Part shown: positions 1 through 64,000 of the stretch, piece after piece
Numbering within the stretch: position 1 is the first letter of the stretch
Layout of the letters: every line of letters begins with the position of its first letter
DNA from: Oligoflexales bacterium
Lineage (GTDB): Bacteria; Bdellovibrionota_B; Oligoflexia; Oligoflexales; RGVZ01
Assembly: GCA_947494335.1 (NCBI GenBank)
Contig: CANLUT010000003.1
Span: forward strand, 186,001 to 250,000
DNA: 64,000 bases
Reading direction: 5' to 3'
Notes under the pieces: generated by a model
What the model saw: only the letters and a program-made list of their open reading frames with translations
Database searches by the model: none
Told to the model about the DNA's origin: nothing
Position numbers and translations under genes: made by a program

Positions 1-494
1 CGCTTTTTGTGTTTCCACCCTTAGGGCACTTGTTTGCTTTAAATCCTGAGCAATTTGGGCTTTGGTCTGCGATAGCAATTCATGACACCAGTTCTGTTGT
101 GGGAGCCGCAACTCAATTTCATCCGGACAGTGTAGCTGTTGCTGTGACAACCAAGCTTACGCGTGCCTTGTGGATTGTTCCCATGATTTTTGTGACGACA
201 TATGTTGTTCGTCGCAATGGATCTGTTGATGGCCAGGGGAAGGCTAAAATTCCAGTATTCATTTTTTTATTTGTGTTGGCTGTGATCATTCATGCGCTGC
301 TCCCCGAGATGCCCCAAGTTTATAAAGCGATCGATACTGCAGGTAAGTCGTTATTGAGAGTGGCTATCTTTCTTATCGGAGCTCAATTATCGAGGTCGAT
401 GATCAAAAGTGTCGGAAGCCGGGCGCTGGCAATGGGAGTCATCCTGTGGGTGGTCATGGGGACGGGGTCACTGCTATGGGTGAGGACTTTGTAA
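1..494 (+). CDS. YeiH/UPF0324 family putative sulfate exporter, C-terminal part
   Basis: This is the 3' end of a gene entering from the left edge; the frame is open to base 3, so the N-terminus is missing. The visible ~160 residues match the C-terminal half of the YeiH (UPF0324) family, recognised by the stretch FGLWSAIAIHDTSSVVGAA, the following KLTRALWIVP, and a last segment FLIGAQLSRS. At least three hydrophobic membrane segments are visible. Family members are polytopic inner-membrane proteins annotated as putative sulfate exporters; the substrate is not firmly known. The family call is strong; the substrate is inference. Confidence 0.85.
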   Translation, partial: LFVFPPLGHLFALNPEQFGLWSAIAIHDTSSVVGAATQFHPDSVAVAVTTKLTRALWIVPMIFVTTYVVRRNGSVDGQGKAKIPVFIFLFVLAVIIHALLPEMPQVYKAIDTAGKSLLRVAIFLIGAQLSRSMIKSVGSRALAMGVILWVVMGTGSLLWVRTL

Positions 495-510
495 CAGATT
501 TAAAAGCGAA

Positions 511-540
511 CAGCCCGCCCTTTATAGTCAGGGCGAGCTG
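511..540. terminator. Hairpin between convergent genes
   Basis: An 11-bp imperfect stem (CAGCCCGCCCT / AGGGCGAGCTG, one mismatch) lies between the end of the YeiH-like gene and the end of the minus-strand lipoprotein gene. No T-run follows on the plus strand; on the minus strand a short TTTT appears some bases downstream. It is placed where a shared terminator would be, but is not a classical one. Confidence 0.4.
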
Positions 541-558
541 CTGATGATTGCCAAAAGA

Positions 559-1908
559 TCACTTGAACTTTACGAAGCAGACCACTCCGTGCTTTTCACC
601 TGGTTTGATGTCTTTGGCTGAACGAAATGTACCGGTCGCCATGTTGAAAACGCGTCCACCAGCCATCCAGAACGTGGTGGTCTGTGCTCCTAATTTTGGT
701 GCGTCGCCGAATACGAGGTCCTTGATGTTGCGATCATAAGCGGCCTTCATGTCTGCTCCGTAAGGTAGCAGGCGTTTACCCGCTGGTTCATCCGCGTTGG
801 CGGCAGGACAGAGTTTGAAACGTTGGCCTGCAGTGACTTTTTCCATCGATGGACGAACCCAGACGTTACAGTTGGCTGTATCCTGCCAGCGACCACGGCC
901 AGTTGTAGTGTTTGTAGCCAGCAGTACAAAGTTGGCGCGATCTCCTTGCGGCACACAGACTGGGTTTGCCGCAATGCTATCTGCATTCATGCGAACAAAG
1001 CCATAGGAGTATGAATTCTGCTTGCCAATGACGACCAAGTACACCCTGGAGTCAGCGAGGCCAGTAATATTTATGCCCAATTGGCTACTCCTATCAATCG
1101 TGGAAGGCAGATCTTTGAAAAGAACACCAGATTTTGAAATGGCGCTTGGTAGATCAGTTTCTAATGGCGTTGTTTCATCGTCACGCGTTACAACGGCGAT
1201 CTTCAGATCTTTCACAGCGTCCGTGCCGCACTTCATTTGTTTCATCTCTGTACCCACGAAGCCTGCCGCATCTTTACAGATGAGCTTGAGATTCAGTGCG
1301 TTTGCAAGAAGTTTCGCAGCAGCGACCTTGATTTGTGGTGCTGTGGTCGGCTCAGACGTTGGCAGGATAGGAATTCCATCTCGGGTTCCAACAACGGTCT
1401 CAAAGGCTTGAACGTTTGAATAGTCGTACTCCACGGTAGCGTCTGCTTTCAGCGGAGATGGAAGTTGTTTTTTGACTCTTACGTACAGTTGATCATTGGC
1501 GTCTTTATCATTTACAAACTTTCCAACCTCGTTGACCGCATACTTAGTAAAGCCTGAGCCTCCAGCTGCTTCAATATAGTTCTTTTCACCAACTTTGATG
1601 GACTTTAGTTTTGCTACACAGTTTACGGCGCCGATCGGGATTTCAAATGGTGCGGCTTCCACATCCATGGCTTCAACATCGTCGCACTCAACCTGAAGTT
1701 TGTAAGCAACGACAGGTTGCGCATCATCACCATCGGCGAGAGATAGCGAGTTTTGATCGTGTTCGGCGTTTCCTGCCTCAAAATCAACGGACGCCCAACC
1801 ACTGTTGCTGCTGCGTTTTCCGCGCGAGCTTCCCTGGTCTCCTTGGCAGGAGGTTATCGTAACCCCTAAAAGGGCGACTAACGCAGGTAGATAAAGCTTC
1901 GAGTTCAT
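559..1908 (-). CDS. Lipoprotein of unknown function (449 aa)
   Basis: I do not recognise this protein. The likely start is the ATG at 1908, behind GGGAGG on the minus strand; longer upstream readings lack a signal and are rejected. The N-terminus MNSKLYLPALVALLGVTITSC is a signal peptide with a lipobox (TITSC), so the product should be an exported, lipid-anchored protein of about 449 residues. The region after the Cys is polar and Ser/Gly-rich. Several cysteines follow (CDDVE, NCVAK, CKDAAG, CNVWV) and could form disulfides. It is convergent with the YeiH-like gene and stands alone. Function cannot be inferred from the sequence. Confidence 0.75.
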   Translation of the reverse strand: MNSKLYLPALVALLGVTITSCQGDQGSSRGKRSSNSGWASVDFEAGNAEHDQNSLSLADGDDAQPVVAYKLQVECDDVEAMDVEAAPFEIPIGAVNCVAKLKSIKVGEKNYIEAAGGSGFTKYAVNEVGKFVNDKDANDQLYVRVKKQLPSPLKADATVEYDYSNVQAFETVVGTRDGIPILPTSEPTTAPQIKVAAAKLLANALNLKLICKDAAGFVGTEMKQMKCGTDAVKDLKIAVVTRDDETTPLETDLPSAISKSGVLFKDLPSTIDRSSQLGINITGLADSRVYLVVIGKQNSYSYGFVRMNADSIAANPVCVPQGDRANFVLLATNTTTGRGRWQDTANCNVWVRPSMEKVTAGQRFKLCPAANADEPAGKRLLPYGADMKAAYDRNIKDLVFGDAPKLGAQTTTFWMAGGRVFNMATGTFRSAKDIKPGEKHGVVCFVKFK

Positions 1909-2116
1909 GATGCGGCCTCCCAAACCTTGGTCCAATGTCAGAAGATGCTTCGGAGTAAAGCGATCCATTCTTGAGCTAAATTTAAAAATATCTGATTTTA
2001 TTAAATAAAATTTTAACCTTTCAAATGTCGTGCTAACGCCTCGGTCTGGCTGACAGGGCAAAAGCTGATGAAATTTTTGAAGTTTGTGTCTCTGTTTACA
2101 GGCTAGTGCATTAAAG

Positions 2117-2677
2117 TCATTTAAACAGAAGAGAACGATATTGCTTCAACTCTTCAATGCTCTCCTTGATGTCATCGAGGGCGCGATGTGAGCTTCTTTT
2201 CTCAATGAGGCTTGCTAGAGCGGCAGGTTGCCAAATCTTTCCTAAAATTTTGACCGTGCTGACGTCAATCAGTCTATAGTGAAGATACGCGTCGAGCTGT
2301 TTCATATGCTTGGCAATAAAACGACGATCCTGCCAAATGCTGTTACCGCAAAGTGGACTCTCCCGCGGTCCCACGTGTTTTTTAATAAAATCAACCGTCA
2401 TGGTCTCTGCCTGTTGTTGAGAGACCGTCGATTTTAGTACTTTATCCCAGAGTCCACTTTTTGTGTGATGCTCTTGATTCCATGCGTCCATCGACTGGAA
2501 CATCGATTCGGGTTGGTTGATGACGATCTCAGGACCTTCCGCAACGACGGAAAGATCCGTATCAGTTATGAGCGTTGCCATCTCGATAATGACATCACGA
2601 TCGGGATCTAACCCTGTCATCTCGAGATCCATCCATACAAGTTTAACGGGAGCGTCATTTTTCTTTTTTTCGGTCAC
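2117..2677 (-). CDS. orn: Oligoribonuclease
   Basis: This is a DEDDh-type 3'-5' exoribonuclease that finishes RNA decay by degrading very short oligonucleotides (including pGpG from c-di-GMP) to mononucleotides in the cytoplasm. The 186-residue length fits the family. Exo I is WMDLEMTGLDP with the Asp and Glu, exo II holds the Asp of GNSIWQDRRF, and exo III is SSHRALDDI with the His and Asp. The start is GTG at 2677 with only a weak GAGA-type ribosome site; aligning the first motif near residue 17 supports this start. It lies 35 bases after a secreted protein gene on the same strand and may be co-transcribed with it. Confidence 0.95.
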   Translation of the reverse strand: MTEKKKNDAPVKLVWMDLEMTGLDPDRDVIIEMATLITDTDLSVVAEGPEIVINQPESMFQSMDAWNQEHHTKSGLWDKVLKSTVSQQQAETMTVDFIKKHVGPRESPLCGNSIWQDRRFIAKHMKQLDAYLHYRLIDVSTVKILGKIWQPAALASLIEKRSSHRALDDIKESIEELKQYRSLLFK

Positions 2678-2712
2678 GATTCTTTTCTCTCAATCTCTCT
2701 TATTACGATTTT

Positions 2713-3447
2713 TCAGTTAGCACGAAATTCAAAGATTTTCTGCCTTTCTGCAATCCATTCAAAGATAGAGTTTACTTGAACATTCTGCAAAATGTCCTCG
2801 TTTGATTTTACGGCTTGCCTAGCGACCTGCGTCTCTTCAAATGGGTTGCAAGCAGCGCTGTAATAATCATTCCCTTCGTGAGTGGCGGAAATTGCACCTG
2901 CCTGCATCAAAGAATCGATAACTGCAGATGGTGTCGAGCCGGAGCGAGCTTTGGCCAGAATTTTAGATGGTCGATGGCCAAAAGATGTCGGATAGAGATT
3001 AGAATCGAGTATGCCAGTTGATGAATCCTGAAAGACCCAGTCCGCATGGCGTGGATCAAAAGAAAAAACAACGTTACCGCGGCTTGTTTTTACTAGTGCA
3101 CGACCTTGTGCTGCAAGGGGGTTCGATTCTGGCACTGACAACCAAATCTGAATTTCGGTATTGGGAGCCAGTTCGCTACTCGGCTGTCTTGCTGTAAGCC
3201 AGTGTCGAGCCGCTTCCTGTATGCGATCTTGGAATAATTCTTTGCTGTAAATAAACGTTTCGTCTCCGAGGCGTATTTCATAATCGCTCTCTAATTCACA
3301 TGCTTCGACGATGGGATTTGGACTACCCAGGGGAAATCCCATGCAGCTTATGTTGGCGATGGCCACCTCTGACATGCTAAAGCCGAGGGCAATGGCAGTA
3401 AGGCGAACCCAATTATGTTTTAAAAACCTGATCAAAGAGGCCCCCAA
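2713..3447 (-). CDS. Secreted protein of unknown function
   Basis: I do not recognise the family. The N-terminus has a basic stretch, a hydrophobic core (LTAIALGFSMSEVAIA) and a plausible signal peptidase site after AIA, so the ~244-residue product should reach the periplasm. The start is uncertain: TTG at 3447 gives MGASLIRF, and a second TTG at 3435 gives MIRFLKHNW; neither has a strong ribosome site and there is no ATG before the signal core. The leader can form stacked short hairpins (GGGGG/CCCCC around a CGGC/GCCG stem). Upstream partner of orn on the same strand. Confidence 0.65.
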   Translation of the reverse strand: MGASLIRFLKHNWVRLTAIALGFSMSEVAIANISCMGFPLGSPNPIVEACELESDYEIRLGDETFIYSKELFQDRIQEAARHWLTARQPSSELAPNTEIQIWLSVPESNPLAAQGRALVKTSRGNVVFSFDPRHADWVFQDSSTGILDSNLYPTSFGHRPSKILAKARSGSTPSAVIDSLMQAGAISATHEGNDYYSAACNPFEETQVARQAVKSNEDILQNVQVNSIFEWIAERQKIFEFRAN

Positions 3448-3657
3448 CTCAACATCGGCAAGTGCCGAAGATTAGGGGGCTGCTCGGATGGTTTTGGTGA
3501 AAAGTTAAGTAGCATTTAGGAAAAACAAACACCGCCGTTGCGAAGCGTCCAAAATTTAAAGCTTTTTTCCTTGGGCTAGGGGTTTTAAGTTGCTTATTCA
3601 TGGCCCCCATGGTCAGATAAGGTCGAAGTTTTTCACCCATTTGGAGAGTTATTCTTT

Positions 3658-4719
3658 ATGAAGCTGACGGCATTGAGATGTTTGGTTGGTCTTACTGCGA
3701 TCGTATTAACCGGTCTTGCGCAAGCAGCTGAGCCTGCATTTAAAGTTTATGGCACTGCGGTGACTATGGAAGAGGTCGCAAAGGAGAAACAGGGCGACTT
3801 TTACGAGATCGAAAAGAAAAAATATGAACTAATCGAGAGCATGGCTTTTGAAAAGTACCTCGAGAAGTTTTGGGAAAAGAAAGCTGCTGACCAGAAAACG
3901 ACAGTCTCAGAAGCTCGACGTGTGTACATGGAAAAGAATGCCAAAATATCTGAATCAGAAGTGCGGCAGATGGTTGATAAGTACAAAGACAACCCCCAGT
4001 TTGCTAAATTCAGCAAAGACGAACAGCAAAAGCAGGTTCGTGAATTTTTGCGTGATCGCGCGTCTCGAAACATCGAGATGGACATCATCAAGCAAGGAAA
4101 AAAGAGTGGCGATTTGGCGATTTCATTTCCAGAGCCAAAGGAACCTGTTTTTGCGATTGTCTTGAAAGACACAGACCAAACTCGTTATGGACCTGGCATG
4201 GATGACATCAAACCGCTTGGATGTGAGAGAAAGGCGTGTCCAATTACTATTGTTGAATACAGCGAATTTCAGTGTCCTTTTTGCTCCAAAGTTATGCCAG
4301 CTATCAAGCGTATCTTGACCGAGTATCGTGGCAAGATCAGTTGGACGGTTAGGGACTTCCCGCTGAGCTTTCATGATCGCGCCCGTCCGGCGGCTGTGGC
4401 TGCGCACTGTGCCGGTGACCAAGGAAAGTATTGGGGTATGTACCAAGCTATGTTTGATAACCAAACGGAGCTTCAGGACGAACATCTCAAGAAGTACGCA
4501 CTAAAACTTGTGCCAAACAAGCCAAAGTGGGAAGAGTGCTTCAAAAATGCCTCAGCTAAATACGCACTGATCGATGCCAATATGGAATCTGGAATGAAAG
4601 TTGGTGTGTCGGGAACTCCTGCGTTTTTTATTAATGGCCGGCGTCTCAGTGGGGCCTTGCCATACGAGGAGTTTAAACGGGTGATTGATGACGAGCTTTC
4701 TCGTCGAAAAAAGAGCTAA
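3658..4719 (+). CDS. Periplasmic DsbA-like thiol-disulfide oxidoreductase with long N-terminal helical region
   Basis: The product (353 aa) has a signal peptide (cleavage near AQA-AEP, residue 23), a charged, probably helical segment at about residues 35-150, and a C-terminal DsbA-type thioredoxin fold at about 190-350. The redox site is CPFC at 206-209 (EFQCPFC), and the cis-proline loop is SGTPAFFING with Pro near 321, both complete. The charged N-terminal region resembles a SurA-like chaperone arm in composition only, so that comparison is weak. Fusions of this type act on cysteine pairs of exported proteins; the substrate here is unknown. ATG start; a strong terminator follows at 4748. 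Confidence 0.9.
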   Translation: MKLTALRCLVGLTAIVLTGLAQAAEPAFKVYGTAVTMEEVAKEKQGDFYEIEKKKYELIESMAFEKYLEKFWEKKAADQKTTVSEARRVYMEKNAKISESEVRQMVDKYKDNPQFAKFSKDEQQKQVREFLRDRASRNIEMDIIKQGKKSGDLAISFPEPKEPVFAIVLKDTDQTRYGPGMDDIKPLGCERKACPITIVEYSEFQCPFCSKVMPAIKRILTEYRGKISWTVRDFPLSFHDRARPAAVAAHCAGDQGKYWGMYQAMFDNQTELQDEHLKKYALKLVPNKPKWEECFKNASAKYALIDANMESGMKVGVSGTPAFFINGRRLSGALPYEEFKRVIDDELSRRKKS

Positions 4720-4747
4720 ATTTAGATTGTTTGAACGCAGAGAATTT

Positions 4748-4786
4748 CGGGAGTTTCGCAAGAAGCTCCCGTTTATTTTTTTATTT
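4748..4786 (+). terminator. Rho-independent terminator
   Basis: A six-bp stem CGGGAG / CTCCCG with a 12-base loop is followed directly by TTTATTTTTTTATTT. It ends transcription from the DsbA-like gene. Confidence 0.85.
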
Positions 4787-4926
4787 AATTTTAAATGGTT
4801 AGCTGGTTGGCGGGATAGTTAAGGTTGACACTCCATCGTGTCGCTGGCAAAAGGTCCGGACTTCTATGTCTTTTATTTAATCAGATGAGTTGCATGCAAC
4901 TGATCATCGCGATCGAGGTTGGATTG

Positions 4927-6024
4927 ATGAAGTATTTTGAATGCGTGCGTGCCGTTGCGGCATGGTCCACTGGATGTGTGATGTTTTTCAGTGCCTTTGC
5001 AGGGGACAGTCGGGCCTGCACGACCTTCAAGTTTTCGACCGAGGGACGTTCTTTTGTTGCAAAAAACTATGATTGGGACAAAGAGCAGGGGATGATTTAC
5101 GTCAATAAACGTGGGGTTTCCAAACAATCTCTAAAAGTTTTTGCCAATGATCAGATCCTTGAGTGGACATCAAAATTTGGAAGTCTAACTTTCAATCAAT
5201 ATGGACGCGAGTTGCCCAATGCGGGAATGAACGAGGCAGGTCTCGTGGTTGAAGTGATGGAGCTTGGAACATCACGATTTGAAACAGCCGGTGCCAAGTC
5301 ATCAGTTAACGAAAGTCAGTGGGTTCAATTCATGTTGGATAATGCCGCATCCGTTGAGGATGTGAAAGCTTTGTCCAAAAATATCAGGATTTCGAAGATC
5401 CTTGTGCCATTACACTATATGGTTTGTGACAGCGACGGGAGCTGCGCTGCTTTTGAAAGTTTAAACGGCCGGCTTCTAATAACAGACCAGATTCAACCTG
5501 GCACCGCAGTTCTGACAAATCACACATATGCCGAGTCTATGACATACCTTCGACAGTTTTCAGGTTTTGGTGGCTCAAGAAATCCTCCGGATGGAGATGG
5601 GTCTCTTGAACGATTTGCTCGTGCCGCTACGTTTGTAAAAAATTCGCAGTTGGCCCTAGTCTCATCTTTTGATGTTGGAGACGGTTTTGAAGGCTTGAGT
5701 GCGGTTCAAACGGCAATCACCCAATGGAGTATCGTTTATGATTTGGGACGCCGTCAGATCGCTTTCAAATCTCGTTCGTCAAGGGCATTAAAAAGCGTGC
5801 AATTGAATAATTTCGACCTTGGTTGTTCCAGTCCTGTGATGGGCTTTCCGATCATTTCGCGGGACTCAGGCGACGTTTCAACAATGTTTAGGCCCTACAG
5901 TGATCAGCTGAATCGGCAGTTGGTTGAGAAATCGCTCGCGGGCGATGTGCCTCGTCAGCTCATCGAGGCCGCGGCGAATCTTCCTGGTTCCACTCAGTGT
6001 GTTTCGTCGATGGATGCTAATTAA
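4927..6024 (+). CDS. Choloylglycine hydrolase / penicillin V acylase family Ntn hydrolase
   Basis: This is a secreted linear-amide C-N hydrolase of the Ntn type. Starting at the ATG at 4927 (GAGG-like site upstream) gives a signal peptide ending FAGDSRA, immediately followed by Cys31, the residue that becomes the N-terminal nucleophile in this family. Family features that follow are GRSFVAKNYDWD, the MNEAGLVVEVMEL strand, and SLERFARAATF carrying the usual Arg region. Length (365 aa) fits. Members cleave bile salts, penicillin V or N-acyl homoserine lactones; the substrate cannot be told from sequence. The 3' end overlaps the convergent gene by eight bases. Confidence 0.85.
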   Translation: MKYFECVRAVAAWSTGCVMFFSAFAGDSRACTTFKFSTEGRSFVAKNYDWDKEQGMIYVNKRGVSKQSLKVFANDQILEWTSKFGSLTFNQYGRELPNAGMNEAGLVVEVMELGTSRFETAGAKSSVNESQWVQFMLDNAASVEDVKALSKNIRISKILVPLHYMVCDSDGSCAAFESLNGRLLITDQIQPGTAVLTNHTYAESMTYLRQFSGFGGSRNPPDGDGSLERFARAATFVKNSQLALVSSFDVGDGFEGLSAVQTAITQWSIVYDLGRRQIAFKSRSSRALKSVQLNNFDLGCSSPVMGFPIISRDSGDVSTMFRPYSDQLNRQLVEKSLAGDVPRQLIEAAANLPGSTQCVSSMDAN

Positions 6025-7327
6025 ATAGGTCGATGATTGCTTTTACACTTCGGTTTATTGATTGCTCGGCTTGGTCGCTGGCGGGCTGGATGACCCCCGA
6101 AATTCCGTCAGAGACCCGATCACCGATAATTGATTTTTGAATAGCTTCGAGAGGATTGAAAGGTCGTACATTGCGTTTTGTGTCGATCGTTTTCCATCCA
6201 AATGTGTAGGTTTTTACCATGATTGGAAGCTCTGACGAGCTGGCATCGACGGTAAGTGTTTTTAAGTCAATTCCTAACGACGAAATCATCATTTTAAATT
6301 GATTCAGGCTCAGCGCAGATGCGAACGCCTTTTTGTACCAGCTACCTGTCATAACGGCGTTGATTGTGGGGATCGTTTCGAGTTTTGGTATGCATGAGTC
6401 TCCCGTGCATACCACACTTTTCATGGTTGATGGGTCAAGCGGTCCAAAACTGACCTGAATAATGGCAGGTTGGGAGCTTCCTCCCAATGAGCTATAAGTG
6501 CGCTGTGTGGATAACTGCAGGATGTCTGCGTTTTCTTTCTTTGGCTGATAAATTACAGATTCAATTGAAATTTCGTCCATGGTTTCTTTTGGAATTGAAA
6601 AGCCAACAGGAATCATGCTGACCTGGAAATTTGTTTTGATTGTCTTCGTTCGGTCGATGGTGATTTGAGCCTTGAAATATAATGGTAGCCATGCACCTTG
6701 ATTCAAGTCTCTAAGTTGGCTGTAGGCGGATTTTGACTCGGCCGCCAGCGAATCTATTCCTCCTAGAATTTCCGTTTCGCGAGCAGTCTCTAGGCCCATC
6801 AGTTGCGAGCCTAGTTGAATGGCAAACGGATTGATGGCATTTGAGTCTTTATTGGGTGAAGGACTCAGGATCTTAAAAAGCATTCCCACGATACTGCTGT
6901 TGATTGGAAGGACTTTCGATCCAAAGGTTCGAGTTGTCCAATAAAACTGAATGGCGTTGTCTGCGTTGTCCGTAGTTGGTGCCTTCAAGAGGTGGTGAAT
7001 GCTACGAATGCGGTTTGCCATCATCAAATCCATATTTAATAGCATTTTTCGAAGCGAGCTAATTGGTCCTGGAGTTGCGGACCCAGAATACCCAAATGAT
7101 TTGTCAGTTCCGTAGAATTGCTGGCCCAAGGTTTTTAACGAGCTTTCCCGTATGGCAGATGAGAAATTTTCAACAAGGATTTTTCGAGTTTCCGGGTCTA
7201 GGTATCCTGATTTTGATGTAATCAATACAGGGTGCAAATTTTTCGTTGACTGTGCAATGGCAACGCGAGGAAGCCACAACCCGAGGATCGTACTGGCAAT
7301 TATAAAATTTAGCCGCTTTCTATTCAT
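6017..7327 (-). CDS. Secreted protein of unknown function (436 aa)
   Basis: I do not recognise the family. There is a clear signal peptide, MNRKRLNFIIASTILGLWLPRVAIA, with cleavage after AIA. The mature part is Ser/Thr-rich with no motif I can name; only two cysteines (CTGDSC) lie close together near residues 305-310. Its ATG overlaps the stop of the upstream lipoprotein hydrolase (ATGA), so the two are translationally coupled and probably act together in the envelope. Its own stop overlaps the convergent Ntn hydrolase gene. Confidence 0.75.
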   Translation of the reverse strand: MNRKRLNFIIASTILGLWLPRVAIAQSTKNLHPVLITSKSGYLDPETRKILVENFSSAIRESSLKTLGQQFYGTDKSFGYSGSATPGPISSLRKMLLNMDLMMANRIRSIHHLLKAPTTDNADNAIQFYWTTRTFGSKVLPINSSIVGMLFKILSPSPNKDSNAINPFAIQLGSQLMGLETARETEILGGIDSLAAESKSAYSQLRDLNQGAWLPLYFKAQITIDRTKTIKTNFQVSMIPVGFSIPKETMDEISIESVIYQPKKENADILQLSTQRTYSSLGGSSQPAIIQVSFGPLDPSTMKSVVCTGDSCIPKLETIPTINAVMTGSWYKKAFASALSLNQFKMMISSLGIDLKTLTVDASSSELPIMVKTYTFGWKTIDTKRNVRPFNPLEAIQKSIIGDRVSDGISGVIQPASDQAEQSINRSVKAIIDLFN

Positions 7328-8796
7328 TGAATCCCCATGCGAGTTGAAGCGGAATCTAAAATAGCATCTACTATGGCCGTGCGAGGTAGGTTTGCTGCTG
7401 GTGCGGATTCAAGCGCATCTAATCTTCTAGAGAATCCCAAGGCCATGTGATCTAGCGCTAAAACGCCGAGAAGGCTTGCCTTTGCTCCCTTGGGTACAAC
7501 ATCAACGGGCAGAACAGAGTGTTCCAATGCAACACAGGAGTCACTGATCGGGTGGCGCCGGAAATTTATGATCGAAGTGAGCTGACCCATATGAGTTAGA
7601 TCCTGGGTCCCAGATTGGATCACAATATTTCCATCACTATCGGTGCTGAGTAAAGGGAACGCCTCTAGCTTTGCAACATCGAGAGCCGCCGCAACGTGAA
7701 AAATCGGAAAATCTCTGGTGCCTGTCATCGGATCAGGCTCGCTTCGGGAAAGATCCCAGCTTTTGACCTTTTCGAATAGAAAATTTTTTCTTTGACTTGG
7801 TAGAAGTGAGCGAATCCCAGCTCTCACTGTTTCAAACTCTGGTCCCGTGTACATAGGTAATATTTTTTGAGCTACGGAGGCGCTATTTCCTAAAGACGCG
7901 CCAGCACCGAATGAGAGCATCGTTCCCAGGAGACCTCGGTTAAACTCGGTCATCTCGCTTCGATTTTTCGCTAAAGACTCCACCAGAGGGTGAATCATGA
8001 CCATCGGTAGCCCGCCACCAAATGGCGATCCTACGGTAATGAGCGCAAGAGTGCGTTCTCTGATATCGGGAAAGCTCGCCAGCGCCTGCAGCATGCTGGT
8101 ACCCCCTTTGGAGTAGCCCCAGAATAAGTAGCGATGCTCCTTGGTTTTGGTGGCTTCAAGTTCCATAAACTTCGTGTGGATTTTCGGAGCGCACTCATCG
8201 TCGGTTGCAAAGGAGTTAGGCTGACATTCGTGCCGAAGTATACGTAAGTCACCCCTTTTTATGTCTTCGGCAAACGCTTTGCTCCACAGATCTCTGCTGT
8301 CATATAACGCTCCAGATTCGGTCAAATGACTACCGAAACCGCCAGCCATTATAAAGGTCAGACCAAGGTTCTTTTGTCTGGCAGCAGATAGCAGTTTTCG
8401 CATCCCGGTTAATTCTGATTCCGCAGATTTTTTTGACTGAGGAGCGCACTGAGCTATACGACTCCCCGGATTAAACAGTTGCTCCAGTAAAAATTCGTAT
8501 GGATAGGGAGATTGATAGGTCCCAGTAACTGTTTTTTTCAATGATCCTGACGCTGGTAAAATAACAAGCTCAGCTGCTGCTTTGCAATCAATTCTTGAAG
8601 ACAGTGCTTTCAGAAGCAAATTGTCGGTTTCGTACTGAAAATCTCTCAAAGAAATAACGTCCTGCTCGTCACCAGCAAGGCTTGACCCTGCGGTCCGCCG
8701 CTTGGCAGCAGTCTTACAATTTGAGAGAACAACCGCAAAAAAAAGTGCTGCCAAAATGACTCTGGAGCGAAAGCGTATGAAGGATAATGGTGTCAT
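7324..8796 (-). CDS. Lipoprotein alpha/beta-hydrolase-like protein
   Basis: The 490-residue product starts with a signal peptide and lipobox (VVLSNC, Cys27), so it should be lipid-anchored. At residues 226-232 it has GYSKGGT, a nucleophile-elbow GxSxG with Ser229, preceded by the strand YLFW and followed by a helix, as in alpha/beta hydrolases. A later ITVGSPFGGG strand resembles lipase/esterase folds. His and Asp of the triad cannot be placed with certainty. It is first in a two-gene unit with the secreted 436-aa protein (4-base overlap). An esterase, lipase or acyltransferase role is inference from the elbow motif. Confidence 0.7.
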   Translation of the reverse strand: MTPLSFIRFRSRVILAALFFAVVLSNCKTAAKRRTAGSSLAGDEQDVISLRDFQYETDNLLLKALSSRIDCKAAAELVILPASGSLKKTVTGTYQSPYPYEFLLEQLFNPGSRIAQCAPQSKKSAESELTGMRKLLSAARQKNLGLTFIMAGGFGSHLTESGALYDSRDLWSKAFAEDIKRGDLRILRHECQPNSFATDDECAPKIHTKFMELEATKTKEHRYLFWGYSKGGTSMLQALASFPDIRERTLALITVGSPFGGGLPMVMIHPLVESLAKNRSEMTEFNRGLLGTMLSFGAGASLGNSASVAQKILPMYTGPEFETVRAGIRSLLPSQRKNFLFEKVKSWDLSRSEPDPMTGTRDFPIFHVAAALDVAKLEAFPLLSTDSDGNIVIQSGTQDLTHMGQLTSIINFRRHPISDSCVALEHSVLPVDVVPKGAKASLLGVLALDHMALGFSRRLDALESAPAANLPRTAIVDAILDSASTRMGIQ

Positions 8797-8930
8797 GGTG
8801 ACGCTCTTGTTGCTGCAAAAAAGTACCCCACCGCAGTCTCTATTGACAAAAAATAACCGTGGAGCTGTCTGATCGCCTTAATTTTATCATATCCGGTAAG
8901 GGTGGCGTGGAGTCTGATGGAGGATAAAAG

Positions 8931-9008
8931 ATGCCTAACAGCTGTTCGTTTGGGACTAAGTCCAAGGTCATTATTTTTTTAACTCACCAAAATTGCAGAA
9001 TATTTTAA
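8931..9008 (+). CDS. Possible 25-residue small ORF
   Basis: An ATG at 8931 sits behind a good ribosome site (GGAGGATAAAAG) and opens a 25-codon frame ending TAA at 9006-9008. The peptide (MPNSCSFGTK...) has no recognisable feature. It lies in the 292-base gap before the PilZ gene and could be a leader peptide or chance. Confidence 0.25.
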   Translation: MPNSCSFGTKSKVIIFLTHQNCRIF

Positions 9009-9088
9009 GTTTTTTCTTAAGTTTGCCATCGTTGCTCCGACACCCCTCTTGTAGGCGGTGACGGGGAATCACTATTAGGGGTTTATCG

Positions 9089-9490
9089 ATGTCAGAAGGT
9101 CGGCGCGAAAATAGAAAAATGGTTAGGTTGATCCTTGATCATCCGCTCAAGGTGTCAATTGGCTCCCTAGGCGCTGAGGTCCGCTATGATCTTAAAACTC
9201 GCAACGTGTCATATACTGGTTTTTTTCTTGATTTTGAAAAGCCAGGACGATTTCCTTTCACTCCAGCCTCGATCATGGAGATCTGGATTGATCTCGAACC
9301 AAATAACCGTATTTTCTTTAACGGAAAAATGGTGCGAAAAGTTATGCCTGGCGATCCTGGTTCCGAGATTACAGGCCCAGGTATTGCTGTTCGAATTATT
9401 CAGATGGATTCTAAAACCGAGCATCAGCTCAAAGAATTCATCGACCGGAAAATTTCTGAAAAAAACTCCAATGCGATCAAGTCAGCATAA
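9089..9490 (+). CDS. PilZ domain protein
   Basis: This is a small cytoplasmic single-domain PilZ protein of 133 residues, the c-di-GMP receptor type. The binding signature is complete: the N-terminal Arg-rich element RRENRKMVR (residues 5-13) and the (D/N)xSxxG element NVSYTG at 39-44, followed by beta strands ending IAVRIIQM. Such proteins usually control motility or surface behaviour by binding a partner when loaded with c-di-GMP; the partner here is unknown. ATG start after TTAGGGGTTTATCG. It is a single gene, convergent with the thioredoxin-fold gene. Confidence 0.9.
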   Translation: MSEGRRENRKMVRLILDHPLKVSIGSLGAEVRYDLKTRNVSYTGFFLDFEKPGRFPFTPASIMEIWIDLEPNNRIFFNGKMVRKVMPGDPGSEITGPGIAVRIIQMDSKTEHQLKEFIDRKISEKNSNAIKSA

Positions 9491-9543
9491 TCGTCTTTAG
9501 GCCTGCAGGCTTGCGCTGATATGAATGCACTTTCAATGATAAA

Positions 9544-10113
9544 TTAATAGCGGGGCTCGTGTCCCGGCTTCCATTTGATATTGCACCCAAGGCTAGGTTT
9601 TTGCTCAGATGGTAGTCTCGTATTTGTCAGCAAAGCGTCGAGCGCTAACCTAAGGTCTTTCCCCGTGACTGGAATTTGATTGGATGGACGACTGTCGTCC
9701 AGCTGACCTCGATAGACCAAGCGATGACTTCTATCAAAAAGAAAGATGTCCGGGGTGCAAGCAGCTTTAAAGGCTTTCGCTACATCTTGCGTTTCGTCAA
9801 AAAGATAGGGGAATACATAGCCTGCTTTTACTTTCTCAATTTTCATTTTTTCAGGCGAGTCATCTGGATGGCTTATGACATCGTTGCTGTTTATTGCGAC
9901 TATTCCAATTCCTTTTGATGTGTAATCGCGACCAAGTGCAGCAAGCTGATCACGGATGTGGATCACAAAAGGACAGTGATTACAAATGAACAATACAAGT
10001 AACGGCTTACCATGGAAATCTTGGCTGCTGACCTTGTTGCCGTCGGTATCGGGAAGGCAAAAGCTGGGTGCCGAGGTACCTAATTCGAGCATATATGATG
10101 GAGTGCGTGCCAT
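9544..10113 (-). CDS. Thioredoxin-fold (AhpC/TSA-redoxin type) protein
   Basis: The 189-residue product starts at the ATG at 10113, behind GGGAG; an upstream in-frame extension into the preceding gene is rejected. It has the redoxin layout: APSFCLPDTDG near the N-terminus, the strand LLVLFICNHCPFV with a CxxC pair (CNHC), then DSPEKM and FPYLFDETQDVAKAF, and the cis-Pro region ACTPDIFLFD. Proteins of this subgroup are cytoplasmic thioredoxin-like or peroxiredoxin-like enzymes of unclear substrate. It is last in a probable three-gene operon with the MBL hydrolase and the RecQ-like protein. Confidence 0.85.
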   Translation of the reverse strand: MARTPSYMLELGTSAPSFCLPDTDGNKVSSQDFHGKPLLVLFICNHCPFVIHIRDQLAALGRDYTSKGIGIVAINSNDVISHPDDSPEKMKIEKVKAGYVFPYLFDETQDVAKAFKAACTPDIFLFDRSHRLVYRGQLDDSRPSNQIPVTGKDLRLALDALLTNTRLPSEQKPSLGCNIKWKPGHEPRY

Positions 10114-10169
10114 TGTTGGTTCTCCCGCGCGAGGTTCGACTCCGGTTGTGTCACAAAGATACGGGTAGG

Positions 10170-10955
10170 TCAATCCGGGATCACGATTTCCATGCCATCA
10201 TAAGCGAGCTCTACACCGGCAGGTAGCTTGGCCGTTTCAACGTCGTAATCAATCTCGTGATTCATGTGGGTTATAATTCCTCGTTCAACGTCGAGCTTAC
10301 GGAACAGATCAATGGTTTCGCCAATTGTCGAGTGGGTTTTGTGATCTCGCCATCTGAGACCGCTGGCGACCATCGTGTGAACTTTACCGCGCCATGCTCT
10401 AATGATGTTGTCACCGAGAGTCTTAAAGTCTGTTGCATAAGCAAAGCGTCCAAAACGAAATACATTCGTAAAGGTGTTGCCATGGGGCGCGAGAAACGTC
10501 TCGACCTCAAGGCCAGCAATTTGGGTCACGCCTTGGTTCGCGGGGAGTGGGCATAGTTTCAAGTTTGGTCGTCCACCCAGATACCCAGTGTCTTCAAAAG
10601 CGTAGTGGAATCTTAGTTTTAATTCCTGGATGAGATCGGGGTGTAGCCAACACTCTATTTGTTTTTGACTGTTGAAATAAAGTCCACGTAGATCATCAAA
10701 GCCATGGCAGTGATCAGCATGAAGGTGACTGTATATAACATGTTGAAGTGATGAGATGCCTGCTCTCAAGGCCTGGAGTCGAAACTCCGGTCCTGTGTCG
10801 ATCACAATTGGTACTTGATTAGGACCCCATACTGCGATTGACGCGCGCCATCTTTGATTGCGCGGATTGGTACTTTGACAAACAGCACAAGAACACCCCA
10901 ATACAGGAACGCCTGTAGAGGTGCCGCAACCCATAATCTTGACTAAATACGTCAT
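10170..10955 (-). CDS. MBL-fold metallohydrolase, PhnP-like
   Basis: A metallo-beta-lactamase-fold hydrolase of 261 residues, closest by eye to the PhnP / cyclic phosphodiesterase group. The two-metal motif HLHADH is at residues 77-82 (SHLHADHCHGFDD), the N-terminus has MGCGTSTGVPVLGC typical of the group with a CSCAVC cysteine cluster at 21-26, and a late GIITHMNHEIDY supplies further His ligands. It acts in the cytoplasm, probably on a phosphodiester or cyclic phosphate; the exact substrate is not visible. It starts nine bases after the RecQ-like gene. Confidence 0.88.
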   Translation of the reverse strand: MTYLVKIMGCGTSTGVPVLGCSCAVCQSTNPRNQRWRASIAVWGPNQVPIVIDTGPEFRLQALRAGISSLQHVIYSHLHADHCHGFDDLRGLYFNSQKQIECWLHPDLIQELKLRFHYAFEDTGYLGGRPNLKLCPLPANQGVTQIAGLEVETFLAPHGNTFTNVFRFGRFAYATDFKTLGDNIIRAWRGKVHTMVASGLRWRDHKTHSTIGETIDLFRKLDVERGIITHMNHEIDYDVETAKLPAGVELAYDGMEIVIPD

Positions 10956-10964
10956 AGTTTGATT

Positions 10965-12479
10965 TTAAGATCGTATGAGACTTCTCAGAAGGCGGGCACG
11001 ATCACCCTCTTTTGAGGTAAAATCTCGCATTTTATCCAGTCTTGTTACGTGATCGATTTTTCTAAGTGGGTACTCGTGCCAAAAATTAGCCTCTTCCTCT
11101 TGGGATACCGAGAAGGCGACGTGGTCGATACCTGTATCCTGATCCGGCAACCTTTCTAGAAGACCCTCACGGAACATGACCTGTAGACATTGGGACACGT
11201 CTTCATCTGGATAAGGGGTGGCCATCTTGATGTGAGCACTCAATGTTTCCAGCGATACAGCGGACTTGCTTCCAAACACATCCTTTACACCCTGGAAACA
11301 AGCACGCATCAATAATGCATCTGGATAGCTTTTATCAATGGAGAAACGATGGTGAAAGTAGTCTTTTTCTCCGCAGATTACGACAGTGCGAATAAAGCCA
11401 GAATCTTCAACTCCAAAAATTTCACGAGCCAAGGTTTCGGTGCTGTCCGTCATGCCGTTAAAAATCACAAATTCAACGTATCGAGTGTTTTCAATTTCAC
11501 TCAGAAATGGCCCAATTGATATAACAATGCGAACGTCTCCCGTTTCAAACTGCTGCCGGGCTTTGTTGGCTGAAAAATCATCTGTTCCAGGTCGGATAAT
11601 GGCGAATTCTTCGCCTTTTTTTTCCAATAATTCGGCAGTATCGTAAAGCTGTTTGATGGAATTGCAATAAATCACGCCTTGGCCAGGTGAGCGGTTAAGC
11701 TCTAAATCGAGAATATTCAGCCGATCTAAGTCGTTTGTTGCCGGGATACACTCCACTCCAAATCCTGGGACGGTCTCAGGAGAGAGTCGTCCTTGGAATG
11801 GTTCGTTTAGACATAATAGTTTAGTGAGGTCGTGTGTGACTCTAGCACTAGGGTTCCATACGATCGCAATTTTTTGGGGGCGCTTTATTTGGCTTTGTAA
11901 AGAGGCCAAAAAACTTCCAACAAATCTGTAGTTGGGTAAAAACTTATGTGACCAAGGGCTCATAAGCTGTGCCTGGTCAATGATCACTATGCCAATGTCA
12001 CGACGACGAAGCCGTTCACGGAATCTTTGACTCGACAGTCGACCAGGGGTAACCAGAAGAATTTGGACGTCTCCGTGATCCATCCTGTCCCAAATGATCT
12101 TTTTTTCAGCTTTGGTCGGTGCCAGGTCAAAAGACTCCGAGTTTATATTCAGAGCACAGAAACGCGCCTTCATCCGTCGAATACTTTGAATGGAGTGCGT
12201 GACCACAAGGACCAGGCCGCAGCCGGCGGCAGCTGGTAAAGCTGCACAGGTGATCGAGGCCAGACGATCAGGCCCGCTGACAATAATGTCTCGGCCCTTA
12301 CCAAGATGTTCAATAACTTCAAGGTTTTCAGAGGATACGTAGGTAAGTCCAGGTATGCTGGTGGACGCATCCACAAGTCGACCGAGGATATCCTGCCCTC
12401 GAGAGGAGCTATCCAAACTTTCGGCACTGTAGCTGGCATCGCCAGGAGAACAGCTTGCTGCGTTAAGGTCCATGCTCAT
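10965..12479 (-). CDS. RecQ-like helicase homologue lacking motor motifs
   Basis: The 504-residue protein follows the RecQ layout but has lost the ATPase residues. At residues 61-75, GKGRDIIVSGPDRLASI sits where RecQ has the Walker A loop (PTGGGKS); Gly-Lys-Ser is gone. At 168-183, DQAQLMSPWSHKFLPNY replaces DEAHCISQWGHDFRPEY. Motif IV is recognisable (GVIYCNSIKQLYDTAELL, ~268), but motifs V and VI have no Gln/Arg finger (about 320-360). The C-terminus (~410-445) may be a winged helix; no zinc cysteine cluster is seen. It is first in an operon with the MBL and redoxin genes. It may bind DNA or be a structural protein; ATP-driven unwinding seems unlikely. Confidence 0.75.
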   Translation of the reverse strand: MSMDLNAASCSPGDASYSAESLDSSSRGQDILGRLVDASTSIPGLTYVSSENLEVIEHLGKGRDIIVSGPDRLASITCAALPAAAGCGLVLVVTHSIQSIRRMKARFCALNINSESFDLAPTKAEKKIIWDRMDHGDVQILLVTPGRLSSQRFRERLRRRDIGIVIIDQAQLMSPWSHKFLPNYRFVGSFLASLQSQIKRPQKIAIVWNPSARVTHDLTKLLCLNEPFQGRLSPETVPGFGVECIPATNDLDRLNILDLELNRSPGQGVIYCNSIKQLYDTAELLEKKGEEFAIIRPGTDDFSANKARQQFETGDVRIVISIGPFLSEIENTRYVEFVIFNGMTDSTETLAREIFGVEDSGFIRTVVICGEKDYFHHRFSIDKSYPDALLMRACFQGVKDVFGSKSAVSLETLSAHIKMATPYPDEDVSQCLQVMFREGLLERLPDQDTGIDHVAFSVSQEEEANFWHEYPLRKIDHVTRLDKMRDFTSKEGDRARLLRSLIRS

Positions 12480-12592
12480 ACAATGATTGTACTGTGATTT
12501 CGAAGAAAACTGGTAATTTTTTTTTATTTTTTTAGTAAATCACACAACACATCCTATTATTCTTGGGCTTTGTTTTATGGGATTGCTCTTTA

Positions 12593-13804
12593 ATGGCTTC
12601 GATTTCAAGTACAAGCGGTAAGTTGGTCATTCAAAAATATGGCGGGACCTCAGTGGGCTCGATCGACCGTATTAAGCACGTGGCTGCCCATATAGCCGAC
12701 ACGGTCAGGCGGGGTGAGCAGGTGGTTGCCGTAATTAGTGCCATGGGCGATCAGACCGACGACTTGCTGGCTATGGCTCATGCAATTTCCAAGACCCCTC
12801 CTCGCAGGGAGCTGGATATGCTTTTGACCGCTGGCGAGCGTATTGCAATGGCGCTGGTCACGATTGCTCTGAATGAAATTGGACAAAAAGCTGTCTCGCT
12901 GACTGGTTCTCAAAGCGGCATTATCACAGATACAGTCCATGGGAACGCAAGGATCAGTCGGGTTGGGCCTCATCGAATTGAAGAAAATTTAAAGCTCGGA
13001 AATGTGGTTATCGTAGCTGGGTTTCAGGGCGTTAGCGCTGAATCAAAAGAAATTACAACTTTAGGTCGAGGTGGTAGTGATCTGAGCGCCATTGCCTTGG
13101 CTGCAACATTGAAAGCTAGGACTTGTCAGCTATATAAGGATGTCGATGGCGTTTGTTCGGCGGATCCCAGAGTCGTCACGAGTCCACTGGTCCATAAAAC
13201 TCTAACGTGGGACACAATGACCCAGATGGCATGGGCTGGCGCTTCGGTGTTGCATCCGCGCGGCGCCCATCTTGCACAGAAATTCAGTATTCCGATAGAG
13301 ATTCGGAGTAGTTTCAATTTAAACCTACCAGGAACACTGGTTAGCGGGAGCGAAAAGATGGAGTCATATGCTGTACAGGCTATCACGCAACGATCAAAAA
13401 TGGCTCTGATAAAGGGTACTCTCCCAACGCAGTCCCGAAGTCTATTGGATGATTTGCGGGCATGGCTTTGGCAGCAAGGTGAGTCATCTCAGATCCAAAG
13501 TCTGGCAGTTTCAAAAACTGGCATAGAGTTTTTCCTGTCGGTTCCGCAAGCCATGGCCCAAATTGTGGCGCAACGTCTTGTGGTCTCCTCGTCAAGTCAA
13601 GCGGCTCCTCAGGTTGAGGAGTGTGCAATCATCTCTATTATCGGTAGTGGTTTTTGGCAGAGTCCAGAAACGATGATCGATATCGGTAAAGTTGTTCGAG
13701 AGCCGCAATTTATTGACGTTAAAAATAATGCGATCACGATCGCAGTCAACAATGACGTTGCAGATACGATCGTGAAGGAGCTGCATCGAACGCTTATCGC
13801 GTGA
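12593..13804 (+). CDS. lysC: Aspartate kinase
   Basis: Aspartokinase phosphorylates aspartate at the head of the lysine, threonine, methionine and diaminopimelate pathway in the cytoplasm. From the ATG at 12593 the protein is 403 aa, the usual size of a monofunctional enzyme. Catalytic motifs are KYGGTS (15-20), FQGVS (~144-148), TTLGRGGSD (155-163) and YKDVDGVCSADPR (181-193). The C-terminal ~140 residues carry the tandem ACT region used for feedback control. The ribosome site is weak, so the TTG at 12563 cannot be excluded. No lysine riboswitch is seen upstream. It is divergent from the RecQ-like operon and not next to asd. Confidence 0.95.
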   Translation: MASISSTSGKLVIQKYGGTSVGSIDRIKHVAAHIADTVRRGEQVVAVISAMGDQTDDLLAMAHAISKTPPRRELDMLLTAGERIAMALVTIALNEIGQKAVSLTGSQSGIITDTVHGNARISRVGPHRIEENLKLGNVVIVAGFQGVSAESKEITTLGRGGSDLSAIALAATLKARTCQLYKDVDGVCSADPRVVTSPLVHKTLTWDTMTQMAWAGASVLHPRGAHLAQKFSIPIEIRSSFNLNLPGTLVSGSEKMESYAVQAITQRSKMALIKGTLPTQSRSLLDDLRAWLWQQGESSQIQSLAVSKTGIEFFLSVPQAMAQIVAQRLVVSSSSQAAPQVEECAIISIIGSGFWQSPETMIDIGKVVREPQFIDVKNNAITIAVNNDVADTIVKELHRTLIA

Positions 13805-13815
13805 GAGTGCTGCGC

Positions 13816-14658
13816 TTACTTTATGTTGATCAGGAGTCCAGCACCAATCGATGTGAACGATTTACCGGCTAAAATTCCAGGTGCAAATCCACCTTCGATC
13901 TGCCAACCGTCAAATCTGTAGCCTGCCATTAGCGCACCCCGAACGTGCGGTGCAAAGCCTGTGTTGACCTCGTAACCCCACTCTTCAGATTTCGCTGCTG
14001 ACACTTTGTTGTCAATCTTTGCAAGGGTGTATGACAGTCCAAGGCCAGCTTCAGTTCGAATTAAAAAATCATTTTGAGAGAATAAAGTGTAAGCAACACC
14101 TCCAAGTGCTGCCAATGAGGTTGCGCCAAATGCTGCTTGCTCGGAATCTGCATAGACGTTTGTTGCCGTGCCTGAGAATGAATAGAGACTGCCTCTTGCA
14201 AATCCATCTACACGACCAAGAAATTTGCGTCGAATCATTTCTCCGGTGGCCTCATAGCCTTTGGCGGTGGCTCCGGCACCAAGTGTGGCGATGCCTATCT
14301 GCCCCCCCACCGCTATCGGTGACGGTTGTTTATAAATTCGATATTGCTCCTGACTTATGGCTGATGGACCGTCTAGCATTGCGTAGGATTCAGCTTGGGC
14401 GCTTACAGGGCCCATGACTTGCTCAAGTTGAACTGCTCGAGCGTTCCCATGCATTTTAGTCACTTGACCGGTAGCAATGAGTTCACCACGATCAGTAAAA
14501 AATCCAACTTTGTCGCCGGTTACAGCGCCTCGGTCATAGATCACGCAGGTGTTGTTTCGGGAGCCACACTTAAAATCGCGCTCCGCGATTGCGGTGCTCG
14601 GCGCAAGATACAGAACCGTAAAAGCTACGACGTTGAAGATGTAGTTTTTTGATTTCAT
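13816..14658 (-). CDS. Secreted, probably outer-membrane, protein of unknown function
   Basis: I do not recognise the family. The ATG at 14658 (AAGGA/GGGAG upstream) gives a 280-residue product with a signal peptide ending STAIA. After a Cys pair region (CGSRNNTCVIYD) the C-terminal half alternates hydrophobic and Gly/aromatic residues (GYRFDGWQIEGGFAPG) and ends GAGLLINIK, as in small beta-barrel or OmpA-like barrels. Outer-membrane location is inference from this pattern. Convergent with lysC, eleven bases apart. Confidence 0.65.
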   Translation of the reverse strand: MKSKNYIFNVVAFTVLYLAPSTAIAERDFKCGSRNNTCVIYDRGAVTGDKVGFFTDRGELIATGQVTKMHGNARAVQLEQVMGPVSAQAESYAMLDGPSAISQEQYRIYKQPSPIAVGGQIGIATLGAGATAKGYEATGEMIRRKFLGRVDGFARGSLYSFSGTATNVYADSEQAAFGATSLAALGGVAYTLFSQNDFLIRTEAGLGLSYTLAKIDNKVSAAKSEEWGYEVNTGFAPHVRGALMAGYRFDGWQIEGGFAPGILAGKSFTSIGAGLLINIK

Positions 14659-14781
14659 GGTCCTTAGACTCCCTTTCAATAAAATACATGCCGCTAACTG
14701 AGCAATACTCATGCCACTGCTAAAATCATGAATTATGCAGTAAAGTTAGTGGCATAAGCTGTCACGGGGGTGTTGGAGTTT

Positions 14782-14808
14782 TTGACACTATTGGCATATC
14801 CTTATAGG
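14782..14808 (+). promoter_or_regulatory. Possible sigma70 promoter
   Basis: TTGACA at 14782-14787 is followed after a short 15-base spacer by TATAGG, 30 bases before the GTG of the ATP-grasp-like gene. The -35 is perfect; spacing is short and the -10 is 4/6. Confidence 0.35.
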
Positions 14809-14837
14809 GGTCCGATGGTACTTAATGGGGGGCTTTT

Positions 14838-16175
14838 GTGGACTTGAAAAGCTTGCGCAGTGAGCTGGATCGCCGCCGCGTCGCGGTGTGGAGTGCAGGT
14901 GAAAAAATCTGGAAGCCCATACCCGTAGCCCTGACACCAACCATTGTCAAGACATCCGAGTGGCAGGATGTCGTCAGCGATGCGCGTCGAATTTTTAATA
15001 CTTTTCCAAAAGTCTTAAGTTGGCTTCAAAGACCGGAGCAGGCCCAATTGAAAGAGGGTATTTTCGCAGGTCTGTCTTCGATCGAGCGGGCGGTGATTGA
15101 TCTTGATCCTCTGGCTCAATGGGGACACGTCACCGCTAGATTTGACTTATTTTGGGATTGCGATCAGATCAAAATTATTGAGGTCAATTGTACGATTCCA
15201 GCTATGCAGTCATACAGTGATGGGGTTCTCAATGCTTGGCTGAAAGCAAGCGGCCAGGATGTTTTGACTCGTGGAAACATGGGACAGCTTTTGGAAAGCT
15301 TGCTCTCAGCCTACCGAGGAAATGGAGGACGGACTGAGTCGCCTAAGGTGGCCATCTTGCACCGTCCAGGAGACAGCCAGATGGGTGAACTCATGTCTTT
15401 GCAGGAGGAATGGGGAAAGTGCGGTGTTCAGGCGGTATTAGCAACACCTTCGATGGTTGCTCGATCTGCCAATCAATGGTTTATCGGCCAAATGCCTGTC
15501 GATCTCATTTATCGACACATCTTTGCGTGGCGTTTGGAGGATAGTCCGTTTGCAAGTTGCCTCATCAACAATCGTCAAACGCATATTTACAATCCTGTTT
15601 CGGCCCATTATGAGTCCAAAGCATTTTTGGCTCTAGTGAGTCACATGTCTTCCGACACGCAGCGCGCGCAAGAGGTTGGATTCAGTCGCGATGAGATGGC
15701 AGCAGTAAATCTACGTGTGCCTTGGAGTCGTATTCTTGGCCAGAGCCCCTTATCGGTGCCATTTGAAGAGGTAAAAGAACGGCTTCCATATTTGGTATTC
15801 AAGCGAAGCGTTGGTTACGGTGGACATCAAGTTGTCATGGGACAAGATTGGGAGACCCATGAGACCCAAACTAGACTAAAACAATTGACAGGTTGTTTAG
15901 GTCATGTTGATTTTAATCATTTTGCTTCATGGATTTTGAAGCAAGACACAAGTCTTTGGATTGCGCAAAATCGCATGTCAGGGGCTCAGCGCAGGACGCA
16001 AGTGCTCTGCGGTGATCAATTAGAAGAATGGGATGGTTGGTTTGACGCGTCTGTTTTTATTGACAGCGGAAAAAGCCCTGTTTGTTCTGGTGGCGTAAGC
16101 CGCATTTCCAAGTCTCCTATCGTCAATATTGGTACCGGAGGCGGACTTGCGCCGTTTCAAATCATTGACAACTAA
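14838..16175 (+). CDS. Circularly permuted ATP-grasp-like protein
   Basis: The 445-residue protein has two stretches that resemble the permuted ATP-grasp fold of glutathionylspermidine-synthase type enzymes. They are a carboxylate/metal element near 100-118 (ARFDLFWDCDQIKIIEVN) and a nucleotide-binding Lys/Gly-rich element at 319-334 (LVFKRSVGYGGHQVVMG). It ends SPIVNIGTGGGLAPF, also typical of such proteins. It probably forms amide or ester bonds using ATP in the cytoplasm; the substrates are unknown. GTG start at 14838 with GGGGGG as ribosome site. It stands alone; the neighbour on the right is nrdB, convergent. The assignment rests on motif resemblance only. Confidence 0.55.
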   Translation: MDLKSLRSELDRRRVAVWSAGEKIWKPIPVALTPTIVKTSEWQDVVSDARRIFNTFPKVLSWLQRPEQAQLKEGIFAGLSSIERAVIDLDPLAQWGHVTARFDLFWDCDQIKIIEVNCTIPAMQSYSDGVLNAWLKASGQDVLTRGNMGQLLESLLSAYRGNGGRTESPKVAILHRPGDSQMGELMSLQEEWGKCGVQAVLATPSMVARSANQWFIGQMPVDLIYRHIFAWRLEDSPFASCLINNRQTHIYNPVSAHYESKAFLALVSHMSSDTQRAQEVGFSRDEMAAVNLRVPWSRILGQSPLSVPFEEVKERLPYLVFKRSVGYGGHQVVMGQDWETHETQTRLKQLTGCLGHVDFNHFASWILKQDTSLWIAQNRMSGAQRRTQVLCGDQLEEWDGWFDASVFIDSGKSPVCSGGVSRISKSPIVNIGTGGGLAPFQIIDN

Positions 16176-16180
16176 CTTGT

Positions 16181-16207
16181 CGCCCGTGAATTGACGATTC
16201 ACGGGCG
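16181..16207. terminator. Strong hairpin between convergent genes
   Basis: An 11-bp perfect stem CGCCCGTGAAT / ATTCACGGGCG with a 5-base loop lies between the ATP-grasp-like gene and nrdB. Neither side has a T-run, so termination could be factor-dependent or it may protect 3' ends. Confidence 0.5.
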
Positions 16208-16245
16208 GAAGATATTGAGCGAGATCTCAATCTAGGAAAGGCTTC

Positions 16246-17277
16246 TCAGAAGTTCATGTCGAATGCAACTTCACCAGTAACACCCACTTGATAGCTACTT
16301 ACACGGCGCTCAAAAAAGTTGGTTAGCTCCTGTACGTCCTGAAGCTCCATAAATGGGAATGGATTTTTGCTTCCAAATATTTGTCCAAGACCCAGGGTTC
16401 GTAGTCTTTGGTCAGCAATGAACTCCAAATACTGCCTCATTTTTTCGACGCTCATGCCGGCTACATTTTTCCCCAAGACGTCCTGAGCGAACTGCGTCTC
16501 GCAATCTACAGCTTCAATAAGCATTTCTTTAACGCGCTCAGCTAAAGTTGCATCAAATAGATCGGGCTCTTCCTCTCGAATATTTCTGATAACTTCGAAC
16601 GCAAATGCCATGTGCCCGCTTTCATCTCTGAAGACCCAGTTTGTTCCAGCTGCGAGGCCGTGCAACAGACCACGATTTCTGAGGAAGTAGACATAGGCGA
16701 AGGCTGCGAAAAAGAATAGGCCTTCAATACACGCAGCAAAGCAGATCAGATTTAATAAAAACCGCTGACGGTCTTCGCGTGTATGCAATTCATTAAGGTC
16801 GTTAATAGAGTCGATCCAGCGGTGACAGAAATCACCTTTCTTTTTTATCGATGGAATATTTTCGATAGCAGCAAATGCTTTTGCACGCTCCTCGTGATCC
16901 GGAACATATGTGTCCAGAAGAGTAAGGTAAAATTGTACGTGCAGTGCCTCCTCATAAAGTTGTCGCGACAGATACATGCGTGCTTCAGGGGCGTTAATAT
17001 GCTTGTAGAGATTTAGAACAAGATTATTTGAGACGATGGAATCGCCGGTAGCAAAAAATGCGACCAAGCGATTTATCAAGTGCCGATCACCCTCGCTCAT
17101 CTTGAGGCTTAGGTCCGCAAGATCCGTTGAAAAGTCAATTTCATCAACCGTCCAAGTGTTTTTAATTGCATTCTTGTACATTTCAAAGAACACCGGATAC
17201 TTCATCGGGCGAAGTGTTAAATTGAATCCTGGGTTCAGCAGATTTTTGCCATTTGGCGTAGTTTGTGTGTTCATCAT
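16246..17277 (-). CDS. nrdB: Ribonucleotide reductase class I beta subunit
   Basis: NrdB carries the diiron-tyrosyl radical that starts reduction of ribonucleoside diphosphates by NrdA. The radical site is intact: YEEALHVQFY supplies Glu110, His113 and Tyr117 in the E-x2-H-x3-Y spacing, and RDESGHMAF supplies the later Glu and His ligands. The ATG at 17277 overlaps the nrdA stop (ATGA) and has GAGG upstream; starts at 17283 or 17292 are possible but less likely. The C-terminus ends GEVAFDMNF, the tail type that docks into NrdA. Second gene of the nrdA-nrdB operon, controlled from the promoter at 19679-19708. Confidence 0.95.
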   Translation of the reverse strand: MMNTQTTPNGKNLLNPGFNLTLRPMKYPVFFEMYKNAIKNTWTVDEIDFSTDLADLSLKMSEGDRHLINRLVAFFATGDSIVSNNLVLNLYKHINAPEARMYLSRQLYEEALHVQFYLTLLDTYVPDHEERAKAFAAIENIPSIKKKGDFCHRWIDSINDLNELHTREDRQRFLLNLICFAACIEGLFFFAAFAYVYFLRNRGLLHGLAAGTNWVFRDESGHMAFAFEVIRNIREEEPDLFDATLAERVKEMLIEAVDCETQFAQDVLGKNVAGMSVEKMRQYLEFIADQRLRTLGLGQIFGSKNPFPFMELQDVQELTNFFERRVSSYQVGVTGEVAFDMNF

Positions 17278-19583
17278 TGACATGCCTCGCATGCTTCAGG
17301 GTTTTCGAGTGAACAAGCCAAAGCTTGCTCTGGAGTGAAAGATTTTTTTGGACTTTCGCTTGGATTACCTACAGTCGTATCAACGTTCACTTTGGCAATG
17401 CGGGTAGCCGGGCGAGAGCGGAGATAGTACGTGGTTTTTAGGCCCTTTTTCCAGGCATACATGTACATCGATGAAAGAACCCCGATGTTCGGACTCTCTA
17501 CAAAAAGATTCAGTGATTGACTTTGGTCGAGAAACGCCCCGCGATCGGCGGCCATGTCGATCAGGCTGCGCATGGGGATTTCCCAAGCCGTGCGATAAAT
17601 CGCCTTGAGATCAGTTGGAACTTCCTCAATCGTTTGGACTGAGCCTTCAGCCATTTTGATTTTGCTTCGGACGTCATCGTTCCAGAGTCCGCGCGCCTTC
17701 AATTCCGCGACCAGGTAGCGATTTACCTGCAGGAACTCACCGGAAAGAGTCTCTCTTTTAAAGAGATTGCTGACTTGTGGTTCGATGCATTCGTAACTAC
17801 CGACGATGGAGCCAATAGTGGCTGTTGGTGCAATTGCCAATAGTAGGCTATTGCGCAGTCCGCTTTTCATAATTCTCGAACGTAGCGTATTCCATAGTTC
17901 CGCTTTGTCCAAGGATGGCGACACACCCCAACTGTCAAACTGCAGTTCGCCACGAGCGGCTCTCGTTTCGGCGAAGGCGTCATGCGCTCCGAGTTGTTCA
18001 GCTAGCTCGACACTCGCCGTCAAAGCGGCAAGGTAAATTTCCTCCTGAACCTTTTTGTTAAATGCGCGCGCTGCTTCACAGTCAAAAGGCCAACCCATGA
18101 GAAAGTACACGTCCTGTAATCCCATGACTCCGAGTCCTACCGGACGCCATCGCATGTTTGAAGATTTGGCTGTCGGAATCGGGTAAAAATTTAGGTCAAT
18201 GACTCGATCAAGGTGCCGGATTGCAATTTTGACGTTGCGGGTCAGCTTGCTCCAGTTGAATGTCTTGTCTTTTTCTACGTATGCAGAAAGGTTGATGGAT
18301 CCAAGGTTACAGACCGCGGTTTCGTCTTTATTTGTGACTTCAATGATTTCGGTACAAAGGTTCGACAAATGTACCGTCCGACCCTTCAGCGCGGTTTGGT
18401 TACATTTCTGATTGCTAGCGTCCTTGAATGTCATCCATCCATTTCCGGTTTGAGCAAGTGTTCTCATCATACGTGAATAGAGGTCGCGTGCCTTAACTTG
18501 CCGTGTGAATTTCCCAGATCTTTCTAAGGCGACATAGGCGTCCTCGAATTCTTTCCCGTAAAGGTCTACAAGCTCGGGAGCGATGGCCGGATCAAACAGA
18601 CTCCAGGTTTGGTCGTCGGCAACACGCTTCATGAAGAGGTCGGGTATCCAGTTGGCAAGATTTAAATTGTGAGCTCTGCGCGCCTCGTCACCAGTATTTT
18701 CGCGCAGCTCCAGGAATTCCTCGATGTCAGCATGCCAGGTTTCAAGGTAAACACAGCAGGCTCCTTTGCGTTTACCTCCCTGGTTCACAGCGTTGACGCT
18801 TGAATCCAGGGTCTTTAGCCAAGGAATCACGCCATTGCTAAATCCATTTGTACTTTTGATTAGCGAGCCGCGACTTCTGACGCGACTGTATGACAGGCCG
18901 ATACCTCCGGAAAACTTACTGAGTAATGCAGCGTCCTTGTATTTGTCGTAAATACTGAGGAGACTGTCTTCCGGGGAGTCCAATAGAAAACAGGATGATA
19001 GCTGTTCATGCGTTGTTCCTGCATTGAACAAAGTGGGTGAACTCGACATGAACTCAAAGCTTGAATAGATGCCGTAGAGCTCTATGGCTTCCTCAAGAGT
19101 TTGTGACAGAGCACAGGCTACGCGCATGAAAAAATATTGCGGGGTTTCAATCACCTCACGTGTGTGTGGGTGTTTTAGAAGATATCTGTCGTAGATGGTT
19201 CTTATGCCAAAATATTCGAAGCGGTTGTCCTGCTCCGGAATAATGGCAGCATTTAGAACATCGCAGTACCGATCTGCAAAGTTCATGAGGCGTTCATTCA
19301 CGAGTCCGTGGGATCTGCCCGCCATCAAACTGTCTTTAAATGACATAATGCCCTGAAGGCTTACTTCTTCAGAAATCCATGCAGAAAGCTTTTGAGCGGC
19401 GATCTTGCTGTGGGAGGGGTCTTCGAAAATCAGACCTGCATGATGCTGAATGTCCACCATCACGGTGTCTTTTCGCTGCTTGCGTTCGGAGAGAAATGAG
19501 GATGGTTGGGCCTCATCCCCCTTTGGAGGAGTTGGGCGGCTTGTGGCTCTTGTGTGAACGGAAGAAACGTCGAAATTTTGCAT
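17274..19583 (-). CDS. nrdA: Ribonucleotide reductase class I alpha subunit
   Basis: Large catalytic subunit that reduces NDPs to dNDPs. The ATG at 19583 follows GGGGAGGG; it gives 769 residues. Visible active-site parts are SSCFL (Cys198), NLCTEI (Asn408, Cys410, Glu412), CNLGSIN (Cys425), the tyrosine pair in KTTYYLRS and the C-terminal dithiol CEAC that re-reduces the site. The first ~80 residues do not show a recognisable ATP-cone, so the usual dATP activity switch may be absent; this is a reading by eye. The 4-base overlap with nrdB indicates coupled translation. Upstream lie a TTGACA promoter and NrdR-type boxes. Confidence 0.95.
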   Translation of the reverse strand: MQNFDVSSVHTRATSRPTPPKGDEAQPSSFLSERKQRKDTVMVDIQHHAGLIFEDPSHSKIAAQKLSAWISEEVSLQGIMSFKDSLMAGRSHGLVNERLMNFADRYCDVLNAAIIPEQDNRFEYFGIRTIYDRYLLKHPHTREVIETPQYFFMRVACALSQTLEEAIELYGIYSSFEFMSSSPTLFNAGTTHEQLSSCFLLDSPEDSLLSIYDKYKDAALLSKFSGGIGLSYSRVRSRGSLIKSTNGFSNGVIPWLKTLDSSVNAVNQGGKRKGACCVYLETWHADIEEFLELRENTGDEARRAHNLNLANWIPDLFMKRVADDQTWSLFDPAIAPELVDLYGKEFEDAYVALERSGKFTRQVKARDLYSRMMRTLAQTGNGWMTFKDASNQKCNQTALKGRTVHLSNLCTEIIEVTNKDETAVCNLGSINLSAYVEKDKTFNWSKLTRNVKIAIRHLDRVIDLNFYPIPTAKSSNMRWRPVGLGVMGLQDVYFLMGWPFDCEAARAFNKKVQEEIYLAALTASVELAEQLGAHDAFAETRAARGELQFDSWGVSPSLDKAELWNTLRSRIMKSGLRNSLLLAIAPTATIGSIVGSYECIEPQVSNLFKRETLSGEFLQVNRYLVAELKARGLWNDDVRSKIKMAEGSVQTIEEVPTDLKAIYRTAWEIPMRSLIDMAADRGAFLDQSQSLNLFVESPNIGVLSSMYMYAWKKGLKTTYYLRSRPATRIAKVNVDTTVGNPSESPKKSFTPEQALACSLENPEACEACQ

Positions 19584-19678
19584 AAAGGAACCCTCCCCTG
19601 GGTAAGCCCAAAGATTGAACAGAATGACTTGCGATGATGGGCTGTTACACCCAAATTTGAGATCGTGCTCTAAGGAAA

Positions 19679-19708
19679 AGGATAAGGCAGATAGTGTTTC
19701 AATGTCAA
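19679..19708 (-). promoter_or_regulatory. nrdAB promoter
   Basis: On the minus strand TTGACA (19708-19703) is followed after 18 bases by TATCCT (19684-19679), about 95 bases before the nrdA ATG. The -35 is perfect and the -10 is 4/6. An NrdR-type half site lies between the two elements, as expected for repression. Confidence 0.65.
19682..19697. promoter_or_regulatory. NrdR box, downstream, half-conserved
   Basis: Read on the minus strand this is ACACTATCTGCCTTAT. The left half matches an NrdR box and the right half has decayed. Its start is 33 bases from the start of the perfect box, close to three helical turns, and it sits between the -35 and -10 elements of nrdAB. Confidence 0.5.
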
Positions 19709-19714
19709 CGCCAG

Positions 19715-19730
19715 ACACTACCGGTAGTGT
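19715..19730. promoter_or_regulatory. NrdR box, upstream, perfect palindrome
   Basis: The 16-base sequence ACACTACCGGTAGTGT is a perfect palindrome and keeps the ACAC..TA......TAGTGT outer pattern of NrdR boxes. It lies just upstream of the nrdA -35 element. NrdR is the ATP/dATP-sensing repressor of ribonucleotide reductase genes; its gene is not in this window. Confidence 0.7.
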
Positions 19731-19944
19731 TGTGGAATTGGGCAGCAATGTATGAAGTGCCCGGTATTTATGGCTTTGCACAACTCAAAAAAATTTTTGT
19801 CCACAGGTTACCCCAAGGTCCCTTCACCATGGAGGATGTGGGGGATTTTTGAGCCTCTCGAAAAAGCTTTCCGTTTTTTTGGCTTCAAGGTGTGCTCGGT
19901 ATTGCCGATACCGACAAAGGATTCCAAGGAGTTAGGAATAGTTG

Positions 19945-21591
19945 ATGAGTCTTCCGGCAGCCAATTTGTATTTTGCCAGTCCACATCCATGGTCTTCGGC
20001 TATCCGCTCGTTCGCGGAACTGTCGTTTTTGGCTTTGGTCGTTCAAATTGAAGACGCGGAGCACGCGTTTGCCCAATTACGATATGCCAATCACAAAAGG
20101 ACGGATGAGTCCGAGCATATGGCTGTGGCGCAGCGTCTCAAAAGTGTTTTCTCCCGATGCGTTGTTATCGACGCCACTCCAACGTTTTTACAATCGATAG
20201 ATAGAAAAACTCTGCACGCAGCAACGATTCACATACGCAAGCAGTTCATGGATCTGAGTGTGCCAAAAGGAGTGGATTTACTAAGAGGCCTGATCACTGG
20301 AACGCCTACGCCCAACTGTATATTGCCGAATACATTACGCTCTTCAAAGATGCGATTGACCATTCATGCCCGCAATGGACAGTCCGGGCACCTGCAGATT
20401 CTTATGACGTCCTCGCTAGATGTTGATACCAATCCTCCGCTGATCGGAAGCAGCTTGCTACTTTCATTGCTCGATTCATCAGCGCCTCTGCTCGTCTGCA
20501 TCGGTCTTGATGGACAGATCTCGTACCTAAACAACGGCATGGCAGAGATAACCGGGGCGCAAATTTTTGGTAGAAAAACTCAGATATCAGACATCCTCAC
20601 TCACGAGAGCGCAGTGAGGTTTACCCAGGTTTCAACTATGATTTCCATGTCCGGCCGGCCTTGGCATGGTTTCCTCGAGGTCATGCGTCCTGACACCGGT
20701 GCGACAACGTTTGTTCAATGTCGTGTCGACTTAGTCAGGGATCATGCAGAACAAAGGACTTTGGGCTATGTGATCTCCGGACAGAAGGCTTCGCATAACG
20801 TGCGCAGTTCGATCATGGAGTCACAAAATGTAGAAGCGATTAGCCAAGCTGCGCGTTTTGAAATTGTTGGTAAAATAGCCGCTGACATGATTTATGACGC
20901 AACTGGATCACTTGGAGTCATAAAAAATGCATCCGAAGAACTGAAATTACTATCCAAACAGATGACGTCACAGGGTCTTAATTTTATGAAAGATCCGATG
21001 CTTCATCAGGCTCGCCGTATTTCTATGATGAGTCATCGGGTTCAAAGTATTGTCGATGTCATTGATGGATTAGCCCGAGATGGAGCGCAAGAAAAGAACG
21101 ATCACGTAAATTTGAACGATCTCCTCGCTGAGGTGTCAGACATTGTCGAGCACTTTGCAAAAAATATCGGCGTTTCCGTGGAAGTCGAACGTCCTCAGCA
21201 GGTGTTGACGGTTCCAATGCAACGTTTACGTATCGGGCAAGTGCTTACAAATTTGCTCATAAACGCGTGTGAGGCTGTAAAAGGTGGCGCTGACTGCTTG
21301 GTCAAGCTGGCCATCATCTGTGATGAGGAGTGGATTTATATTGCGGTCACCAATGCCGGACGACCGATTCCAGCTGAGACGAGGATCAGGCTGTTTGAGC
21401 CTCATTTTTCGACAAAAAAAGGTGGCCTTAGAACTGGGGTTGGCCTTTTTGTCTCCCGTCAAATTGCTCGTGAGCACGGGGGGGATCTGTACTTCGATGA
21501 TACGAGTGAGCTAACTCGTTTTGTTCTTGAGTTGCCATTGCTTAAACCGACCACAGCAAATCAAGATGATGATAGCTGGGAGGAAATTTGA
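19945..21591 (+). CDS. PAS-histidine kinase homologue without the phospho-acceptor histidine
   Basis: The 548-residue protein has a ~170-residue N-terminal region of unknown type, a PAS domain at about 175-290, a dimerisation helix pair at about 300-385, and a HATPase_c domain at about 405-535. The N box LLINACEAV and the G2 loop GGLRTGVGL are present. In the H box, GKIAADMIYDATGSLGVI aligns with the usual GxLAAGIAHEINNPLGVI; the His is Tyr317 and the following Glu is Asp. In the G1 box, VTNAGRPIP has lost the usual Asp. No membrane segment or receiver domain is seen. ATG at 19945 after AGGAATAGTTG. It may act as a binding or scaffold partner rather than a kinase. Confidence 0.8.
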   Translation: MSLPAANLYFASPHPWSSAIRSFAELSFLALVVQIEDAEHAFAQLRYANHKRTDESEHMAVAQRLKSVFSRCVVIDATPTFLQSIDRKTLHAATIHIRKQFMDLSVPKGVDLLRGLITGTPTPNCILPNTLRSSKMRLTIHARNGQSGHLQILMTSSLDVDTNPPLIGSSLLLSLLDSSAPLLVCIGLDGQISYLNNGMAEITGAQIFGRKTQISDILTHESAVRFTQVSTMISMSGRPWHGFLEVMRPDTGATTFVQCRVDLVRDHAEQRTLGYVISGQKASHNVRSSIMESQNVEAISQAARFEIVGKIAADMIYDATGSLGVIKNASEELKLLSKQMTSQGLNFMKDPMLHQARRISMMSHRVQSIVDVIDGLARDGAQEKNDHVNLNDLLAEVSDIVEHFAKNIGVSVEVERPQQVLTVPMQRLRIGQVLTNLLINACEAVKGGADCLVKLAIICDEEWIYIAVTNAGRPIPAETRIRLFEPHFSTKKGGLRTGVGLFVSRQIAREHGGDLYFDDTSELTRFVLELPLLKPTTANQDDDSWEEI

Positions 21592-21600
21592 TTGTGTCAA

Positions 21601-21621
21601 AAAACGTCACATGGACGTTTT
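21601..21621. terminator. Perfect 8-bp hairpin after kinase-like gene
   Basis: AAAACGTC / GACGTTTT with a 5-base loop, ending in TTTT and followed by GAGGCTTGTTT. It could end the kinase-like transcript or act as an operator before clpP; the T-run is short. Confidence 0.45.
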
Positions 21622-21683
21622 GAGGCTTGTTTGGTAGTATTTACACCGGCTTTTGATGCTGGGAGTCTTGAGGAGGACTAGAC

Positions 21684-22295
21684 ATGGAAAACAAAACGAT
21701 GGCGGTAGATGTAGTGAACCAAGTGGGCCTAGATCAGATGACCCAGCATCTGACCGAGCAGCGATTGCTTGATAAGCGGACGATCTTCGTCAGTGAAGGC
21801 ATAAATTCAGCGGTCGCTAAGCGCGTCATCAATCAGCTACTAGCGCTTGAGTTGGAGAAGCCAAATACTCCGATAAATTTATTTTTGAATAGTCCAGGCG
21901 GAGAGGTAAACAGTGGTTTTGCCATATACGATACAATTCGTTTCCTCTCATCGGACGTTCGTATTATTAACACCGGACTTTGCGCATCTATTGCAACGAT
22001 CATTAATATCGCGGCAAAAAAGCAGCATAGATTTTCGATGCCTAACTGTAAATTTTTGATCCATCAGCCATTGATACCTGGACAGATTTACGGACAGGCA
22101 TCGGACATCGAAATTCACGCTCGAGAAATCCTTAAAACTCGTCAGAAAATCAATGAGTTACTATCGAAAGAGTGTGGGCAGCCTCTTAACAAAGTGGAGA
22201 AGGATACCACCCGCGATTATTGGATGAATGCCGGTGAGGCCCTTGAATATGGTCTCGTGACAAAAATTATAGAAAACATCTCCGACGTACGCTAA
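21684..22295 (+). CDS. clpP: ClpP-family serine protease subunit
   Basis: A 203-residue ClpP, the barrel-forming peptidase that degrades unfolded substrates delivered by a Clp/ClpX ATPase. The triad is complete: Ser102 in GLCASIAT, His127 in FLIHQPL and Asp178 in TTRDYWMNAGEA. The conserved GQASDIEIHAREILK handle region is also present. The nucleophile loop reads LCAS instead of the common MAAS, and clpX or tig is not next to it, which suggests a second ClpP paralogue. Start ATG after GAGGAGGAC. A tRNA-Leu gene begins 20 bases after its stop. Confidence 0.93.
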   Translation: MENKTMAVDVVNQVGLDQMTQHLTEQRLLDKRTIFVSEGINSAVAKRVINQLLALELEKPNTPINLFLNSPGGEVNSGFAIYDTIRFLSSDVRIINTGLCASIATIINIAAKKQHRFSMPNCKFLIHQPLIPGQIYGQASDIEIHAREILKTRQKINELLSKECGQPLNKVEKDTTRDYWMNAGEALEYGLVTKIIENISDVR

Positions 22296-22315
22296 TGTTG
22301 CCGATCTCCAGGTTC

Positions 22316-22400
22316 GCGAAGATGGTGGAATTGGTAGACACGCTGGTCTCAGAAGCCAGTGCTGAGAGGCTTGGGGGTTCAAGTCCCCCTCTTCGCACCA
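22316..22400 (+). tRNA. tRNA-Leu (anticodon CAG)
   Basis: An 85-base tRNA with the encoded CCA end. The acceptor stem is GCGAAGA / TCTTCGC. The anticodon arm is CTGGT-CTCAGAA-GCCAG, giving anticodon CAG, which reads CUG. A long variable arm (type II tRNA) and the GGTTCAAGTCC T loop are visible. It begins 20 bases after clpP with no clear promoter or terminator between, so it is probably processed from a longer transcript. Confidence 0.95.
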
Positions 22401-22412
22401 CATTGATTCACG

Positions 22413-22439
22413 CCGCAGTCACTTGAAAGTGCGGTGACT
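22413..22439 (+). repeat. Overlapping inverted repeats after tRNA-Leu
   Basis: Two mutually exclusive stems can form here: CCG/CGG extended by CACTT/AAGTG, and AGTCAC/GTGACT. They lie between the tRNA end and the TTG of the ABC gene, and could affect processing or initiation. Confidence 0.3.
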
Positions 22440-22441
22440 CA

Positions 22442-24274
22442 TTGCAGATTAAATCCATTGATTCTGAAAACTCTAGACTTTCCGCTCGGCAGCAGATCGC
22501 TAGGGCTTTGCGACCTTGGCGCCTTCGCGTTTATGCGGCAAATATTTCGGCTCTGACTCTCGGTCTTTTGGCAGCGACCCTGGGTGTTTTAATTGGACCG
22601 GCGTTGAAGCTGCTGTTGTCCCCTGAGCTTCAATACTTGACGTGGATTGATCTGTTTGGACCCGCATGGGGTTCGTCTATTACGGCTTACTCAGCAAGAC
22701 CCGGGGTATCTGCCTCCTCTGTTTACTTTTGGTTGCCGTTTGCACTTTTAATTATTGCAACTGTGAAATCGTTTTTGACGTTTTGGCAATGGTACACCTG
22801 GGAAAAACTGGGAGAGCTTCTAGCTTATGGCTGGCGTCAAAACTTGGTGGAATCTTTTGTCAATGTGAGTTCTGGGCACCGCGATGACGGCCATATAAAA
22901 AATTGTGAGATGCAGCTCGGAGGTCTTATGTCACAAGACATCCGCACTTGCCGCGACTATGTAGTCCATTTTTTCGGCGGATTGCCCCGCGAAGGGTTTC
23001 AAGTTGTTTTCCTAGCGATATCTCTGTGTGTCTTATCTCCGAAATTATTTTTTATCTTTTTTTTCTGTTTGGCACCGGTTGTGATTCTTTTGAGTCGATT
23101 AGGAAAAAAGTTACGTAAACGCGCGACAGCTGCCTTGGCTGATAACTCTCTACTGGGAGAATGGATCCAGCAGCGCCTCCTTGGAATCGAGACGATCAAA
23201 CAGTTTCAGACTGAAAAATCTGAGGTGAGTGCGATGCGCTTACTTAGTCAGGATTTATTTGAAAGATTTCTCAGAGCAGCACGATTAAAGGCAAGGACAT
23301 CACCGCTCATTGAGTTTTTAGGTGTCGCAGGAATGGCTGTTGTACTTGCAATTGCATTCTCAGATATTGCTCAAAATCAGCTCTCTGGATCTGTGGCCAT
23401 GTCTTTTTTCTCTAGTTTGGCTTTACTGGGGCAATCTGCGGCCAAGATGGGGCGATACTTTAATAGCAATCGCGAGGGGATGGCTGCAGCAGAGAGAATA
23501 TTCAATGCGGAGCACGCATTTCGAGTCGCAGCTCAGACCAACTCTTCGCATATCGTTTTTAAGGAAGCGTCTGATAAATCATTTTTAACACTTAAAAACG
23601 TATCTCTAACCTATGGCAAGACGACGGCCTTGCATCAATTCAGCTATAAATTTGAATCAGGGCGAGTCTATTGTCTCGTTGGCCGGTCTGGTGCCGGCAA
23701 GAGTAGCGTGTTTAATGCAATTTTAGGATTAAGGCCGCCAGTAGAGGGGGCTATTGAAGGAGCGATCTCGGCACACTTTAAGGATCGCACGTTGGACGTG
23801 GCTTATTTACCTCAAGCGTTACCAGTGATTTCTGCGACATTGGGTGAGATAGTCTCCTATCCCTTACTCGGGCACGATGTCAAACGCGTTCAAAGAGCCC
23901 TTAATGTGGCCCATTTCGCTTTGGATCAGGACAGGATGTCGCAGGGCCTTCAGACGGTCGTCGGCCCTGGTGGGGTCCAGCTTTCGGGCGGTCAACTGCA
24001 GCGACTGCAGCTCTCTCGCCTTGTGTATCATCATGCTCCCTTTGTACTAGTCGATGAGGGAACGAGTGCGCTAGATCCAGAGTTGGAAAGTGTCGTGCTC
24101 GATTTTGTTCGAGGTCTGGCAAAAAATGGGGCTGTGGTGCTGATGATTGCTCATCGGCAGTCAGCGGTTGATGCTTGTGATGAAATTCTTCTACTTGAGG
24201 ATGGTCAACTTGTTGCTGCTGGAGATCTAGCTGAATTGTCAAAAATCCAGTCATTTAAAGATGTCTTCAGATAA
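22442..24274 (+). CDS. ABC exporter, fused permease and ATPase
   Basis: The 610-residue protein joins an N-terminal membrane part (hydrophobic segments at about 33-58, 95-118, 178-220, 290-330) to a C-terminal ATPase, the MsbA/multidrug half-transporter layout. ATPase motifs are complete: Walker A GRSGAGKS at 414-421, signature LSGGQ at 514-518, Walker B FVLVDEGTSALDP at 534-546 and the switch His in MIAHRQS (571). It probably works as a homodimer in the inner membrane, exporting lipid or hydrophobic compounds. The start is weakly supported: TTG at 22442 lacks a clear ribosome site, but there is no better start before the first membrane segment. Confidence 0.88.
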   Translation: MQIKSIDSENSRLSARQQIARALRPWRLRVYAANISALTLGLLAATLGVLIGPALKLLLSPELQYLTWIDLFGPAWGSSITAYSARPGVSASSVYFWLPFALLIIATVKSFLTFWQWYTWEKLGELLAYGWRQNLVESFVNVSSGHRDDGHIKNCEMQLGGLMSQDIRTCRDYVVHFFGGLPREGFQVVFLAISLCVLSPKLFFIFFFCLAPVVILLSRLGKKLRKRATAALADNSLLGEWIQQRLLGIETIKQFQTEKSEVSAMRLLSQDLFERFLRAARLKARTSPLIEFLGVAGMAVVLAIAFSDIAQNQLSGSVAMSFFSSLALLGQSAAKMGRYFNSNREGMAAAERIFNAEHAFRVAAQTNSSHIVFKEASDKSFLTLKNVSLTYGKTTALHQFSYKFESGRVYCLVGRSGAGKSSVFNAILGLRPPVEGAIEGAISAHFKDRTLDVAYLPQALPVISATLGEIVSYPLLGHDVKRVQRALNVAHFALDQDRMSQGLQTVVGPGGVQLSGGQLQRLQLSRLVYHHAPFVLVDEGTSALDPELESVVLDFVRGLAKNGAVVLMIAHRQSAVDACDEILLLEDGQLVAAGDLAELSKIQSFKDVFR

Positions 24275-25163
24275 ACGTCATTTGGAATGGAATATGAGGC
24301 AATCTGTTGTTGATATTAGAATGAAGCCGGGGACTCGCACCTACGTGATCGGGGACATTCACGGTTGCTATCAGGAGCTTCTGGCTCTCGAAAAGCGGAT
24401 TAGAATGCTGGCTGCCCGCTCTAAAATCGAGACAGTCAGGTTTCTGTCCCTTGGCGATTTGTGTGATCGCGGTCCCGACACCAAAGAGGTCATCGAGCAC
24501 TTTGTAAATGGTAAAGCTGCGGGTACTCATGACGTGATCTTAGGTAATCATGAAACGTTTTTTCTTTTGGCATTTGCAGGTCTCAGACGTGATCTTTTAA
24601 AAGCGGCATCCGTTGAACTGGCTTGGTATCATGAGTGTCTATTCAAGCTTTTTCGAGCGCAGATGACCAATATCGCTGCTTGGCGCCAAAACGGTGGCCG
24701 GTCAGTGTTTGAAAGCTACGGTGCAAATATAGATGATCTGGATACTTGGGATAGAGTGTCCACGTCTCATCTCAAGCTTCTTTTTGAAGCGCCGCTGGTT
24801 TTTCGCGGGCCCAAGCTTTTGATCAGTCACGCTTTGATGGGCGTCGGTGACCTGGCTTTGCTTGAAGCGAAGGATCAGGGTCAGCAGGTTGATGAGCGTG
24901 AGCTGCATGCCGCTGTCGTCCGCTGTCTTTGGGAGCGTGACTATCCGACGTCAATGGTGGTGGACGGTGGGCGACACATTTCAGGTCATACGCCTCTTGT
25001 CAGAATTATTCGGGAAAAACAGGCTGGCACGATCCAAATTGACACTGGTGCAGTTTACGGAGGTCAATTGTCAGCCATTGATCTGAAGTCATTACGGGTC
25101 ACGGCCGTAAAATCGCAATTTTCGTGCCGCGATAAAACTGAAAAAAAACATCAGACAGGATGA
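24261..25163 (+). CDS. PPP-family metallophosphatase
   Basis: A 300-residue phosphoesterase of the PPP/ApaH-type group. The dimetal motifs are in order: GDIHG at 31-35, GDLCDRGPD at 65-73, GNHE at 95-98, a later LLISHALMG and SGHTPL. Relatives act on phosphoproteins or on diadenosine tetraphosphate; the sequence alone does not choose between them. The ATG at 24261 lies inside the end of the ABC gene (14-base overlap), suggesting coupled translation; a second possible start is the ATG at 24294. Cytoplasmic; no signal peptide. Confidence 0.85.
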   Translation: MSSDKRHLEWNMRQSVVDIRMKPGTRTYVIGDIHGCYQELLALEKRIRMLAARSKIETVRFLSLGDLCDRGPDTKEVIEHFVNGKAAGTHDVILGNHETFFLLAFAGLRRDLLKAASVELAWYHECLFKLFRAQMTNIAAWRQNGGRSVFESYGANIDDLDTWDRVSTSHLKLLFEAPLVFRGPKLLISHALMGVGDLALLEAKDQGQQVDERELHAAVVRCLWERDYPTSMVVDGGRHISGHTPLVRIIREKQAGTIQIDTGAVYGGQLSAIDLKSLRVTAVKSQFSCRDKTEKKHQTG

Positions 25164-25277
25164 AACCCTAAGATATTTAGCTTACTAATCACTGGAACAG
25201 AAACACCAGCCGACAATTTTAAAGATGATCAGCTAGTGCTTGTTTTAAATTTTTCGACGAGAAAAGAAACAGAAGAA

Positions 25278-26294
25278 TCAATGAGACTTAGTGATCAGCT
25301 CCATCTTTATGGGGCTTTGAGCGCTGTCATCGCGTCCACAGGCAATGCCAACGACCTTCTCTCTGGACTGTGCAAGTCTTGATGCGAGTTCCGTTGCTGC
25401 AGTGCGACACTCTGCGAGCGATGCATGAGACCCGGGAAGTAACGTTGATCTGAGGATTAAGTCTGCGCCCAACGCGCGATCCCAGAAAATCATATTGAGC
25501 TGAAAGCCCACTGTAGGGTGCGCAACTGAACATGCGGTAACTCCAACCCATTCTGTTAGTTTCGTCTGTTCAAAAGAAGTCCTAGCTGCTTCGCAGTCTT
25601 GAAGTGTTGAATAGTAGCGCATGCTCTTACTTAGAAGTCTGAATGGGGACTCATTTGCCACGGAATAATAAGCAACGCTTAATCCTCTCGAGGACCTGCC
25701 TGGACCCTGATACCAAGCGATCGGCCTTAGATTAAGGTCTGTGGCTTGTTGATGAAGAGTCGTGACTGCTGCATTTGCATCCTGAAGGGGATAGTAGGTG
25801 ACAGCAGAGCTTTCATAACGACGAATATCTGTAGATCCAATCGCATCGATACGAGTTCTGTAGCGTGGCGGGCCAATTTCAGATGTTTTGTGACAAAAGC
25901 TAATGAATGGAGTCAAATTCGTGAGTTTATTAAAAAAATCTATTTCACTGACCAGCGCTTCTTCGCACTGTTGCTTTGAAGCATAGAAGTCGATTTCTTC
26001 CCCGTAGGTGGTGTTCGTTGTGGACCAAGGCATGACGCGCTCTGTCGCTGAATAAGCAATAGTTCCATTGAGACTACTCAGGACTCCGTCTTTTTCACAT
26101 CCTGAGCTTATCAGACTGACTCCGGCACCCGCTTGAAACTTATCTGCCGCGTCCGCAATCATTGCGCGGCATGACTCTTCTCCGATGTCAGTGTCAATGG
26201 ATCGCACCTCGTACGTGTAAACGCCAGCAAGGGAGGGCGTGCCTAGAATAATTCCAGCTGAAATGGCAAACTGAGCAACATAAATTTTTTTCAT
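25278..26294 (-). CDS. Secreted protein with five cysteine-patterned internal repeats
   Basis: The likely ATG is at 26294 (AAAAGGA 11 bases upstream), giving 338 residues with the signal peptide MKKIYVAQFAISAGIILG. The mature protein is made of about five similar units of ~60 residues. Each has an x-x-Cys-x-x-A helix start (ESCRAMIADA, QQCEEALVSE, QDANAAVTTL, QDCEAARTSF, AECRTAATEL) and, about 25 residues on, a second Cys (SSGC, SFCH, none in unit 3, VTAC, GIAC). Unit 3 has lost both Cys. The pattern suggests one disulfide per unit. I know no family name; function is unknown. Confidence 0.7.
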   Translation of the reverse strand: MKKIYVAQFAISAGIILGTPSLAGVYTYEVRSIDTDIGEESCRAMIADAADKFQAGAGVSLISSGCEKDGVLSSLNGTIAYSATERVMPWSTTNTTYGEEIDFYASKQQCEEALVSEIDFFNKLTNLTPFISFCHKTSEIGPPRYRTRIDAIGSTDIRRYESSAVTYYPLQDANAAVTTLHQQATDLNLRPIAWYQGPGRSSRGLSVAYYSVANESPFRLLSKSMRYYSTLQDCEAARTSFEQTKLTEWVGVTACSVAHPTVGFQLNMIFWDRALGADLILRSTLLPGSHASLAECRTAATELASRLAQSREKVVGIACGRDDSAQSPIKMELITKSH

Positions 26295-26629
26295 AGGGTT
26301 AATCATCCTTTTAATTCGATCTGTGGCTAGGAGTCTATTGTCTTTGATTGAAATGAAAAATAGATTTTTTAAATTCAGAACATCCAAAAATACTATGGAG
26401 TGACCAGGCTGAGAGACAGCGTTGATGGGAAGGAATAAGTTGGCCGGTGACGAGCACTCCGTAGGAACAGTTGAAAAAGTATTTTATTTTCCGGTAATTA
26501 TAAATTTATTTAAACGAATGATTACCGACTTTTTATCGAATTTTGCAAAGTTCTGGATATTGCTACTCGAGCAATTGAAGAGCAGGTGCCCTTCTTTAGA
26601 ATTTAACCTCAAGTTTGTGGAGATTGTTT
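26295..26629. other. Gene-free region between divergent genes
   Basis: AT-rich. It contains a weak promoter-like pair on the plus strand, TTGAAA at 26471-26476 and TAATTA at 26495-26500 (18-base spacer), about 130 bases before the next gene. A 71-codon plus-strand frame at 26422 has no ribosome site or domain and is not called. Confidence 0.4.
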
Positions 26630-27112
26630 ATGTATAAGCTGTTTATCAGTCGGTGTGCTTTTTTAGCGATTTTTTTACAATCAGGGCAGGCATTCGCCTC
26701 AATTCCTTGTACTGCTGAAGATAAATCAATGCTTCCGAGGCAGATTCAGGCGACAACATCCGTCAACGATCAGTCGATTAACATCAAAGTTACAATACCG
26801 AGCGAGGACTACATCAGTCGATGCGCTGTGTCTGCTCTCGAATACGGTGATTTAATCTCTTATTCGTTTGCTCCAGGTTATGAGGCCGTGGTGGATCTTA
26901 CTATTGAAAATCCTATGTCTTTCTCTCAACCAACAAAGCGTTCGTTCAAACTTAAATTTCTGTCGCTTGATCCCACTTTTTTGGCAGATGAGAGAGAGAG
27001 GTTTCCACACAATATTCGCATCAAAGACACTCAAGCCAAAATGGTTCACGATATCTATTTAAACCGTGATGGTAGACCCGCAATGACTCGTTCTTACTTG
27101 ATGAATAATTAA
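26630..27112 (+). CDS. Small secreted protein of unknown function
   Basis: 160 residues from the ATG at 26630, behind TGGAG. A signal peptide (hydrophobic core FLAIFLQSGQAFA) is cleaved near AFA-SIPC. Two mature cysteines (IPCTAED and ISRCAVS) may pair. No family is recognised. It ends at a strong shared terminator. Confidence 0.7.
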   Translation: MYKLFISRCAFLAIFLQSGQAFASIPCTAEDKSMLPRQIQATTSVNDQSINIKVTIPSEDYISRCAVSALEYGDLISYSFAPGYEAVVDLTIENPMSFSQPTKRSFKLKFLSLDPTFLADERERFPHNIRIKDTQAKMVHDIYLNRDGRPAMTRSYLMNN

Positions 27113-27127
27113 CTGATCATAAAACAA

Positions 27128-27160
27128 AAAGCCCCCGGAGAGGAAATCTCCGGGGGCTTT
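27128..27160. terminator. Strong bidirectional terminator
   Basis: A perfect 14-bp stem AAAGCCCCCGGAGA / TCTCCGGGGGCTTT with a 5-base loop. The A-rich left flank and T-rich right end let it work both for the small secreted gene (plus) and for etfA (minus), which stops ten bases away. Confidence 0.9.
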
Positions 27161-27169
27161 CTCGTCTCG

Positions 27170-28138
27170 TTACTTTAACAGATTTTTAAACTGCTCGGTC
27201 ATCAGTGGCACAACTTTGAAAAGGTCACCTACAATGCCGTAGGAAGCCACGCCGAAAATCGGAGCGTCTTTGTCAGTGTTGACAGCGACAATGACTTTCG
27301 AGGTTCTCATACCAGCCATATGCTGGATCGATCCTGAAATTCCGCATGCAATGTACAAGTTTGGGTTAACAGTCTTTCCTGTTTGACCTACCTGCATATC
27401 GTGTGAGGCGTATCCTGAGTCCACAGCGGCGCGCGACGCACCAACAGTTGCTCCAATGACATCTGCACAGTCAGCGAGAATTTTGAAGTTGTCAGAGTTC
27501 GCCATGGCACGTCCGCCAGAAATGATCAGAGATGCCTCTGTTAAATCTGGTTTTGCGCTTTTGCCTTTACGGATTTCGACAGTCTTAATTTTACCGTCAC
27601 CAGCTGCAGCGGATACAGGTGTTGCTCCTGCGTTGCCGCTTCCTGGCTTTGCTACCGGGAAAACATTCTGGCGGATCGTGACAAAGGAAATCTTTGCGCC
27701 CTCTGTAGCCACATCTGCGATACATTTACCGGAATACATTGGTTTTGTACCCTGAACTCCCGAACCTGATGACTCAACATAGGTCAAGTCTGTCAAGATC
27801 GCTCCGTCCATACGGGCAGCGAGTCTAGGGAAAACATCCCGGCCCATCGGTGATGCGACGCCAAGTACAACGTCCGGAGAAAACGCTTTGATCGCCGATT
27901 CAACTCCATTTGCGTAGCTTTGGACGTTGTAAAGTGCGCAGTCCGCGCTATCCGCAGTGTAAACTGTATCTGGTCCCCAACCGGCAAGCTGGCTTGCATG
28001 TCCGGCAACACCTTGGCCAACTAAAACAGCCGCCAAATTTGCCGAGCTTCCAGCAAGTTTGAAGCCTACAGTCAGTGCCTCGTGAGCCGATGATTTGATC
28101 TTGCCGTCCCGCTGTTCAATAAAAACTAAAACTTTCAT
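27170..28138 (-). CDS. etfA: Electron transfer flavoprotein alpha subunit
   Basis: EtfA binds FAD and, with EtfB, passes electrons from acyl-CoA and other dehydrogenases to the respiratory chain via ETF-quinone oxidoreductase. The FAD-binding C-terminal half is clear: GASRAAVDSGYASHDMQVGQTGKTVNPNLYIACGISG, then INTDKDAPIFGVASYGIVGD-like sequence. Length (322 aa) is typical. ATG after GGAGG. It follows etfB by 14 bases. Confidence 0.95.
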   Translation of the reverse strand: MKVLVFIEQRDGKIKSSAHEALTVGFKLAGSSANLAAVLVGQGVAGHASQLAGWGPDTVYTADSADCALYNVQSYANGVESAIKAFSPDVVLGVASPMGRDVFPRLAARMDGAILTDLTYVESSGSGVQGTKPMYSGKCIADVATEGAKISFVTIRQNVFPVAKPGSGNAGATPVSAAAGDGKIKTVEIRKGKSAKPDLTEASLIISGGRAMANSDNFKILADCADVIGATVGASRAAVDSGYASHDMQVGQTGKTVNPNLYIACGISGSIQHMAGMRTSKVIVAVNTDKDAPIFGVASYGIVGDLFKVVPLMTEQFKNLLK

Positions 28139-28152
28139 AGGTCAGCCTCCGG

Positions 28153-28938
28153 TTAGATCACTTTGGCTTCTTCGCGAAGCAGTTTAACAACTTTTTCTAC
28201 CATCGCCTCAACAGGCTCGCCTGCAAAGACTTTTCCTTTTGGTTTCTCAGGAGGATATTTGTATCCCTTGATCACCGCTTTTGGCTTTAGGGATCCAGCG
28301 TCGACGCCGACGTCACCAGGGGTTTTCATATCAAATGGTTTCTTTTTTGCTTTCATGATCCCTGGCAGTGACGCGTATCGTGGGGTGTTCAATGATTTGT
28401 GAGTACCGAAAATTGCAGGTAGGGACACATCATAAACCTCGACCTGACCGCCTTCGACCTCGCGCTCGACGCGAGCAGTAGTTCCGTTCAGATCAAACTT
28501 TGTGACTACGTTGACGTGCGGCCAGCCAAGCATCTCGGCAGCCATGGTGCCAACATGCATATTGTCATCATCGATCGCCTGCTTACCGCAGAAGACAACA
28601 TCTGCTTTTTCAGCCTTGATTGCGCCGGTTAGAACCTTAGCAATTGCAAGCGAGTCTGCGCTTTCCAGGCCAGTGTTACTTATCAGAAGTCCGCGGTCAC
28701 CGCCCATCGCCAAGCCTTTTACGATTAATTCCTTGGCTGTATCTCCACCAAAACTTGCAATGACGACTTCGCCTGTGCCGAGTTTTTCCTTCAGTTTAAG
28801 AGCTTCCTCAATTGCAAATTCGTCATAAGGGTTGATGATGTATTTAACATCTCCTTGCTCGATGGTCTTACCATCTCCAGACAAGCGGATTTTTGTTTCC
28901 GTGTCCGGTGTCTGCTTAATCAAAACAAGAATTTTCAT
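28153..28938 (-). CDS. etfB: Electron transfer flavoprotein beta subunit
   Basis: EtfB (261 aa from the ATG at 28938, behind GGGAGAG; an upstream extension is rejected) is the AMP-binding partner of EtfA. The family N-terminus MKILVLIKQTPDTETKIRLS, the NPYDEFAIEEALKLKE stretch and the loop CGKQAIDDDNMHVG are all present. The order etfB-etfA is the usual one. No dehydrogenase is adjacent, so the electron donor is not shown. Confidence 0.95.
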   Translation of the reverse strand: MKILVLIKQTPDTETKIRLSGDGKTIEQGDVKYIINPYDEFAIEEALKLKEKLGTGEVVIASFGGDTAKELIVKGLAMGGDRGLLISNTGLESADSLAIAKVLTGAIKAEKADVVFCGKQAIDDDNMHVGTMAAEMLGWPHVNVVTKFDLNGTTARVEREVEGGQVEVYDVSLPAIFGTHKSLNTPRYASLPGIMKAKKKPFDMKTPGDVGVDAGSLKPKAVIKGYKYPPEKPKGKVFAGEPVEAMVEKVVKLLREEAKVI

Positions 28939-29071
28939 GGGACTCTCCCGTTTATGTAGCGATACCTTAAGCTTAAAAAAACTTGGTGGGAACATTAACA
29001 AGAGGTTCCTGCAGGTGCAAGACCGAAAGCAGATCAGCTTTAGACACAAGGGCCAAGAAATATGAGAAAAT

Positions 29072-30556
29072 TTAACCCTGCGTCGGCGCTCCTCGGCCTG
29101 CTTGTTTTTTGGACGAAGCGCCGCGTGGCATGATGGTGGTCACCGGAACGGCGACTTCTTTGCCGATTCGAAGTCGGGTTGGATGGAGCCCTGGGTTCAG
29201 GGAGATTATGCTACGCTTGTCGACTCTGTATCTGCTCGCGATTGCGCCGAGTGTCTCTCCAGGCCTTATGCGGTGATAAAGGACATCTTTGACATCGACG
29301 AATTCAAGTTTGGTTTCAACCATGGCCCATTTGTCGGCCAGGATTGGGCTTAAGCGAAGAGGGTAAGGACCGCTGGCTTGACTCACGGGAGGTGTTATGG
29401 CGTTCACGATCTCCGGGTTCCAGTGTCTGATGAGGCGCTCAGGAACGCCCATGCGCCCAGCAAGCGAGGCTAGCTCGACTGCTCCCTTGATCGGCACAGT
29501 CGTAACGGGCATGGCATCCAGTGGGTCAGCGGTAACATCAAATCCATGACGCGATGGATTTGAGGCAAGTTGCAGGGCTGCAAGGACTTTGGGTACATAG
29601 TTCTTGGTTTCAACAGGTAAATACGCGGAGTCCGCCAAAACCCAGAAATCGTCTGAACCTGTTCTGCGCATGGCAGACCTGACGCGGCCCGGGCCCGCAT
29701 TGTAGGCAGCCATAGCGAGGTACCAGTCACCGAATTCCTCGTAAAGATCGCGAAGGTGGCGAGCTGCCGCTAACGTTGACTTGGCGGGGTCGCGACGCTC
29801 ATCGATGAACATATTCATTTTCAGACCATAGAGCCGCGCTGTTCCTGGCATGAACTGCCATGGGCCAGTCGCTTTGGCGTGACTGTAAGCGCTATTGGAG
29901 AATCCACTTTCAACCATGCTCAAAAAGATAAACTCTGATGGGAGTCCTTGCTGTTTTAAGATTGGTAGAACTAATTCTCGAACTGACTCGCCACGGACAA
30001 GCCACTTAAGAAATGATGAGCGACCCGAGTTTTTGAAGTAGCGAATCCAGTGCTCGACCCGAGGATTGGTCACCACGGGTATTGATCCGAAGTAGGGAAC
30101 AGTTTCACCGACCATGCGGGTGCGAGCAAAGTATAAAGCCTCAACCTCTCGCTGATCATAAGGTGATTTAGTTGGTGAACGACGACGTTTGGCTTTTCGT
30201 GAAAGTTTAAATGCCTTTTCCGGGTTTTGAGCCTTGGGATTGTCTTTTAAATATCGGTCCTTAAGCCACTGCGCATAGATGGTGTCCTTGCAAAACTCAG
30301 CGTCATCCAATTCCGACATCAGTTCAAGATCTCGGTCGTCCTCGGTCGCCTCATTCATGGCAAAGCCATTTTCAGTCTCATTGATAGTATTATCGGGGAT
30401 CTCGCCGACTGCTTGGCCTTTCTTTGCAATCGGTTGAACCGATTCACCTACTTTGAGAGCCGTCAGCGTTCGCGACCGGGACGTGGCGCAGCCAAAGGCC
30501 ATCAGAAGGGCCAAAAAAGAGGTCAACAAACTTCTATGTGAAAAACCCAGAATCAC
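29072..30556 (-). CDS. Lytic transglycosylase with LysM domain (MltD-like)
   Basis: A periplasmic enzyme that cleaves peptidoglycan glycan strands. The 494-residue product starts at GTG 30556 and has a signal peptide with a possible lipobox (LMAFGC). The SLT domain spans about 195-330: the catalytic Glu is in LSMVESGFSN, followed by ATGPWQFMPGTA and AMAAYNAGPGRV. A single LysM repeat (YHRIRPGETLGAIASRYRV...) lies at about 430-475 and binds glycan. It is 124 bases downstream of the TonB-like gene on the same strand. Confidence 0.92.
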   Translation of the reverse strand: MILGFSHRSLLTSFLALLMAFGCATSRSRTLTALKVGESVQPIAKKGQAVGEIPDNTINETENGFAMNEATEDDRDLELMSELDDAEFCKDTIYAQWLKDRYLKDNPKAQNPEKAFKLSRKAKRRRSPTKSPYDQREVEALYFARTRMVGETVPYFGSIPVVTNPRVEHWIRYFKNSGRSSFLKWLVRGESVRELVLPILKQQGLPSEFIFLSMVESGFSNSAYSHAKATGPWQFMPGTARLYGLKMNMFIDERRDPAKSTLAAARHLRDLYEEFGDWYLAMAAYNAGPGRVRSAMRRTGSDDFWVLADSAYLPVETKNYVPKVLAALQLASNPSRHGFDVTADPLDAMPVTTVPIKGAVELASLAGRMGVPERLIRHWNPEIVNAITPPVSQASGPYPLRLSPILADKWAMVETKLEFVDVKDVLYHRIRPGETLGAIASRYRVDKRSIISLNPGLHPTRLRIGKEVAVPVTTIMPRGASSKKQAGRGAPTQG

Positions 30557-30680
30557 AGGTCATCACGCTCCATGATCGATCACAATATTTGAGAAGCAAA
30601 TGCTCTATGTGAAAATGATAGCGGCTTGGGATGTAATTTCCTAGGTCAATTCGGTACTTCGCCGATATTACAGGGTGAAT

Positions 30681-31640
30681 TTAGTGGCCGGTAAAGGACA
30701 GGATGTAATGAAACGACCCGGTGACCACCAGCCTATCCTTCCCCCAGGCCTTTGGCAGTGGCGCAAAAGGAGACGCCATCTTTATTGTTCTTAACATATT
30801 ATCGTCCAAAGTCTGGTAGCCCGAGGACTGGACGACTCGGACCTTGCTCACGCGGCCATCTTTTTCGATAGTCATTTCGAGCTGCACAGCACCTTGTAGG
30901 CCTCGTTGTATTGCATCTGACGGATAAATCCAAACCAGCTCAATCTGCTTTCTTAAACCGCTGAAGTAAGACAGAAACTTGAAGCTAGTCGTGTTCATGT
31001 CGACTCTATCGCCTTCAGCGATGGGCGCATCAATGTGCTCAGTGTAGCCAGTCGAGGTTTGTGAGAACACGTCAGTTGTCTTGTCTGGCAATAGTCTTTC
31101 ATAAGGAGTTTTGATTTTAGATTTTTCAGAACCAACGATCATGGTTCCTGAGGTGCTCTCAGTCATTGGCATCGAATAGGTCTTTGGTTTGGGAGCCGAG
31201 AGCATAGGTTTTGGTTGATCGTTTTGGGTGCCAACCTTAGGTTGGTTGCTCGCATCCTGGCCTCTCGAATTGTTGATCAGACTCTGTTTTATTTTTGTCT
31301 CACGCTCCGTTGCGTGATCCTGAGCGCCCAAGCTGGCCGGAACTTTTGGTGCGACTGTCGGCGTCTGGGGTGTTTCGATGATGCGGCGTGAGGCGAATGA
31401 GTCTTTCTTAAACTGATCAAGAATCTTCTTTTCTTCGTTACTGACGTTACGAATTTTTACTGAACGCTCAGCCTCATATCCGGACCTGTGTTCCATCCAT
31501 CCGGTTCCTAGCCAACTTATAAGATGAATCAGAAATGAAATGGCAATAGCAGCCCAAATGATGCGCTTATCTACCGATGGTAGATGACGCCATCGGTGTT
31601 GAACAGAATGCCATTCGATTTTGACTCTAATTGCAGCCAA
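30681..31640 (-). CDS. TonB/TolA-like energy-transducer protein
   Basis: 319 residues: a short cytoplasmic part, one membrane anchor at about 27-47 (IIWAAIAISFLIHLISWLG), a Pro/Ser/Thr-rich periplasmic stretch, and a TonB C-terminal domain at about 235-315 (LQGAVQLEMTIEKDGRVSKVRVVQSSGYQTLDDNMLRTI). The start is TTG at 31640, since there is no other start before the membrane segment. This architecture links an inner-membrane motor to the outer membrane; no ExbBD pair lies next to it. Precise partner unknown. Confidence 0.8.
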   Translation of the reverse strand: MAAIRVKIEWHSVQHRWRHLPSVDKRIIWAAIAISFLIHLISWLGTGWMEHRSGYEAERSVKIRNVSNEEKKILDQFKKDSFASRRIIETPQTPTVAPKVPASLGAQDHATERETKIKQSLINNSRGQDASNQPKVGTQNDQPKPMLSAPKPKTYSMPMTESTSGTMIVGSEKSKIKTPYERLLPDKTTDVFSQTSTGYTEHIDAPIAEGDRVDMNTTSFKFLSYFSGLRKQIELVWIYPSDAIQRGLQGAVQLEMTIEKDGRVSKVRVVQSSGYQTLDDNMLRTIKMASPFAPLPKAWGKDRLVVTGSFHYILSFTGH

Positions 31641-32015
31641 CGGTCACTCTCGGTTTAGAGATTTCTTCAAAGTTATCGGACGATTTGACTTTTATCCAAG
31701 CCGGTGCTCTTAAGGCGTCGGGTTTTAACTCAGTTTTTTTATTCTTTTTTGTTTTTACCAAATCCTGCGCGTCTGATTTGTCCTATCTCTTCTGGTATAT
31801 TTTTGTTTTTCAGAACCTGGTTACAAAAATTTACTCCATCCGTCAGTTTGGCCAAGGTCTGTGACCATTTTCATTAAATCTACCAGATTTTTAGCCGAAA
31901 TCGCGCAATTTTTGCGCGGATTATTGTTTGGTATGCTTACTGCATTTTCCCCATGAGTAAACCACTGACGCATAAAATGTGCGTCAACATGACAGCCTTG
32001 CGGCAAGGGGGAATT
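31641..32015. other. Gene-free region with a perfect hairpin
   Basis: Divergent region between the TonB-like and DUF4360-like genes. It is T-rich on the plus strand. A perfect 7-bp inverted repeat CGCGCAA-TTT-TTGCGCG lies at 31902-31918, about 100 bases before the next start. No convincing gene; a plus-strand frame at 31631-31864 is low-complexity and has no ribosome site. Confidence 0.45.
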
Positions 32016-32666
32016 ATGAAACAAGTTTGCAGGTTTGTGATTTGTTCGGGATTAGCCATGGTAAGTGCCGCGTCCTATGCGCAGCAGTCTGTTGTTTGGG
32101 ATATTCACTCGCCATCAACAATCATCGCTGGATCAGGCTGTCAAAAAGATGTTGATGCTTTTGCATCGACAAACGGCAACGACTTGGCAATTGTTTTCAC
32201 GCGACTGGGTGTGGATCTTCCAGGTGGTGGTTCTCCAACCCTTGCGGATCGTAAAAACTGTACAGTTCGTGTACCGGCTACAATCGCACCAGGTGTCTAT
32301 ATTGGTCAGCTAACCCAAAGAATAAGCTACGGTATCACCAAAACAGCTGGTGCAACAGGATCAGTGGCAACGAGAAGTACTTTCTTTGGATTCAATGTGA
32401 GTCCCCACAATGTGAATATTCCATATGGCTACTCGGTTAACGAACCATTGCTGACTAACGCTCGTGTCGATAACTTTTCGGTGCGTACGACGCCAAGCTG
32501 GTATAGCGGATGGTGTTCACCAAACCGCGCACCTCGCGGGTTATACCAGGCCAATTTCGCCGTATCGGGGCAAAAGCGTAACTCCAGGGAGGACTTGATT
32601 ATGTTTGTTGATGGATTGGACTTGAAATATGAAGTTGTCGCTTCTTTGATTCGTTGTCAGCTTTGA
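32016..32666 (+). CDS. DUF4360-like secreted protein
   Basis: 216 residues from the ATG at 32016, behind AAGGGGGA. The signal peptide ends AASYA. The mature part matches the DUF4360 pattern by eye: GSGCQKD near the start, a strand AIVFTRLGVDLPG, then ADRKNCTVRV and a Tyr/Gly-rich ISYGITKTAGATG. Two further Cys lie near the end. DUF4360 proteins are small secreted proteins of unknown function. It is followed by a related gene 46 bases on. Confidence 0.65.
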   Translation: MKQVCRFVICSGLAMVSAASYAQQSVVWDIHSPSTIIAGSGCQKDVDAFASTNGNDLAIVFTRLGVDLPGGGSPTLADRKNCTVRVPATIAPGVYIGQLTQRISYGITKTAGATGSVATRSTFFGFNVSPHNVNIPYGYSVNEPLLTNARVDNFSVRTTPSWYSGWCSPNRAPRGLYQANFAVSGQKRNSREDLIMFVDGLDLKYEVVASLIRCQL

Positions 32667-32712
32667 GCAAAATTCAAATCATTAAACTAAAATTAAAGCG
32701 GAGGATGATGTC

Positions 32713-33378
32713 ATGAGATGGTCGAGGATGGATCTAATAAAGCTGCCAATCGCGGTTCTATTTTTATCAACACCTCTCATGGCATCGTCTAAGCCTGTAA
32801 TGAATGATTGGTTTGCACTTGGTTCGGGTTGCCGGGCGCGATCGGACTTGCCTGGGAACGTCAAGATGGAGCTTATTACCCCTTATGTCAGTAGTGCTGA
32901 TACATACCAAGCAAAGTTCGTTTTCAAGGACTTTGCATTGACATCGGATGTCGAGGTCAAGAACCCTAAACGGTTTGGTCGTGAGTGCGCGATAAGGCTG
33001 AACATTAATCCACCGGCAGGGAAAAAAATTGTCAGTTTAAAGGCTGTAACGAAGGTGATTGCTACCAAGGAGCCAGGCCCAGAGCTTGATCTCTTGGCTG
33101 AATTAAAGCTTGGATCCGTATCACTTGGGAACGCACAAACTAAACTTGGCGATGCGTCCCGGGTTCGACAGCGAGAGGAGATTATTGAGCTTCAAGCGGA
33201 TGCGGGCTCAAAGGAGGCGTTTCCACAGTTAGGTTGTGGAGAGCCAAAAATCATCGGATTTGATTATTCATGGATTGTCACGCGCAAATCGACTCAAAGC
33301 TCCGCGATGCGTGTGGAGCTTGGCAAGGAGAAGGCATTAACGATTGAGGCTAAACTGGCTGATTGTCAGCCAGGATAA
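32713..33378 (+). CDS. Secreted protein related to the upstream DUF4360-like protein
   Basis: 221 residues with ribosome site GGAGGA before the ATG. The signal peptide is followed by ALGSGCRAR, AKFVFKDFAL and FGRECAIRLNI, the same Cys spacing and order as in the gene upstream, though overall similarity is low. It probably forms an operon with that gene and may be a diverged copy. Function unknown. Confidence 0.6.
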   Translation: MRWSRMDLIKLPIAVLFLSTPLMASSKPVMNDWFALGSGCRARSDLPGNVKMELITPYVSSADTYQAKFVFKDFALTSDVEVKNPKRFGRECAIRLNINPPAGKKIVSLKAVTKVIATKEPGPELDLLAELKLGSVSLGNAQTKLGDASRVRQREEIIELQADAGSKEAFPQLGCGEPKIIGFDYSWIVTRKSTQSSAMRVELGKEKALTIEAKLADCQPG

Positions 33379-33401
33379 AACACCGTCCGTCTATTTCCCG
33401 T

Positions 33402-34145
33402 TCAAGGTAGACTGACCATGGTCAGTAGTCTGAATAAGATCGCATACTCCCACTCGGCGGGATAGGTCTCCTCCGCAGCCGGTGTATAACCTGGGCGGTC
33501 ACTGTGAGACACCGGAGATACTGTTCTGCCAATCGCATACTTCATATTCTTGATGTCTGGATATTTCCACTGATCATTCATTTTCACCGGGGTGAGCTCG
33601 ATCATGATCGCAGCCACAGTCTCTGACCAGGCCTCCTCTTGAGCAAGTTGCGGGTCTGATGGATGAGCTTTTCTATAATGAGCCATTCTTTCCTGGGTTT
33701 GAACCTGAGCGCGCGTGGCGGCATACAGGTCTTGCTTTTTGAACACTAATCCATACCAGGCGTGGAAGAGTTCGTTGTAGAAAGATGCCCACTCCAAACG
33801 GCTCCATGCATCGGGAGTTGAAGACGATGGCATGTAAATAGTGCCGCCGTAAAAGTAACCCGGGCGATAGCTTGGCCAGCTTCCTTCAACGACGGACACA
33901 GCTGACTTAGCTTGAATCAACTCTCTAAAAAAGCGTAACGGCAGTTCACGGGATGCAGCCGCTCTCATATAGGGCATTAACGTGTGAGAGGAGTCCAATT
34001 GTGTGTCGGACGGGTAAGATACCTGCCAAAATCTCTCGCTTGGATTGTTGTCAAGAGAGGATGGTGTGGGGCTGAGTCCACATGAATTTAAAAAAACAAA
34101 CAAAATAAGCGACTTGGCGAAAGTATTTATCAAACGTGAGGGCAT
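33402..34145 (-). CDS. Lipoprotein of unknown function
   Basis: 247 residues with ribosome site CAGGAGGA and a signal peptide ending in the lipobox FLNSC. The mature part is rich in aromatic residues (SFYNELFHAWYGLVF near residue 130) and has a later EEAWSETVAAIMIEL helix. The NELFHAWY stretch is the only motif-like part; I cannot assign a fold. Convergent with the secreted protein gene on its left. Confidence 0.65.
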   Translation of the reverse strand: MPSRLINTFAKSLILFVFLNSCGLSPTPSSLDNNPSERFWQVSYPSDTQLDSSHTLMPYMRAAASRELPLRFFRELIQAKSAVSVVEGSWPSYRPGYFYGGTIYMPSSSTPDAWSRLEWASFYNELFHAWYGLVFKKQDLYAATRAQVQTQERMAHYRKAHPSDPQLAQEEAWSETVAAIMIELTPVKMNDQWKYPDIKNMKYAIGRTVSPVSHSDRPGYTPAAEETYPAEWEYAILFRLLTMVSLP

Positions 34146-34488
34146 GGGTCCTCCTGGTGGTCAAAAATCAGTTCATGCCAAAGATGGGCGGGGTTTTACC
34201 CATGCCAACCGAGGTTCGCAAGGGAAAAGGTAAATGCTTGGGCAAACTCGAGTTGGGCTGTTCATGAGATACGTCTCGCTCTTGTCTTAATATCAATAAT
34301 TATAGATGTTTATACAAAAAATAGAGAGACAATTTGCAGTAGGCACACAGGCGATTAATGGCCTCTTTGAATGGACTGACCTGCAAGGGTTTGCTGGATT
34401 TTTCACAAGTGCTGCTCCTTGTTGACATATCGCGAATGCATGTGTGACTCTGACACTCAGGAATTCATCAATTATTTGGAGGGCTTTA
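34146..34488. other. Gene-free region upstream of bamD
   Basis: 343 bases between divergent genes. TTGACA occurs at 34422-34427 but the -10 at 17 bases is poor (TGACTC). An AT-rich run lies at 34295-34330. No gene, repeat or hairpin stands out. Confidence 0.4.
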
Positions 34489-35253
34489 ATGCTGCGCCTC
34501 AAGTTGTCCTTTAAAGTCATGTTTTTGGCGGCAGTCCTTGTTGGATGCTCTGAGAAAGAGTTCGATCCGAATGATCCTAAAAAGTCGTTTGGTATTGCTA
34601 AAGAGCCTTATGATGATGAGCACTACGAGGAAGCCATAAAAAAGCTTGGTGAGTTTCGAGCTAGATTTCCATACAGCCAGTTTTCTACCGAAGCCGAACT
34701 GCTTATCGCGGACAGTCAATTTAAACTGGAACGTTATCAGGAGGCTGCTGCTGCTTATGACACATTTGTGAAACTGCATCCGAAGCATCCGCGTGCTGAC
34801 TATGCTTTGTATCGAATCGCGGAGAGCTACTGGGAAGATTCGCCGGAAGCGCCGAGTCGGGAACAGGAGTACACAGAGAAAGCCGTGGCGCAATGGCAAG
34901 AGGTGATTCAGAAGTACCCGAATACCGAGCTGGCCAATAAATCGAAAGACATGGTGGCGAAAGGTCGTCGGCGTCTTGCTGAGAGTATCCAGTTTGTGGC
35001 TCGCTTCTATTGTAAGCTGGAAATTTGGCATTCGTGCGCATATCGCTACACCCTTCTTTTAGATAAATATGCGGATCAGAAAGACATGTCTAAAGAGGCT
35101 TTGGATCGCGCAGCTTTTGCCTTAGATCAGGTCGCAGCCTCAAAGGAGAAAGATCCTTCGAGTGACAAAAATCTTTATCATCGATCCATGACCGCAGATC
35201 AGATAAGGCAGAAAGCTTCTAAATTCAGGCAGTTGCTAAAGGGTCAAGCCTAA
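34489..35253 (+). CDS. bamD: Outer membrane protein assembly factor BamD
   Basis: BamD is the essential TPR lipoprotein of the BAM complex, which inserts beta-barrel proteins. From the ATG at 34489 (GGAGGG) it is 254 residues with signal peptide and lipobox VLVGC (Cys20). Tetratricopeptide-type helices run through the rest (EDYEEAIKKLGEFRARFPYSQFSTEAELLIADSQF; YQEAAAAYDTFVKLHPKHPRADYALYRIAESYW), the BamD signature. It is first in a colinear unit with the PBP1-like and MORN genes (19 and 0 bases apart). Confidence 0.92.
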   Translation: MLRLKLSFKVMFLAAVLVGCSEKEFDPNDPKKSFGIAKEPYDDEHYEEAIKKLGEFRARFPYSQFSTEAELLIADSQFKLERYQEAAAAYDTFVKLHPKHPRADYALYRIAESYWEDSPEAPSREQEYTEKAVAQWQEVIQKYPNTELANKSKDMVAKGRRRLAESIQFVARFYCKLEIWHSCAYRYTLLLDKYADQKDMSKEALDRAAFALDQVAASKEKDPSSDKNLYHRSMTADQIRQKASKFRQLLKGQA

Positions 35254-35272
35254 AAATTATGTTTGGTGAATA

Positions 35273-37102
35273 ATGCCCTCTCAGCGAAGTGAGAATCAAA
35301 TCCGTCAAAGACCATGGCTGACATATCTCGTAATGGTGGGACTGTTCATCACCATCCTATGCTCAATCGGATCGTATTTTGTTTTGAAACAAGTTTCATT
35401 TGATGTGGCAGCAGCTGTCCGTGCTAAGTCGGAAGAGATGCAAATCACGACCGAGGTTCGCGACGTTCGCGGCAGAGACCTCGGTGTTTTTAGCGATCAA
35501 ACAAGATTTATTGTGCCTTATAATGAAATTCCAAAGCGTGTTAGGCTTGCTTTCATTGCGGCCGAGGACTCTAAGTTTTTCAACCATATTGGGGTTAGTC
35601 CAAAAGCGCTGATCCGGGCTTTCGCAGCCAACATCAAGAAAGATCGCTATGCCGAGGGTGGAAGCACCATCACGCAGCAGCTTGTTCGGCAGCTTTTGTT
35701 GTCTCGTGACAAGACATTGCTTCGCAAGTTTCAGGAAGTGGTCATGGCTTTGACGCTGGAACGTCAGATGGCAAAGCAAGAGATTCTGGAGCTTTGGCTT
35801 AACAGTGTTTATCTTGGAAATAACGCGTGGGGCGTCGAAGCTGCTGCGCGGCACTATTTTAACAAATCTATCAGCAAAGTTTCTATGGCGGAGGCAGCAA
35901 TGCTTGCCGGTCTTCCTCAAGCACCGTCCCGCTATGCTCCGCATGTTCGATTTTCTGCTGCCCAGGACCGTCAGCGGTATGTTTTAAATCGATTAAAGAA
36001 ACTCAAACGGATTACAGCCGAAAGTTTTGAAAAAGCTGTTGCCGAGAAAATTCAGATCGCACCTAATCGTATAGAAGTTGCTGCGCGAGCGCCTTGGGTG
36101 ACAGAGTCGGTGCGACTAGAGTTGTGGCGACGCCTCGAGCAGAAAAATCTTCCGAAAACTGGATTAGTCGTCAATACAACGATTGATCGTGATTGGCAGC
36201 AATCGCTTCAGTCCCTGATAAAACGTGACTTGAAGAATATCAGGAGCGACGGATTGGATGCGGCAGTCGTTATTCTGGATGCTAAAACGGGCGACATTCG
36301 ATCGATGGTTGGCGGAACCAACTTTTATGAAAACCAGTTTAACCGGGCCTTTGATCTCTATCGTCCCTACGGTGCGGCGGTATATCCGATTGTATTTGCA
36401 TGGGGCGTTGAAAAAGGATTGGTTAAAGTCGATGGATACGCTTCCATTGCGGAAGCGGCAGTGCGTAGTCGCTTCGCAGAGGCCGAACAGATTGCTCCTG
36501 AAATTGGTTATGGCCTCGTCCGTGACAAGCTGATGGGTTTGGGGTTTGTAGTGAAAGATGCTATGGCTATCGATGAAATTCATGGTAGCCCATTGAATAT
36601 CGCTCGCGCCTTCCTCGGTATTAGCGGTGCTCGACAGTTTGTACCGCGAGGTATGGTGACCAGTGTTCTGGATTCGGGCCAATCAATCTATTCATCAGAT
36701 GAAGTTACAATGAGTTATTCGGCTCGCATTGATCCGGTGATTGCATGGGTGGTGAGGAAATGGATGGCGATTGGATCGACCCAAGACAAGTCACCTCTCG
36801 CAGGAGAACCTGCCATGAAGTCAGTCAAAGGATGGAACGCTTGGTGGATTATTCCAAGGCGCGATGTGGTGGTCGCCGCATGGGTCGGTGCCGATAGTCG
36901 AGAGCCTGACAGCCCGAATAAGTTCAAGCAAGCTGATGCTAAGATGGACAAGATTTTGTCATTTTGGATCCAAAAGAATCTCTTTGGTCATGATGGAGTT
37001 GGAGCAGCCCCTGAGGGAATCAGTTACATGGTCTACTCTGAAGAAAGAGGTCAACCTGCGGTGAGAGTGCCTTTCGTCTCTGCCGGACAGGGAGTGTTTT
37101 GA
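35273..37102 (+). CDS. PBP1-like peptidoglycan glycosyltransferase with eroded transpeptidase domain
   Basis: 609 residues: short cytoplasmic part, membrane anchor at ~17-38, glycosyltransferase (GT51) domain at ~60-240, then a transpeptidase-like domain. The glycosyltransferase is intact: AAEDSKFFNHIG with Glu98, GGSTITQQL at 129-137 and RKFQEVVMALTLE. In the transpeptidase part the SxxK box, PGSSFKP in relatives, reads YGAAVYP at 366-372 so Ser is Ala368 and Lys is Tyr371. The KTGT box is absent; the region reads MKSVKGWNAWWI. So it should polymerise glycan but not cross-link through this domain. ATG start with a weak ribosome site, 19 bases after bamD. Confidence 0.88.
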   Translation: MPSQRSENQIRQRPWLTYLVMVGLFITILCSIGSYFVLKQVSFDVAAAVRAKSEEMQITTEVRDVRGRDLGVFSDQTRFIVPYNEIPKRVRLAFIAAEDSKFFNHIGVSPKALIRAFAANIKKDRYAEGGSTITQQLVRQLLLSRDKTLLRKFQEVVMALTLERQMAKQEILELWLNSVYLGNNAWGVEAAARHYFNKSISKVSMAEAAMLAGLPQAPSRYAPHVRFSAAQDRQRYVLNRLKKLKRITAESFEKAVAEKIQIAPNRIEVAARAPWVTESVRLELWRRLEQKNLPKTGLVVNTTIDRDWQQSLQSLIKRDLKNIRSDGLDAAVVILDAKTGDIRSMVGGTNFYENQFNRAFDLYRPYGAAVYPIVFAWGVEKGLVKVDGYASIAEAAVRSRFAEAEQIAPEIGYGLVRDKLMGLGFVVKDAMAIDEIHGSPLNIARAFLGISGARQFVPRGMVTSVLDSGQSIYSSDEVTMSYSARIDPVIAWVVRKWMAIGSTQDKSPLAGEPAMKSVKGWNAWWIIPRRDVVVAAWVGADSREPDSPNKFKQADAKMDKILSFWIQKNLFGHDGVGAAPEGISYMVYSEERGQPAVRVPFVSAGQGVF

Positions 37103-39444
37103 TGTTCATCGCTCGGATGTCTGGTTTCCTGATAGGTATTTCGCTACCTTTCACCCTCCAAGCGAAAGAAGACTCATCATGGACCAAGCTTGCTGCAATC
37201 AAATCAACGTTGGTGCGACCAGCGATAGAAAAATTCCCGGCGATCGGTGACCGACGCGAACTCTCAACTGCTGAGCAAGAACTTTTAACGCGTCGATACC
37301 CGCGAGAAATTCGTAAGTCAGTGGAATCGGTGCTTCAGCATTTTTGGTCGATGGATCTTTTAAAGGCTCTTTCTGCAGCAGGAACGACATCATTTGTGAC
37401 GACATTGCAGCGGCAGGATGACTGGTTTCGCCGTGTGGATGAAAGTATGGTCTTTTCCGGATGTGGCATTAAGGCTCCTGTTCCCAAGGAACGGCTACAA
37501 TTGACCTATCTTAGCTGGCAAGGCTACAAGCAGTTTGAGGAGTCACAGGAGCTTAAGGCCGCTTCTGGTCGTGACTTGATTGCGGGGATTCCGGCGGCAG
37601 ATTTTTGTGAAAGAGAACCTGGTACGCACATTCCGGTGGATTATGCGCTTAGATTTTCCCCCTGGGAGGTCGCTTCGCATTTGGCGAGCTCATCGCGACT
37701 CGAGGCGACTTTGGTGAATTTGATCATGAAGCCGGATGGGCTTTCTGTTGACACTGATATCAGCGATATTGAAGTCGTTTCCCATGCGACGTCAGATCAT
37801 CATTCGCACGGATGGATGGATGCACTTGACCGATTGAATGGTCGAATCAATCTGGGAGCCGTGAGTTTATCAGACCTAGCCAATTTGATCCGTCGAGATA
37901 CTTCGATTGAACAGTCCGTCAGAAGTTTAGTTTTGGCTGCAGCAGTCAGTGCGCCGCCTCTAAAAAAAGATTGTGAGACACGAGGGGGCTTGTGGTCTGA
38001 AGTCCGGTGGAACGAGCGAGGATGGCTCGAGCTTTTTGCATGCCGCAGCGTTGAAAAGAATCAAATTGGTTTTGTACTTGCAGCTGAGGAAGGTGATTTG
38101 GCAGAGGGGACGATCATCTTATCAACGGTCGTCCAATCGCTTCGCATCGAGGGCAAACTTGATGCTGACTCGGATGAGTTTTCAGTAAGCTATATTGACT
38201 CGAGTAAGTCTATTAATTCTGAGATTTGGTTTACCCGAAGTGGCGACGTAAAGGCAGCACGCGATGGTGACTCAGCTGAGTCGCGTCATGTTTTTTTTGG
38301 CGACCGTGGCGATGTTCAGTGGATAAATCAACTGCGTGGTGTCAAGACGCTGAGGAATATCTCTTGGTACAAGAACGGACAACCGCGTTCATTTGATGTG
38401 ATTGATGAGGGTGGTCGAATTACCTTACGCGGTGGATTTCACGCAGACGGTAGGCCTCATTATTGGCAGCCTTATCAGAATGGAAAAAAAGATGGGACAC
38501 TCATTTGGTGGTTCCCAAGCGGTGCGCGCGCAGGTGAGCTCGAATTCTCTGGTGGTCGGCGTTTTGGGGTTGGAAGCGTTTTTTATGAAAACGGCGTGGA
38601 AGGTTTCCACGGAGAATATTCCGACGATCAACTCCATGGCCGCATGATTTGGCGCGATCCTCATGGCCGAACGTTATTCTCACTAAATTATACGGGTGGA
38701 AAAGCTCATGGTTTGATGGAAATCCGACATGGCGGGCGCACCATAGCCGAGGCAAGATTTGAGGGAGGATCGGTCGAGGGCCAAGTCTTGGTCAGGAATC
38801 GCAAGGGGCTTGTGGTGGGAGATATTCCTTATCGAGCAGGACTACTGAATGGCGACGTAATCCTTAGAGATTCGGCGGGTAGCGTGCGTGTCAGGTCCTC
38901 CTGGCATGAGGGACAACTGCATGGCGAAACAGAGATCTGGTACGCTAGCAAAGTGAAGGCGGCCTACTGTCAGTTTGATAATGGTCAATTGCAGGAATGG
39001 GGATCGTTCAGACCAGATTCTACGTTTCGTTATGTAGGTAAGGTTTCTTCAGAGGGAAGCGGACGAGCTTCAATCGATTACTATGCTGGAAATCCGTCAC
39101 CCGTGGTTCGTTGTAGAGCTGAAGATTGGATGATCGATGAATGTGAGTCAGTTCACTCCGGTGTCCGACGCCCAGCTCCCCGACTAAAAGATATTTTAAA
39201 AATCTGGTCAAAAAATGATGGTTTTCGATTCAGTCCTGATAAGTGCGGTGGATACTTTCAAAAGTTCGACGTTTCGCCGTTTGCTGATGTGGTCGACGGT
39301 GAAGTAAAGATAAATTTTCGAGTTAAGGATGCTTGTAAGGAAATAGGTCTAGCAACAAGTATCGACTGCAAAGCGCGGTTGAAAACTGGCGCGTGGTCTG
39401 TAGAAACCTGTAAGTCATCAACGATGAGTGTTGATGAATTCTAG
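37102..39444 (+). CDS. Secreted protein with MORN/YwqK-type repeats
   Basis: 780 residues from the ATG at 37102, whose ATG overlaps the stop of the PBP1-like gene (TGATG) and follows GGGAGTG. A signal peptide comes first. An N-terminal domain of unknown type (~25-400) is followed by about ten MORN-2-like repeats at ~410-650 (for example GRPHYWQPYQNGKKDGTLIW and YSDDQLHGRMIWRDPHG). These repeats also occur in proteins annotated as YwqK antitoxins, but there is no toxin here. Being coupled to the PBP1-like and BamD genes, an envelope role is likely. Confidence 0.75.
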   Translation: MFIARMSGFLIGISLPFTLQAKEDSSWTKLAAIKSTLVRPAIEKFPAIGDRRELSTAEQELLTRRYPREIRKSVESVLQHFWSMDLLKALSAAGTTSFVTTLQRQDDWFRRVDESMVFSGCGIKAPVPKERLQLTYLSWQGYKQFEESQELKAASGRDLIAGIPAADFCEREPGTHIPVDYALRFSPWEVASHLASSSRLEATLVNLIMKPDGLSVDTDISDIEVVSHATSDHHSHGWMDALDRLNGRINLGAVSLSDLANLIRRDTSIEQSVRSLVLAAAVSAPPLKKDCETRGGLWSEVRWNERGWLELFACRSVEKNQIGFVLAAEEGDLAEGTIILSTVVQSLRIEGKLDADSDEFSVSYIDSSKSINSEIWFTRSGDVKAARDGDSAESRHVFFGDRGDVQWINQLRGVKTLRNISWYKNGQPRSFDVIDEGGRITLRGGFHADGRPHYWQPYQNGKKDGTLIWWFPSGARAGELEFSGGRRFGVGSVFYENGVEGFHGEYSDDQLHGRMIWRDPHGRTLFSLNYTGGKAHGLMEIRHGGRTIAEARFEGGSVEGQVLVRNRKGLVVGDIPYRAGLLNGDVILRDSAGSVRVRSSWHEGQLHGETEIWYASKVKAAYCQFDNGQLQEWGSFRPDSTFRYVGKVSSEGSGRASIDYYAGNPSPVVRCRAEDWMIDECESVHSGVRRPAPRLKDILKIWSKNDGFRFSPDKCGGYFQKFDVSPFADVVDGEVKINFRVKDACKEIGLATSIDCKARLKTGAWSVETCKSSTMSVDEF

Positions 39445-39448
39445 ACTC

Positions 39449-41236
39449 CTAGTGCTGTGTATTCATTTTCGCAAAGCAGGTAGAATACCCATCATGAACT
39501 TCGCATTGTCGATCTAATCCAGATGTAGGCATGTTGTCAGTGTATGCGGCCCTGACAATGTACAGACTGTCTGGCTGCAGTGGGCCAGTCAAAAACTCGT
39601 AAACCTCTGCGCCGCAATAGAGTGTCGATAATTTTCTATCATAACGCGCCAGGTAGCCGCTGTTTATACTCATTTTATTTTTAGCCGCAAAATCAGCGAA
39701 CTCGACCCATTCATAAAAGAGGCGATTTTCTTCTTTTCTATCTTGGCAATATCCTACGTCTTGCAATGGCGGGATCATTTTTACTTTTTTAAATTTAGAT
39801 GCAGCGTTATCCCAAAATGGATCTTGTAGACGTTCGCCGCGCTGAACGTAAAATCTATTCTTTCGGTTCGTCATCCATGGTCCGAGGTCAATCGTCTGAA
39901 GTATGAGAGCAACGGTAAAAAGGATTCGCATAGATTTTCTTGAAAAATGATTCGCAACAATGGCTGCGGCACCAAAAAACAATATATAGTACAACGGCCA
40001 TATGAATCGCCCTGATGTACGCAGAGATGATGTGATGAAACGAAACGGCTTCCAAAACCATTCCATGTCAATAAGCCAGAATCCGGCGAAATGAATGTTC
40101 TCAGATAGCGCAAAAAACCACATAATCAATGAGGTTGTGATCAGAGCTTTGACGTACGGATCCTTGACCCAGACGCGGATTTGGGTGCGAATCCGCGGCA
40201 CCATGGCAGCTATTACTAACGTCCAGCCCCCTAATCCCAGCCACGCATAGCCCTCGTATAATCCCTTACGGTCACGAAACTTTGGCACGAAAGAGCTAGT
40301 TCCGTAATTGTTAAAAATTGAGAAGACATCGGTACCAAAATAGTGAAAACCGTCGGTTCCTGATGGTCCGTTCAGAAACCCAAACGCATAAAGCAGAAGG
40401 CCCATCGGAATGATGTACAAAAAGGTTATCAATCCGAGACTCGTTATAATCCTGATCTTGGAGTTGGAAGGATCTTTCCAGGCAGCAAAAGCTCGACCAA
40501 GAGGCATAGCCCAACAAATGCCCGCAACCATAGCTGCCAGGTAAGGTTGTATCAAAGTAGCCATGCCAATAATCGTCATGGGAGTTCGCAGTGGCGTTGA
40601 TACTTGGTCCTGGCGTTTTTTCGCTAAAATATACTCCTGAACAACGGACAAACTCCAAAGCAGAAGCCAGTGCGACATCAATGCGACATGTAATGATCTA
40701 AAAATCAGAATTGGACTTAAAGTCACCAAAAGTACAGCACTCGTGAAGCACCATTTGTCCTTGATCCACGGTCTGAGGAGGCGCACTGCAAACAAAGCCT
40801 GCAGAACAAAGCACATCAGAGTCCAAAGACCGAGGTACTGGAAGTCTTCAGGCAGAGTGTCCGAGATTAGCTTCAGAGGAAACGCCGCCAAGGGAATGGA
40901 ATCCGTGTAAGCCATGAATGTTGGAAGCGGCGCAACATAATTGGGAATGCTTCCAAGGGGAAACGACCAAGGGCTATGCCTTAAAAATAACCAGCCCAGG
41001 TAGTGGGTATGATAATCGGGCGCGTAGTAAATCGGATCGCGATGAGGATAAACCCAGGTTAAGTTTGTCGGGTCTAATATGTAGGCAGGGCACGTCAGAA
41101 AAAAAGCAGCAACACCGAGAATGGTTGCTACGGAGTAAGACCAAACCGAAGAGACGTGAACCGGTTTTTTTGTGCTACTTTCCAATGGCCCACCTAGCAT
41201 TGAGCAGTTATCTTGACGAAGCGCGGAGGCTAGCAT
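39449..41236 (-). CDS. Polytopic membrane protein, DUF6311-like
   Basis: 595 residues with about ten hydrophobic segments. The first periplasmic loop has HRDPIYYAPDYHTHYLGWLFLRHSPW, with a D-x-x-THYLGW-like pattern I associate with DUF6311 proteins, which look like GT-C-type glycosyltransferases. The C-terminal ~150 residues are soluble with cysteines. The start is uncertain; ATG at 41236 is taken, ATG at 41200 is possible. It is divergent from the glycosyltransferase-methyltransferase fusion, so a role in surface glycan or lipid glycosylation is plausible. Confidence 0.65.
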   Translation of the reverse strand: MLASALRQDNCSMLGGPLESSTKKPVHVSSVWSYSVATILGVAAFFLTCPAYILDPTNLTWVYPHRDPIYYAPDYHTHYLGWLFLRHSPWSFPLGSIPNYVAPLPTFMAYTDSIPLAAFPLKLISDTLPEDFQYLGLWTLMCFVLQALFAVRLLRPWIKDKWCFTSAVLLVTLSPILIFRSLHVALMSHWLLLWSLSVVQEYILAKKRQDQVSTPLRTPMTIIGMATLIQPYLAAMVAGICWAMPLGRAFAAWKDPSNSKIRIITSLGLITFLYIIPMGLLLYAFGFLNGPSGTDGFHYFGTDVFSIFNNYGTSSFVPKFRDRKGLYEGYAWLGLGGWTLVIAAMVPRIRTQIRVWVKDPYVKALITTSLIMWFFALSENIHFAGFWLIDMEWFWKPFRFITSSLRTSGRFIWPLYYILFFGAAAIVANHFSRKSMRILFTVALILQTIDLGPWMTNRKNRFYVQRGERLQDPFWDNAASKFKKVKMIPPLQDVGYCQDRKEENRLFYEWVEFADFAAKNKMSINSGYLARYDRKLSTLYCGAEVYEFLTGPLQPDSLYIVRAAYTDNMPTSGLDRQCEVHDGYSTCFAKMNTQH

Positions 41237-41318
41237 AGTGGAACTTTTGAAGCAATTTTATAGGACGTTTCTCCAGTGAGTTCTGCTCATGAAATCCCAT
41301 CAAAATTAGCCAAAAATC

Positions 41319-41347
41319 GTGACATCCATACCAATTTTTGTTAAAAA
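41319..41347 (+). promoter_or_regulatory. Possible sigma70 promoter
   Basis: GTGACA at 41319-41324 (5/6), 17-base spacer, TAAAAA at 41342-41347 (4/6), ending 27 bases before the fusion-gene ATG. Confidence 0.45.
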
Positions 41348-41374
41348 TCACGGTTCGTCACGTCCGGAGTAAAG

Positions 41375-43030
41375 ATGAAGAGTCTTATTTTTACCGCCAC
41401 TTATAACGAGGCTGACAACATTGCCTCTTTGGTGAGCGATTGTCTGTCTGCATTGCCACATGCTCACATGCTTGTTGTCGATGATAATTCTCCGGATGGG
41501 ACAGGCAAAATTCTGGATCAGCTTGCTTTGGGCTACGCGGGGCGACTGAAAGTGATTCATCGGCCGCGTAAACTTGGTCTTGGCTCGGCCCATAAACTGG
41601 CAATGAAGTTTGCGTTGCAGAACGATTATGATTCGCTTGTGACCATGGATGCGGACTACAGTCACCACCCCAAATATCTTCCGACGATGCACAAGTTCCT
41701 AGAGTCCGCCGATTTCGTAACTGGAAGTCGATATGTTGAAGGTGGACGGTGTGACTACGGGCTAGGGCGTCAAGTTATTAGCCGAGGTGCCAATTTTCTT
41801 GCGCGTACTCTGCTTGGGATTCGCCTTCATGAAACGACAACGAGCTACCGAGGATTTAGACGAAGTCTTCTGGAGAAGTTGCCAATCGATAAGATCAAAG
41901 CCGAAGGATATGCATTTTTCTTTGAGTCGATATTCCACTCTTGTCGAATAGCCAGTAAAGCTGCGGAGTTTCCGATCCACTTCGAAGATCGGCGAGCAGG
42001 TACCAGCAAAATTTCAAAAAAAGAAGTAGCCAAAAGCGTTGTGCGCCTAGCACGTATGTGGCTGCGACGTGTGCTCGGCATGTTCGAGAACTACGCCCCG
42101 GCGCAGATCCCCCATAATGTTGAACCCTGTGATGTCTGTGGTAAAACACTGCATGTGGAAATTTATCCGGCCACAGTCCAAAATCACAAGTCAGACATGT
42201 ATAATTGTACCAGTGCGCATCATGACTCTCACGGTAGAATTGTTCGATGCTTGGTTTGTGGTCTTGTTGCGACGAATCCCAAAATTTCTCCCGAAGAGTT
42301 GTCAAAGCTTTATTCCGATGTTGTGGATCAGACCTATGTGGCAAATATCCCGGCACGAGTAAGAACCTTTGACTACAATTTTAAGCGGGTCATGGGCTAT
42401 TTGCCTCGCACGACGAGCCTGCTTGATGTGGGGTCTTACTACGGTGTTTTCTTGGATGTGGCCCGTGGCTACGGCTATCAAGTTAAAGGCGTTGAACCGT
42501 CGAAGGCGGCTTCAGAATTTGCCCGTAAAACATTTAATGTCAGTGTGCATTCAGGCACGTTGGCCGATATGTCTGACGATAGCAAGCAGTACGATGTGGT
42601 CACAAGCTGGGACGTAATGGAACACTTCTTTTCGCCCATGGCAGAGATAAAAAGAATTAACGAACGCATGTCAACCGGTGGAGTCTTCACGTTTTGTACG
42701 CTTAATTGGGATAATTGGTATGCCCGTCTGCTCGGGGAAAAATGGCCTTGGTTGATGGATATGCATCTTTATTATTTTGACGACAAAGTTATCGAAGACA
42801 TGCTGCGCAGAAATGGCTTTAAGATGACTATGGCCGACACCTACTGCCACATCATCACCTTTGACTATTTCCTCCTAAAATTGGATTCTCTTGGTATACC
42901 CTTCGCAAAACTTACGCGTAAGCTTCTTGGATGGACGCCCATGGGGTCGTGGTATATTCCATTTCGTTTTGGTGATATTCGGCTTTATGTAGCAGAGAAA
43001 ACGTCAAACGTTAATGCGGCAACCATCTAA
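41375..43030 (+). CDS. Fusion of GT2 (polyprenol-phosphate mannosyltransferase type) and SAM methyltransferase
   Basis: 551 residues. Residues 1-235 are a family-2 glycosyltransferase of the dolichol-phosphate mannosyltransferase kind: TATYNEADNI, VVDDNSPDGTG, MDADYSHHP (91-99) and the late RRAGTSKISKKE. Residues 245-300 carry a zinc-ribbon-like CDVC...CLVCGL (Cys252, 255, 292, 295). From about 345 a Rossmann methyltransferase follows with motif I LLDVGSYYGVFL and VTSWDVMEHF. Such Zn-plus-methyltransferase modules often act on sugars. It probably transfers a sugar to a polyprenyl carrier and methylates a glycan. ATG after GGAGTAAAG. No stop or frameshift joins the halves. Confidence 0.85.
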   Translation: MKSLIFTATYNEADNIASLVSDCLSALPHAHMLVVDDNSPDGTGKILDQLALGYAGRLKVIHRPRKLGLGSAHKLAMKFALQNDYDSLVTMDADYSHHPKYLPTMHKFLESADFVTGSRYVEGGRCDYGLGRQVISRGANFLARTLLGIRLHETTTSYRGFRRSLLEKLPIDKIKAEGYAFFFESIFHSCRIASKAAEFPIHFEDRRAGTSKISKKEVAKSVVRLARMWLRRVLGMFENYAPAQIPHNVEPCDVCGKTLHVEIYPATVQNHKSDMYNCTSAHHDSHGRIVRCLVCGLVATNPKISPEELSKLYSDVVDQTYVANIPARVRTFDYNFKRVMGYLPRTTSLLDVGSYYGVFLDVARGYGYQVKGVEPSKAASEFARKTFNVSVHSGTLADMSDDSKQYDVVTSWDVMEHFFSPMAEIKRINERMSTGGVFTFCTLNWDNWYARLLGEKWPWLMDMHLYYFDDKVIEDMLRRNGFKMTMADTYCHIITFDYFLLKLDSLGIPFAKLTRKLLGWTPMGSWYIPFRFGDIRLYVAEKTSNVNAATI

Positions 43031-43043
43031 GGAACTTTGATTT

Positions 43044-43523
43044 ATGCATTCAGCTAAAGGTCATGGATTTCAATTGGCGTTGGCTTTTAGTATTTTGATT
43101 TTAGCTCTTTCGAGCTGCGTTCATCTTGCTGAAAGTTTCGGGATTGTTCCTAAAAAGCCCGATATCAGTCTGGTGGATTTTCAGGTCAAATCTTTGTCAG
43201 TGTCGACAATTGATGTTGAAGTGGTTATCAGCGTTCTAAATAACGACCATCGTGAATTGGCAGTGGATCGCTTGAGCTTTGACTTATTTCTGACAGACAC
43301 AAAACTTGGCGTCGGCTCAATAGCTGAAAAAATCGCCGTACTGCCGAATGCCGAGCAGAGAGTGCGCATACCAATCGCGTTGCAGACAAAAGAATTGATG
43401 GGTGCAGCGATGAATCTTATGAGCGGAAAAGCCAAAGAAAATGCTCGCATCCGCGGTTCAGCGGACATCACAACATGGCTGGGCTCGCTGACGATTCCGT
43501 TTGATCGTGAGTTCTCAAAATGA
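43044..43523 (+). CDS. LEA14-like (WHy-domain) lipoprotein
   Basis: 159 residues. The signal peptide ends in lipobox LALSSC. The rest is one LEA type-2/WHy-like beta domain: DISLVDFQVKSLSVSTIDVEVVISVLNNDHRELAVDRLSFDLFLTDTKLGVG, with the paired-strand pattern of the family. LEA14-like lipoproteins are found in many envelopes and have unclear roles. It lies 13 bases after the fusion gene and is probably co-transcribed. Confidence 0.85.
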   Translation: MHSAKGHGFQLALAFSILILALSSCVHLAESFGIVPKKPDISLVDFQVKSLSVSTIDVEVVISVLNNDHRELAVDRLSFDLFLTDTKLGVGSIAEKIAVLPNAEQRVRIPIALQTKELMGAAMNLMSGKAKENARIRGSADITTWLGSLTIPFDREFSK

Positions 43524-43546
43524 TTACGACATCGGCTATTGAATGA

Positions 43547-44278
43547 TTACTGGAGGCGGGTAAATAATCCGCTTTCCGGAGCATGGTGACATCCTAAGCA
43601 TATGCCAGGTACGGGTTTTTCACCTGCGGGAAAATGAGACGTTGTCGCAAGCCTACCGTTTACGTCGTAAGAGTAAAAGTCAGTATTTCCTGAATTGTCC
43701 GCGCGATCGATTGCAACTTCGGTTTCAAGAACCTTGGCCGTCAAATCATCCGACACAGTGTCAAGTGTTTGAGCCACTGAGATCCCGCGCGAAAAACTCT
43801 CAGGCGAGCGGTAAATAACGCGGGTTTTGCCTTTAACATGGCTGGTCAAAACCACATCTCTGGGCCATTCCGCAAATGATGTCATTTTTTGAAATGTGTG
43901 AAGGTCAGTCGCAATGACCTGATTGTTTAGAGTTTGTTCGCGGAGGGCATATGACCACACGCCCCACCATTCCCGTAGAGCAGACAAAATAGCTGTTTGG
44001 TTTTTTGGGTCGATGAAATTGTTCATCTTTTCAATCGCAAGCTCGGGAATAAATCTCGTATCAAATGATACGTTATCTGCATGCACGCACTGTTGATCGT
44101 GAGCTCCAGCTAGGGCATCGCTGACGTAACATGCCAGAGATCGATTAAATTTAGCTGATGCAGAGTCACCAGTGGTATGATTTACGGTGACGCTCGTTTT
44201 AGGCGTTGCAGCGGTTAAAATGCTGCTCGAAACCATAGGTAATAGAAATAGATTTACTCTGGAAATAACGTTTGCCAT
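43547..44278 (-). CDS. Secreted protein with a C-terminal c-type heme motif
   Basis: 243 residues; ribosome site AGGAG and a signal peptide (cleavage near LTAATP). One CxxCH motif, CLGCH, sits at 227-231, just before the C-terminus; the usual distal ligand is not obvious. The body has no domain I know, but NNQVIATDLHTFQKM and RSPESFSRG are regular. It could be a mono-heme protein in the periplasm, or the CxxCH may be a redox or metal site. Convergent with the LEA-like gene. Confidence 0.6.
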   Translation of the reverse strand: MANVISRVNLFLLPMVSSSILTAATPKTSVTVNHTTGDSASAKFNRSLACYVSDALAGAHDQQCVHADNVSFDTRFIPELAIEKMNNFIDPKNQTAILSALREWWGVWSYALREQTLNNQVIATDLHTFQKMTSFAEWPRDVVLTSHVKGKTRVIYRSPESFSRGISVAQTLDTVSDDLTAKVLETEVAIDRADNSGNTDFYSYDVNGRLATTSHFPAGEKPVPGICLGCHHAPESGLFTRLQ

Positions 44279-44341
44279 GGGCGGGTCTCCTGCTGCGGCA
44301 GAGGCCTCATATCATGTGGGTTAATTGTGCACAATACCGTC

Positions 44342-44369
44342 TTGACAGAGGTCTCCAACGGGCTGTAGT
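44342..44369 (+). promoter_or_regulatory. Promoter of the pseudouridine synthase operon
   Basis: TTGACA at 44342-44347 (perfect), 16-base spacer, TGTAGT at 44364-44369 (4/6), 38 bases before the ATG. Confidence 0.5.
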
Positions 44370-44407
44370 TTGCGATTTTAAGTCGCCCCTCAACCCTTGG
44401 TTCGATA

Positions 44408-45133
44408 ATGCAATCACCTGAAATTATTTATGAAGATCGTCACCTGGTGGCAGTGTCGAAGCCTGCTAGAATCCCCGTTGCAAGTGAATCCAGTGGGGAT
44501 GAAACCCTATTGGAAATGGTTCGCAGCTGGAATGCAGCCCGTCAAACGGAGGGGCGTAAGGGCTACTGTGTCCCTATCCATTTTCTCGATCGTCCGGTCA
44601 GTGGCGTGATCCTCTTTGGTCTAAGCAGTAAAGCGGCAGCTCGGTTAAACGAGCTTTTTAGGGGACGTCAGCTCAGGAAAATATATGTGGCGATTGTTGA
44701 AGGAAGGCCAAGAGAGGATGAGGCGACTTTAGAGCACTGGTTGGCTAAAGATCACGATGAGAATAAGGCCTTGGTGGTCAATGCAAAGCACCCTGATGCT
44801 AAAAAATGTGTTTTGAGTTACAGAGTTATCGGTACGTCTGAAAATCGGACGTTGCTCCAGGTTGAGCCCGTCACCGGGCGTAGTCATCAAATTCGGGCAC
44901 AACTTGCGGCCATCGGCTCTCCGATCTATGGGGACTCCAAATATGGATCCTCTGGATCATGGGATGGAAAGGTCGCGTTACATGCCGCGTGTCTTGAGTT
45001 TAAACACCCCGTTGGATCTGCGCCTATGAGGCTGATTGCTGCCCTGCCGACTTATTGGAAAGATGTTTGGAAAATCTCATTCAGTCAGGCGCCAAATAAC
45101 TTTATTTACCGAGAGGTGACTTCAAATGAATGA
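44408..45133 (+). CDS. RluA-family RNA pseudouridine synthase
   Basis: 241 residues. It isomerises uridine to pseudouridine in rRNA or tRNA. The catalytic Asp is Asp61 in HFLDRPVSGVILF, equivalent to HRLDxxTSG; Tyr/Phe at the second place is a variation. Later motifs KIYVAIVEGRP and VEPVTGRSHQIRAQL are typical. No S4 domain precedes the catalytic domain. The target position cannot be told. It overlaps the methyltransferase gene by eight bases. Confidence 0.88.
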   Translation: MQSPEIIYEDRHLVAVSKPARIPVASESSGDETLLEMVRSWNAARQTEGRKGYCVPIHFLDRPVSGVILFGLSSKAAARLNELFRGRQLRKIYVAIVEGRPREDEATLEHWLAKDHDENKALVVNAKHPDAKKCVLSYRVIGTSENRTLLQVEPVTGRSHQIRAQLAAIGSPIYGDSKYGSSGSWDGKVALHAACLEFKHPVGSAPMRLIAALPTYWKDVWKISFSQAPNNFIYREVTSNE

Positions 45134-46190
45134 CAGAGGTTTTCGACCTGGCTCTGTGCGGGACAAAAAGCGAGGTGATCATGCTAAACGTGTCAGGAAC
45201 GAGTTTGGATCTACTTCCTCGCCTAAATTCAAGCAGCCGAAGCCGCTCATCCAGACGACAACATTATGGGATTTTCCAAGCCAACATTACGGTGAGAGCG
45301 AGCAGGGCGACGGCGAATACGCCGGGGTCACTCCCAGTTATGTGATATGGAATTTGCTACAGCGCTACACAAAGCCTGGAGCAAGCGTCTTGGACCCAAT
45401 GTGCGGAAGTGGCACGAGCTTGGACGTATGCAAGGACTTGGGTCGAGTCGGGCTTGGGTTTGACATTGCGCCAACCAGGCAAGAGATAAAAAAGGCTGAC
45501 GCTCGTAAGTTACCTGTTAAAGATGCCTCGATAGACTTCACTTTTATAGACCCACCATACAGTACCCATATTAAATACAGCGGCGATCCCAAGTGTATCG
45601 GCGAGCTTGATGCACGAGGAGGTGGTTATTATGAATCCATGGAGCAGGTGCTTTCGGAGTTGTATCGAGTTACCAAGGACGGCGGTTACGTCGCTCTTTA
45701 CATCCAGGATTCCTTTGCCAAGGGTAAGCCATTTGCCCCACTTGGATTTGAAATATTTTTACGGATGTGTGCGTTGTTTGAGCCAGTCGACATTGTTTGC
45801 GTAACCCGTCACAACAAAAAACTTAAACGCAATCACTGGCACACCTCTGCCATTGAGGGGAATTATTTTCTAAGAGGATTTAACTATCTTTTTGTGATGC
45901 GCAAAGACACTCGGGATCAAAGTCGCGTGCTGGACCATGGTGACTCCGGAGCCCTGTCGTTTTATTTTAGGCAGGCTTCCCGTAACAATCCCGGTGACGT
46001 GGTAACTCCTGAGTTCCTGGCGAAAGCAATCGAGGCGGACCGAGATGTCATGGATAAAAGAATGTCGCGTAAAGATGGGAAAAAGTCTTTTAAAGAAGCC
46101 CGACGTCAAGAGGAGTCCAGATCAGCCAAACGAGATGGACGTGTCAAATTGAACCCGCAGCAAAGCCAAGGCTGGAAGGGTAAAAAATAA
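45126..46190 (+). CDS. DPPY-type N4/N6 methyltransferase-like protein with basic tail
   Basis: 354 residues. SAM motif I DPMCGSGTSLD is at 90-100 and catalytic motif IV FIDPPYSTH at 140-148, so the order X-I-IV is as in gamma-class adenine/cytosine methyltransferases. The N-terminus (~1-45) and the last ~50 residues are strongly basic and may bind nucleic acid. No restriction enzyme or specificity subunit is near, so it is an orphan. It could methylate DNA or RNA. Starts within the pseudouridine synthase gene and its stop TAATG overlaps the next start by one base. Confidence 0.8.
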   Translation: MNDRGFRPGSVRDKKRGDHAKRVRNEFGSTSSPKFKQPKPLIQTTTLWDFPSQHYGESEQGDGEYAGVTPSYVIWNLLQRYTKPGASVLDPMCGSGTSLDVCKDLGRVGLGFDIAPTRQEIKKADARKLPVKDASIDFTFIDPPYSTHIKYSGDPKCIGELDARGGGYYESMEQVLSELYRVTKDGGYVALYIQDSFAKGKPFAPLGFEIFLRMCALFEPVDIVCVTRHNKKLKRNHWHTSAIEGNYFLRGFNYLFVMRKDTRDQSRVLDHGDSGALSFYFRQASRNNPGDVVTPEFLAKAIEADRDVMDKRMSRKDGKKSFKEARRQEESRSAKRDGRVKLNPQQSQGWKGKK

Positions 46191-46546
46191 TGAATACTGA
46201 GATATCCATGGAATCTCTTAAGGAGATGGTTCTCAAGTTTGCTGAGGAGCGTGACTGGGTTCAGTTTCACTCGCCTAAGAATTTGGCGATGTCTGTTGCT
46301 GTGGAGGCGTCGGAGTTGCTTGAATGTTTTATGTGGCTTACGCCTGAGCAAAGCGCGAACCTTTCGAAAGATCAACTTGCTCACGTGTCCGACGAGATTG
46401 GTGATGTTTTGATTTGTCTGGTTAATCTCGCTGCGCGTCTTGGAATTGATCCATTAGCATCAGCTGGAGAAAAATTTAGAAAAAATGCTGAGAAGTATCC
46501 CGTCGAAAAGTCGAAGGGATCGGCAAAAAAATACGACGAATTATAA
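46190..46546 (+). CDS. MazG-like nucleotide pyrophosphohydrolase (dCTPase type)
   Basis: 118 residues, the size and look of the RS21-C6/DCTPP1-type all-alpha pyrophosphatases that cut (modified) dCTP or related NTPs to NMP and PPi. The metal site ExxE...ExxD is visible: VAVEASELLE (Glu39, Glu42) and SDEIGDVL (Glu69, Asp72). RDWVQFHSPKNLAMSV at 21-36 is typical. Its ATG overlaps the methyltransferase stop, so the two are coupled. Confidence 0.9.
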   Translation: MNTEISMESLKEMVLKFAEERDWVQFHSPKNLAMSVAVEASELLECFMWLTPEQSANLSKDQLAHVSDEIGDVLICLVNLAARLGIDPLASAGEKFRKNAEKYPVEKSKGSAKKYDEL

Positions 46547-46560
46547 CCTTACAACAATTT

Positions 46561-47709
46561 TTAATACTCGGGCGGAAGGATGAAATTGCCTAAAGCGCTG
46601 TACCAATTTCCGTTCCGCAAATCCGAGTCACCGTGATTCAGATCAAACGGCAAAGGCTGATTCAGATATTTCATTTCGAATCTGGTGTAGCCGTCGGTTA
46701 TCCCGCGATCTGCTCGATCCGTGCCCCAACTGTTCTTCACCACTAAGTATTCAACATTGCCGTTTAGTGCTTTTTCCTTCAAATCACTTGAGACGTCGCC
46801 CTCGCCGATGTTTCCAACGCCAGGTACATCGTTCACGACATAATCTTCCAAAACGATAAGATGGCCGCCCTGACCCTCAGAATATCCTTTTTTCAAATAG
46901 AGGTCGTATTGAAATGTGGAGTTTTTCTCGGTGTTGAGTGCGGCAAACTCAACCATGCTACTCATAATGACCGGCTTGCGATCGTTAACAGCTCTCAAAA
47001 CGCGAAGTAAGAGATTGGCTCTTCTGCGTTTGATCAAGCGCGGTTCCCGTGCATTCTCTCCAAAAAGCTGAGGGTAATATTCGTTTGACCACGCATGAAC
47101 TCCACCGACGATTTCATCCTGCAGTGTCAGGATTTCGCCATTGTTCAGCATTCCGGTCTTGAGTTCTCTAGCTGATTTAACTTTGCTGCTAAGACCTTTG
47201 ATATCGACACCAAAGGCTTTGTTGAGTGCCGCCGTTACTTTTTCTGGCGTTCTTTCCCCTGGGTCTTTTAGATCGCCGTTCTTAAGTGACTCATTGATTT
47301 CAAGCTCGGCATCGCGCTGCACTGCAGACATTTGAGCCTCAGCCTCTGCTGGAAGAAAATCACCTTCCAGCATAAAGCCATGTTTTCTAATGATGGTGCT
47401 GGCTAGACCCCATGATCCACCAGTTTCAATCGTTTTGCGCGTGCTTCCAACAAGCTTGTAATACCAATCCCAATAGGTCCAGTAGGACTCTGAAAGGTTC
47501 ACGGAAGCGCCTGTTGCGGACAGATGTAGTGATTCGGCCCAAGTCGACGTTGCGTATAGCCAACAGTTACCAATGGATTGTCGCTTAACCGCGGTATGCT
47601 GAACGTCGGAGACGCGGATGGAGGAGTGAGGACCCTGTCTACCACAACCACCCGAAATCAAACTAAAAGAAGCTACAAATAGCGTTAAAGTGGCCGATCG
47701 AATCATCAT
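46561..47709 (-). CDS. Papain-like (C1) cysteine peptidase lipoprotein
   Basis: 382 residues; signal peptide with lipobox LISGGC (Cys22). Catalytic triad in order: Cys49 in RQSIGNCWLYA with oxyanion Gln44, His283 in GGHLIVLEDY, Asn326 in VVKNSWGTD. Together this is the papain-type C1 fold, here membrane-anchored and without an obvious inhibitory propeptide. Ribosome site GGAG. Convergent with the MazG-like gene. Substrate unknown; in a predatory or scavenging bacterium it could act on host or cell-surface protein (speculative). Confidence 0.88.
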   Translation of the reverse strand: MMIRSATLTLFVASFSLISGGCGRQGPHSSIRVSDVQHTAVKRQSIGNCWLYATSTWAESLHLSATGASVNLSESYWTYWDWYYKLVGSTRKTIETGGSWGLASTIIRKHGFMLEGDFLPAEAEAQMSAVQRDAELEINESLKNGDLKDPGERTPEKVTAALNKAFGVDIKGLSSKVKSARELKTGMLNNGEILTLQDEIVGGVHAWSNEYYPQLFGENAREPRLIKRRRANLLLRVLRAVNDRKPVIMSSMVEFAALNTEKNSTFQYDLYLKKGYSEGQGGHLIVLEDYVVNDVPGVGNIGEGDVSSDLKEKALNGNVEYLVVKNSWGTDRADRGITDGYTRFEMKYLNQPLPFDLNHGDSDLRNGNWYSALGNFILPPEY

Positions 47710-47785
47710 GGGAGGGGCTCCGCATTCTTATTGGGAATGGTCGATTAATTTATAGGCAAAAACAGACGTGGCAGAACGGGCGTTT

Positions 47786-47797
47786 GGTAACGTTACC
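47786..47797. repeat. 12-base perfect palindrome
   Basis: GGTAACGTTACC lies in the divergent gap between the C1 peptidase gene and tolQ, 77 bases upstream of the peptidase start and 55 bases upstream of the tolQ -35. It may be an operator. Confidence 0.35.
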
Positions 47798-47851
47798 CAC
47801 CCCAATTGTCAATGTTTTAATAAAATAATCCGGGACGGATATGGTTGGGTT

Positions 47852-47880
47852 TTGACGGACATCATCGATGGGGGTATATT
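47852..47880 (+). promoter_or_regulatory. tolQRAB promoter
   Basis: TTGACG at 47852-47857, exactly 17 bases, then TATATT at 47875-47880; both 5/6. Transcription would start near 47887, 60 bases before the tolQ ATG. Confidence 0.75.
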
Positions 47881-47946
47881 ATGGGAAGATAAAGACTTTA
47901 TTGGTTTTTTTAGCTCTGGTTGACCCAGGGTTGTGAGGTGTGACGG

Positions 47947-48855
47947 ATGACTCTTAAGGTGGAGAGATTTCTGTTTGGCTTGGCCTTCGTTTTTTTGCTC
48001 GGGGTGACAAGTCAAGTCAGCGCAATTGAATCAAAATCTAACGTTCCAACCGCAGTGACGACTAGCCCAGAAGCGGCGAAGCAAGAGATGTCCAAGCCTG
48101 CCGTGATTGATACACAAACGGTTGTCCAGGCAGAGGATCTAAATAGCAGCCCTGGTGTGATTGCGCGGGCATGGCAGTCAGGTTTCGTTGTGTTTTCAAC
48201 GTTGCTTCTGTTGATCGCGTCTTCAATAGCTTGTTGGGTCATTATTGTTACCAAGTGGAAAGATCTCCAAAAGATTTCTCTTTGTAATGATGCGTTCGTG
48301 AAATCTTTCTGGGAGTCACGGTCTCTCAACGATCTAAACAGCCGTCTTCAAGAGTATCAGTATAGCCCGGCCCGGGAAGTGTTCCGCAGTGGCTATGCAG
48401 AACTGGCGCGTAGCAATCAGATGCGCGAGCAGACTGCATCGACAGAGATAGCCATCGGCGCTGCAATGGATAATCTCAATCGGACGCTACAAAAATCAAA
48501 AATACTTGAGCGTAAGCGATTGGAAAAAAATTTGAATTGGTTGGCGATCATCGCCTCCGTCGCTCCCTTTGTTGGATTGTTCGGAACGGTTTGGGGAATC
48601 ATGAACTCCTTTGAGGGAATTGCCCGGTCCGGAAGTGCGAGTTTGGCAGCAGTAGCACCAGGAATTGCAGAGGCTCTCACATCAACTGCGTTTGGTCTAG
48701 CAGCAGCTATTCCGGCAGTTATTGGCTACAATCTTTTCAACGGGAAATTACGATTTCAAATGATGTCAATTGACGGATTCTGTACGGACTTTTTGAACAT
48801 CGTTGAACGTTATCTGGTGACAGAAAGAAATAAAACCTCAGAGAAGCAATCTTAA
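47947..48855 (+). CDS. tolQ: TolQ/ExbB-type proton channel
   Basis: 302 residues. TolQ with TolR uses the proton motive force to energise TolA in outer-membrane constriction. A cleavable-looking signal peptide (1-26) and ~50 extra residues precede the usual three membrane segments at ~78-102, ~195-220 and ~245-268, with PFVGLFGTVWGIMNSF typical of the family. The extra N-terminal part is unusual for TolQ but is known in some ExbB. Ribosome site GAGG. First gene of tolQRAB. Confidence 0.9.
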   Translation: MTLKVERFLFGLAFVFLLGVTSQVSAIESKSNVPTAVTTSPEAAKQEMSKPAVIDTQTVVQAEDLNSSPGVIARAWQSGFVVFSTLLLLIASSIACWVIIVTKWKDLQKISLCNDAFVKSFWESRSLNDLNSRLQEYQYSPAREVFRSGYAELARSNQMREQTASTEIAIGAAMDNLNRTLQKSKILERKRLEKNLNWLAIIASVAPFVGLFGTVWGIMNSFEGIARSGSASLAAVAPGIAEALTSTAFGLAAAIPAVIGYNLFNGKLRFQMMSIDGFCTDFLNIVERYLVTERNKTSEKQS

Positions 48856-48875
48856 ATCTGTGCAGGGAGCGATTT

Positions 48876-49313
48876 ATGGCCCTCGGACACATTAACTTCA
48901 ATAATAACGGCGATGATGGATCCGGAGACATTGCAGATATTAACGTCATACCACTGGTAGACGTTTTGCTCGTGTTACTCATCATATTCATGGTTGCTGC
49001 ACCTATCAGCATTGGTGGGATTAATATCGAGCTGCCAGTCAGTAAAGCTCGAGGGACGATCTCGGATGAAGATCGCGTAGTTTTGACAGTAAATCGCGAC
49101 GGTGAATTTTGGATGGACAAGACGAGAATTCCAGCTCCTGCTCTCAATGAGAAACTCAAGGCAATATACCAGTTCCGCGAAAAGAAAGAGATATTCATTC
49201 GTGCTGATCGAGGGGTCATTTACAGTGCCGTGATCGATGCTATGAGCGCTGCCAAGGTTGCTGGTGTGACCAAGATTTCCATGCTGACACAACCGCCGGG
49301 TAAATCTGGATGA
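48876..49313 (+). CDS. tolR: TolR/ExbD-type protein
   Basis: 145 residues: short N-terminus, one membrane helix at 27-46 with the proton-carrying Asp29 (PLVDVLLVLL), and a periplasmic ExbD domain ending VTKISMLTQPPG. The arrangement after tolQ and before tolA is standard. Ribosome site GGGAGCG. Confidence 0.93.
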   Translation: MALGHINFNNNGDDGSGDIADINVIPLVDVLLVLLIIFMVAAPISIGGINIELPVSKARGTISDEDRVVLTVNRDGEFWMDKTRIPAPALNEKLKAIYQFREKKEIFIRADRGVIYSAVIDAMSAAKVAGVTKISMLTQPPGKSG

Positions 49314-49317
49314 CGAG

Positions 49318-50232
49318 ATGATTGCTGCGACTTTAAAACCGGCATTTAAATATGAGTACGGCCCCGCATCTCTGACAAGAGAAGAGCCAGTGGGTATGAA
49401 GCCTAGCAGGCGCTTTCGTCGCTACTCTCTAGGCATAGTCCTTATTGCTCATGCGTTAGTTTTGTTTCTGAATCCAACATGGTTTTTCTCGCCACCGGAA
49501 TTCAACATGGAAGAAAGTTCTGTCGATGTCGATTTTGTCGGCGATTTTACTCTTAAAGCCCCGCAAGAGACTGCACTACCAAACTCGAAGCCGGCAGATG
49601 AGGCGAAGGTTCCGGCAAATCTATTGCCGCAGTTACCAAAAAAATTTGAAGTGGAAGAGGCCAAGCCCGTTGAAAAATCTATTGCCGAGGAAAAAGATCC
49701 CAAGGCAGAAGAGGCGCTGGCGAAAAAAGAGGTGGCGCCACCAGAAAAACTGGAGACTCCGAAAACTCAGGACGATCCGAATAAGGTTAGTCGCGAAGAT
49801 CTGATGAAGCGTTTGGCTGTTGAGAAATTGAAGCGCGAGAATAAAATTGATCAGCAAATGAAGGCTCAAAAGAATGCTCTGGCAAAGCTCAAGGAAGATC
49901 TTATGGCGGCGCAAGCTAATGAGAACTCTGGAGGAGCTGGCAGTGCGACTGGTTCTCTGCGAGCGAAGACCTATGCCGATCTTCTTAGAGCTGCAGTGAA
50001 ACGCAATTTATTTTTACCGAAGACATTTGAGTATGATCAGGCGCAGCTTATCACTCAACTAAGTGTTGTCATAAATCAAAAAGGCGAGCTCGTTGAAGTG
50101 AAGTTGGCACGATCCAGCGGAAACGGGGCCTATGACCAGGCTGCGATATCGGCGATTCAAAATTCTGTACCGTTGCCGCAACCCCCAGCTGAAATTGCTG
50201 GGCAGGTCATCACTTTTAATCTTTCAAAGTAG
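49318..50232 (+). CDS. tolA: TolA-like protein with TonB C-terminal domain
   Basis: 304 residues: membrane anchor near 35-55 (YSLGIVLIAHALVLFLN), an extended Lys/Glu/Ala-rich helical part at ~100-205, and a TonB/TolA C-terminal domain (LITQLSVVINQKGELVEVKLARSSGNGAYDQAAISAI). It spans the periplasm and links the TolQR motor to the outer membrane. Four bases separate it from tolR. Confidence 0.88.
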   Translation: MIAATLKPAFKYEYGPASLTREEPVGMKPSRRFRRYSLGIVLIAHALVLFLNPTWFFSPPEFNMEESSVDVDFVGDFTLKAPQETALPNSKPADEAKVPANLLPQLPKKFEVEEAKPVEKSIAEEKDPKAEEALAKKEVAPPEKLETPKTQDDPNKVSREDLMKRLAVEKLKRENKIDQQMKAQKNALAKLKEDLMAAQANENSGGAGSATGSLRAKTYADLLRAAVKRNLFLPKTFEYDQAQLITQLSVVINQKGELVEVKLARSSGNGAYDQAAISAIQNSVPLPQPPAEIAGQVITFNLSK

Positions 50233-50255
50233 ACGAACGTCGTGGGGAATCTGTT

Positions 50256-51650
50256 ATGAAATCTAGGATGATAAATTTAAGTTGCATGCTTTTTTTGTTT
50301 TTTTTCGCGAATGCGTCAAGGGCTGCAAGCATTGTTGTTAACATTGACAGCCCCCAATTTCGGGAGGTTGTGGCGGCTATCCCTGAGTTTGGACTTGCGA
50401 AAACTGCATCTGACTCAGAGTCGCGGCTTGTGGCTGGCGAGGCTCAAAAGGAACTACAGAGAATTCTGGCATTCACTGGAATTTTTAAAATTATGAGTAC
50501 TGCGGCATACAAGGAGCTGATGGATAAACCTGACGCCCGTTGGTTTTCTGATGAGGGTGTTGGTTCAGTCAGTGTACCTGACTGGAAGACATTGGGCGTA
50601 GAGTCCTTGACCCTCGCTGAATTATCTAAAGACGGCTCGTCAACCTGGTCACTGAAGATTCGGACTATTGATATTGGGCGTCGAGAGGTTCTAGTTGGTA
50701 AAAAATACTCTCAAATTGCTCGTAACCAAGTTGTTTCAGTCGTTCGAAGATACGGTGATCAAATTCTTAGGGCATACACCGGAAAGTCAGGAATTTTTAA
50801 TTCGAAGTTGGTATTTGTTGGTCGGGTATCGGCAAACACAGCCAAACAGATTTTTATTGCTGATTTTGATGGTAGTAGGCCTGTACAGATTTCTCGCGGA
50901 AATTACCCACACCTTTCTCCAAGTTTTAGTTCGGATGGCAAGTTTGTCACTTATACGTCGTATGAGGCTGGAAATCCCGATTTGTACCTTTATGATATCG
51001 CCTCTGGATCTACGCGAAAACTTTCGGGACACAAAGGAATTAATAGTGGGGGTAACTTTGCTCCGTCTGGAAAAGTTTTAGCATTTACGGGCTCTGTGAA
51101 TGGTGATGCCGATATTTATACGATCATGCCAGGTGGTGGCACGAGAAAATTATTTATCAGTGGTTCAGGTTTGGATGTTGACCCTGCATTTTCTCCTGAT
51201 GGAAGTAAGATCGCTTTTGTTAGTGGGCGCTATGGAAATCCACATATTTTCGTTGCCAGTTTGAACTGGTCTTCCCCTACCGATCCGCGAGTTGAGGGTG
51301 ATAAACGTTTGACCTATGCCGGTTGGTACAATGCAACGCCCGCTTGGACTCCCGAGGGCGATAGGATTGCATTTGCAGGGTACGATAAAGAAATTGATCG
51401 TTTTGACCTTTTTATGATGAACCCTGACGGTACAAAGCTTGAGAGATTAACGCTACGGACGGGCGATAATGAGCGCCCATGGTTTTCCCCAAATGGGCAA
51501 AACATCGTCTTTATGTCTAATCGTACCGACGGTAAAAACGTCAAAAGCGTCCATCAGCTTTACATAATGAATCGAGACGGTGGTAACCAGCGTAAGCTTG
51601 ACACTGGGCTCTACGAGGCGCAAACCCCGTGCTGGGGGCCCAATCTTTAA
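50256..51650 (+). CDS. tolB: TolB beta-propeller protein
   Basis: 464 residues with a signal peptide (~1-24), an N-terminal alpha/beta domain and a six-bladed propeller with repeated units such as SPSFSSDGKFVTYTSYEAGNPDLYLYD and DPAFSPDGSKIAFVSGRYG. TolB in the periplasm binds Pal and TolA. No pal gene follows; the next gene is on the opposite strand. The stop shares TTAA with the convergent gene. Ribosome site GGGGAATC. Confidence 0.95.
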   Translation: MKSRMINLSCMLFLFFFANASRAASIVVNIDSPQFREVVAAIPEFGLAKTASDSESRLVAGEAQKELQRILAFTGIFKIMSTAAYKELMDKPDARWFSDEGVGSVSVPDWKTLGVESLTLAELSKDGSSTWSLKIRTIDIGRREVLVGKKYSQIARNQVVSVVRRYGDQILRAYTGKSGIFNSKLVFVGRVSANTAKQIFIADFDGSRPVQISRGNYPHLSPSFSSDGKFVTYTSYEAGNPDLYLYDIASGSTRKLSGHKGINSGGNFAPSGKVLAFTGSVNGDADIYTIMPGGGTRKLFISGSGLDVDPAFSPDGSKIAFVSGRYGNPHIFVASLNWSSPTDPRVEGDKRLTYAGWYNATPAWTPEGDRIAFAGYDKEIDRFDLFMMNPDGTKLERLTLRTGDNERPWFSPNGQNIVFMSNRTDGKNVKSVHQLYIMNRDGGNQRKLDTGLYEAQTPCWGPNL

Positions 51651-52108
51651 GTTCGCTTGGACTTTACTAGGTCAATAAGTTCAGCGGTCACGAAGGGCGC
51701 AGCGTTGAAAATGTGTGTAAGATTGTCGAATAGGGCTGGCTTTTTTCCTTCAATACCGTGACCTGCGAAGAGGATGGCCCAGCCCCCAACTTGCATTCCA
51801 ATGATGACAATCCAGCGAATACTGTCCGAGAGTTCCCATAGCCAAGGAACCATAGCGGCAAGACCAAGAATCCAAAGCGCAGCCAGTCCGCCGTACAATA
51901 AATTAAAGTAGACATACCAAAGTGAAAGTCCTCCAGCGATGATCCAGTGCGCACCAAGGACGCTACCGGCTAGGTTCAGTGTCAAGTGTGATGAAGCACC
52001 TAAAATGCTGAAGAAAATAAAAGGCGTGCCAAGAATGTGCAGGAGCTTGTTAGTTGGATGTGAATGATAGCTTCCATAAGACTCCATTTGTTTTTCAAAA
52101 AGTCCCAT
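51647..52108 (-). CDS. DUF962 / Mpo1-like membrane protein
   Basis: 153 residues; ribosome site AGGAGGATAC before the ATG. The family pattern is clear: YHSHPTNKLLHILGTP with His15, His17 and His24 at the start, and AGHGIEGKKPAL near 115, among four hydrophobic segments. In yeast the family member is a 2-hydroxy-fatty-acid dioxygenase with an iron site at these His. The bacterial substrate is unknown. Its stop overlaps the tolB stop by four bases. Confidence 0.9.
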   Translation of the reverse strand: MGLFEKQMESYGSYHSHPTNKLLHILGTPFIFFSILGASSHLTLNLAGSVLGAHWIIAGGLSLWYVYFNLLYGGLAALWILGLAAMVPWLWELSDSIRWIVIIGMQVGGWAILFAGHGIEGKKPALFDNLTHIFNAAPFVTAELIDLVKSKRT

Positions 52109-52139
52109 GTATCCTCCTGCTCTTCTTATTATGACTTTG

Positions 52140-52169
52140 TTAGCAGTTTACTGAAAACTTGAGTATACT
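52140..52169 (+). promoter_or_regulatory. Promoter of small lipoprotein gene
   Basis: TTAGCA at 52140-52145 (4/6), 18 bases, TATACT at 52164-52169 (5/6), 80 bases before the ATG. Confidence 0.45.
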
Positions 52170-52249
52170 ACGCTCCATAGAGACTGAAGACCATCTGTTT
52201 GATGGACAGTCTACTGTTCGAGCTATTAATTTTTTAAACGAGGTTGACC

Positions 52250-52495
52250 ATGGGCTTGATTTTTCGTCGCGCGCTTTTAAATGGAGTTATCATCAGTCTT
52301 TTTTTGTTAAATGCTTGCTCTGAGAAGAAAGCCGAGGAGCCCGTAGCAGCGCCTACGCCAGCTGAAGACGTTCCCGCTGCGCCAGCTGCACCAGTGGCGC
52401 CTGAGGCACCTGTCGCCCCGGAAGCCAGCGAAGCACCTGCCAAGAAGAAGGCAAAGACGACTAAGAAAAAAGCAAAAAAACCAGTCAAAAAATGA
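52250..52495 (+). CDS. Small Ala/Pro-rich lipoprotein with Lys-rich tail
   Basis: 81 residues from the ATG at 52250, behind GAGG. The signal peptide ends in lipobox FLLNAC. The mature part is low complexity: an acidic Ala/Pro/Val linker (PAPAAPVAPEAPVAPEA) and a basic tail PAKKKAKTTKKKAKKPVKK. This looks like a tethered basic segment that could hold peptidoglycan, LPS or nucleic acid near the membrane. No family known. It ends at a terminator. Confidence 0.75.
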   Translation: MGLIFRRALLNGVIISLFLLNACSEKKAEEPVAAPTPAEDVPAAPAAPVAPEAPVAPEASEAPAKKKAKTTKKKAKKPVKK

Positions 52496-52499
52496 ATTA

Positions 52500-52530
52500 A
52501 AAAAAGCCGACCGTCAGGGTCGGCTTTTTT
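52500..52530. terminator. Bidirectional terminator
   Basis: 13-bp stem AAAAAAGCCGACC / GGTCGGCTTTTTT with a 5-base loop. It serves the small lipoprotein on the plus strand and fabH, whose stop begins at 52530, on the minus strand. Confidence 0.92.
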
Positions 52531-53528
52531 CATTGTTTCTGTAGAAGCAGTGATCCCCAGGTGAGGCCGGCTCCCACGACAGCGATTACGATATAGTCAC
52601 CTGGCTTGTAGCGGTCCCAATTTTGAGATAGCACCGATGGTGCGCCGCATGCCCCCTGATTACCTCGGTCAACGACGTTATATAGGTGTTTCTCTGGGGG
52701 AACTCCCATCTTTTCCATCGCAGATGTCAGCATTCTGTAATTTGCCTGATGTCCAATGAACCACTGGGCGTCAGCCGGCGTTAATTTGTTTCGGGCTAGG
52801 ATATCTTGAGCAGCTGCGATGGTCTTGGTGATGGCAAACTTCTGAACTGCGGCTCCGTTTTGATGAAAAAACTTTCCATCGGGTAAATGAATATGTTCCC
52901 ACCCACTTGGAGCCGACTCTACAAGACTATCGACAACCTTAAGCGAGTCGGGACGGTGTTTTGAGCTTACTGCTGCGGTAATCGAAGAATCGCCAAAAAG
53001 AATCGAATTCCTGCGATCGCTGTAGTCAACACGAGTCGTGTACCTTTCTGCGCAGAAGATAGCGCCCTCATTGGTCAGTCCCGCTAGCATGAGGCCCCGC
53101 ATGACGTGGCATTGAACTACAAAAGTACTACAAGCAGAATTGACATCAAAGCCACGAACGCGTTCCATACCTAAATGGGCTGAAATAGCACAACCGCTAG
53201 CTGGAATATCATCGTCAGGAACGGAGGTGCCACCAATGACTGTGTCGATATCCTCTGACACAATATGCGTACGATTCATGGCCATCTTCCAGGATTTTTC
53301 GCTCATACTGGCAATAGATTCTATTGCTCCTTGATCTTTCAATTGAGCACGGTTAATTCTTCCGTATCGTAACTCGGAAATCTGCTGCGGCGTCAGAACA
53401 GAGCGTCTTTCAACAATACCAACCCGCTCTTCGATCCAATCAGCTGCAGAGCCAATATCCAGTTTGTCGAAAAATTTGTTGTCGAGTACGTTTTCGGGGA
53501 AGTAATGCCCCATGCTGTAAATAAACAT
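52530..53528 (-). CDS. Beta-ketoacyl-ACP synthase III
   Basis: 332 residues from the ATG at 53528 (AAGG 8 bases upstream); a longer reading overlapping fabG is rejected. It is a KAS III/FabH-type condensing enzyme with the complete triad Cys133 (NSACSTF), His260 (WFIGHQANYRM) and Asn290 (VVDRGNQGACGAPSVL). FabH makes the first condensation of acetyl-CoA with malonyl-ACP; close paralogues serve special acyl chains, so fabH itself is not certain. It follows fabG by 16 bases. Confidence 0.9.
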   Translation of the reverse strand: MFIYSMGHYFPENVLDNKFFDKLDIGSAADWIEERVGIVERRSVLTPQQISELRYGRINRAQLKDQGAIESIASMSEKSWKMAMNRTHIVSEDIDTVIGGTSVPDDDIPASGCAISAHLGMERVRGFDVNSACSTFVVQCHVMRGLMLAGLTNEGAIFCAERYTTRVDYSDRRNSILFGDSSITAAVSSKHRPDSLKVVDSLVESAPSGWEHIHLPDGKFFHQNGAAVQKFAITKTIAAAQDILARNKLTPADAQWFIGHQANYRMLTSAMEKMGVPPEKHLYNVVDRGNQGACGAPSVLSQNWDRYKPGDYIVIAVVGAGLTWGSLLLQKQ

Positions 53529-53544
53529 TGGCTTACCTTGTGAA

Positions 53545-54291
53545 TCAGTTTGTAAACATGCCGCCGTTGACGTGAATGGTGCTTCCGGTGATGTACTTTG
53601 CACTATCCCCAGCCAAGAAAGCGACAGCGGCGGCAATGTCTTCCGGTGTGCCAAGACGCTTTAGAGGAATCTTGGCTAAAATGGACTCTTTCGCCTGATC
53701 CGGGAGAGCATCAGTCATGTCCGTTTGAATAAAGCCTGGCGCCACACAGTTACACAGAATTCCAAATTGAGCTAAATCCTGAGCTATGCTTTTGGTGAAT
53801 GCTGTGATGGCTCCCTTTGTTGCGGAATACATCGACTGTCCAGCATTACCCGTGTAGCCAACCACCGAGGCAATATTAATGATCCGGCCAGTCTTTGCGC
53901 GGATCATTCCCTTTGTAGCAAACTTACTGAGGAGAAAGACAGGCTTTAGATTGGTGCTTAGTAGAGTCTCGAAGTCTTCTGGTTTGGCGAATGGAAGAAG
54001 CTGGTCGATCGAAACACCTGCGTTGTTGACAAGAACCTGGATGGGGCCCATTTCTGCAGTAACGACCTTGATAAGCTCCTGACATGCTGCGGGATCGGAC
54101 AAGTCTGCTTTGAATGGCACTGCACCGGTGATTTTCTCACAGATGGCTCGCGCCTTATCTTCTGCGCCACGATAGTGCACAGCGACTTTGTATCCGGCCT
54201 GACCTAGCGCAATGGCGCAGGCTGCTCCGATTCCTCTGCTCGCCCCCGTCACCAGTGCGACTTTAGCTACGGAGCCACTCGGCGAACTCAT
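53545..54291 (-). CDS. fabG: 3-oxoacyl-ACP reductase
   Basis: 248-residue short-chain dehydrogenase, starting at ATG 54291 (GGAGGG). NADPH site TGASRGIG at 15-22, NNAG at 89-92, and the catalytic Ser142, Tyr155 and Lys159 (INIASVVG...YSATKGA). FabG reduces 3-oxoacyl-ACP in fatty acid synthesis; the neighbour KAS III supports this role. Operon with the KAS III gene. Confidence 0.92.
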   Translation of the reverse strand: MSSPSGSVAKVALVTGASRGIGAACAIALGQAGYKVAVHYRGAEDKARAICEKITGAVPFKADLSDPAACQELIKVVTAEMGPIQVLVNNAGVSIDQLLPFAKPEDFETLLSTNLKPVFLLSKFATKGMIRAKTGRIINIASVVGYTGNAGQSMYSATKGAITAFTKSIAQDLAQFGILCNCVAPGFIQTDMTDALPDQAKESILAKIPLKRLGTPEDIAAAVAFLAGDSAKYITGSTIHVNGGMFTN

Positions 54292-54387
54292 AGACCCTCC
54301 GATCTTTTGGATTAGACATGGGAGGATATCACTTGGGTAAACAGCCGACAATCAAGTTTAATGGATCGTTGTCGCTGGGATGGAGTC

Positions 54388-56802
54388 TCAAGAAGCCGTT
54401 TTCACCGAAGTGGAATTGGCGGTTTTTTGTGCATCCTTGACCTTAAACGCCCATTGGACGAGCAAGGCGGTCGTGCGCCAGATGCCAAGGATGTCATTAC
54501 TAGCATCTGGATGAAATCCTTCGTGAGCTGCGCGGTTTCGGAAGTCCTGGAATATGTGTAGTTCACGGCAATACTCAGCCAATTCGATATCGTCTTTTGC
54601 CCCTGTGACTACAAGGCTAGCCAAGCCGTGCTTACATTGTTGCCGACCAAAAACGAAAAAGAAAAGTCCAAACGCCTTTAGGCCATCCAGAGTGAAACGT
54701 TTTCCAGGTTCAAATTGACAAAGTGCCCTTAGCATTTTTCTTAGTTTGAATTTTGAGAAAAAGGGGATCTCTTTGACGACAGGAAGAGCCGCAATAAAGG
54801 ATTCGAAGTCATCCATATTGCGAAGGATTGGTCGAGCATAACCGATGACGTCCAGCTTACGTTGGATAGTTCCTCTTTGCAGAATCTGACTAACGTGATC
54901 TTCAAAAAATTCACGGTACAGTAGCTCCATGGCCTTATATTGCATATCGATAAGCGGAGATAAGTCTATTTCGTCGGCGTGTTTGCTGGAGGTGACAGTC
55001 TTGTTAAAGAACAGGGCTGTACGAAGAGCGCGTTTGACTTCGCTAGAGAGATGATTGTAATGCGGAATCATGCCTGCCAATTCGAAATCAAGGTTTTCTC
55101 CGTTAGTGCCGTTTGTATCTTCGTTTCTGAGAGTCACAATAGTTGGCCTATTGCCTGGCAACAATAGCGCAGATAGTTCGTCTTTTAATTGAAACAATGG
55201 GTGATCGGTGTTTTGAGGTAATTCGAAATCATGGACCACACTGCGAAGCTCTTTTTGGAGTGCCCTGAGATCTTTGCTGCTGAGTATATTGACGATCTCT
55301 TGTTTGACGACGTTTGACGCGTTCGGCCTGGTAAGCATGTTTATCAATTCGAGGAGGCTGCGAGGTGTATTAATTGCGCCTAATGCGCGAGCAACTGAGC
55401 GGATCTCCGTCTCGTCGTTGCTACGAATATGATCTAGCAATTTAAGCACTGCGTCGTCTCGTCCTTTCAGCTTCGACATCGACATAATATGGGCAAGGGT
55501 CATCAGGCCGCGGCCTTTTCTCGTGGCTGCTGTGAGGCTATTAATGTCCATCGTCTCGGGAGAAAGCCAGGATTTGGCGAGCAGTGACCACGAACCATTG
55601 CCGGAAATGGTTCCATCATTGGTTTTTGAAAGCACTGAAACAAAATCCATAAAGGCATGCTCGATAATTGCCTTTGACTCGGGCTCATCTGAGAAATCTT
55701 TGGTGTTAGAAATTTTGTCAGATGACATGTTGGACTTGCCAGCGACTGCATTTTCGCGAGCAGAATGGAGTTTTGCGAACACATTGTTATCGTAAGATTT
55801 TGAAAAGATGCTACCGCTTTCGTTGGCTGGTCCCGGAAATTTTCCAAAAGGCTGGTGGCTAATCAAGCAGTCCAACCAAGAGTCGCTCGAAGAGATTATG
55901 GGACCTTCGCCGGAAATAGCTGCGATGGGCAGACCATCAAGGAGTCCTGGATTACTCGGCGCCAGTCTTAGTAACTTATTCAGAATGGTTAGTTTCATTT
56001 CGCCACGAGACCAGATGGCTGGTAGCTTCAGTGGCTGGTCGAGTTTATCCACATCCTTGGTTAATAGTTTTTCTAACTTTGAGATTTCGTTGTTACGCCG
56101 ATCGTGGTGCTCGATAATTGCCGACGTGGCTTCAATCCAAATTGCGCGAGGACCAGATGCGATCCATTTTTTTAACTCATCTTCCGCGTGTCGGCATAGC
56201 CAGCAGACGGCTGGTATCAGGCTTTTATCCTCTGGAAATGAAGCGGACCTGTTGATGTCCAGTATTTTCCAGGCGAGTTTGTTTAAACGTGAATCAAATA
56301 AATCAAACTGTAAGCATCTTTCAAATAAAAGAGCATGGAATGCGGAGGAGAGTTCTTCCCAGTCTTTGGCGTTCAAAGTTGCCCTTACCAGTTCAAATCC
56401 ATGAGATAGTGTCGCGATATCGAGAATCGTAAATCTTATACGTTGTGGAAGACCCGGACTGGCGGCAATGGGGATCAGACGATGCCAAAGAATTCTGTCT
56501 GTCGCTGTCGCCCAAGTCCGAATAGCGGTCGCAGCGATATTCTGCTCCCACCCTAAAAGATGATCCATGACCCATAACTCAAAACCAGCGCGGTAGGTTG
56601 GATAACAAATTTCAAATGCGGAGATGATTTCATCCTGACTCAAAGGGAAATGGATCAGACCTTTAAGAAGGTCGTAATCAATCGTCAGCGAATTCTGCCG
56701 CCATTTATGGATAATCTCGATGCGCTCTTTCGAAGATGCTGCAGAGATGAATTCCTCCAGTTCAGAGCTATTGATGATCCTTGGGCTGCTTTTGGAAACC
56801 AT
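54388..56802 (-). CDS. Large HEAT-like protein with C-terminal HEPN motif
   Basis: 804 residues, mostly helical. The first ~650 are leucine-rich with HEAT-type segments, best seen at ~450-525 (DDAVLKLLDHIRSNDETEIRSVARALGAI; NTPRSLLELINMLTRPN). The C-terminus has the HEPN pattern: helix, then QDFRNRAAHEGF with Arg755 and His760 (Rx4H) and a following helix ILGIWRTTALLVQW. HEPN domains with Rx4-6H are often metal-independent RNases, but some are inactive binding modules. No signal peptide. ATG after AAGGTTTTTTTAA. No toxin, antitoxin or defence gene is adjacent. Role unknown. Confidence 0.6.
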   Translation of the reverse strand: MVSKSSPRIINSSELEEFISAASSKERIEIIHKWRQNSLTIDYDLLKGLIHFPLSQDEIISAFEICYPTYRAGFELWVMDHLLGWEQNIAATAIRTWATATDRILWHRLIPIAASPGLPQRIRFTILDIATLSHGFELVRATLNAKDWEELSSAFHALLFERCLQFDLFDSRLNKLAWKILDINRSASFPEDKSLIPAVCWLCRHAEDELKKWIASGPRAIWIEATSAIIEHHDRRNNEISKLEKLLTKDVDKLDQPLKLPAIWSRGEMKLTILNKLLRLAPSNPGLLDGLPIAAISGEGPIISSSDSWLDCLISHQPFGKFPGPANESGSIFSKSYDNNVFAKLHSARENAVAGKSNMSSDKISNTKDFSDEPESKAIIEHAFMDFVSVLSKTNDGTISGNGSWSLLAKSWLSPETMDINSLTAATRKGRGLMTLAHIMSMSKLKGRDDAVLKLLDHIRSNDETEIRSVARALGAINTPRSLLELINMLTRPNASNVVKQEIVNILSSKDLRALQKELRSVVHDFELPQNTDHPLFQLKDELSALLLPGNRPTIVTLRNEDTNGTNGENLDFELAGMIPHYNHLSSEVKRALRTALFFNKTVTSSKHADEIDLSPLIDMQYKAMELLYREFFEDHVSQILQRGTIQRKLDVIGYARPILRNMDDFESFIAALPVVKEIPFFSKFKLRKMLRALCQFEPGKRFTLDGLKAFGLFFFVFGRQQCKHGLASLVVTGAKDDIELAEYCRELHIFQDFRNRAAHEGFHPDASNDILGIWRTTALLVQWAFKVKDAQKTANSTSVKTAS

Positions 56803-56841
56803 TTAAAAAAACCTTATGTTGGGGGATTCCGCTCGAGAGGG

Positions 56842-56873
56842 AACCCTATGCTAAAATGAAGTGACATAGGGTT
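56842..56873. repeat. 9-bp perfect inverted repeat between divergent genes
   Basis: AACCCTATG and CATAGGGTT, separated by 14 bases (CTAAAATGAAGTGA), lie 39 bases upstream of the HEAT-HEPN gene start and 26 bases upstream of the secreted protein start. A TAAAAT -10-like sequence is in the spacer on the plus strand. Position and symmetry suit a dimeric regulator binding site. Confidence 0.5.
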
Positions 56874-56899
56874 ATCGGCTGGTGGAAAGGTCATCAAAG

Positions 56900-57871
56900 G
56901 TGAGTTTCTTGATAAAGTTAAAAAAAAATAGAATTTTATTGATGGTCTTAGGTGGATACGCCTTCGTTGTTTCTAGCGTAAACGCGCGAGAACTTCCTTT
57001 TCCGGCGCCAAGTCACGCGGGGATGCCAGTTCAGCTTAAAGTTTCTGGCCTGGTCGTTGATAAAGGGGACGTGTTCGTGTTTCCTGATTCACCATCAGTG
57101 ATGATTAAGATCCCTTTTGATACGAGAAATAAGTCGACAACATCGCCTTTTGGGGGGTTAGCACTTCAAAGTCGTGTCCAGATAAGTGGAAGCGCTAATC
57201 CGGGACGATGGCGAGGATTTTATTCTATGGGTGAACAGGTTGTTGTCTGGGATTCGACCATCCTTCAGCTGCTGGTTTTACAAAAGAAAGACTTCTCTGT
57301 CGTGCGGAGTGTGACTGTTCCTCTTGATGTCGTAAAGCCCGCACTGGATCGAGGTGGAGAGGCAAGTCATCTAGAGGTTAAACGTCTAAGGAATAAGCTT
57401 CGCGGTTCATTTAAGAGTTTAAAGGGAGATCGTTTTTCTGGACTGGCTGAGATTCCCTCGGATTGGGAAGGTTCTAAAGGTCGACGGTTTCTTATTTCAA
57501 CCCGGCTGAGCGGCTTTCCTTTATTACTGATGGCCTGTGATCCTGATGATGCGGCCAATTGTTATATCGAACGACAATGTCAGCTTCACGGTGCCTCCCC
57601 GCAATTGAATGCTCATTCAGCCGGTATCGGCATCAACGCGGAAAAACGGGCGATTTTGATCGCAAATTCTTTTAGTAATACGATTGAAGTTTTCAAATAC
57701 GATCGTTGTGGGAGTGTGCAGAAGACAAGCTTTTTAAAGATTCCGAACAAGTTGCCCAAAGTTGAGACCATTTATCTGGATGCATTATCAAGATTATGGA
57801 TCGGAACTGGTGTTATCGACACCCAGGTGGAGTCTAATATCTTCTTTTGGGAAAAAGGGACCTGGATGTAG
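56900..57871 (+). CDS. Secreted protein of unknown function
   Basis: 323 residues from GTG 56900, which follows AAAGG by nine bases and gives a compact signal peptide ending SSVNA; GTG at 56882 is the longer option. The mature part has paired strands in a propeller-like rhythm (SGLVVDKGDVFVFPDSPSVMIKIPF; LDALSRLWIGTGVID) and six or so Trp/Phe. A Cys pair group CDPDDAANCYIERQC sits near 225. Family unknown. Convergent with the Omp85 gene. Confidence 0.65.
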   Translation: MSFLIKLKKNRILLMVLGGYAFVVSSVNARELPFPAPSHAGMPVQLKVSGLVVDKGDVFVFPDSPSVMIKIPFDTRNKSTTSPFGGLALQSRVQISGSANPGRWRGFYSMGEQVVVWDSTILQLLVLQKKDFSVVRSVTVPLDVVKPALDRGGEASHLEVKRLRNKLRGSFKSLKGDRFSGLAEIPSDWEGSKGRRFLISTRLSGFPLLLMACDPDDAANCYIERQCQLHGASPQLNAHSAGIGINAEKRAILIANSFSNTIEVFKYDRCGSVQKTSFLKIPNKLPKVETIYLDALSRLWIGTGVIDTQVESNIFFWEKGTWM

Positions 57872-57896
57872 CAATGTGTGTTGACCGCATTTGTCG

Positions 57897-60800
57897 TTAG
57901 AATTTCGCACCCACGTTGATGTGAAATTCTCCTCGTCGCCAAAGTGGAATCGATAAATCTGATCTAGGGTAACAAAATTCCTTGTTGCTTTTACATTTGG
58001 CAGTTTTTGGTTCATGCCATGGGACCCCGTACGCCAGATTTATTGCACCAATGGGGGTTAGAAAGTTTAATGCCGTACCAGCGGAAGTATAGTTTTTTTG
58101 CCAGACGACTTCTGGGTCTGAAATAACATCGCTAACATCATAACCGATATTATCCTCGATGCTGCTAATGGCTTCCCCGCCACAGCCCTTTTTGACGTCT
58201 CGTTCGAACGCGCGCTTAAATTTTTGCTCTTCGATCTTATTAAAGCTCGCAGTACCAGAATCCAAAAACAAGGTCGTTGCGAATGCCGATGTGAACCGAT
58301 ATCTGCTCTCCAGTTTTAGGACGAGTCTTCTTGATCCACCAGTCGGTGATGACGTGTACCCGCAGGCCCAGTTTCCCTCTGGATCAAGTGTGGGGCGACG
58401 AACTGTGGGACCGAGAACTTTTTCATCGAAGCCGCGAACTCGCTCGACCCCACTAGCCAAAAGTCTTTCACTTTGCGGCAAAATATCTGCATCCGCGGTC
58501 CCTTCACGTTCGACATCTTCGAAGCTTGTAATGCTAATTCCAAATGCAAATACAAGATTCTCCACAGGTGATATGTAGTGATTGTTGGTTAATTCCCATC
58601 GGAAATAACGCAAATCTCCACCGAGATCATAACGAGCCCACGATAATTCTGAGTTTAACGTATAGCCGGCACTTGCCCAAAGCAAGTCATTACGCTTATC
58701 GATAAACAGGCGAACACCGGCACGTCCCACAGCAAAAGTGTCAGCCAGGAAAGCGTCTACGTCCTCTTTGACGCCCTCCTCCTCATTCAGTTTTCTGCCA
58801 TAAAAAGTTGAAATTTTGGACCCTGGTAAAACAGACCTTAAGCTATGGGATAGTTCCAGTTCCCCGGCCCGAGTTAAAGACCATGCATACTCAGTCGCTC
58901 TTGCACCTTGTGCTACGGATACTGTTCCATCGATGTTAGAATCCGCCAGATGAGGCTCTAAATACCCAGCAGAAATTGATCGCCCGACCAATGTCTTTGA
59001 TCCGATGGCCTTTTGGTGTGATTCTTGTTTGAATTCGGCCCGACCATAGAGTTGTCGACCTGTTCCTAAAATATTCGTCAAGGCAGCCTCTACGTTATAT
59101 CGCATACCGTAGTAAGAGCTCCATCCCGGTCCAAAGGTCAACGTGCGCGAGGGGCTCTCTGTGACCTGGATGACCAAGTCAACGGTATCGGACCTTTTAA
59201 ATGCAAGGTCGGGGTCGAGAGGTTTTATGATGACTGTGGAGAATGTGCCGATGCGCAATAACGCATCTCGAGATGCAGAAACCTGTTCCGGTGTATACCA
59301 ATCACCGGTTTTGAAATGAAGTTCACGGAGGACGACCTTGGGTTGAGTTTTAACTAAGCCGGTGACAAACACATCCCCAAATTTCACGCGGGGGCCTTCG
59401 TCAATTTTTACAATGACTATTGTCTCCATTCGTCCATTGCTCAGACTTTTAGAAGATGTTTCGGCTGATGTTGATGTGTAAAAATAGCCATTATTTGCAT
59501 AGATCGAGCGAATTTTCTGCTGGAATTCAACAATTTTTGTCCGATCCAATGGTGCTGATTTTTCAAAATCACTGAGCTCAATTATTTCTTCATTTGGAAT
59601 GGCAGAGTTCCCGCTGACTGCAATTCGATCGAATATGAATTGATCGCCTTCATCAATTGAGACAACTATGACGATAGTGTTACTGAGAACTGAGCCTGCC
59701 TGGCTCTGAATCTGACGATCTATAACTTTTACGTTCCAAAAGCCTCTGTTGATGTAGCTATTTCTGATGCGTTCAATTCCGGCTGATATTGCATCTGGGT
59801 TGAATATCACACCCGATCGTTGACCTTCGCTTTGCGGTGGACGTTCGATCCCTAAGAGAGAAAATATTTCGGTCTCACTGAAATAGCTGGCTCCCTCGAC
59901 CTGAAGGCGACTGATGGTGGTAACCTCTCCAGGGATCACGTTGAATTTGTGTATTAACTCCCCACTTCCTGTCTCAGTTAACACCGGCCCTGATACTTGA
60001 GCATTGCTATAGCCTTTGATTTTCAGCTGGCGCAGGAGTTCAAAGTTCACAGAGTCAGGGCTTAACATCGCAGGATCAAAATTCTGCATGTCTGAATTTG
60101 AGAATATTGATGACAGGCTTCGTCCAGTGTTTTGATCAACAAATTCATAGACGATTTTCTTTCCAAAAATACCTTTGACTTTGATCCAGGCTGACGCTGT
60201 CCCGGCGTCAAATTGAAATCCTTCGAAGGTTAGATTTGTGTTAGCATATCCTAACGAGCGTGCCTTACTCTCGGTCTCCGCGATAGCTTTACCAGCTTCC
60301 TCAGCGCTACAGATTTCGCCTGCTCTTATGGACTGATCAACTGAAATTGGTGGTGATTGCTCCCATTTAAAGCCGCGAACGATACAAGGATCTCCAATGT
60401 CGAGCTTAAATCTATATTGGACATCTCCCTCAGATTCTTTCACGTTAGTTGTGATGTTTGATGACATGTATCCGTGTTTTGATAATACTGATTTTAGTTC
60501 GGTCTCCAATTTCTCTCTGAGTTCTTGCGAATGAACCTGTCCCAAGTATGGGGTGGCTGCGGCGCGTAGATAGATTAAGAGAGATAGAGGCGCCATTTCG
60601 AAGTCTACTTTCGATAGCGCGACTCCTCGAGTTCCCTTCACAATCAGTCCATCGGGCATTCTTTCGATCCAAAGGCTTGAGAAGGGGTGGCGCAGGGCCA
60701 TGGAAACAAGAATCTGCTGAAGATCCCCAGTATTGTTAATTTCTGGCGTTCTTGTGTGAAGTCTCTCGTTCTCATCAGCACTTATCATTAAGTCAGGATC

Positions 60801-60968
60801 AATGGTCCAGGAGTTGCTGGACATAGCGACGCCAGGCCATAGCGAAGCAATAGCCACCAACAATCCAAGCAAGCATCCATATTTAGGGAAATGCAAACTT
60901 GAACTTAAGGTCGACCCCGGTGTCGGCCGGTGCCCCCGATCCTTTGCTGCTGACTCCTGACTGATCAT
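57897..60968 (-). CDS. Omp85-family outer membrane protein (BamA/TamA-like)
   Basis: About 1023 residues: a long periplasmic part with several POTRA domains (repeats such as FIFDRIAVSGNSAIPNEEIIELSDF and VKFGDVFVTGLVKTQPKVVLRELHFKTGDWY) and a C-terminal 16-strand barrel ending GEFHINVGAKF with Phe last. RGFDEK in the barrel is the usual VRGF/Y motif of loop 6. It inserts or translocates outer-membrane proteins. The start is uncertain: ATG 60968 (taken, GAGAG upstream) or TTG 60896, which would give a standard signal peptide (MHFPKYGCLLGLL). Both overlap tamB by 86 or 14 bases. Confidence 0.85.
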   Translation of the reverse strand: MISQESAAKDRGHRPTPGSTLSSSLHFPKYGCLLGLLVAIASLWPGVAMSSNSWTIDPDLMISADENERLHTRTPEINNTGDLQQILVSMALRHPFSSLWIERMPDGLIVKGTRGVALSKVDFEMAPLSLLIYLRAAATPYLGQVHSQELREKLETELKSVLSKHGYMSSNITTNVKESEGDVQYRFKLDIGDPCIVRGFKWEQSPPISVDQSIRAGEICSAEEAGKAIAETESKARSLGYANTNLTFEGFQFDAGTASAWIKVKGIFGKKIVYEFVDQNTGRSLSSIFSNSDMQNFDPAMLSPDSVNFELLRQLKIKGYSNAQVSGPVLTETGSGELIHKFNVIPGEVTTISRLQVEGASYFSETEIFSLLGIERPPQSEGQRSGVIFNPDAISAGIERIRNSYINRGFWNVKVIDRQIQSQAGSVLSNTIVIVVSIDEGDQFIFDRIAVSGNSAIPNEEIIELSDFEKSAPLDRTKIVEFQQKIRSIYANNGYFYTSTSAETSSKSLSNGRMETIVIVKIDEGPRVKFGDVFVTGLVKTQPKVVLRELHFKTGDWYTPEQVSASRDALLRIGTFSTVIIKPLDPDLAFKRSDTVDLVIQVTESPSRTLTFGPGWSSYYGMRYNVEAALTNILGTGRQLYGRAEFKQESHQKAIGSKTLVGRSISAGYLEPHLADSNIDGTVSVAQGARATEYAWSLTRAGELELSHSLRSVLPGSKISTFYGRKLNEEEGVKEDVDAFLADTFAVGRAGVRLFIDKRNDLLWASAGYTLNSELSWARYDLGGDLRYFRWELTNNHYISPVENLVFAFGISITSFEDVEREGTADADILPQSERLLASGVERVRGFDEKVLGPTVRRPTLDPEGNWACGYTSSPTGGSRRLVLKLESRYRFTSAFATTLFLDSGTASFNKIEEQKFKRAFERDVKKGCGGEAISSIEDNIGYDVSDVISDPEVVWQKNYTSAGTALNFLTPIGAINLAYGVPWHEPKTAKCKSNKEFCYPRSDLSIPLWRRGEFHINVGAKF

Positions 60969-63900
60969 TGCTACTCTCAATACCACCTGTGAGGGAAATG
61001 CTATCATGAAGGCTATACTCTGACGACACCTTAAGCGTGGTTTGATCAACCTTTAGAATGACGTCAAAGTCGTCCGTAATGTTGAGTGGAAGATTGAAAC
61101 GAGCAACAGGTGTTCCACCCTCCGGAGCATAAGTGTCGATATAAACCTGCCGTATGACATTTTGTCCTGACAGATCGAATATTTTCTGGACAGTGTCTTC
61201 AACCTGTCCAGCTAGGAGGTTTAAGGCTTCAGCCGCAGCTGCAGATTCGGAGGTGTTTCTCCCCGACTGTGCATCTGGAAGTGATCCGCGGCTTAATAAT
61301 CCAATAATTTCCATTTTTGAAAGAGCCTGTCCGTCGGGTCTGGTTGCCGGATCGACGGTGAAATCTATCATGGGTGAGCTTGCGCGTCCCGAGATATTAA
61401 TAGCAACCCGATATGATGCGACATCACTGGTCGCAGAAATATCCAGAGATGGGTCTACCTGAATTGGATCATCAAAGTTGATAAGACCTCGCTTTATCTC
61501 GAAATCGCGTTTGTAAAAAAATCGTCCTTTTGGAATGTCAACCAGGCCGATAATACTCGGTGTTAGGTTATTGCCTGAGATTCGAAGGTCGGTCGAGAGC
61601 TCTGCTTGAACTGAACGACTGGAAAAAGAAATTGAGCGTTCAGCTCCAATGTTTATATCGAGATTGACTGTTGGAGTAATAGATTCTGTGCTATCTCCTG
61701 TCGATTGAGATCGTAAGCCTTCGATGATGGCTTCACGAAGATCAAAGTCTCGATTGGACCTGGCGCGACGAATGACCACTCTACCGGCTGCCGTCCAAGG
61801 CCGTGCGGTACCGGAAATCTTAATCTGACCATCAATAGACGAGTCAAAGTATTTTACGATCGGAAATGGATATAGAAATGCAGCGTTCTCAAGATTGATC
61901 GACAGATCGGTATCTTCGCCTGAACCTGGTCTGGCGATGAATCCATTGGCTGCGATGACTCCATTGCCCTTATTCGCTCGGAATCGTCGGATGTAGACAC
62001 CATCGTATTTGATATTTGCATTAAGTTCGATATTTTGAAATGTAGGTCGAAATCCAAGAAGTCCAAGGTCCATTGATCGGGACTCTGTATCTACATTTCC
62101 GACATTGATATCGACATTAGGCTTTTCAGTTGACCCTGTGATGGCTCCGTTTATTGCGAGGGACCCAGATGCCGTCTCGACATCAGAGATAAATAGCTTC
62201 AGAGCTTCAATGTCCATTTTTCCATTGATCAAGACGCCTAAGTGATGTGGCGGACGATGGTCGCGAAGTCCAAATCTTAGCTCTCCGAAGGAACTGCTTA
62301 TTGTTAGTGGAAGATTGTCCGCTGCGACCCAGGAATTCCCACTGAAATAGATGCGTGATGCATGAGCCGAGCGGAAGTCAAATCTTTGCCCGTTTCCTGA
62401 TCCTGAAGAGTAGTACCTGATCCGTAAATCCTTTAAATCAAGCTCGCCTTTGCTTTCCCACCACCGATCCATTCTCCCCTGTAGTGTCCAGGTAGCTGTA
62501 AGATAGGCATAGTTTCTGGCGTCTTGAGACATGACAGATGGAAGCCATGGTCGAAAATCCGCGTTACGCGCGGAGATATACCAGCTAAAGGGAATCTCGT
62601 CCTTGCTGAAATCGAGATTGATACGAGCTTTCAGTGCGCTACCACCTTGCTCAGCCATGATGTCAAGCTTACCGCCGTCAACTACGATTGAGGATACAAT
62701 GTCACTAACCGGGTTATTTGTGATTTTTGTTTTCGACGTCCTTAGACGGGCGATTCCAGTTTGTTTGCTGAGATTTCCAGCAAATTTAAAGTCGCCCGCT
62801 GTTTGGGCAGATATCCCATATTCTGCAGCATATCGTCCGACAATGGGAATGAGTCTAATCTCGTCGCCTGCTCCGGATATCGGTGTCAGTTTGCCCTCGA
62901 TCTCGAAACGATCTTTCTTTCCTAAGCCCAATTCGGTAAGAATATCTCCGGGATTTTTGCTTTCCGAGCGAACGTGATTGAACTTAATGTCGGCTTTGGT
63001 ACCTGCGGTAAGAATTTCAAGATTATCGGTAGCAAGTCCAGTGTCTGTTCCCTTTATGGTTCCTTTCAGAGATTTACCATAGAAATAATTCCTGTCTCTG
63101 GCATTTTCAATGTCCAGGTCAAGAGTCCCTTGCCAGGTTAACGGCTCCAATGCCGGTCCTTTCATTTTGATATCCGCTGAGCGCACGACAAACTCTAAAG
63201 ACTGCTTGTCATCGGTGATGTCTCGTATCATAGATCCGATCACTCCGTGGTCGACCATCCTTGCGTTAGCTGAGAAGTCGATAGTCAAGTCGTCATCGAA
63301 AGTGAGTTTGCCAGACGGACTAATTAGATTTCCGCCACCATCAAATCTGATTTTGAAATCCTTCCATTCAAGGAATTCATCGTGCACTGTAAGCTTTGCG
63401 TTCATGTCTCCCACTGCTGTGCTACCAATAACAGTGTCACTGATCTTTGTCTCGACGTCGACTTTCACGTTATCGTAAGCTCCGTGTATCCTCGTCTGCA
63501 TGGCTCCACGTCCAGCCAGCGACGCTTGGGCAAAGTATGCCAATGGTGATGGATTGAACTCGTCAGATCGCAGCAAAATATCTAGACCAGATTTTGGGTC
63601 AAATGATGTGACGCCCGACATATTGAGAGAAAATCTTCCAGTTTTTGCAGGTCCGTAACAGTGACCCGCGCCCCTGTTGATCTGCAGTTCATTGGAATCC
63701 ACTTTTAGTAATAGATCCAGATCACAAGTTGGTGAGTTCGGGTGTCGAGCGTGAGCATAGTCAAGGCTTGGGGTTTTAAAGTCTTTTAGCTGAGTGGCGG
63801 CCTGCACAGTCATTAAAAATGGATCACCCGTTCCGGTTATCGCGAGTAGAGGACTCGTCATGTGGAAATTGAGCACATCAAAATCGACATTAAAAATTCC

Positions 63901-64000
63901 AAGTAGATCCTTAAACGGAAGATCTGTTGGTGTCAGCTTGAAGTCGAAGGGAACCACCTTATCAAAGCCGATAGACCCAGAACCCGTCGCGACGGTCTTT
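60883..64000 (-). CDS. tamB: TamB-like translocation/assembly protein, partial
   Basis: This is the C-terminal 1038 residues of a long protein running off the right edge; the frame is open to base 64000, so the GTG at 63957 is not the true start. It consists of repeated beta-strand units, as in AsmA/TamB-type lipid-transfer grooves. The C-terminal DUF490 (TamB) domain is clear near 700-1000, with LSKMEIIGLLSRGSLPDAQSG, LDISATSDVASYRVAINISGRASSP and a final TLKVSSEYSLHDSISLTGGIE. TamB bridges the membranes. It is first in order and its end overlaps the Omp85 gene. Confidence 0.9.
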   Translation of the reverse strand, partial: KTVATGSGSIGFDKVVPFDFKLTPTDLPFKDLLGIFNVDFDVLNFHMTSPLLAITGTGDPFLMTVQAATQLKDFKTPSLDYAHARHPNSPTCDLDLLLKVDSNELQINRGAGHCYGPAKTGRFSLNMSGVTSFDPKSGLDILLRSDEFNPSPLAYFAQASLAGRGAMQTRIHGAYDNVKVDVETKISDTVIGSTAVGDMNAKLTVHDEFLEWKDFKIRFDGGGNLISPSGKLTFDDDLTIDFSANARMVDHGVIGSMIRDITDDKQSLEFVVRSADIKMKGPALEPLTWQGTLDLDIENARDRNYFYGKSLKGTIKGTDTGLATDNLEILTAGTKADIKFNHVRSESKNPGDILTELGLGKKDRFEIEGKLTPISGAGDEIRLIPIVGRYAAEYGISAQTAGDFKFAGNLSKQTGIARLRTSKTKITNNPVSDIVSSIVVDGGKLDIMAEQGGSALKARINLDFSKDEIPFSWYISARNADFRPWLPSVMSQDARNYAYLTATWTLQGRMDRWWESKGELDLKDLRIRYYSSGSGNGQRFDFRSAHASRIYFSGNSWVAADNLPLTISSSFGELRFGLRDHRPPHHLGVLINGKMDIEALKLFISDVETASGSLAINGAITGSTEKPNVDINVGNVDTESRSMDLGLLGFRPTFQNIELNANIKYDGVYIRRFRANKGNGVIAANGFIARPGSGEDTDLSINLENAAFLYPFPIVKYFDSSIDGQIKISGTARPWTAAGRVVIRRARSNRDFDLREAIIEGLRSQSTGDSTESITPTVNLDINIGAERSISFSSRSVQAELSTDLRISGNNLTPSIIGLVDIPKGRFFYKRDFEIKRGLINFDDPIQVDPSLDISATSDVASYRVAINISGRASSPMIDFTVDPATRPDGQALSKMEIIGLLSRGSLPDAQSGRNTSESAAAAEALNLLAGQVEDTVQKIFDLSGQNVIRQVYIDTYAPEGGTPVARFNLPLNITDDFDVILKVDQTTLKVSSEYSLHDSISLTGGIESSNDQSGVSSKGSGAPADTGVDLKFKFAFP

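Follow-up and report, generated by a model that had tools for sequence, protein, structure and literature searches.

A 2013 survey of the HEPN superfamily found its prokaryotic members to be tied mostly to conflict systems, and the core RNA-processing HEPN enzymes that have been described, Las1 and the Ire1-type KEN domains, are those of eukaryotes (PMC3710099). The fold consists of two alpha-hairpins, which give four core helices, and an insert separates helices 2 and 3; helix 3 ends in the motif, Rx4-6H, whose arginine is followed by a polar residue (N, D or H), many families have an acidic residue in helix 2, typically as Ex3[KR], and inactive families tend to lose the active-site set (PMC3710099). 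The described systems considered here are RnlA and LsoA, HEPN toxins of the RNase LS family of E. coli; Csm6, the HEPN ribonucleases of type III CRISPR systems; PrrC and RloC, whose large N-terminal part controls a HEPN nuclease at the C-terminus of the protein (PMC3710099); and AbiA of Lactococcus, in which a C-terminal HEPN domain with an RN...H motif follows a helical domain (PMC11077055). The AbiA HEPN domain, with an RNx5H motif, showed no detectable RNase activity on the RNAs tested, acts in dimerisation and compares with known HEPN proteins at DALI scores of 8-9 (PMC11077055).

The HEAT-HEPN gene HH-A, which lies in a window of 64,000 nucleotides from an Oligoflexales bacterium (the whole stretch of DNA that was analysed), both resembles and departs from these systems. 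RnlA and LsoA are the best structural matches of its C-terminal domain, and the candidate active-site residues have the same spacing, K623-x2-E626-x3-R630 plus R755-x4-H760 in HH-A against R255-x2-E258-x3-K262 plus R318-x4-H323 in RnlA, a correspondence drawn from helix positions and residue spacing. The insert between helices 2 and 3 is longer in HH-A, however, with 129 residues from the glutamate to the arginine against 60 in RnlA, a HEAT solenoid stands where RnlA has its own N-terminal part and, unlike RnlA and LsoA, HH-A has no RnlB-like antitoxin gene and is not mobile. Sequence similarity to the RnlA/LsoA family is not significant, and the neighbouring genes encode FabG and an exported protein. 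Csm6 matches HH-A in its HEPN fold but has a CARF domain where HH-A has its solenoid, and no CRISPR context was noticed beside HH-A. Control of the nuclease by an N-terminal part of the chain is proposed for HH-A as for PrrC and RloC; the latter are defence genes with an ABC NTPase, whereas HH-A carries a HEAT solenoid and is a chromosomal core gene. The arrangement of helical and HEPN domains recalls AbiA, which is plasmid-encoded and has a reverse-transcriptase domain that HH-A lacks. We found no paper on HEPN proteins in Silvanigrella or on a HEAT-HEPN family like HH-A.

Predicted structure of HH-A

The gene and its parts are as follows.

54388..56802, minus strand: HH-A, HEAT-HEPN gene, 804 amino acids (open reading frame and translation)
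55138..56775, minus strand: HEAT/ARM-type alpha-solenoid, residues ~10-555, fast evolving (model helices and VIA-align matches)
54433..55074, minus strand: predicted HEPN domain, residues ~577-790 (domain model and structural matches)
54913..54927, minus strand: E626-x3-R630 in helix 2, second HEPN motif, Ex3[KR] (E626 and R630 invariant in 34 of 34 orthologues)
54523..54540, minus strand: R755-N-R-A-A-H760, catalytic-type Rx4H motif where helix 3 ends (R755, N756, R757, A758 and H760 unchanged in all 34 orthologues)

The first-pass annotation had described an 804-residue protein with HEAT-type repeats and a C-terminal Rx4H motif. Its reading frame is indeed present on the minus strand, opening with an ATG that has AAGG 9 nt ahead of it, and both R755 and H760 had been numbered correctly, RNRAAH being encoded at 54540-54523. 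The sequence signal of the HEAT repeats is weak (Pfam HEAT_2 over residues 446-502, E=0.0065, sub-threshold), and this part of the description draws its support from the model and from the HEAT_2 matches of a paralogue. The N-terminal part is almost all helical in the full-length model, and the best VIA-align matches of residues 10-555 are alphaRep, the PP2A A subunit, importins and AP2, as would be expected of tandem two-helix repeats forming a solenoid of the HEAT/ARM type. The single match of HH-A in PADLOC is a weak one to a 44-residue HEAT stretch (E 0.001).

The AlphaFold model of the C-terminal domain (pLDDT 90.6, pTM 0.87) places helix 1 at residues 587-605, helix 2 at 615-643, helix 3 at 738-761 and helix 4 at 765-803, with an enlarged insert (645-737) holding shorter helices between helices 2 and 3, and thus contains the four core helices of a HEPN domain. 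R755-N756-x3-H760 provides Rx4-6H with its polar residue within helix 738-761, and E626-x3-R630 provides Ex3[KR] within helix 615-643. VIA-align puts RnlA first, with Z 8.4 and an rmsd of 3.6 across 135 residues, and LsoA second, with Z 8.1 across 145 residues, the third match following about 2 Z units lower at Z 6.2; Csm6 appears at ranks 6, 12 and 20 (Z 5.7, 5.3 and 4.6), so that HEPN RNases occupy ranks 1, 2, 6, 12 and 20 of the 940 chains compared. For a helical bundle a Z of ~8 counts as modest; it is the level usual for the HEPN superfamily, since the AbiA HEPN domain scores in the same range. On the strength of the model, whose helix order is of HEPN type and which resembles HEPN RNases most closely, the earlier assignment of the domain to HEPN appears sound.

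Against the reading as a HEPN RNase stands the lack of any sequence-level link to a known HEPN family. Searches of Pfam, NCBIfam, PADLOC and PDB sequences found no family for the C-terminal domain, single members giving sub-threshold Pfam matches to DUF4145 (0.05) and Abi_2 (0.26), and hhalign of the domain against RnlA is not significant (E=0.47). Foldseek alone likewise returned nothing significant against PDB and BFVD (nothing at E<=0.001), HEPN RNases coming first only by VIA-align.

Invariant residues and a diverged paralogue

Composition alone produces R[NDH]x3H in 16% of shuffled copies of HH-A, so RNRAAH on its own is not significant; it gains significance because it is retained throughout the family. 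The conservation of Arg755 and His760, which had been set beforehand as a check, extends to all orthologues compared: R755, N756, R757, A758 and H760 do not vary in any of the 34, nor do K623, E626 and R630 of helix 2, and further invariant basic residues are K686, R688, K689, R702, K709 and R720.

A diverged HEAT-HEPN paralogue of 918 aa, HH-B, is encoded elsewhere in the same genome (L137:9082-11835; contig C1:1265081-1267834). Its C-terminal domain is homologous to that of HH-A (hhalign E 1.2e-18, prob 99), it carries four clear HEAT_2 stretches (Pfam E 3.6e-22), and its motif is RNRAAHR, in which R, N and H are invariant in 13 of 13 sequences. In helix 2 an aspartate replaces the glutamate of HH-A and the basic residue four positions on is lost. 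A strong match to HH-B was found in 15 of 58 genomes of the phylum, a narrower distribution than that of HH-A, and its neighbours differ from those of HH-A; in three Silvanigrellales genomes the HH-B orthologue follows a recA gene.

These observations bear on two objections to a catalytic HEPN domain. The C-terminal domain could be an unrelated helical bundle, for which a Z of 8 is attainable, with RNRAAH a coincidence of the kind seen in the shuffles. The recurrence of HEPN RNases among the structural matches, the placement of the motif residues in helices 2 and 3 exactly where HEPN domains have them, and an invariance that spans two paralogous families make this very improbable, and HH-A is very likely a member of the HEPN superfamily. 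Alternatively, the domain could be a non-catalytic HEPN that binds RNA or only dimerises, its invariant R, N and H serving binding or folding. The AbiA domain, inactive on the RNAs tested in spite of its motif, offers a precedent (PMC11077055), the six further basic residues would suit RNA binding, and HH-B is without the Arg/Lys of Ex3[KR]. The full set (E, R, the polar residue after R, and H) is nevertheless invariant in all HH-A orthologues, whereas inactive families tend to lose it (PMC3710099), and we consider a purely non-catalytic domain rather unlikely. Judged from its residues, HH-A is likely to act catalytically on RNA: every active-site residue is invariant, and yet the AbiA motif is one that came without detectable RNase activity.

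Distribution, neighbourhood and inheritance

Profile searches for HH-A covered the phylum of the window. A strong match (E <= 1.8e-74) to a profile of the C-terminal 212 residues, taken to mark an orthologue, was present in 43 of the 52 genomes searched within the phylum (Oligoflexia, comprising Oligoflexales and Silvanigrellales), and of 56 related genomes searched, 45 encode the protein. Scanning a collection of 84,980 species with two exact peptide patterns from conserved peptides, by which distant relatives would be missed, gave 36 loci; where their titles are informative they name Oligoflexales, Silvanigrellales and close kin, and a few are labelled broadly or doubtfully, for instance as 'Betaproteobacteria'. 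HH-A is missing from several relatives, most of which have smaller genomes, and is therefore not essential throughout the group. Neither HEAT-HEPN family was seen in seven genomes of the same order (G012, G015, G020, G021, G022, G028 and G032), most of them small, and this absence suggests lineage-specific loss. Length also varies: at two loci of the sister genus (L042 and L069, genomes G006 and G009) the orthologue is ~692-694 aa, with the solenoid partly lost and the HEPN domain kept, while at the Silvanigrellales loci L046-L050, L053-L056, L067 and L068 it is mostly ~1000 aa.

The two halves of the protein evolve at different rates. Identity to the nearest relative is 82% over residues 577-788 and 42% over residues 1-560, against 84-85% for FabG/FabH; by this sequence measure the C-terminal domain is about as conserved as FabG/FabH and the N-terminal part far less so. 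Where measurable, dN/dS over HH-A is 0.01-0.13, with 0.08-0.13 in the N-terminal part and 0.01-0.06 in the C-terminal domain, figures that come from few measurable pairs with synonymous sites near saturation. The low values in both parts make both look as if they are under purifying selection.

Around HH-A lie the following features.

53545..54294, minus strand: fabG-like reductase gene, downstream syntenic neighbour (order conserved in many Oligoflexales; named from sequence)
52530..53528, minus strand: fabH-like (ketoacyl-ACP synthase III) gene, downstream syntenic neighbour (named from sequence)
56882..57871, plus strand: divergent gene, its 329-aa product apparently exported and possibly propeller-like (syntenic in 18 loci)
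56842-56850 / 56865-56873, no strand: perfect inverted repeat with 9-bp arms, AACCCTATG-14-CATAGGGTT, in the gap that separates the divergent genes

The usual order in Oligoflexales is TamB-like, TamA-like, divergent exported protein, HH-A, fabG, fabH, and the core neighbours of HH-A comprise fabG-fabH, TamA/TamB and Tol. In Silvanigrellales the orthologue sits between aldehyde dehydrogenase-like and flagellin-like genes, a neighbourhood that differs from that of Oligoflexales yet is itself conserved; at the Silvanigrellales loci listed above, the flagellin-like gene is directly downstream and a QueE-like gene two genes further. No family could be assigned to the divergent exported protein (56882-57871), for which the only match was to the Lactonase propeller at E=0.16. 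This protein is fast evolving (37% to a genus-mate) and is paired with HH-A in most Oligoflexales; its gene is absent at the two sister-genus loci. We considered fabG/fabH and the exported protein as functional partners and rejected them: HH-A occurs without these genes in some families and has other neighbours in Silvanigrellales, so the linkage is not functional evidence.

The inverted repeat, which the first-pass annotation had joined to HH-A as a possible system, does exist but is not conserved. The window holds 21 perfect inverted repeats of 9-bp size and no equivalent was found upstream of 29 orthologues, on which grounds it was rejected as a system part; a promoter scan gave sites no more numerous than in shuffles. 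The observation that no antitoxin-like gene adjoins HH-A stands, and no conserved small partner or antitoxin-like gene was found beside it in the window or in relatives, where an adjacent nucleotidyltransferase antitoxin gene of the HEPN-MNT type was likewise not found.

Searches of plasmids, phages and viral contigs found no relatives of HH-A, and no recognisable defence genes adjoin it in the window. In a tree of the C-terminal domain the genus of the window, the sister genus and families f6, f8 and f12 each come out as a group; most of the deep branches are unresolved, and one supported long-branch join (f11 with f2) crosses families. Thus, from its core synteny, the family-recovering tree, its place off plasmids, phages and viral contigs, and purifying selection, we conclude that HH-A is not mobile, and the mobile or defence-island location and horizontal spread of HEPN defence effectors were not found for it.

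The main rival for the role of HH-A is a self-regulated defence or abortive-infection effector, in which a diverging solenoid would sense a phage trigger and release the HEPN RNase as in PrrC/RloC. Known HEPN effectors with an N-terminal regulator share this logic of architecture (PMC3710099), an effector domain that evolves slowly beside an N-terminal part that evolves fast is what such a system would have, and patchy loss is in keeping with it. The core gene order, a tree that recovers most host families, the failure to find relatives on plasmids, phages or viral contigs, the purifying selection on the N-terminal part overall, the lack of adjoining defence genes and a PADLOC match confined to one short HEAT stretch all speak against it, and we judge such an effector unlikely. 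A chromosomal RNA-processing or stress RNase fits HH-A better than a toxin or defence role. The toxin or defence slant of the first-pass annotation accordingly loses ground for want of any mobile or defence context, while the other option it offered, self-control or a chromosomal role in RNA processing or stress, agrees with the setting of a core gene that is inherited vertically.

Proposed role in Oligoflexia

We lean towards HH-A as a chromosomally fixed HEPN endoribonuclease, a solenoid-controlled factor of RNA processing, decay or stress in Oligoflexia. Its ordinary chromosomal inheritance through most of the class makes a built-in RNA-processing or stress factor probable rather than a mobile toxin. 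What the analysis shows is the reading frame, its conservation, the predicted fold with its structural matches and the non-mobile setting; that the protein cuts RNA and dimerises, and what the solenoid and the whole protein do in the cell, is what we infer. The C-terminal four-helix domain most likely dimerises and cuts RNA independently of metal: H760 would help the 2'-OH to attack the phosphodiester, the phosphate would be positioned by R755, N756 and the helix-2 residues E626/R630 (with K623), and the products would carry 2',3'-cyclic phosphate and 5'-OH ends. For the N-terminal HEAT solenoid the most likely task is to bind a partner or an RNA-protein target and to keep the nuclease selective, or off until needed; under this proposal no separate antitoxin would be required, because the solenoid itself restrains the nuclease. 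The vertically inherited role would be in RNA processing, RNA decay or the stress response.

The C-terminal domain of HH-A very likely represents a HEPN family that is described in none of the libraries searched and is chromosomally fixed in most of a bacterial class; such a family would offer a way into HEPN RNases with housekeeping roles in bacteria. More tentatively, HH-A may be a vertically inherited housekeeping HEPN RNase which, with HEAT repeats as its scaffold, matures or degrades one particular cellular RNA. It would then be a bacterial functional counterpart of eukaryotic Las1 or the Ire1 RNase domain rather than a toxin or defence effector.
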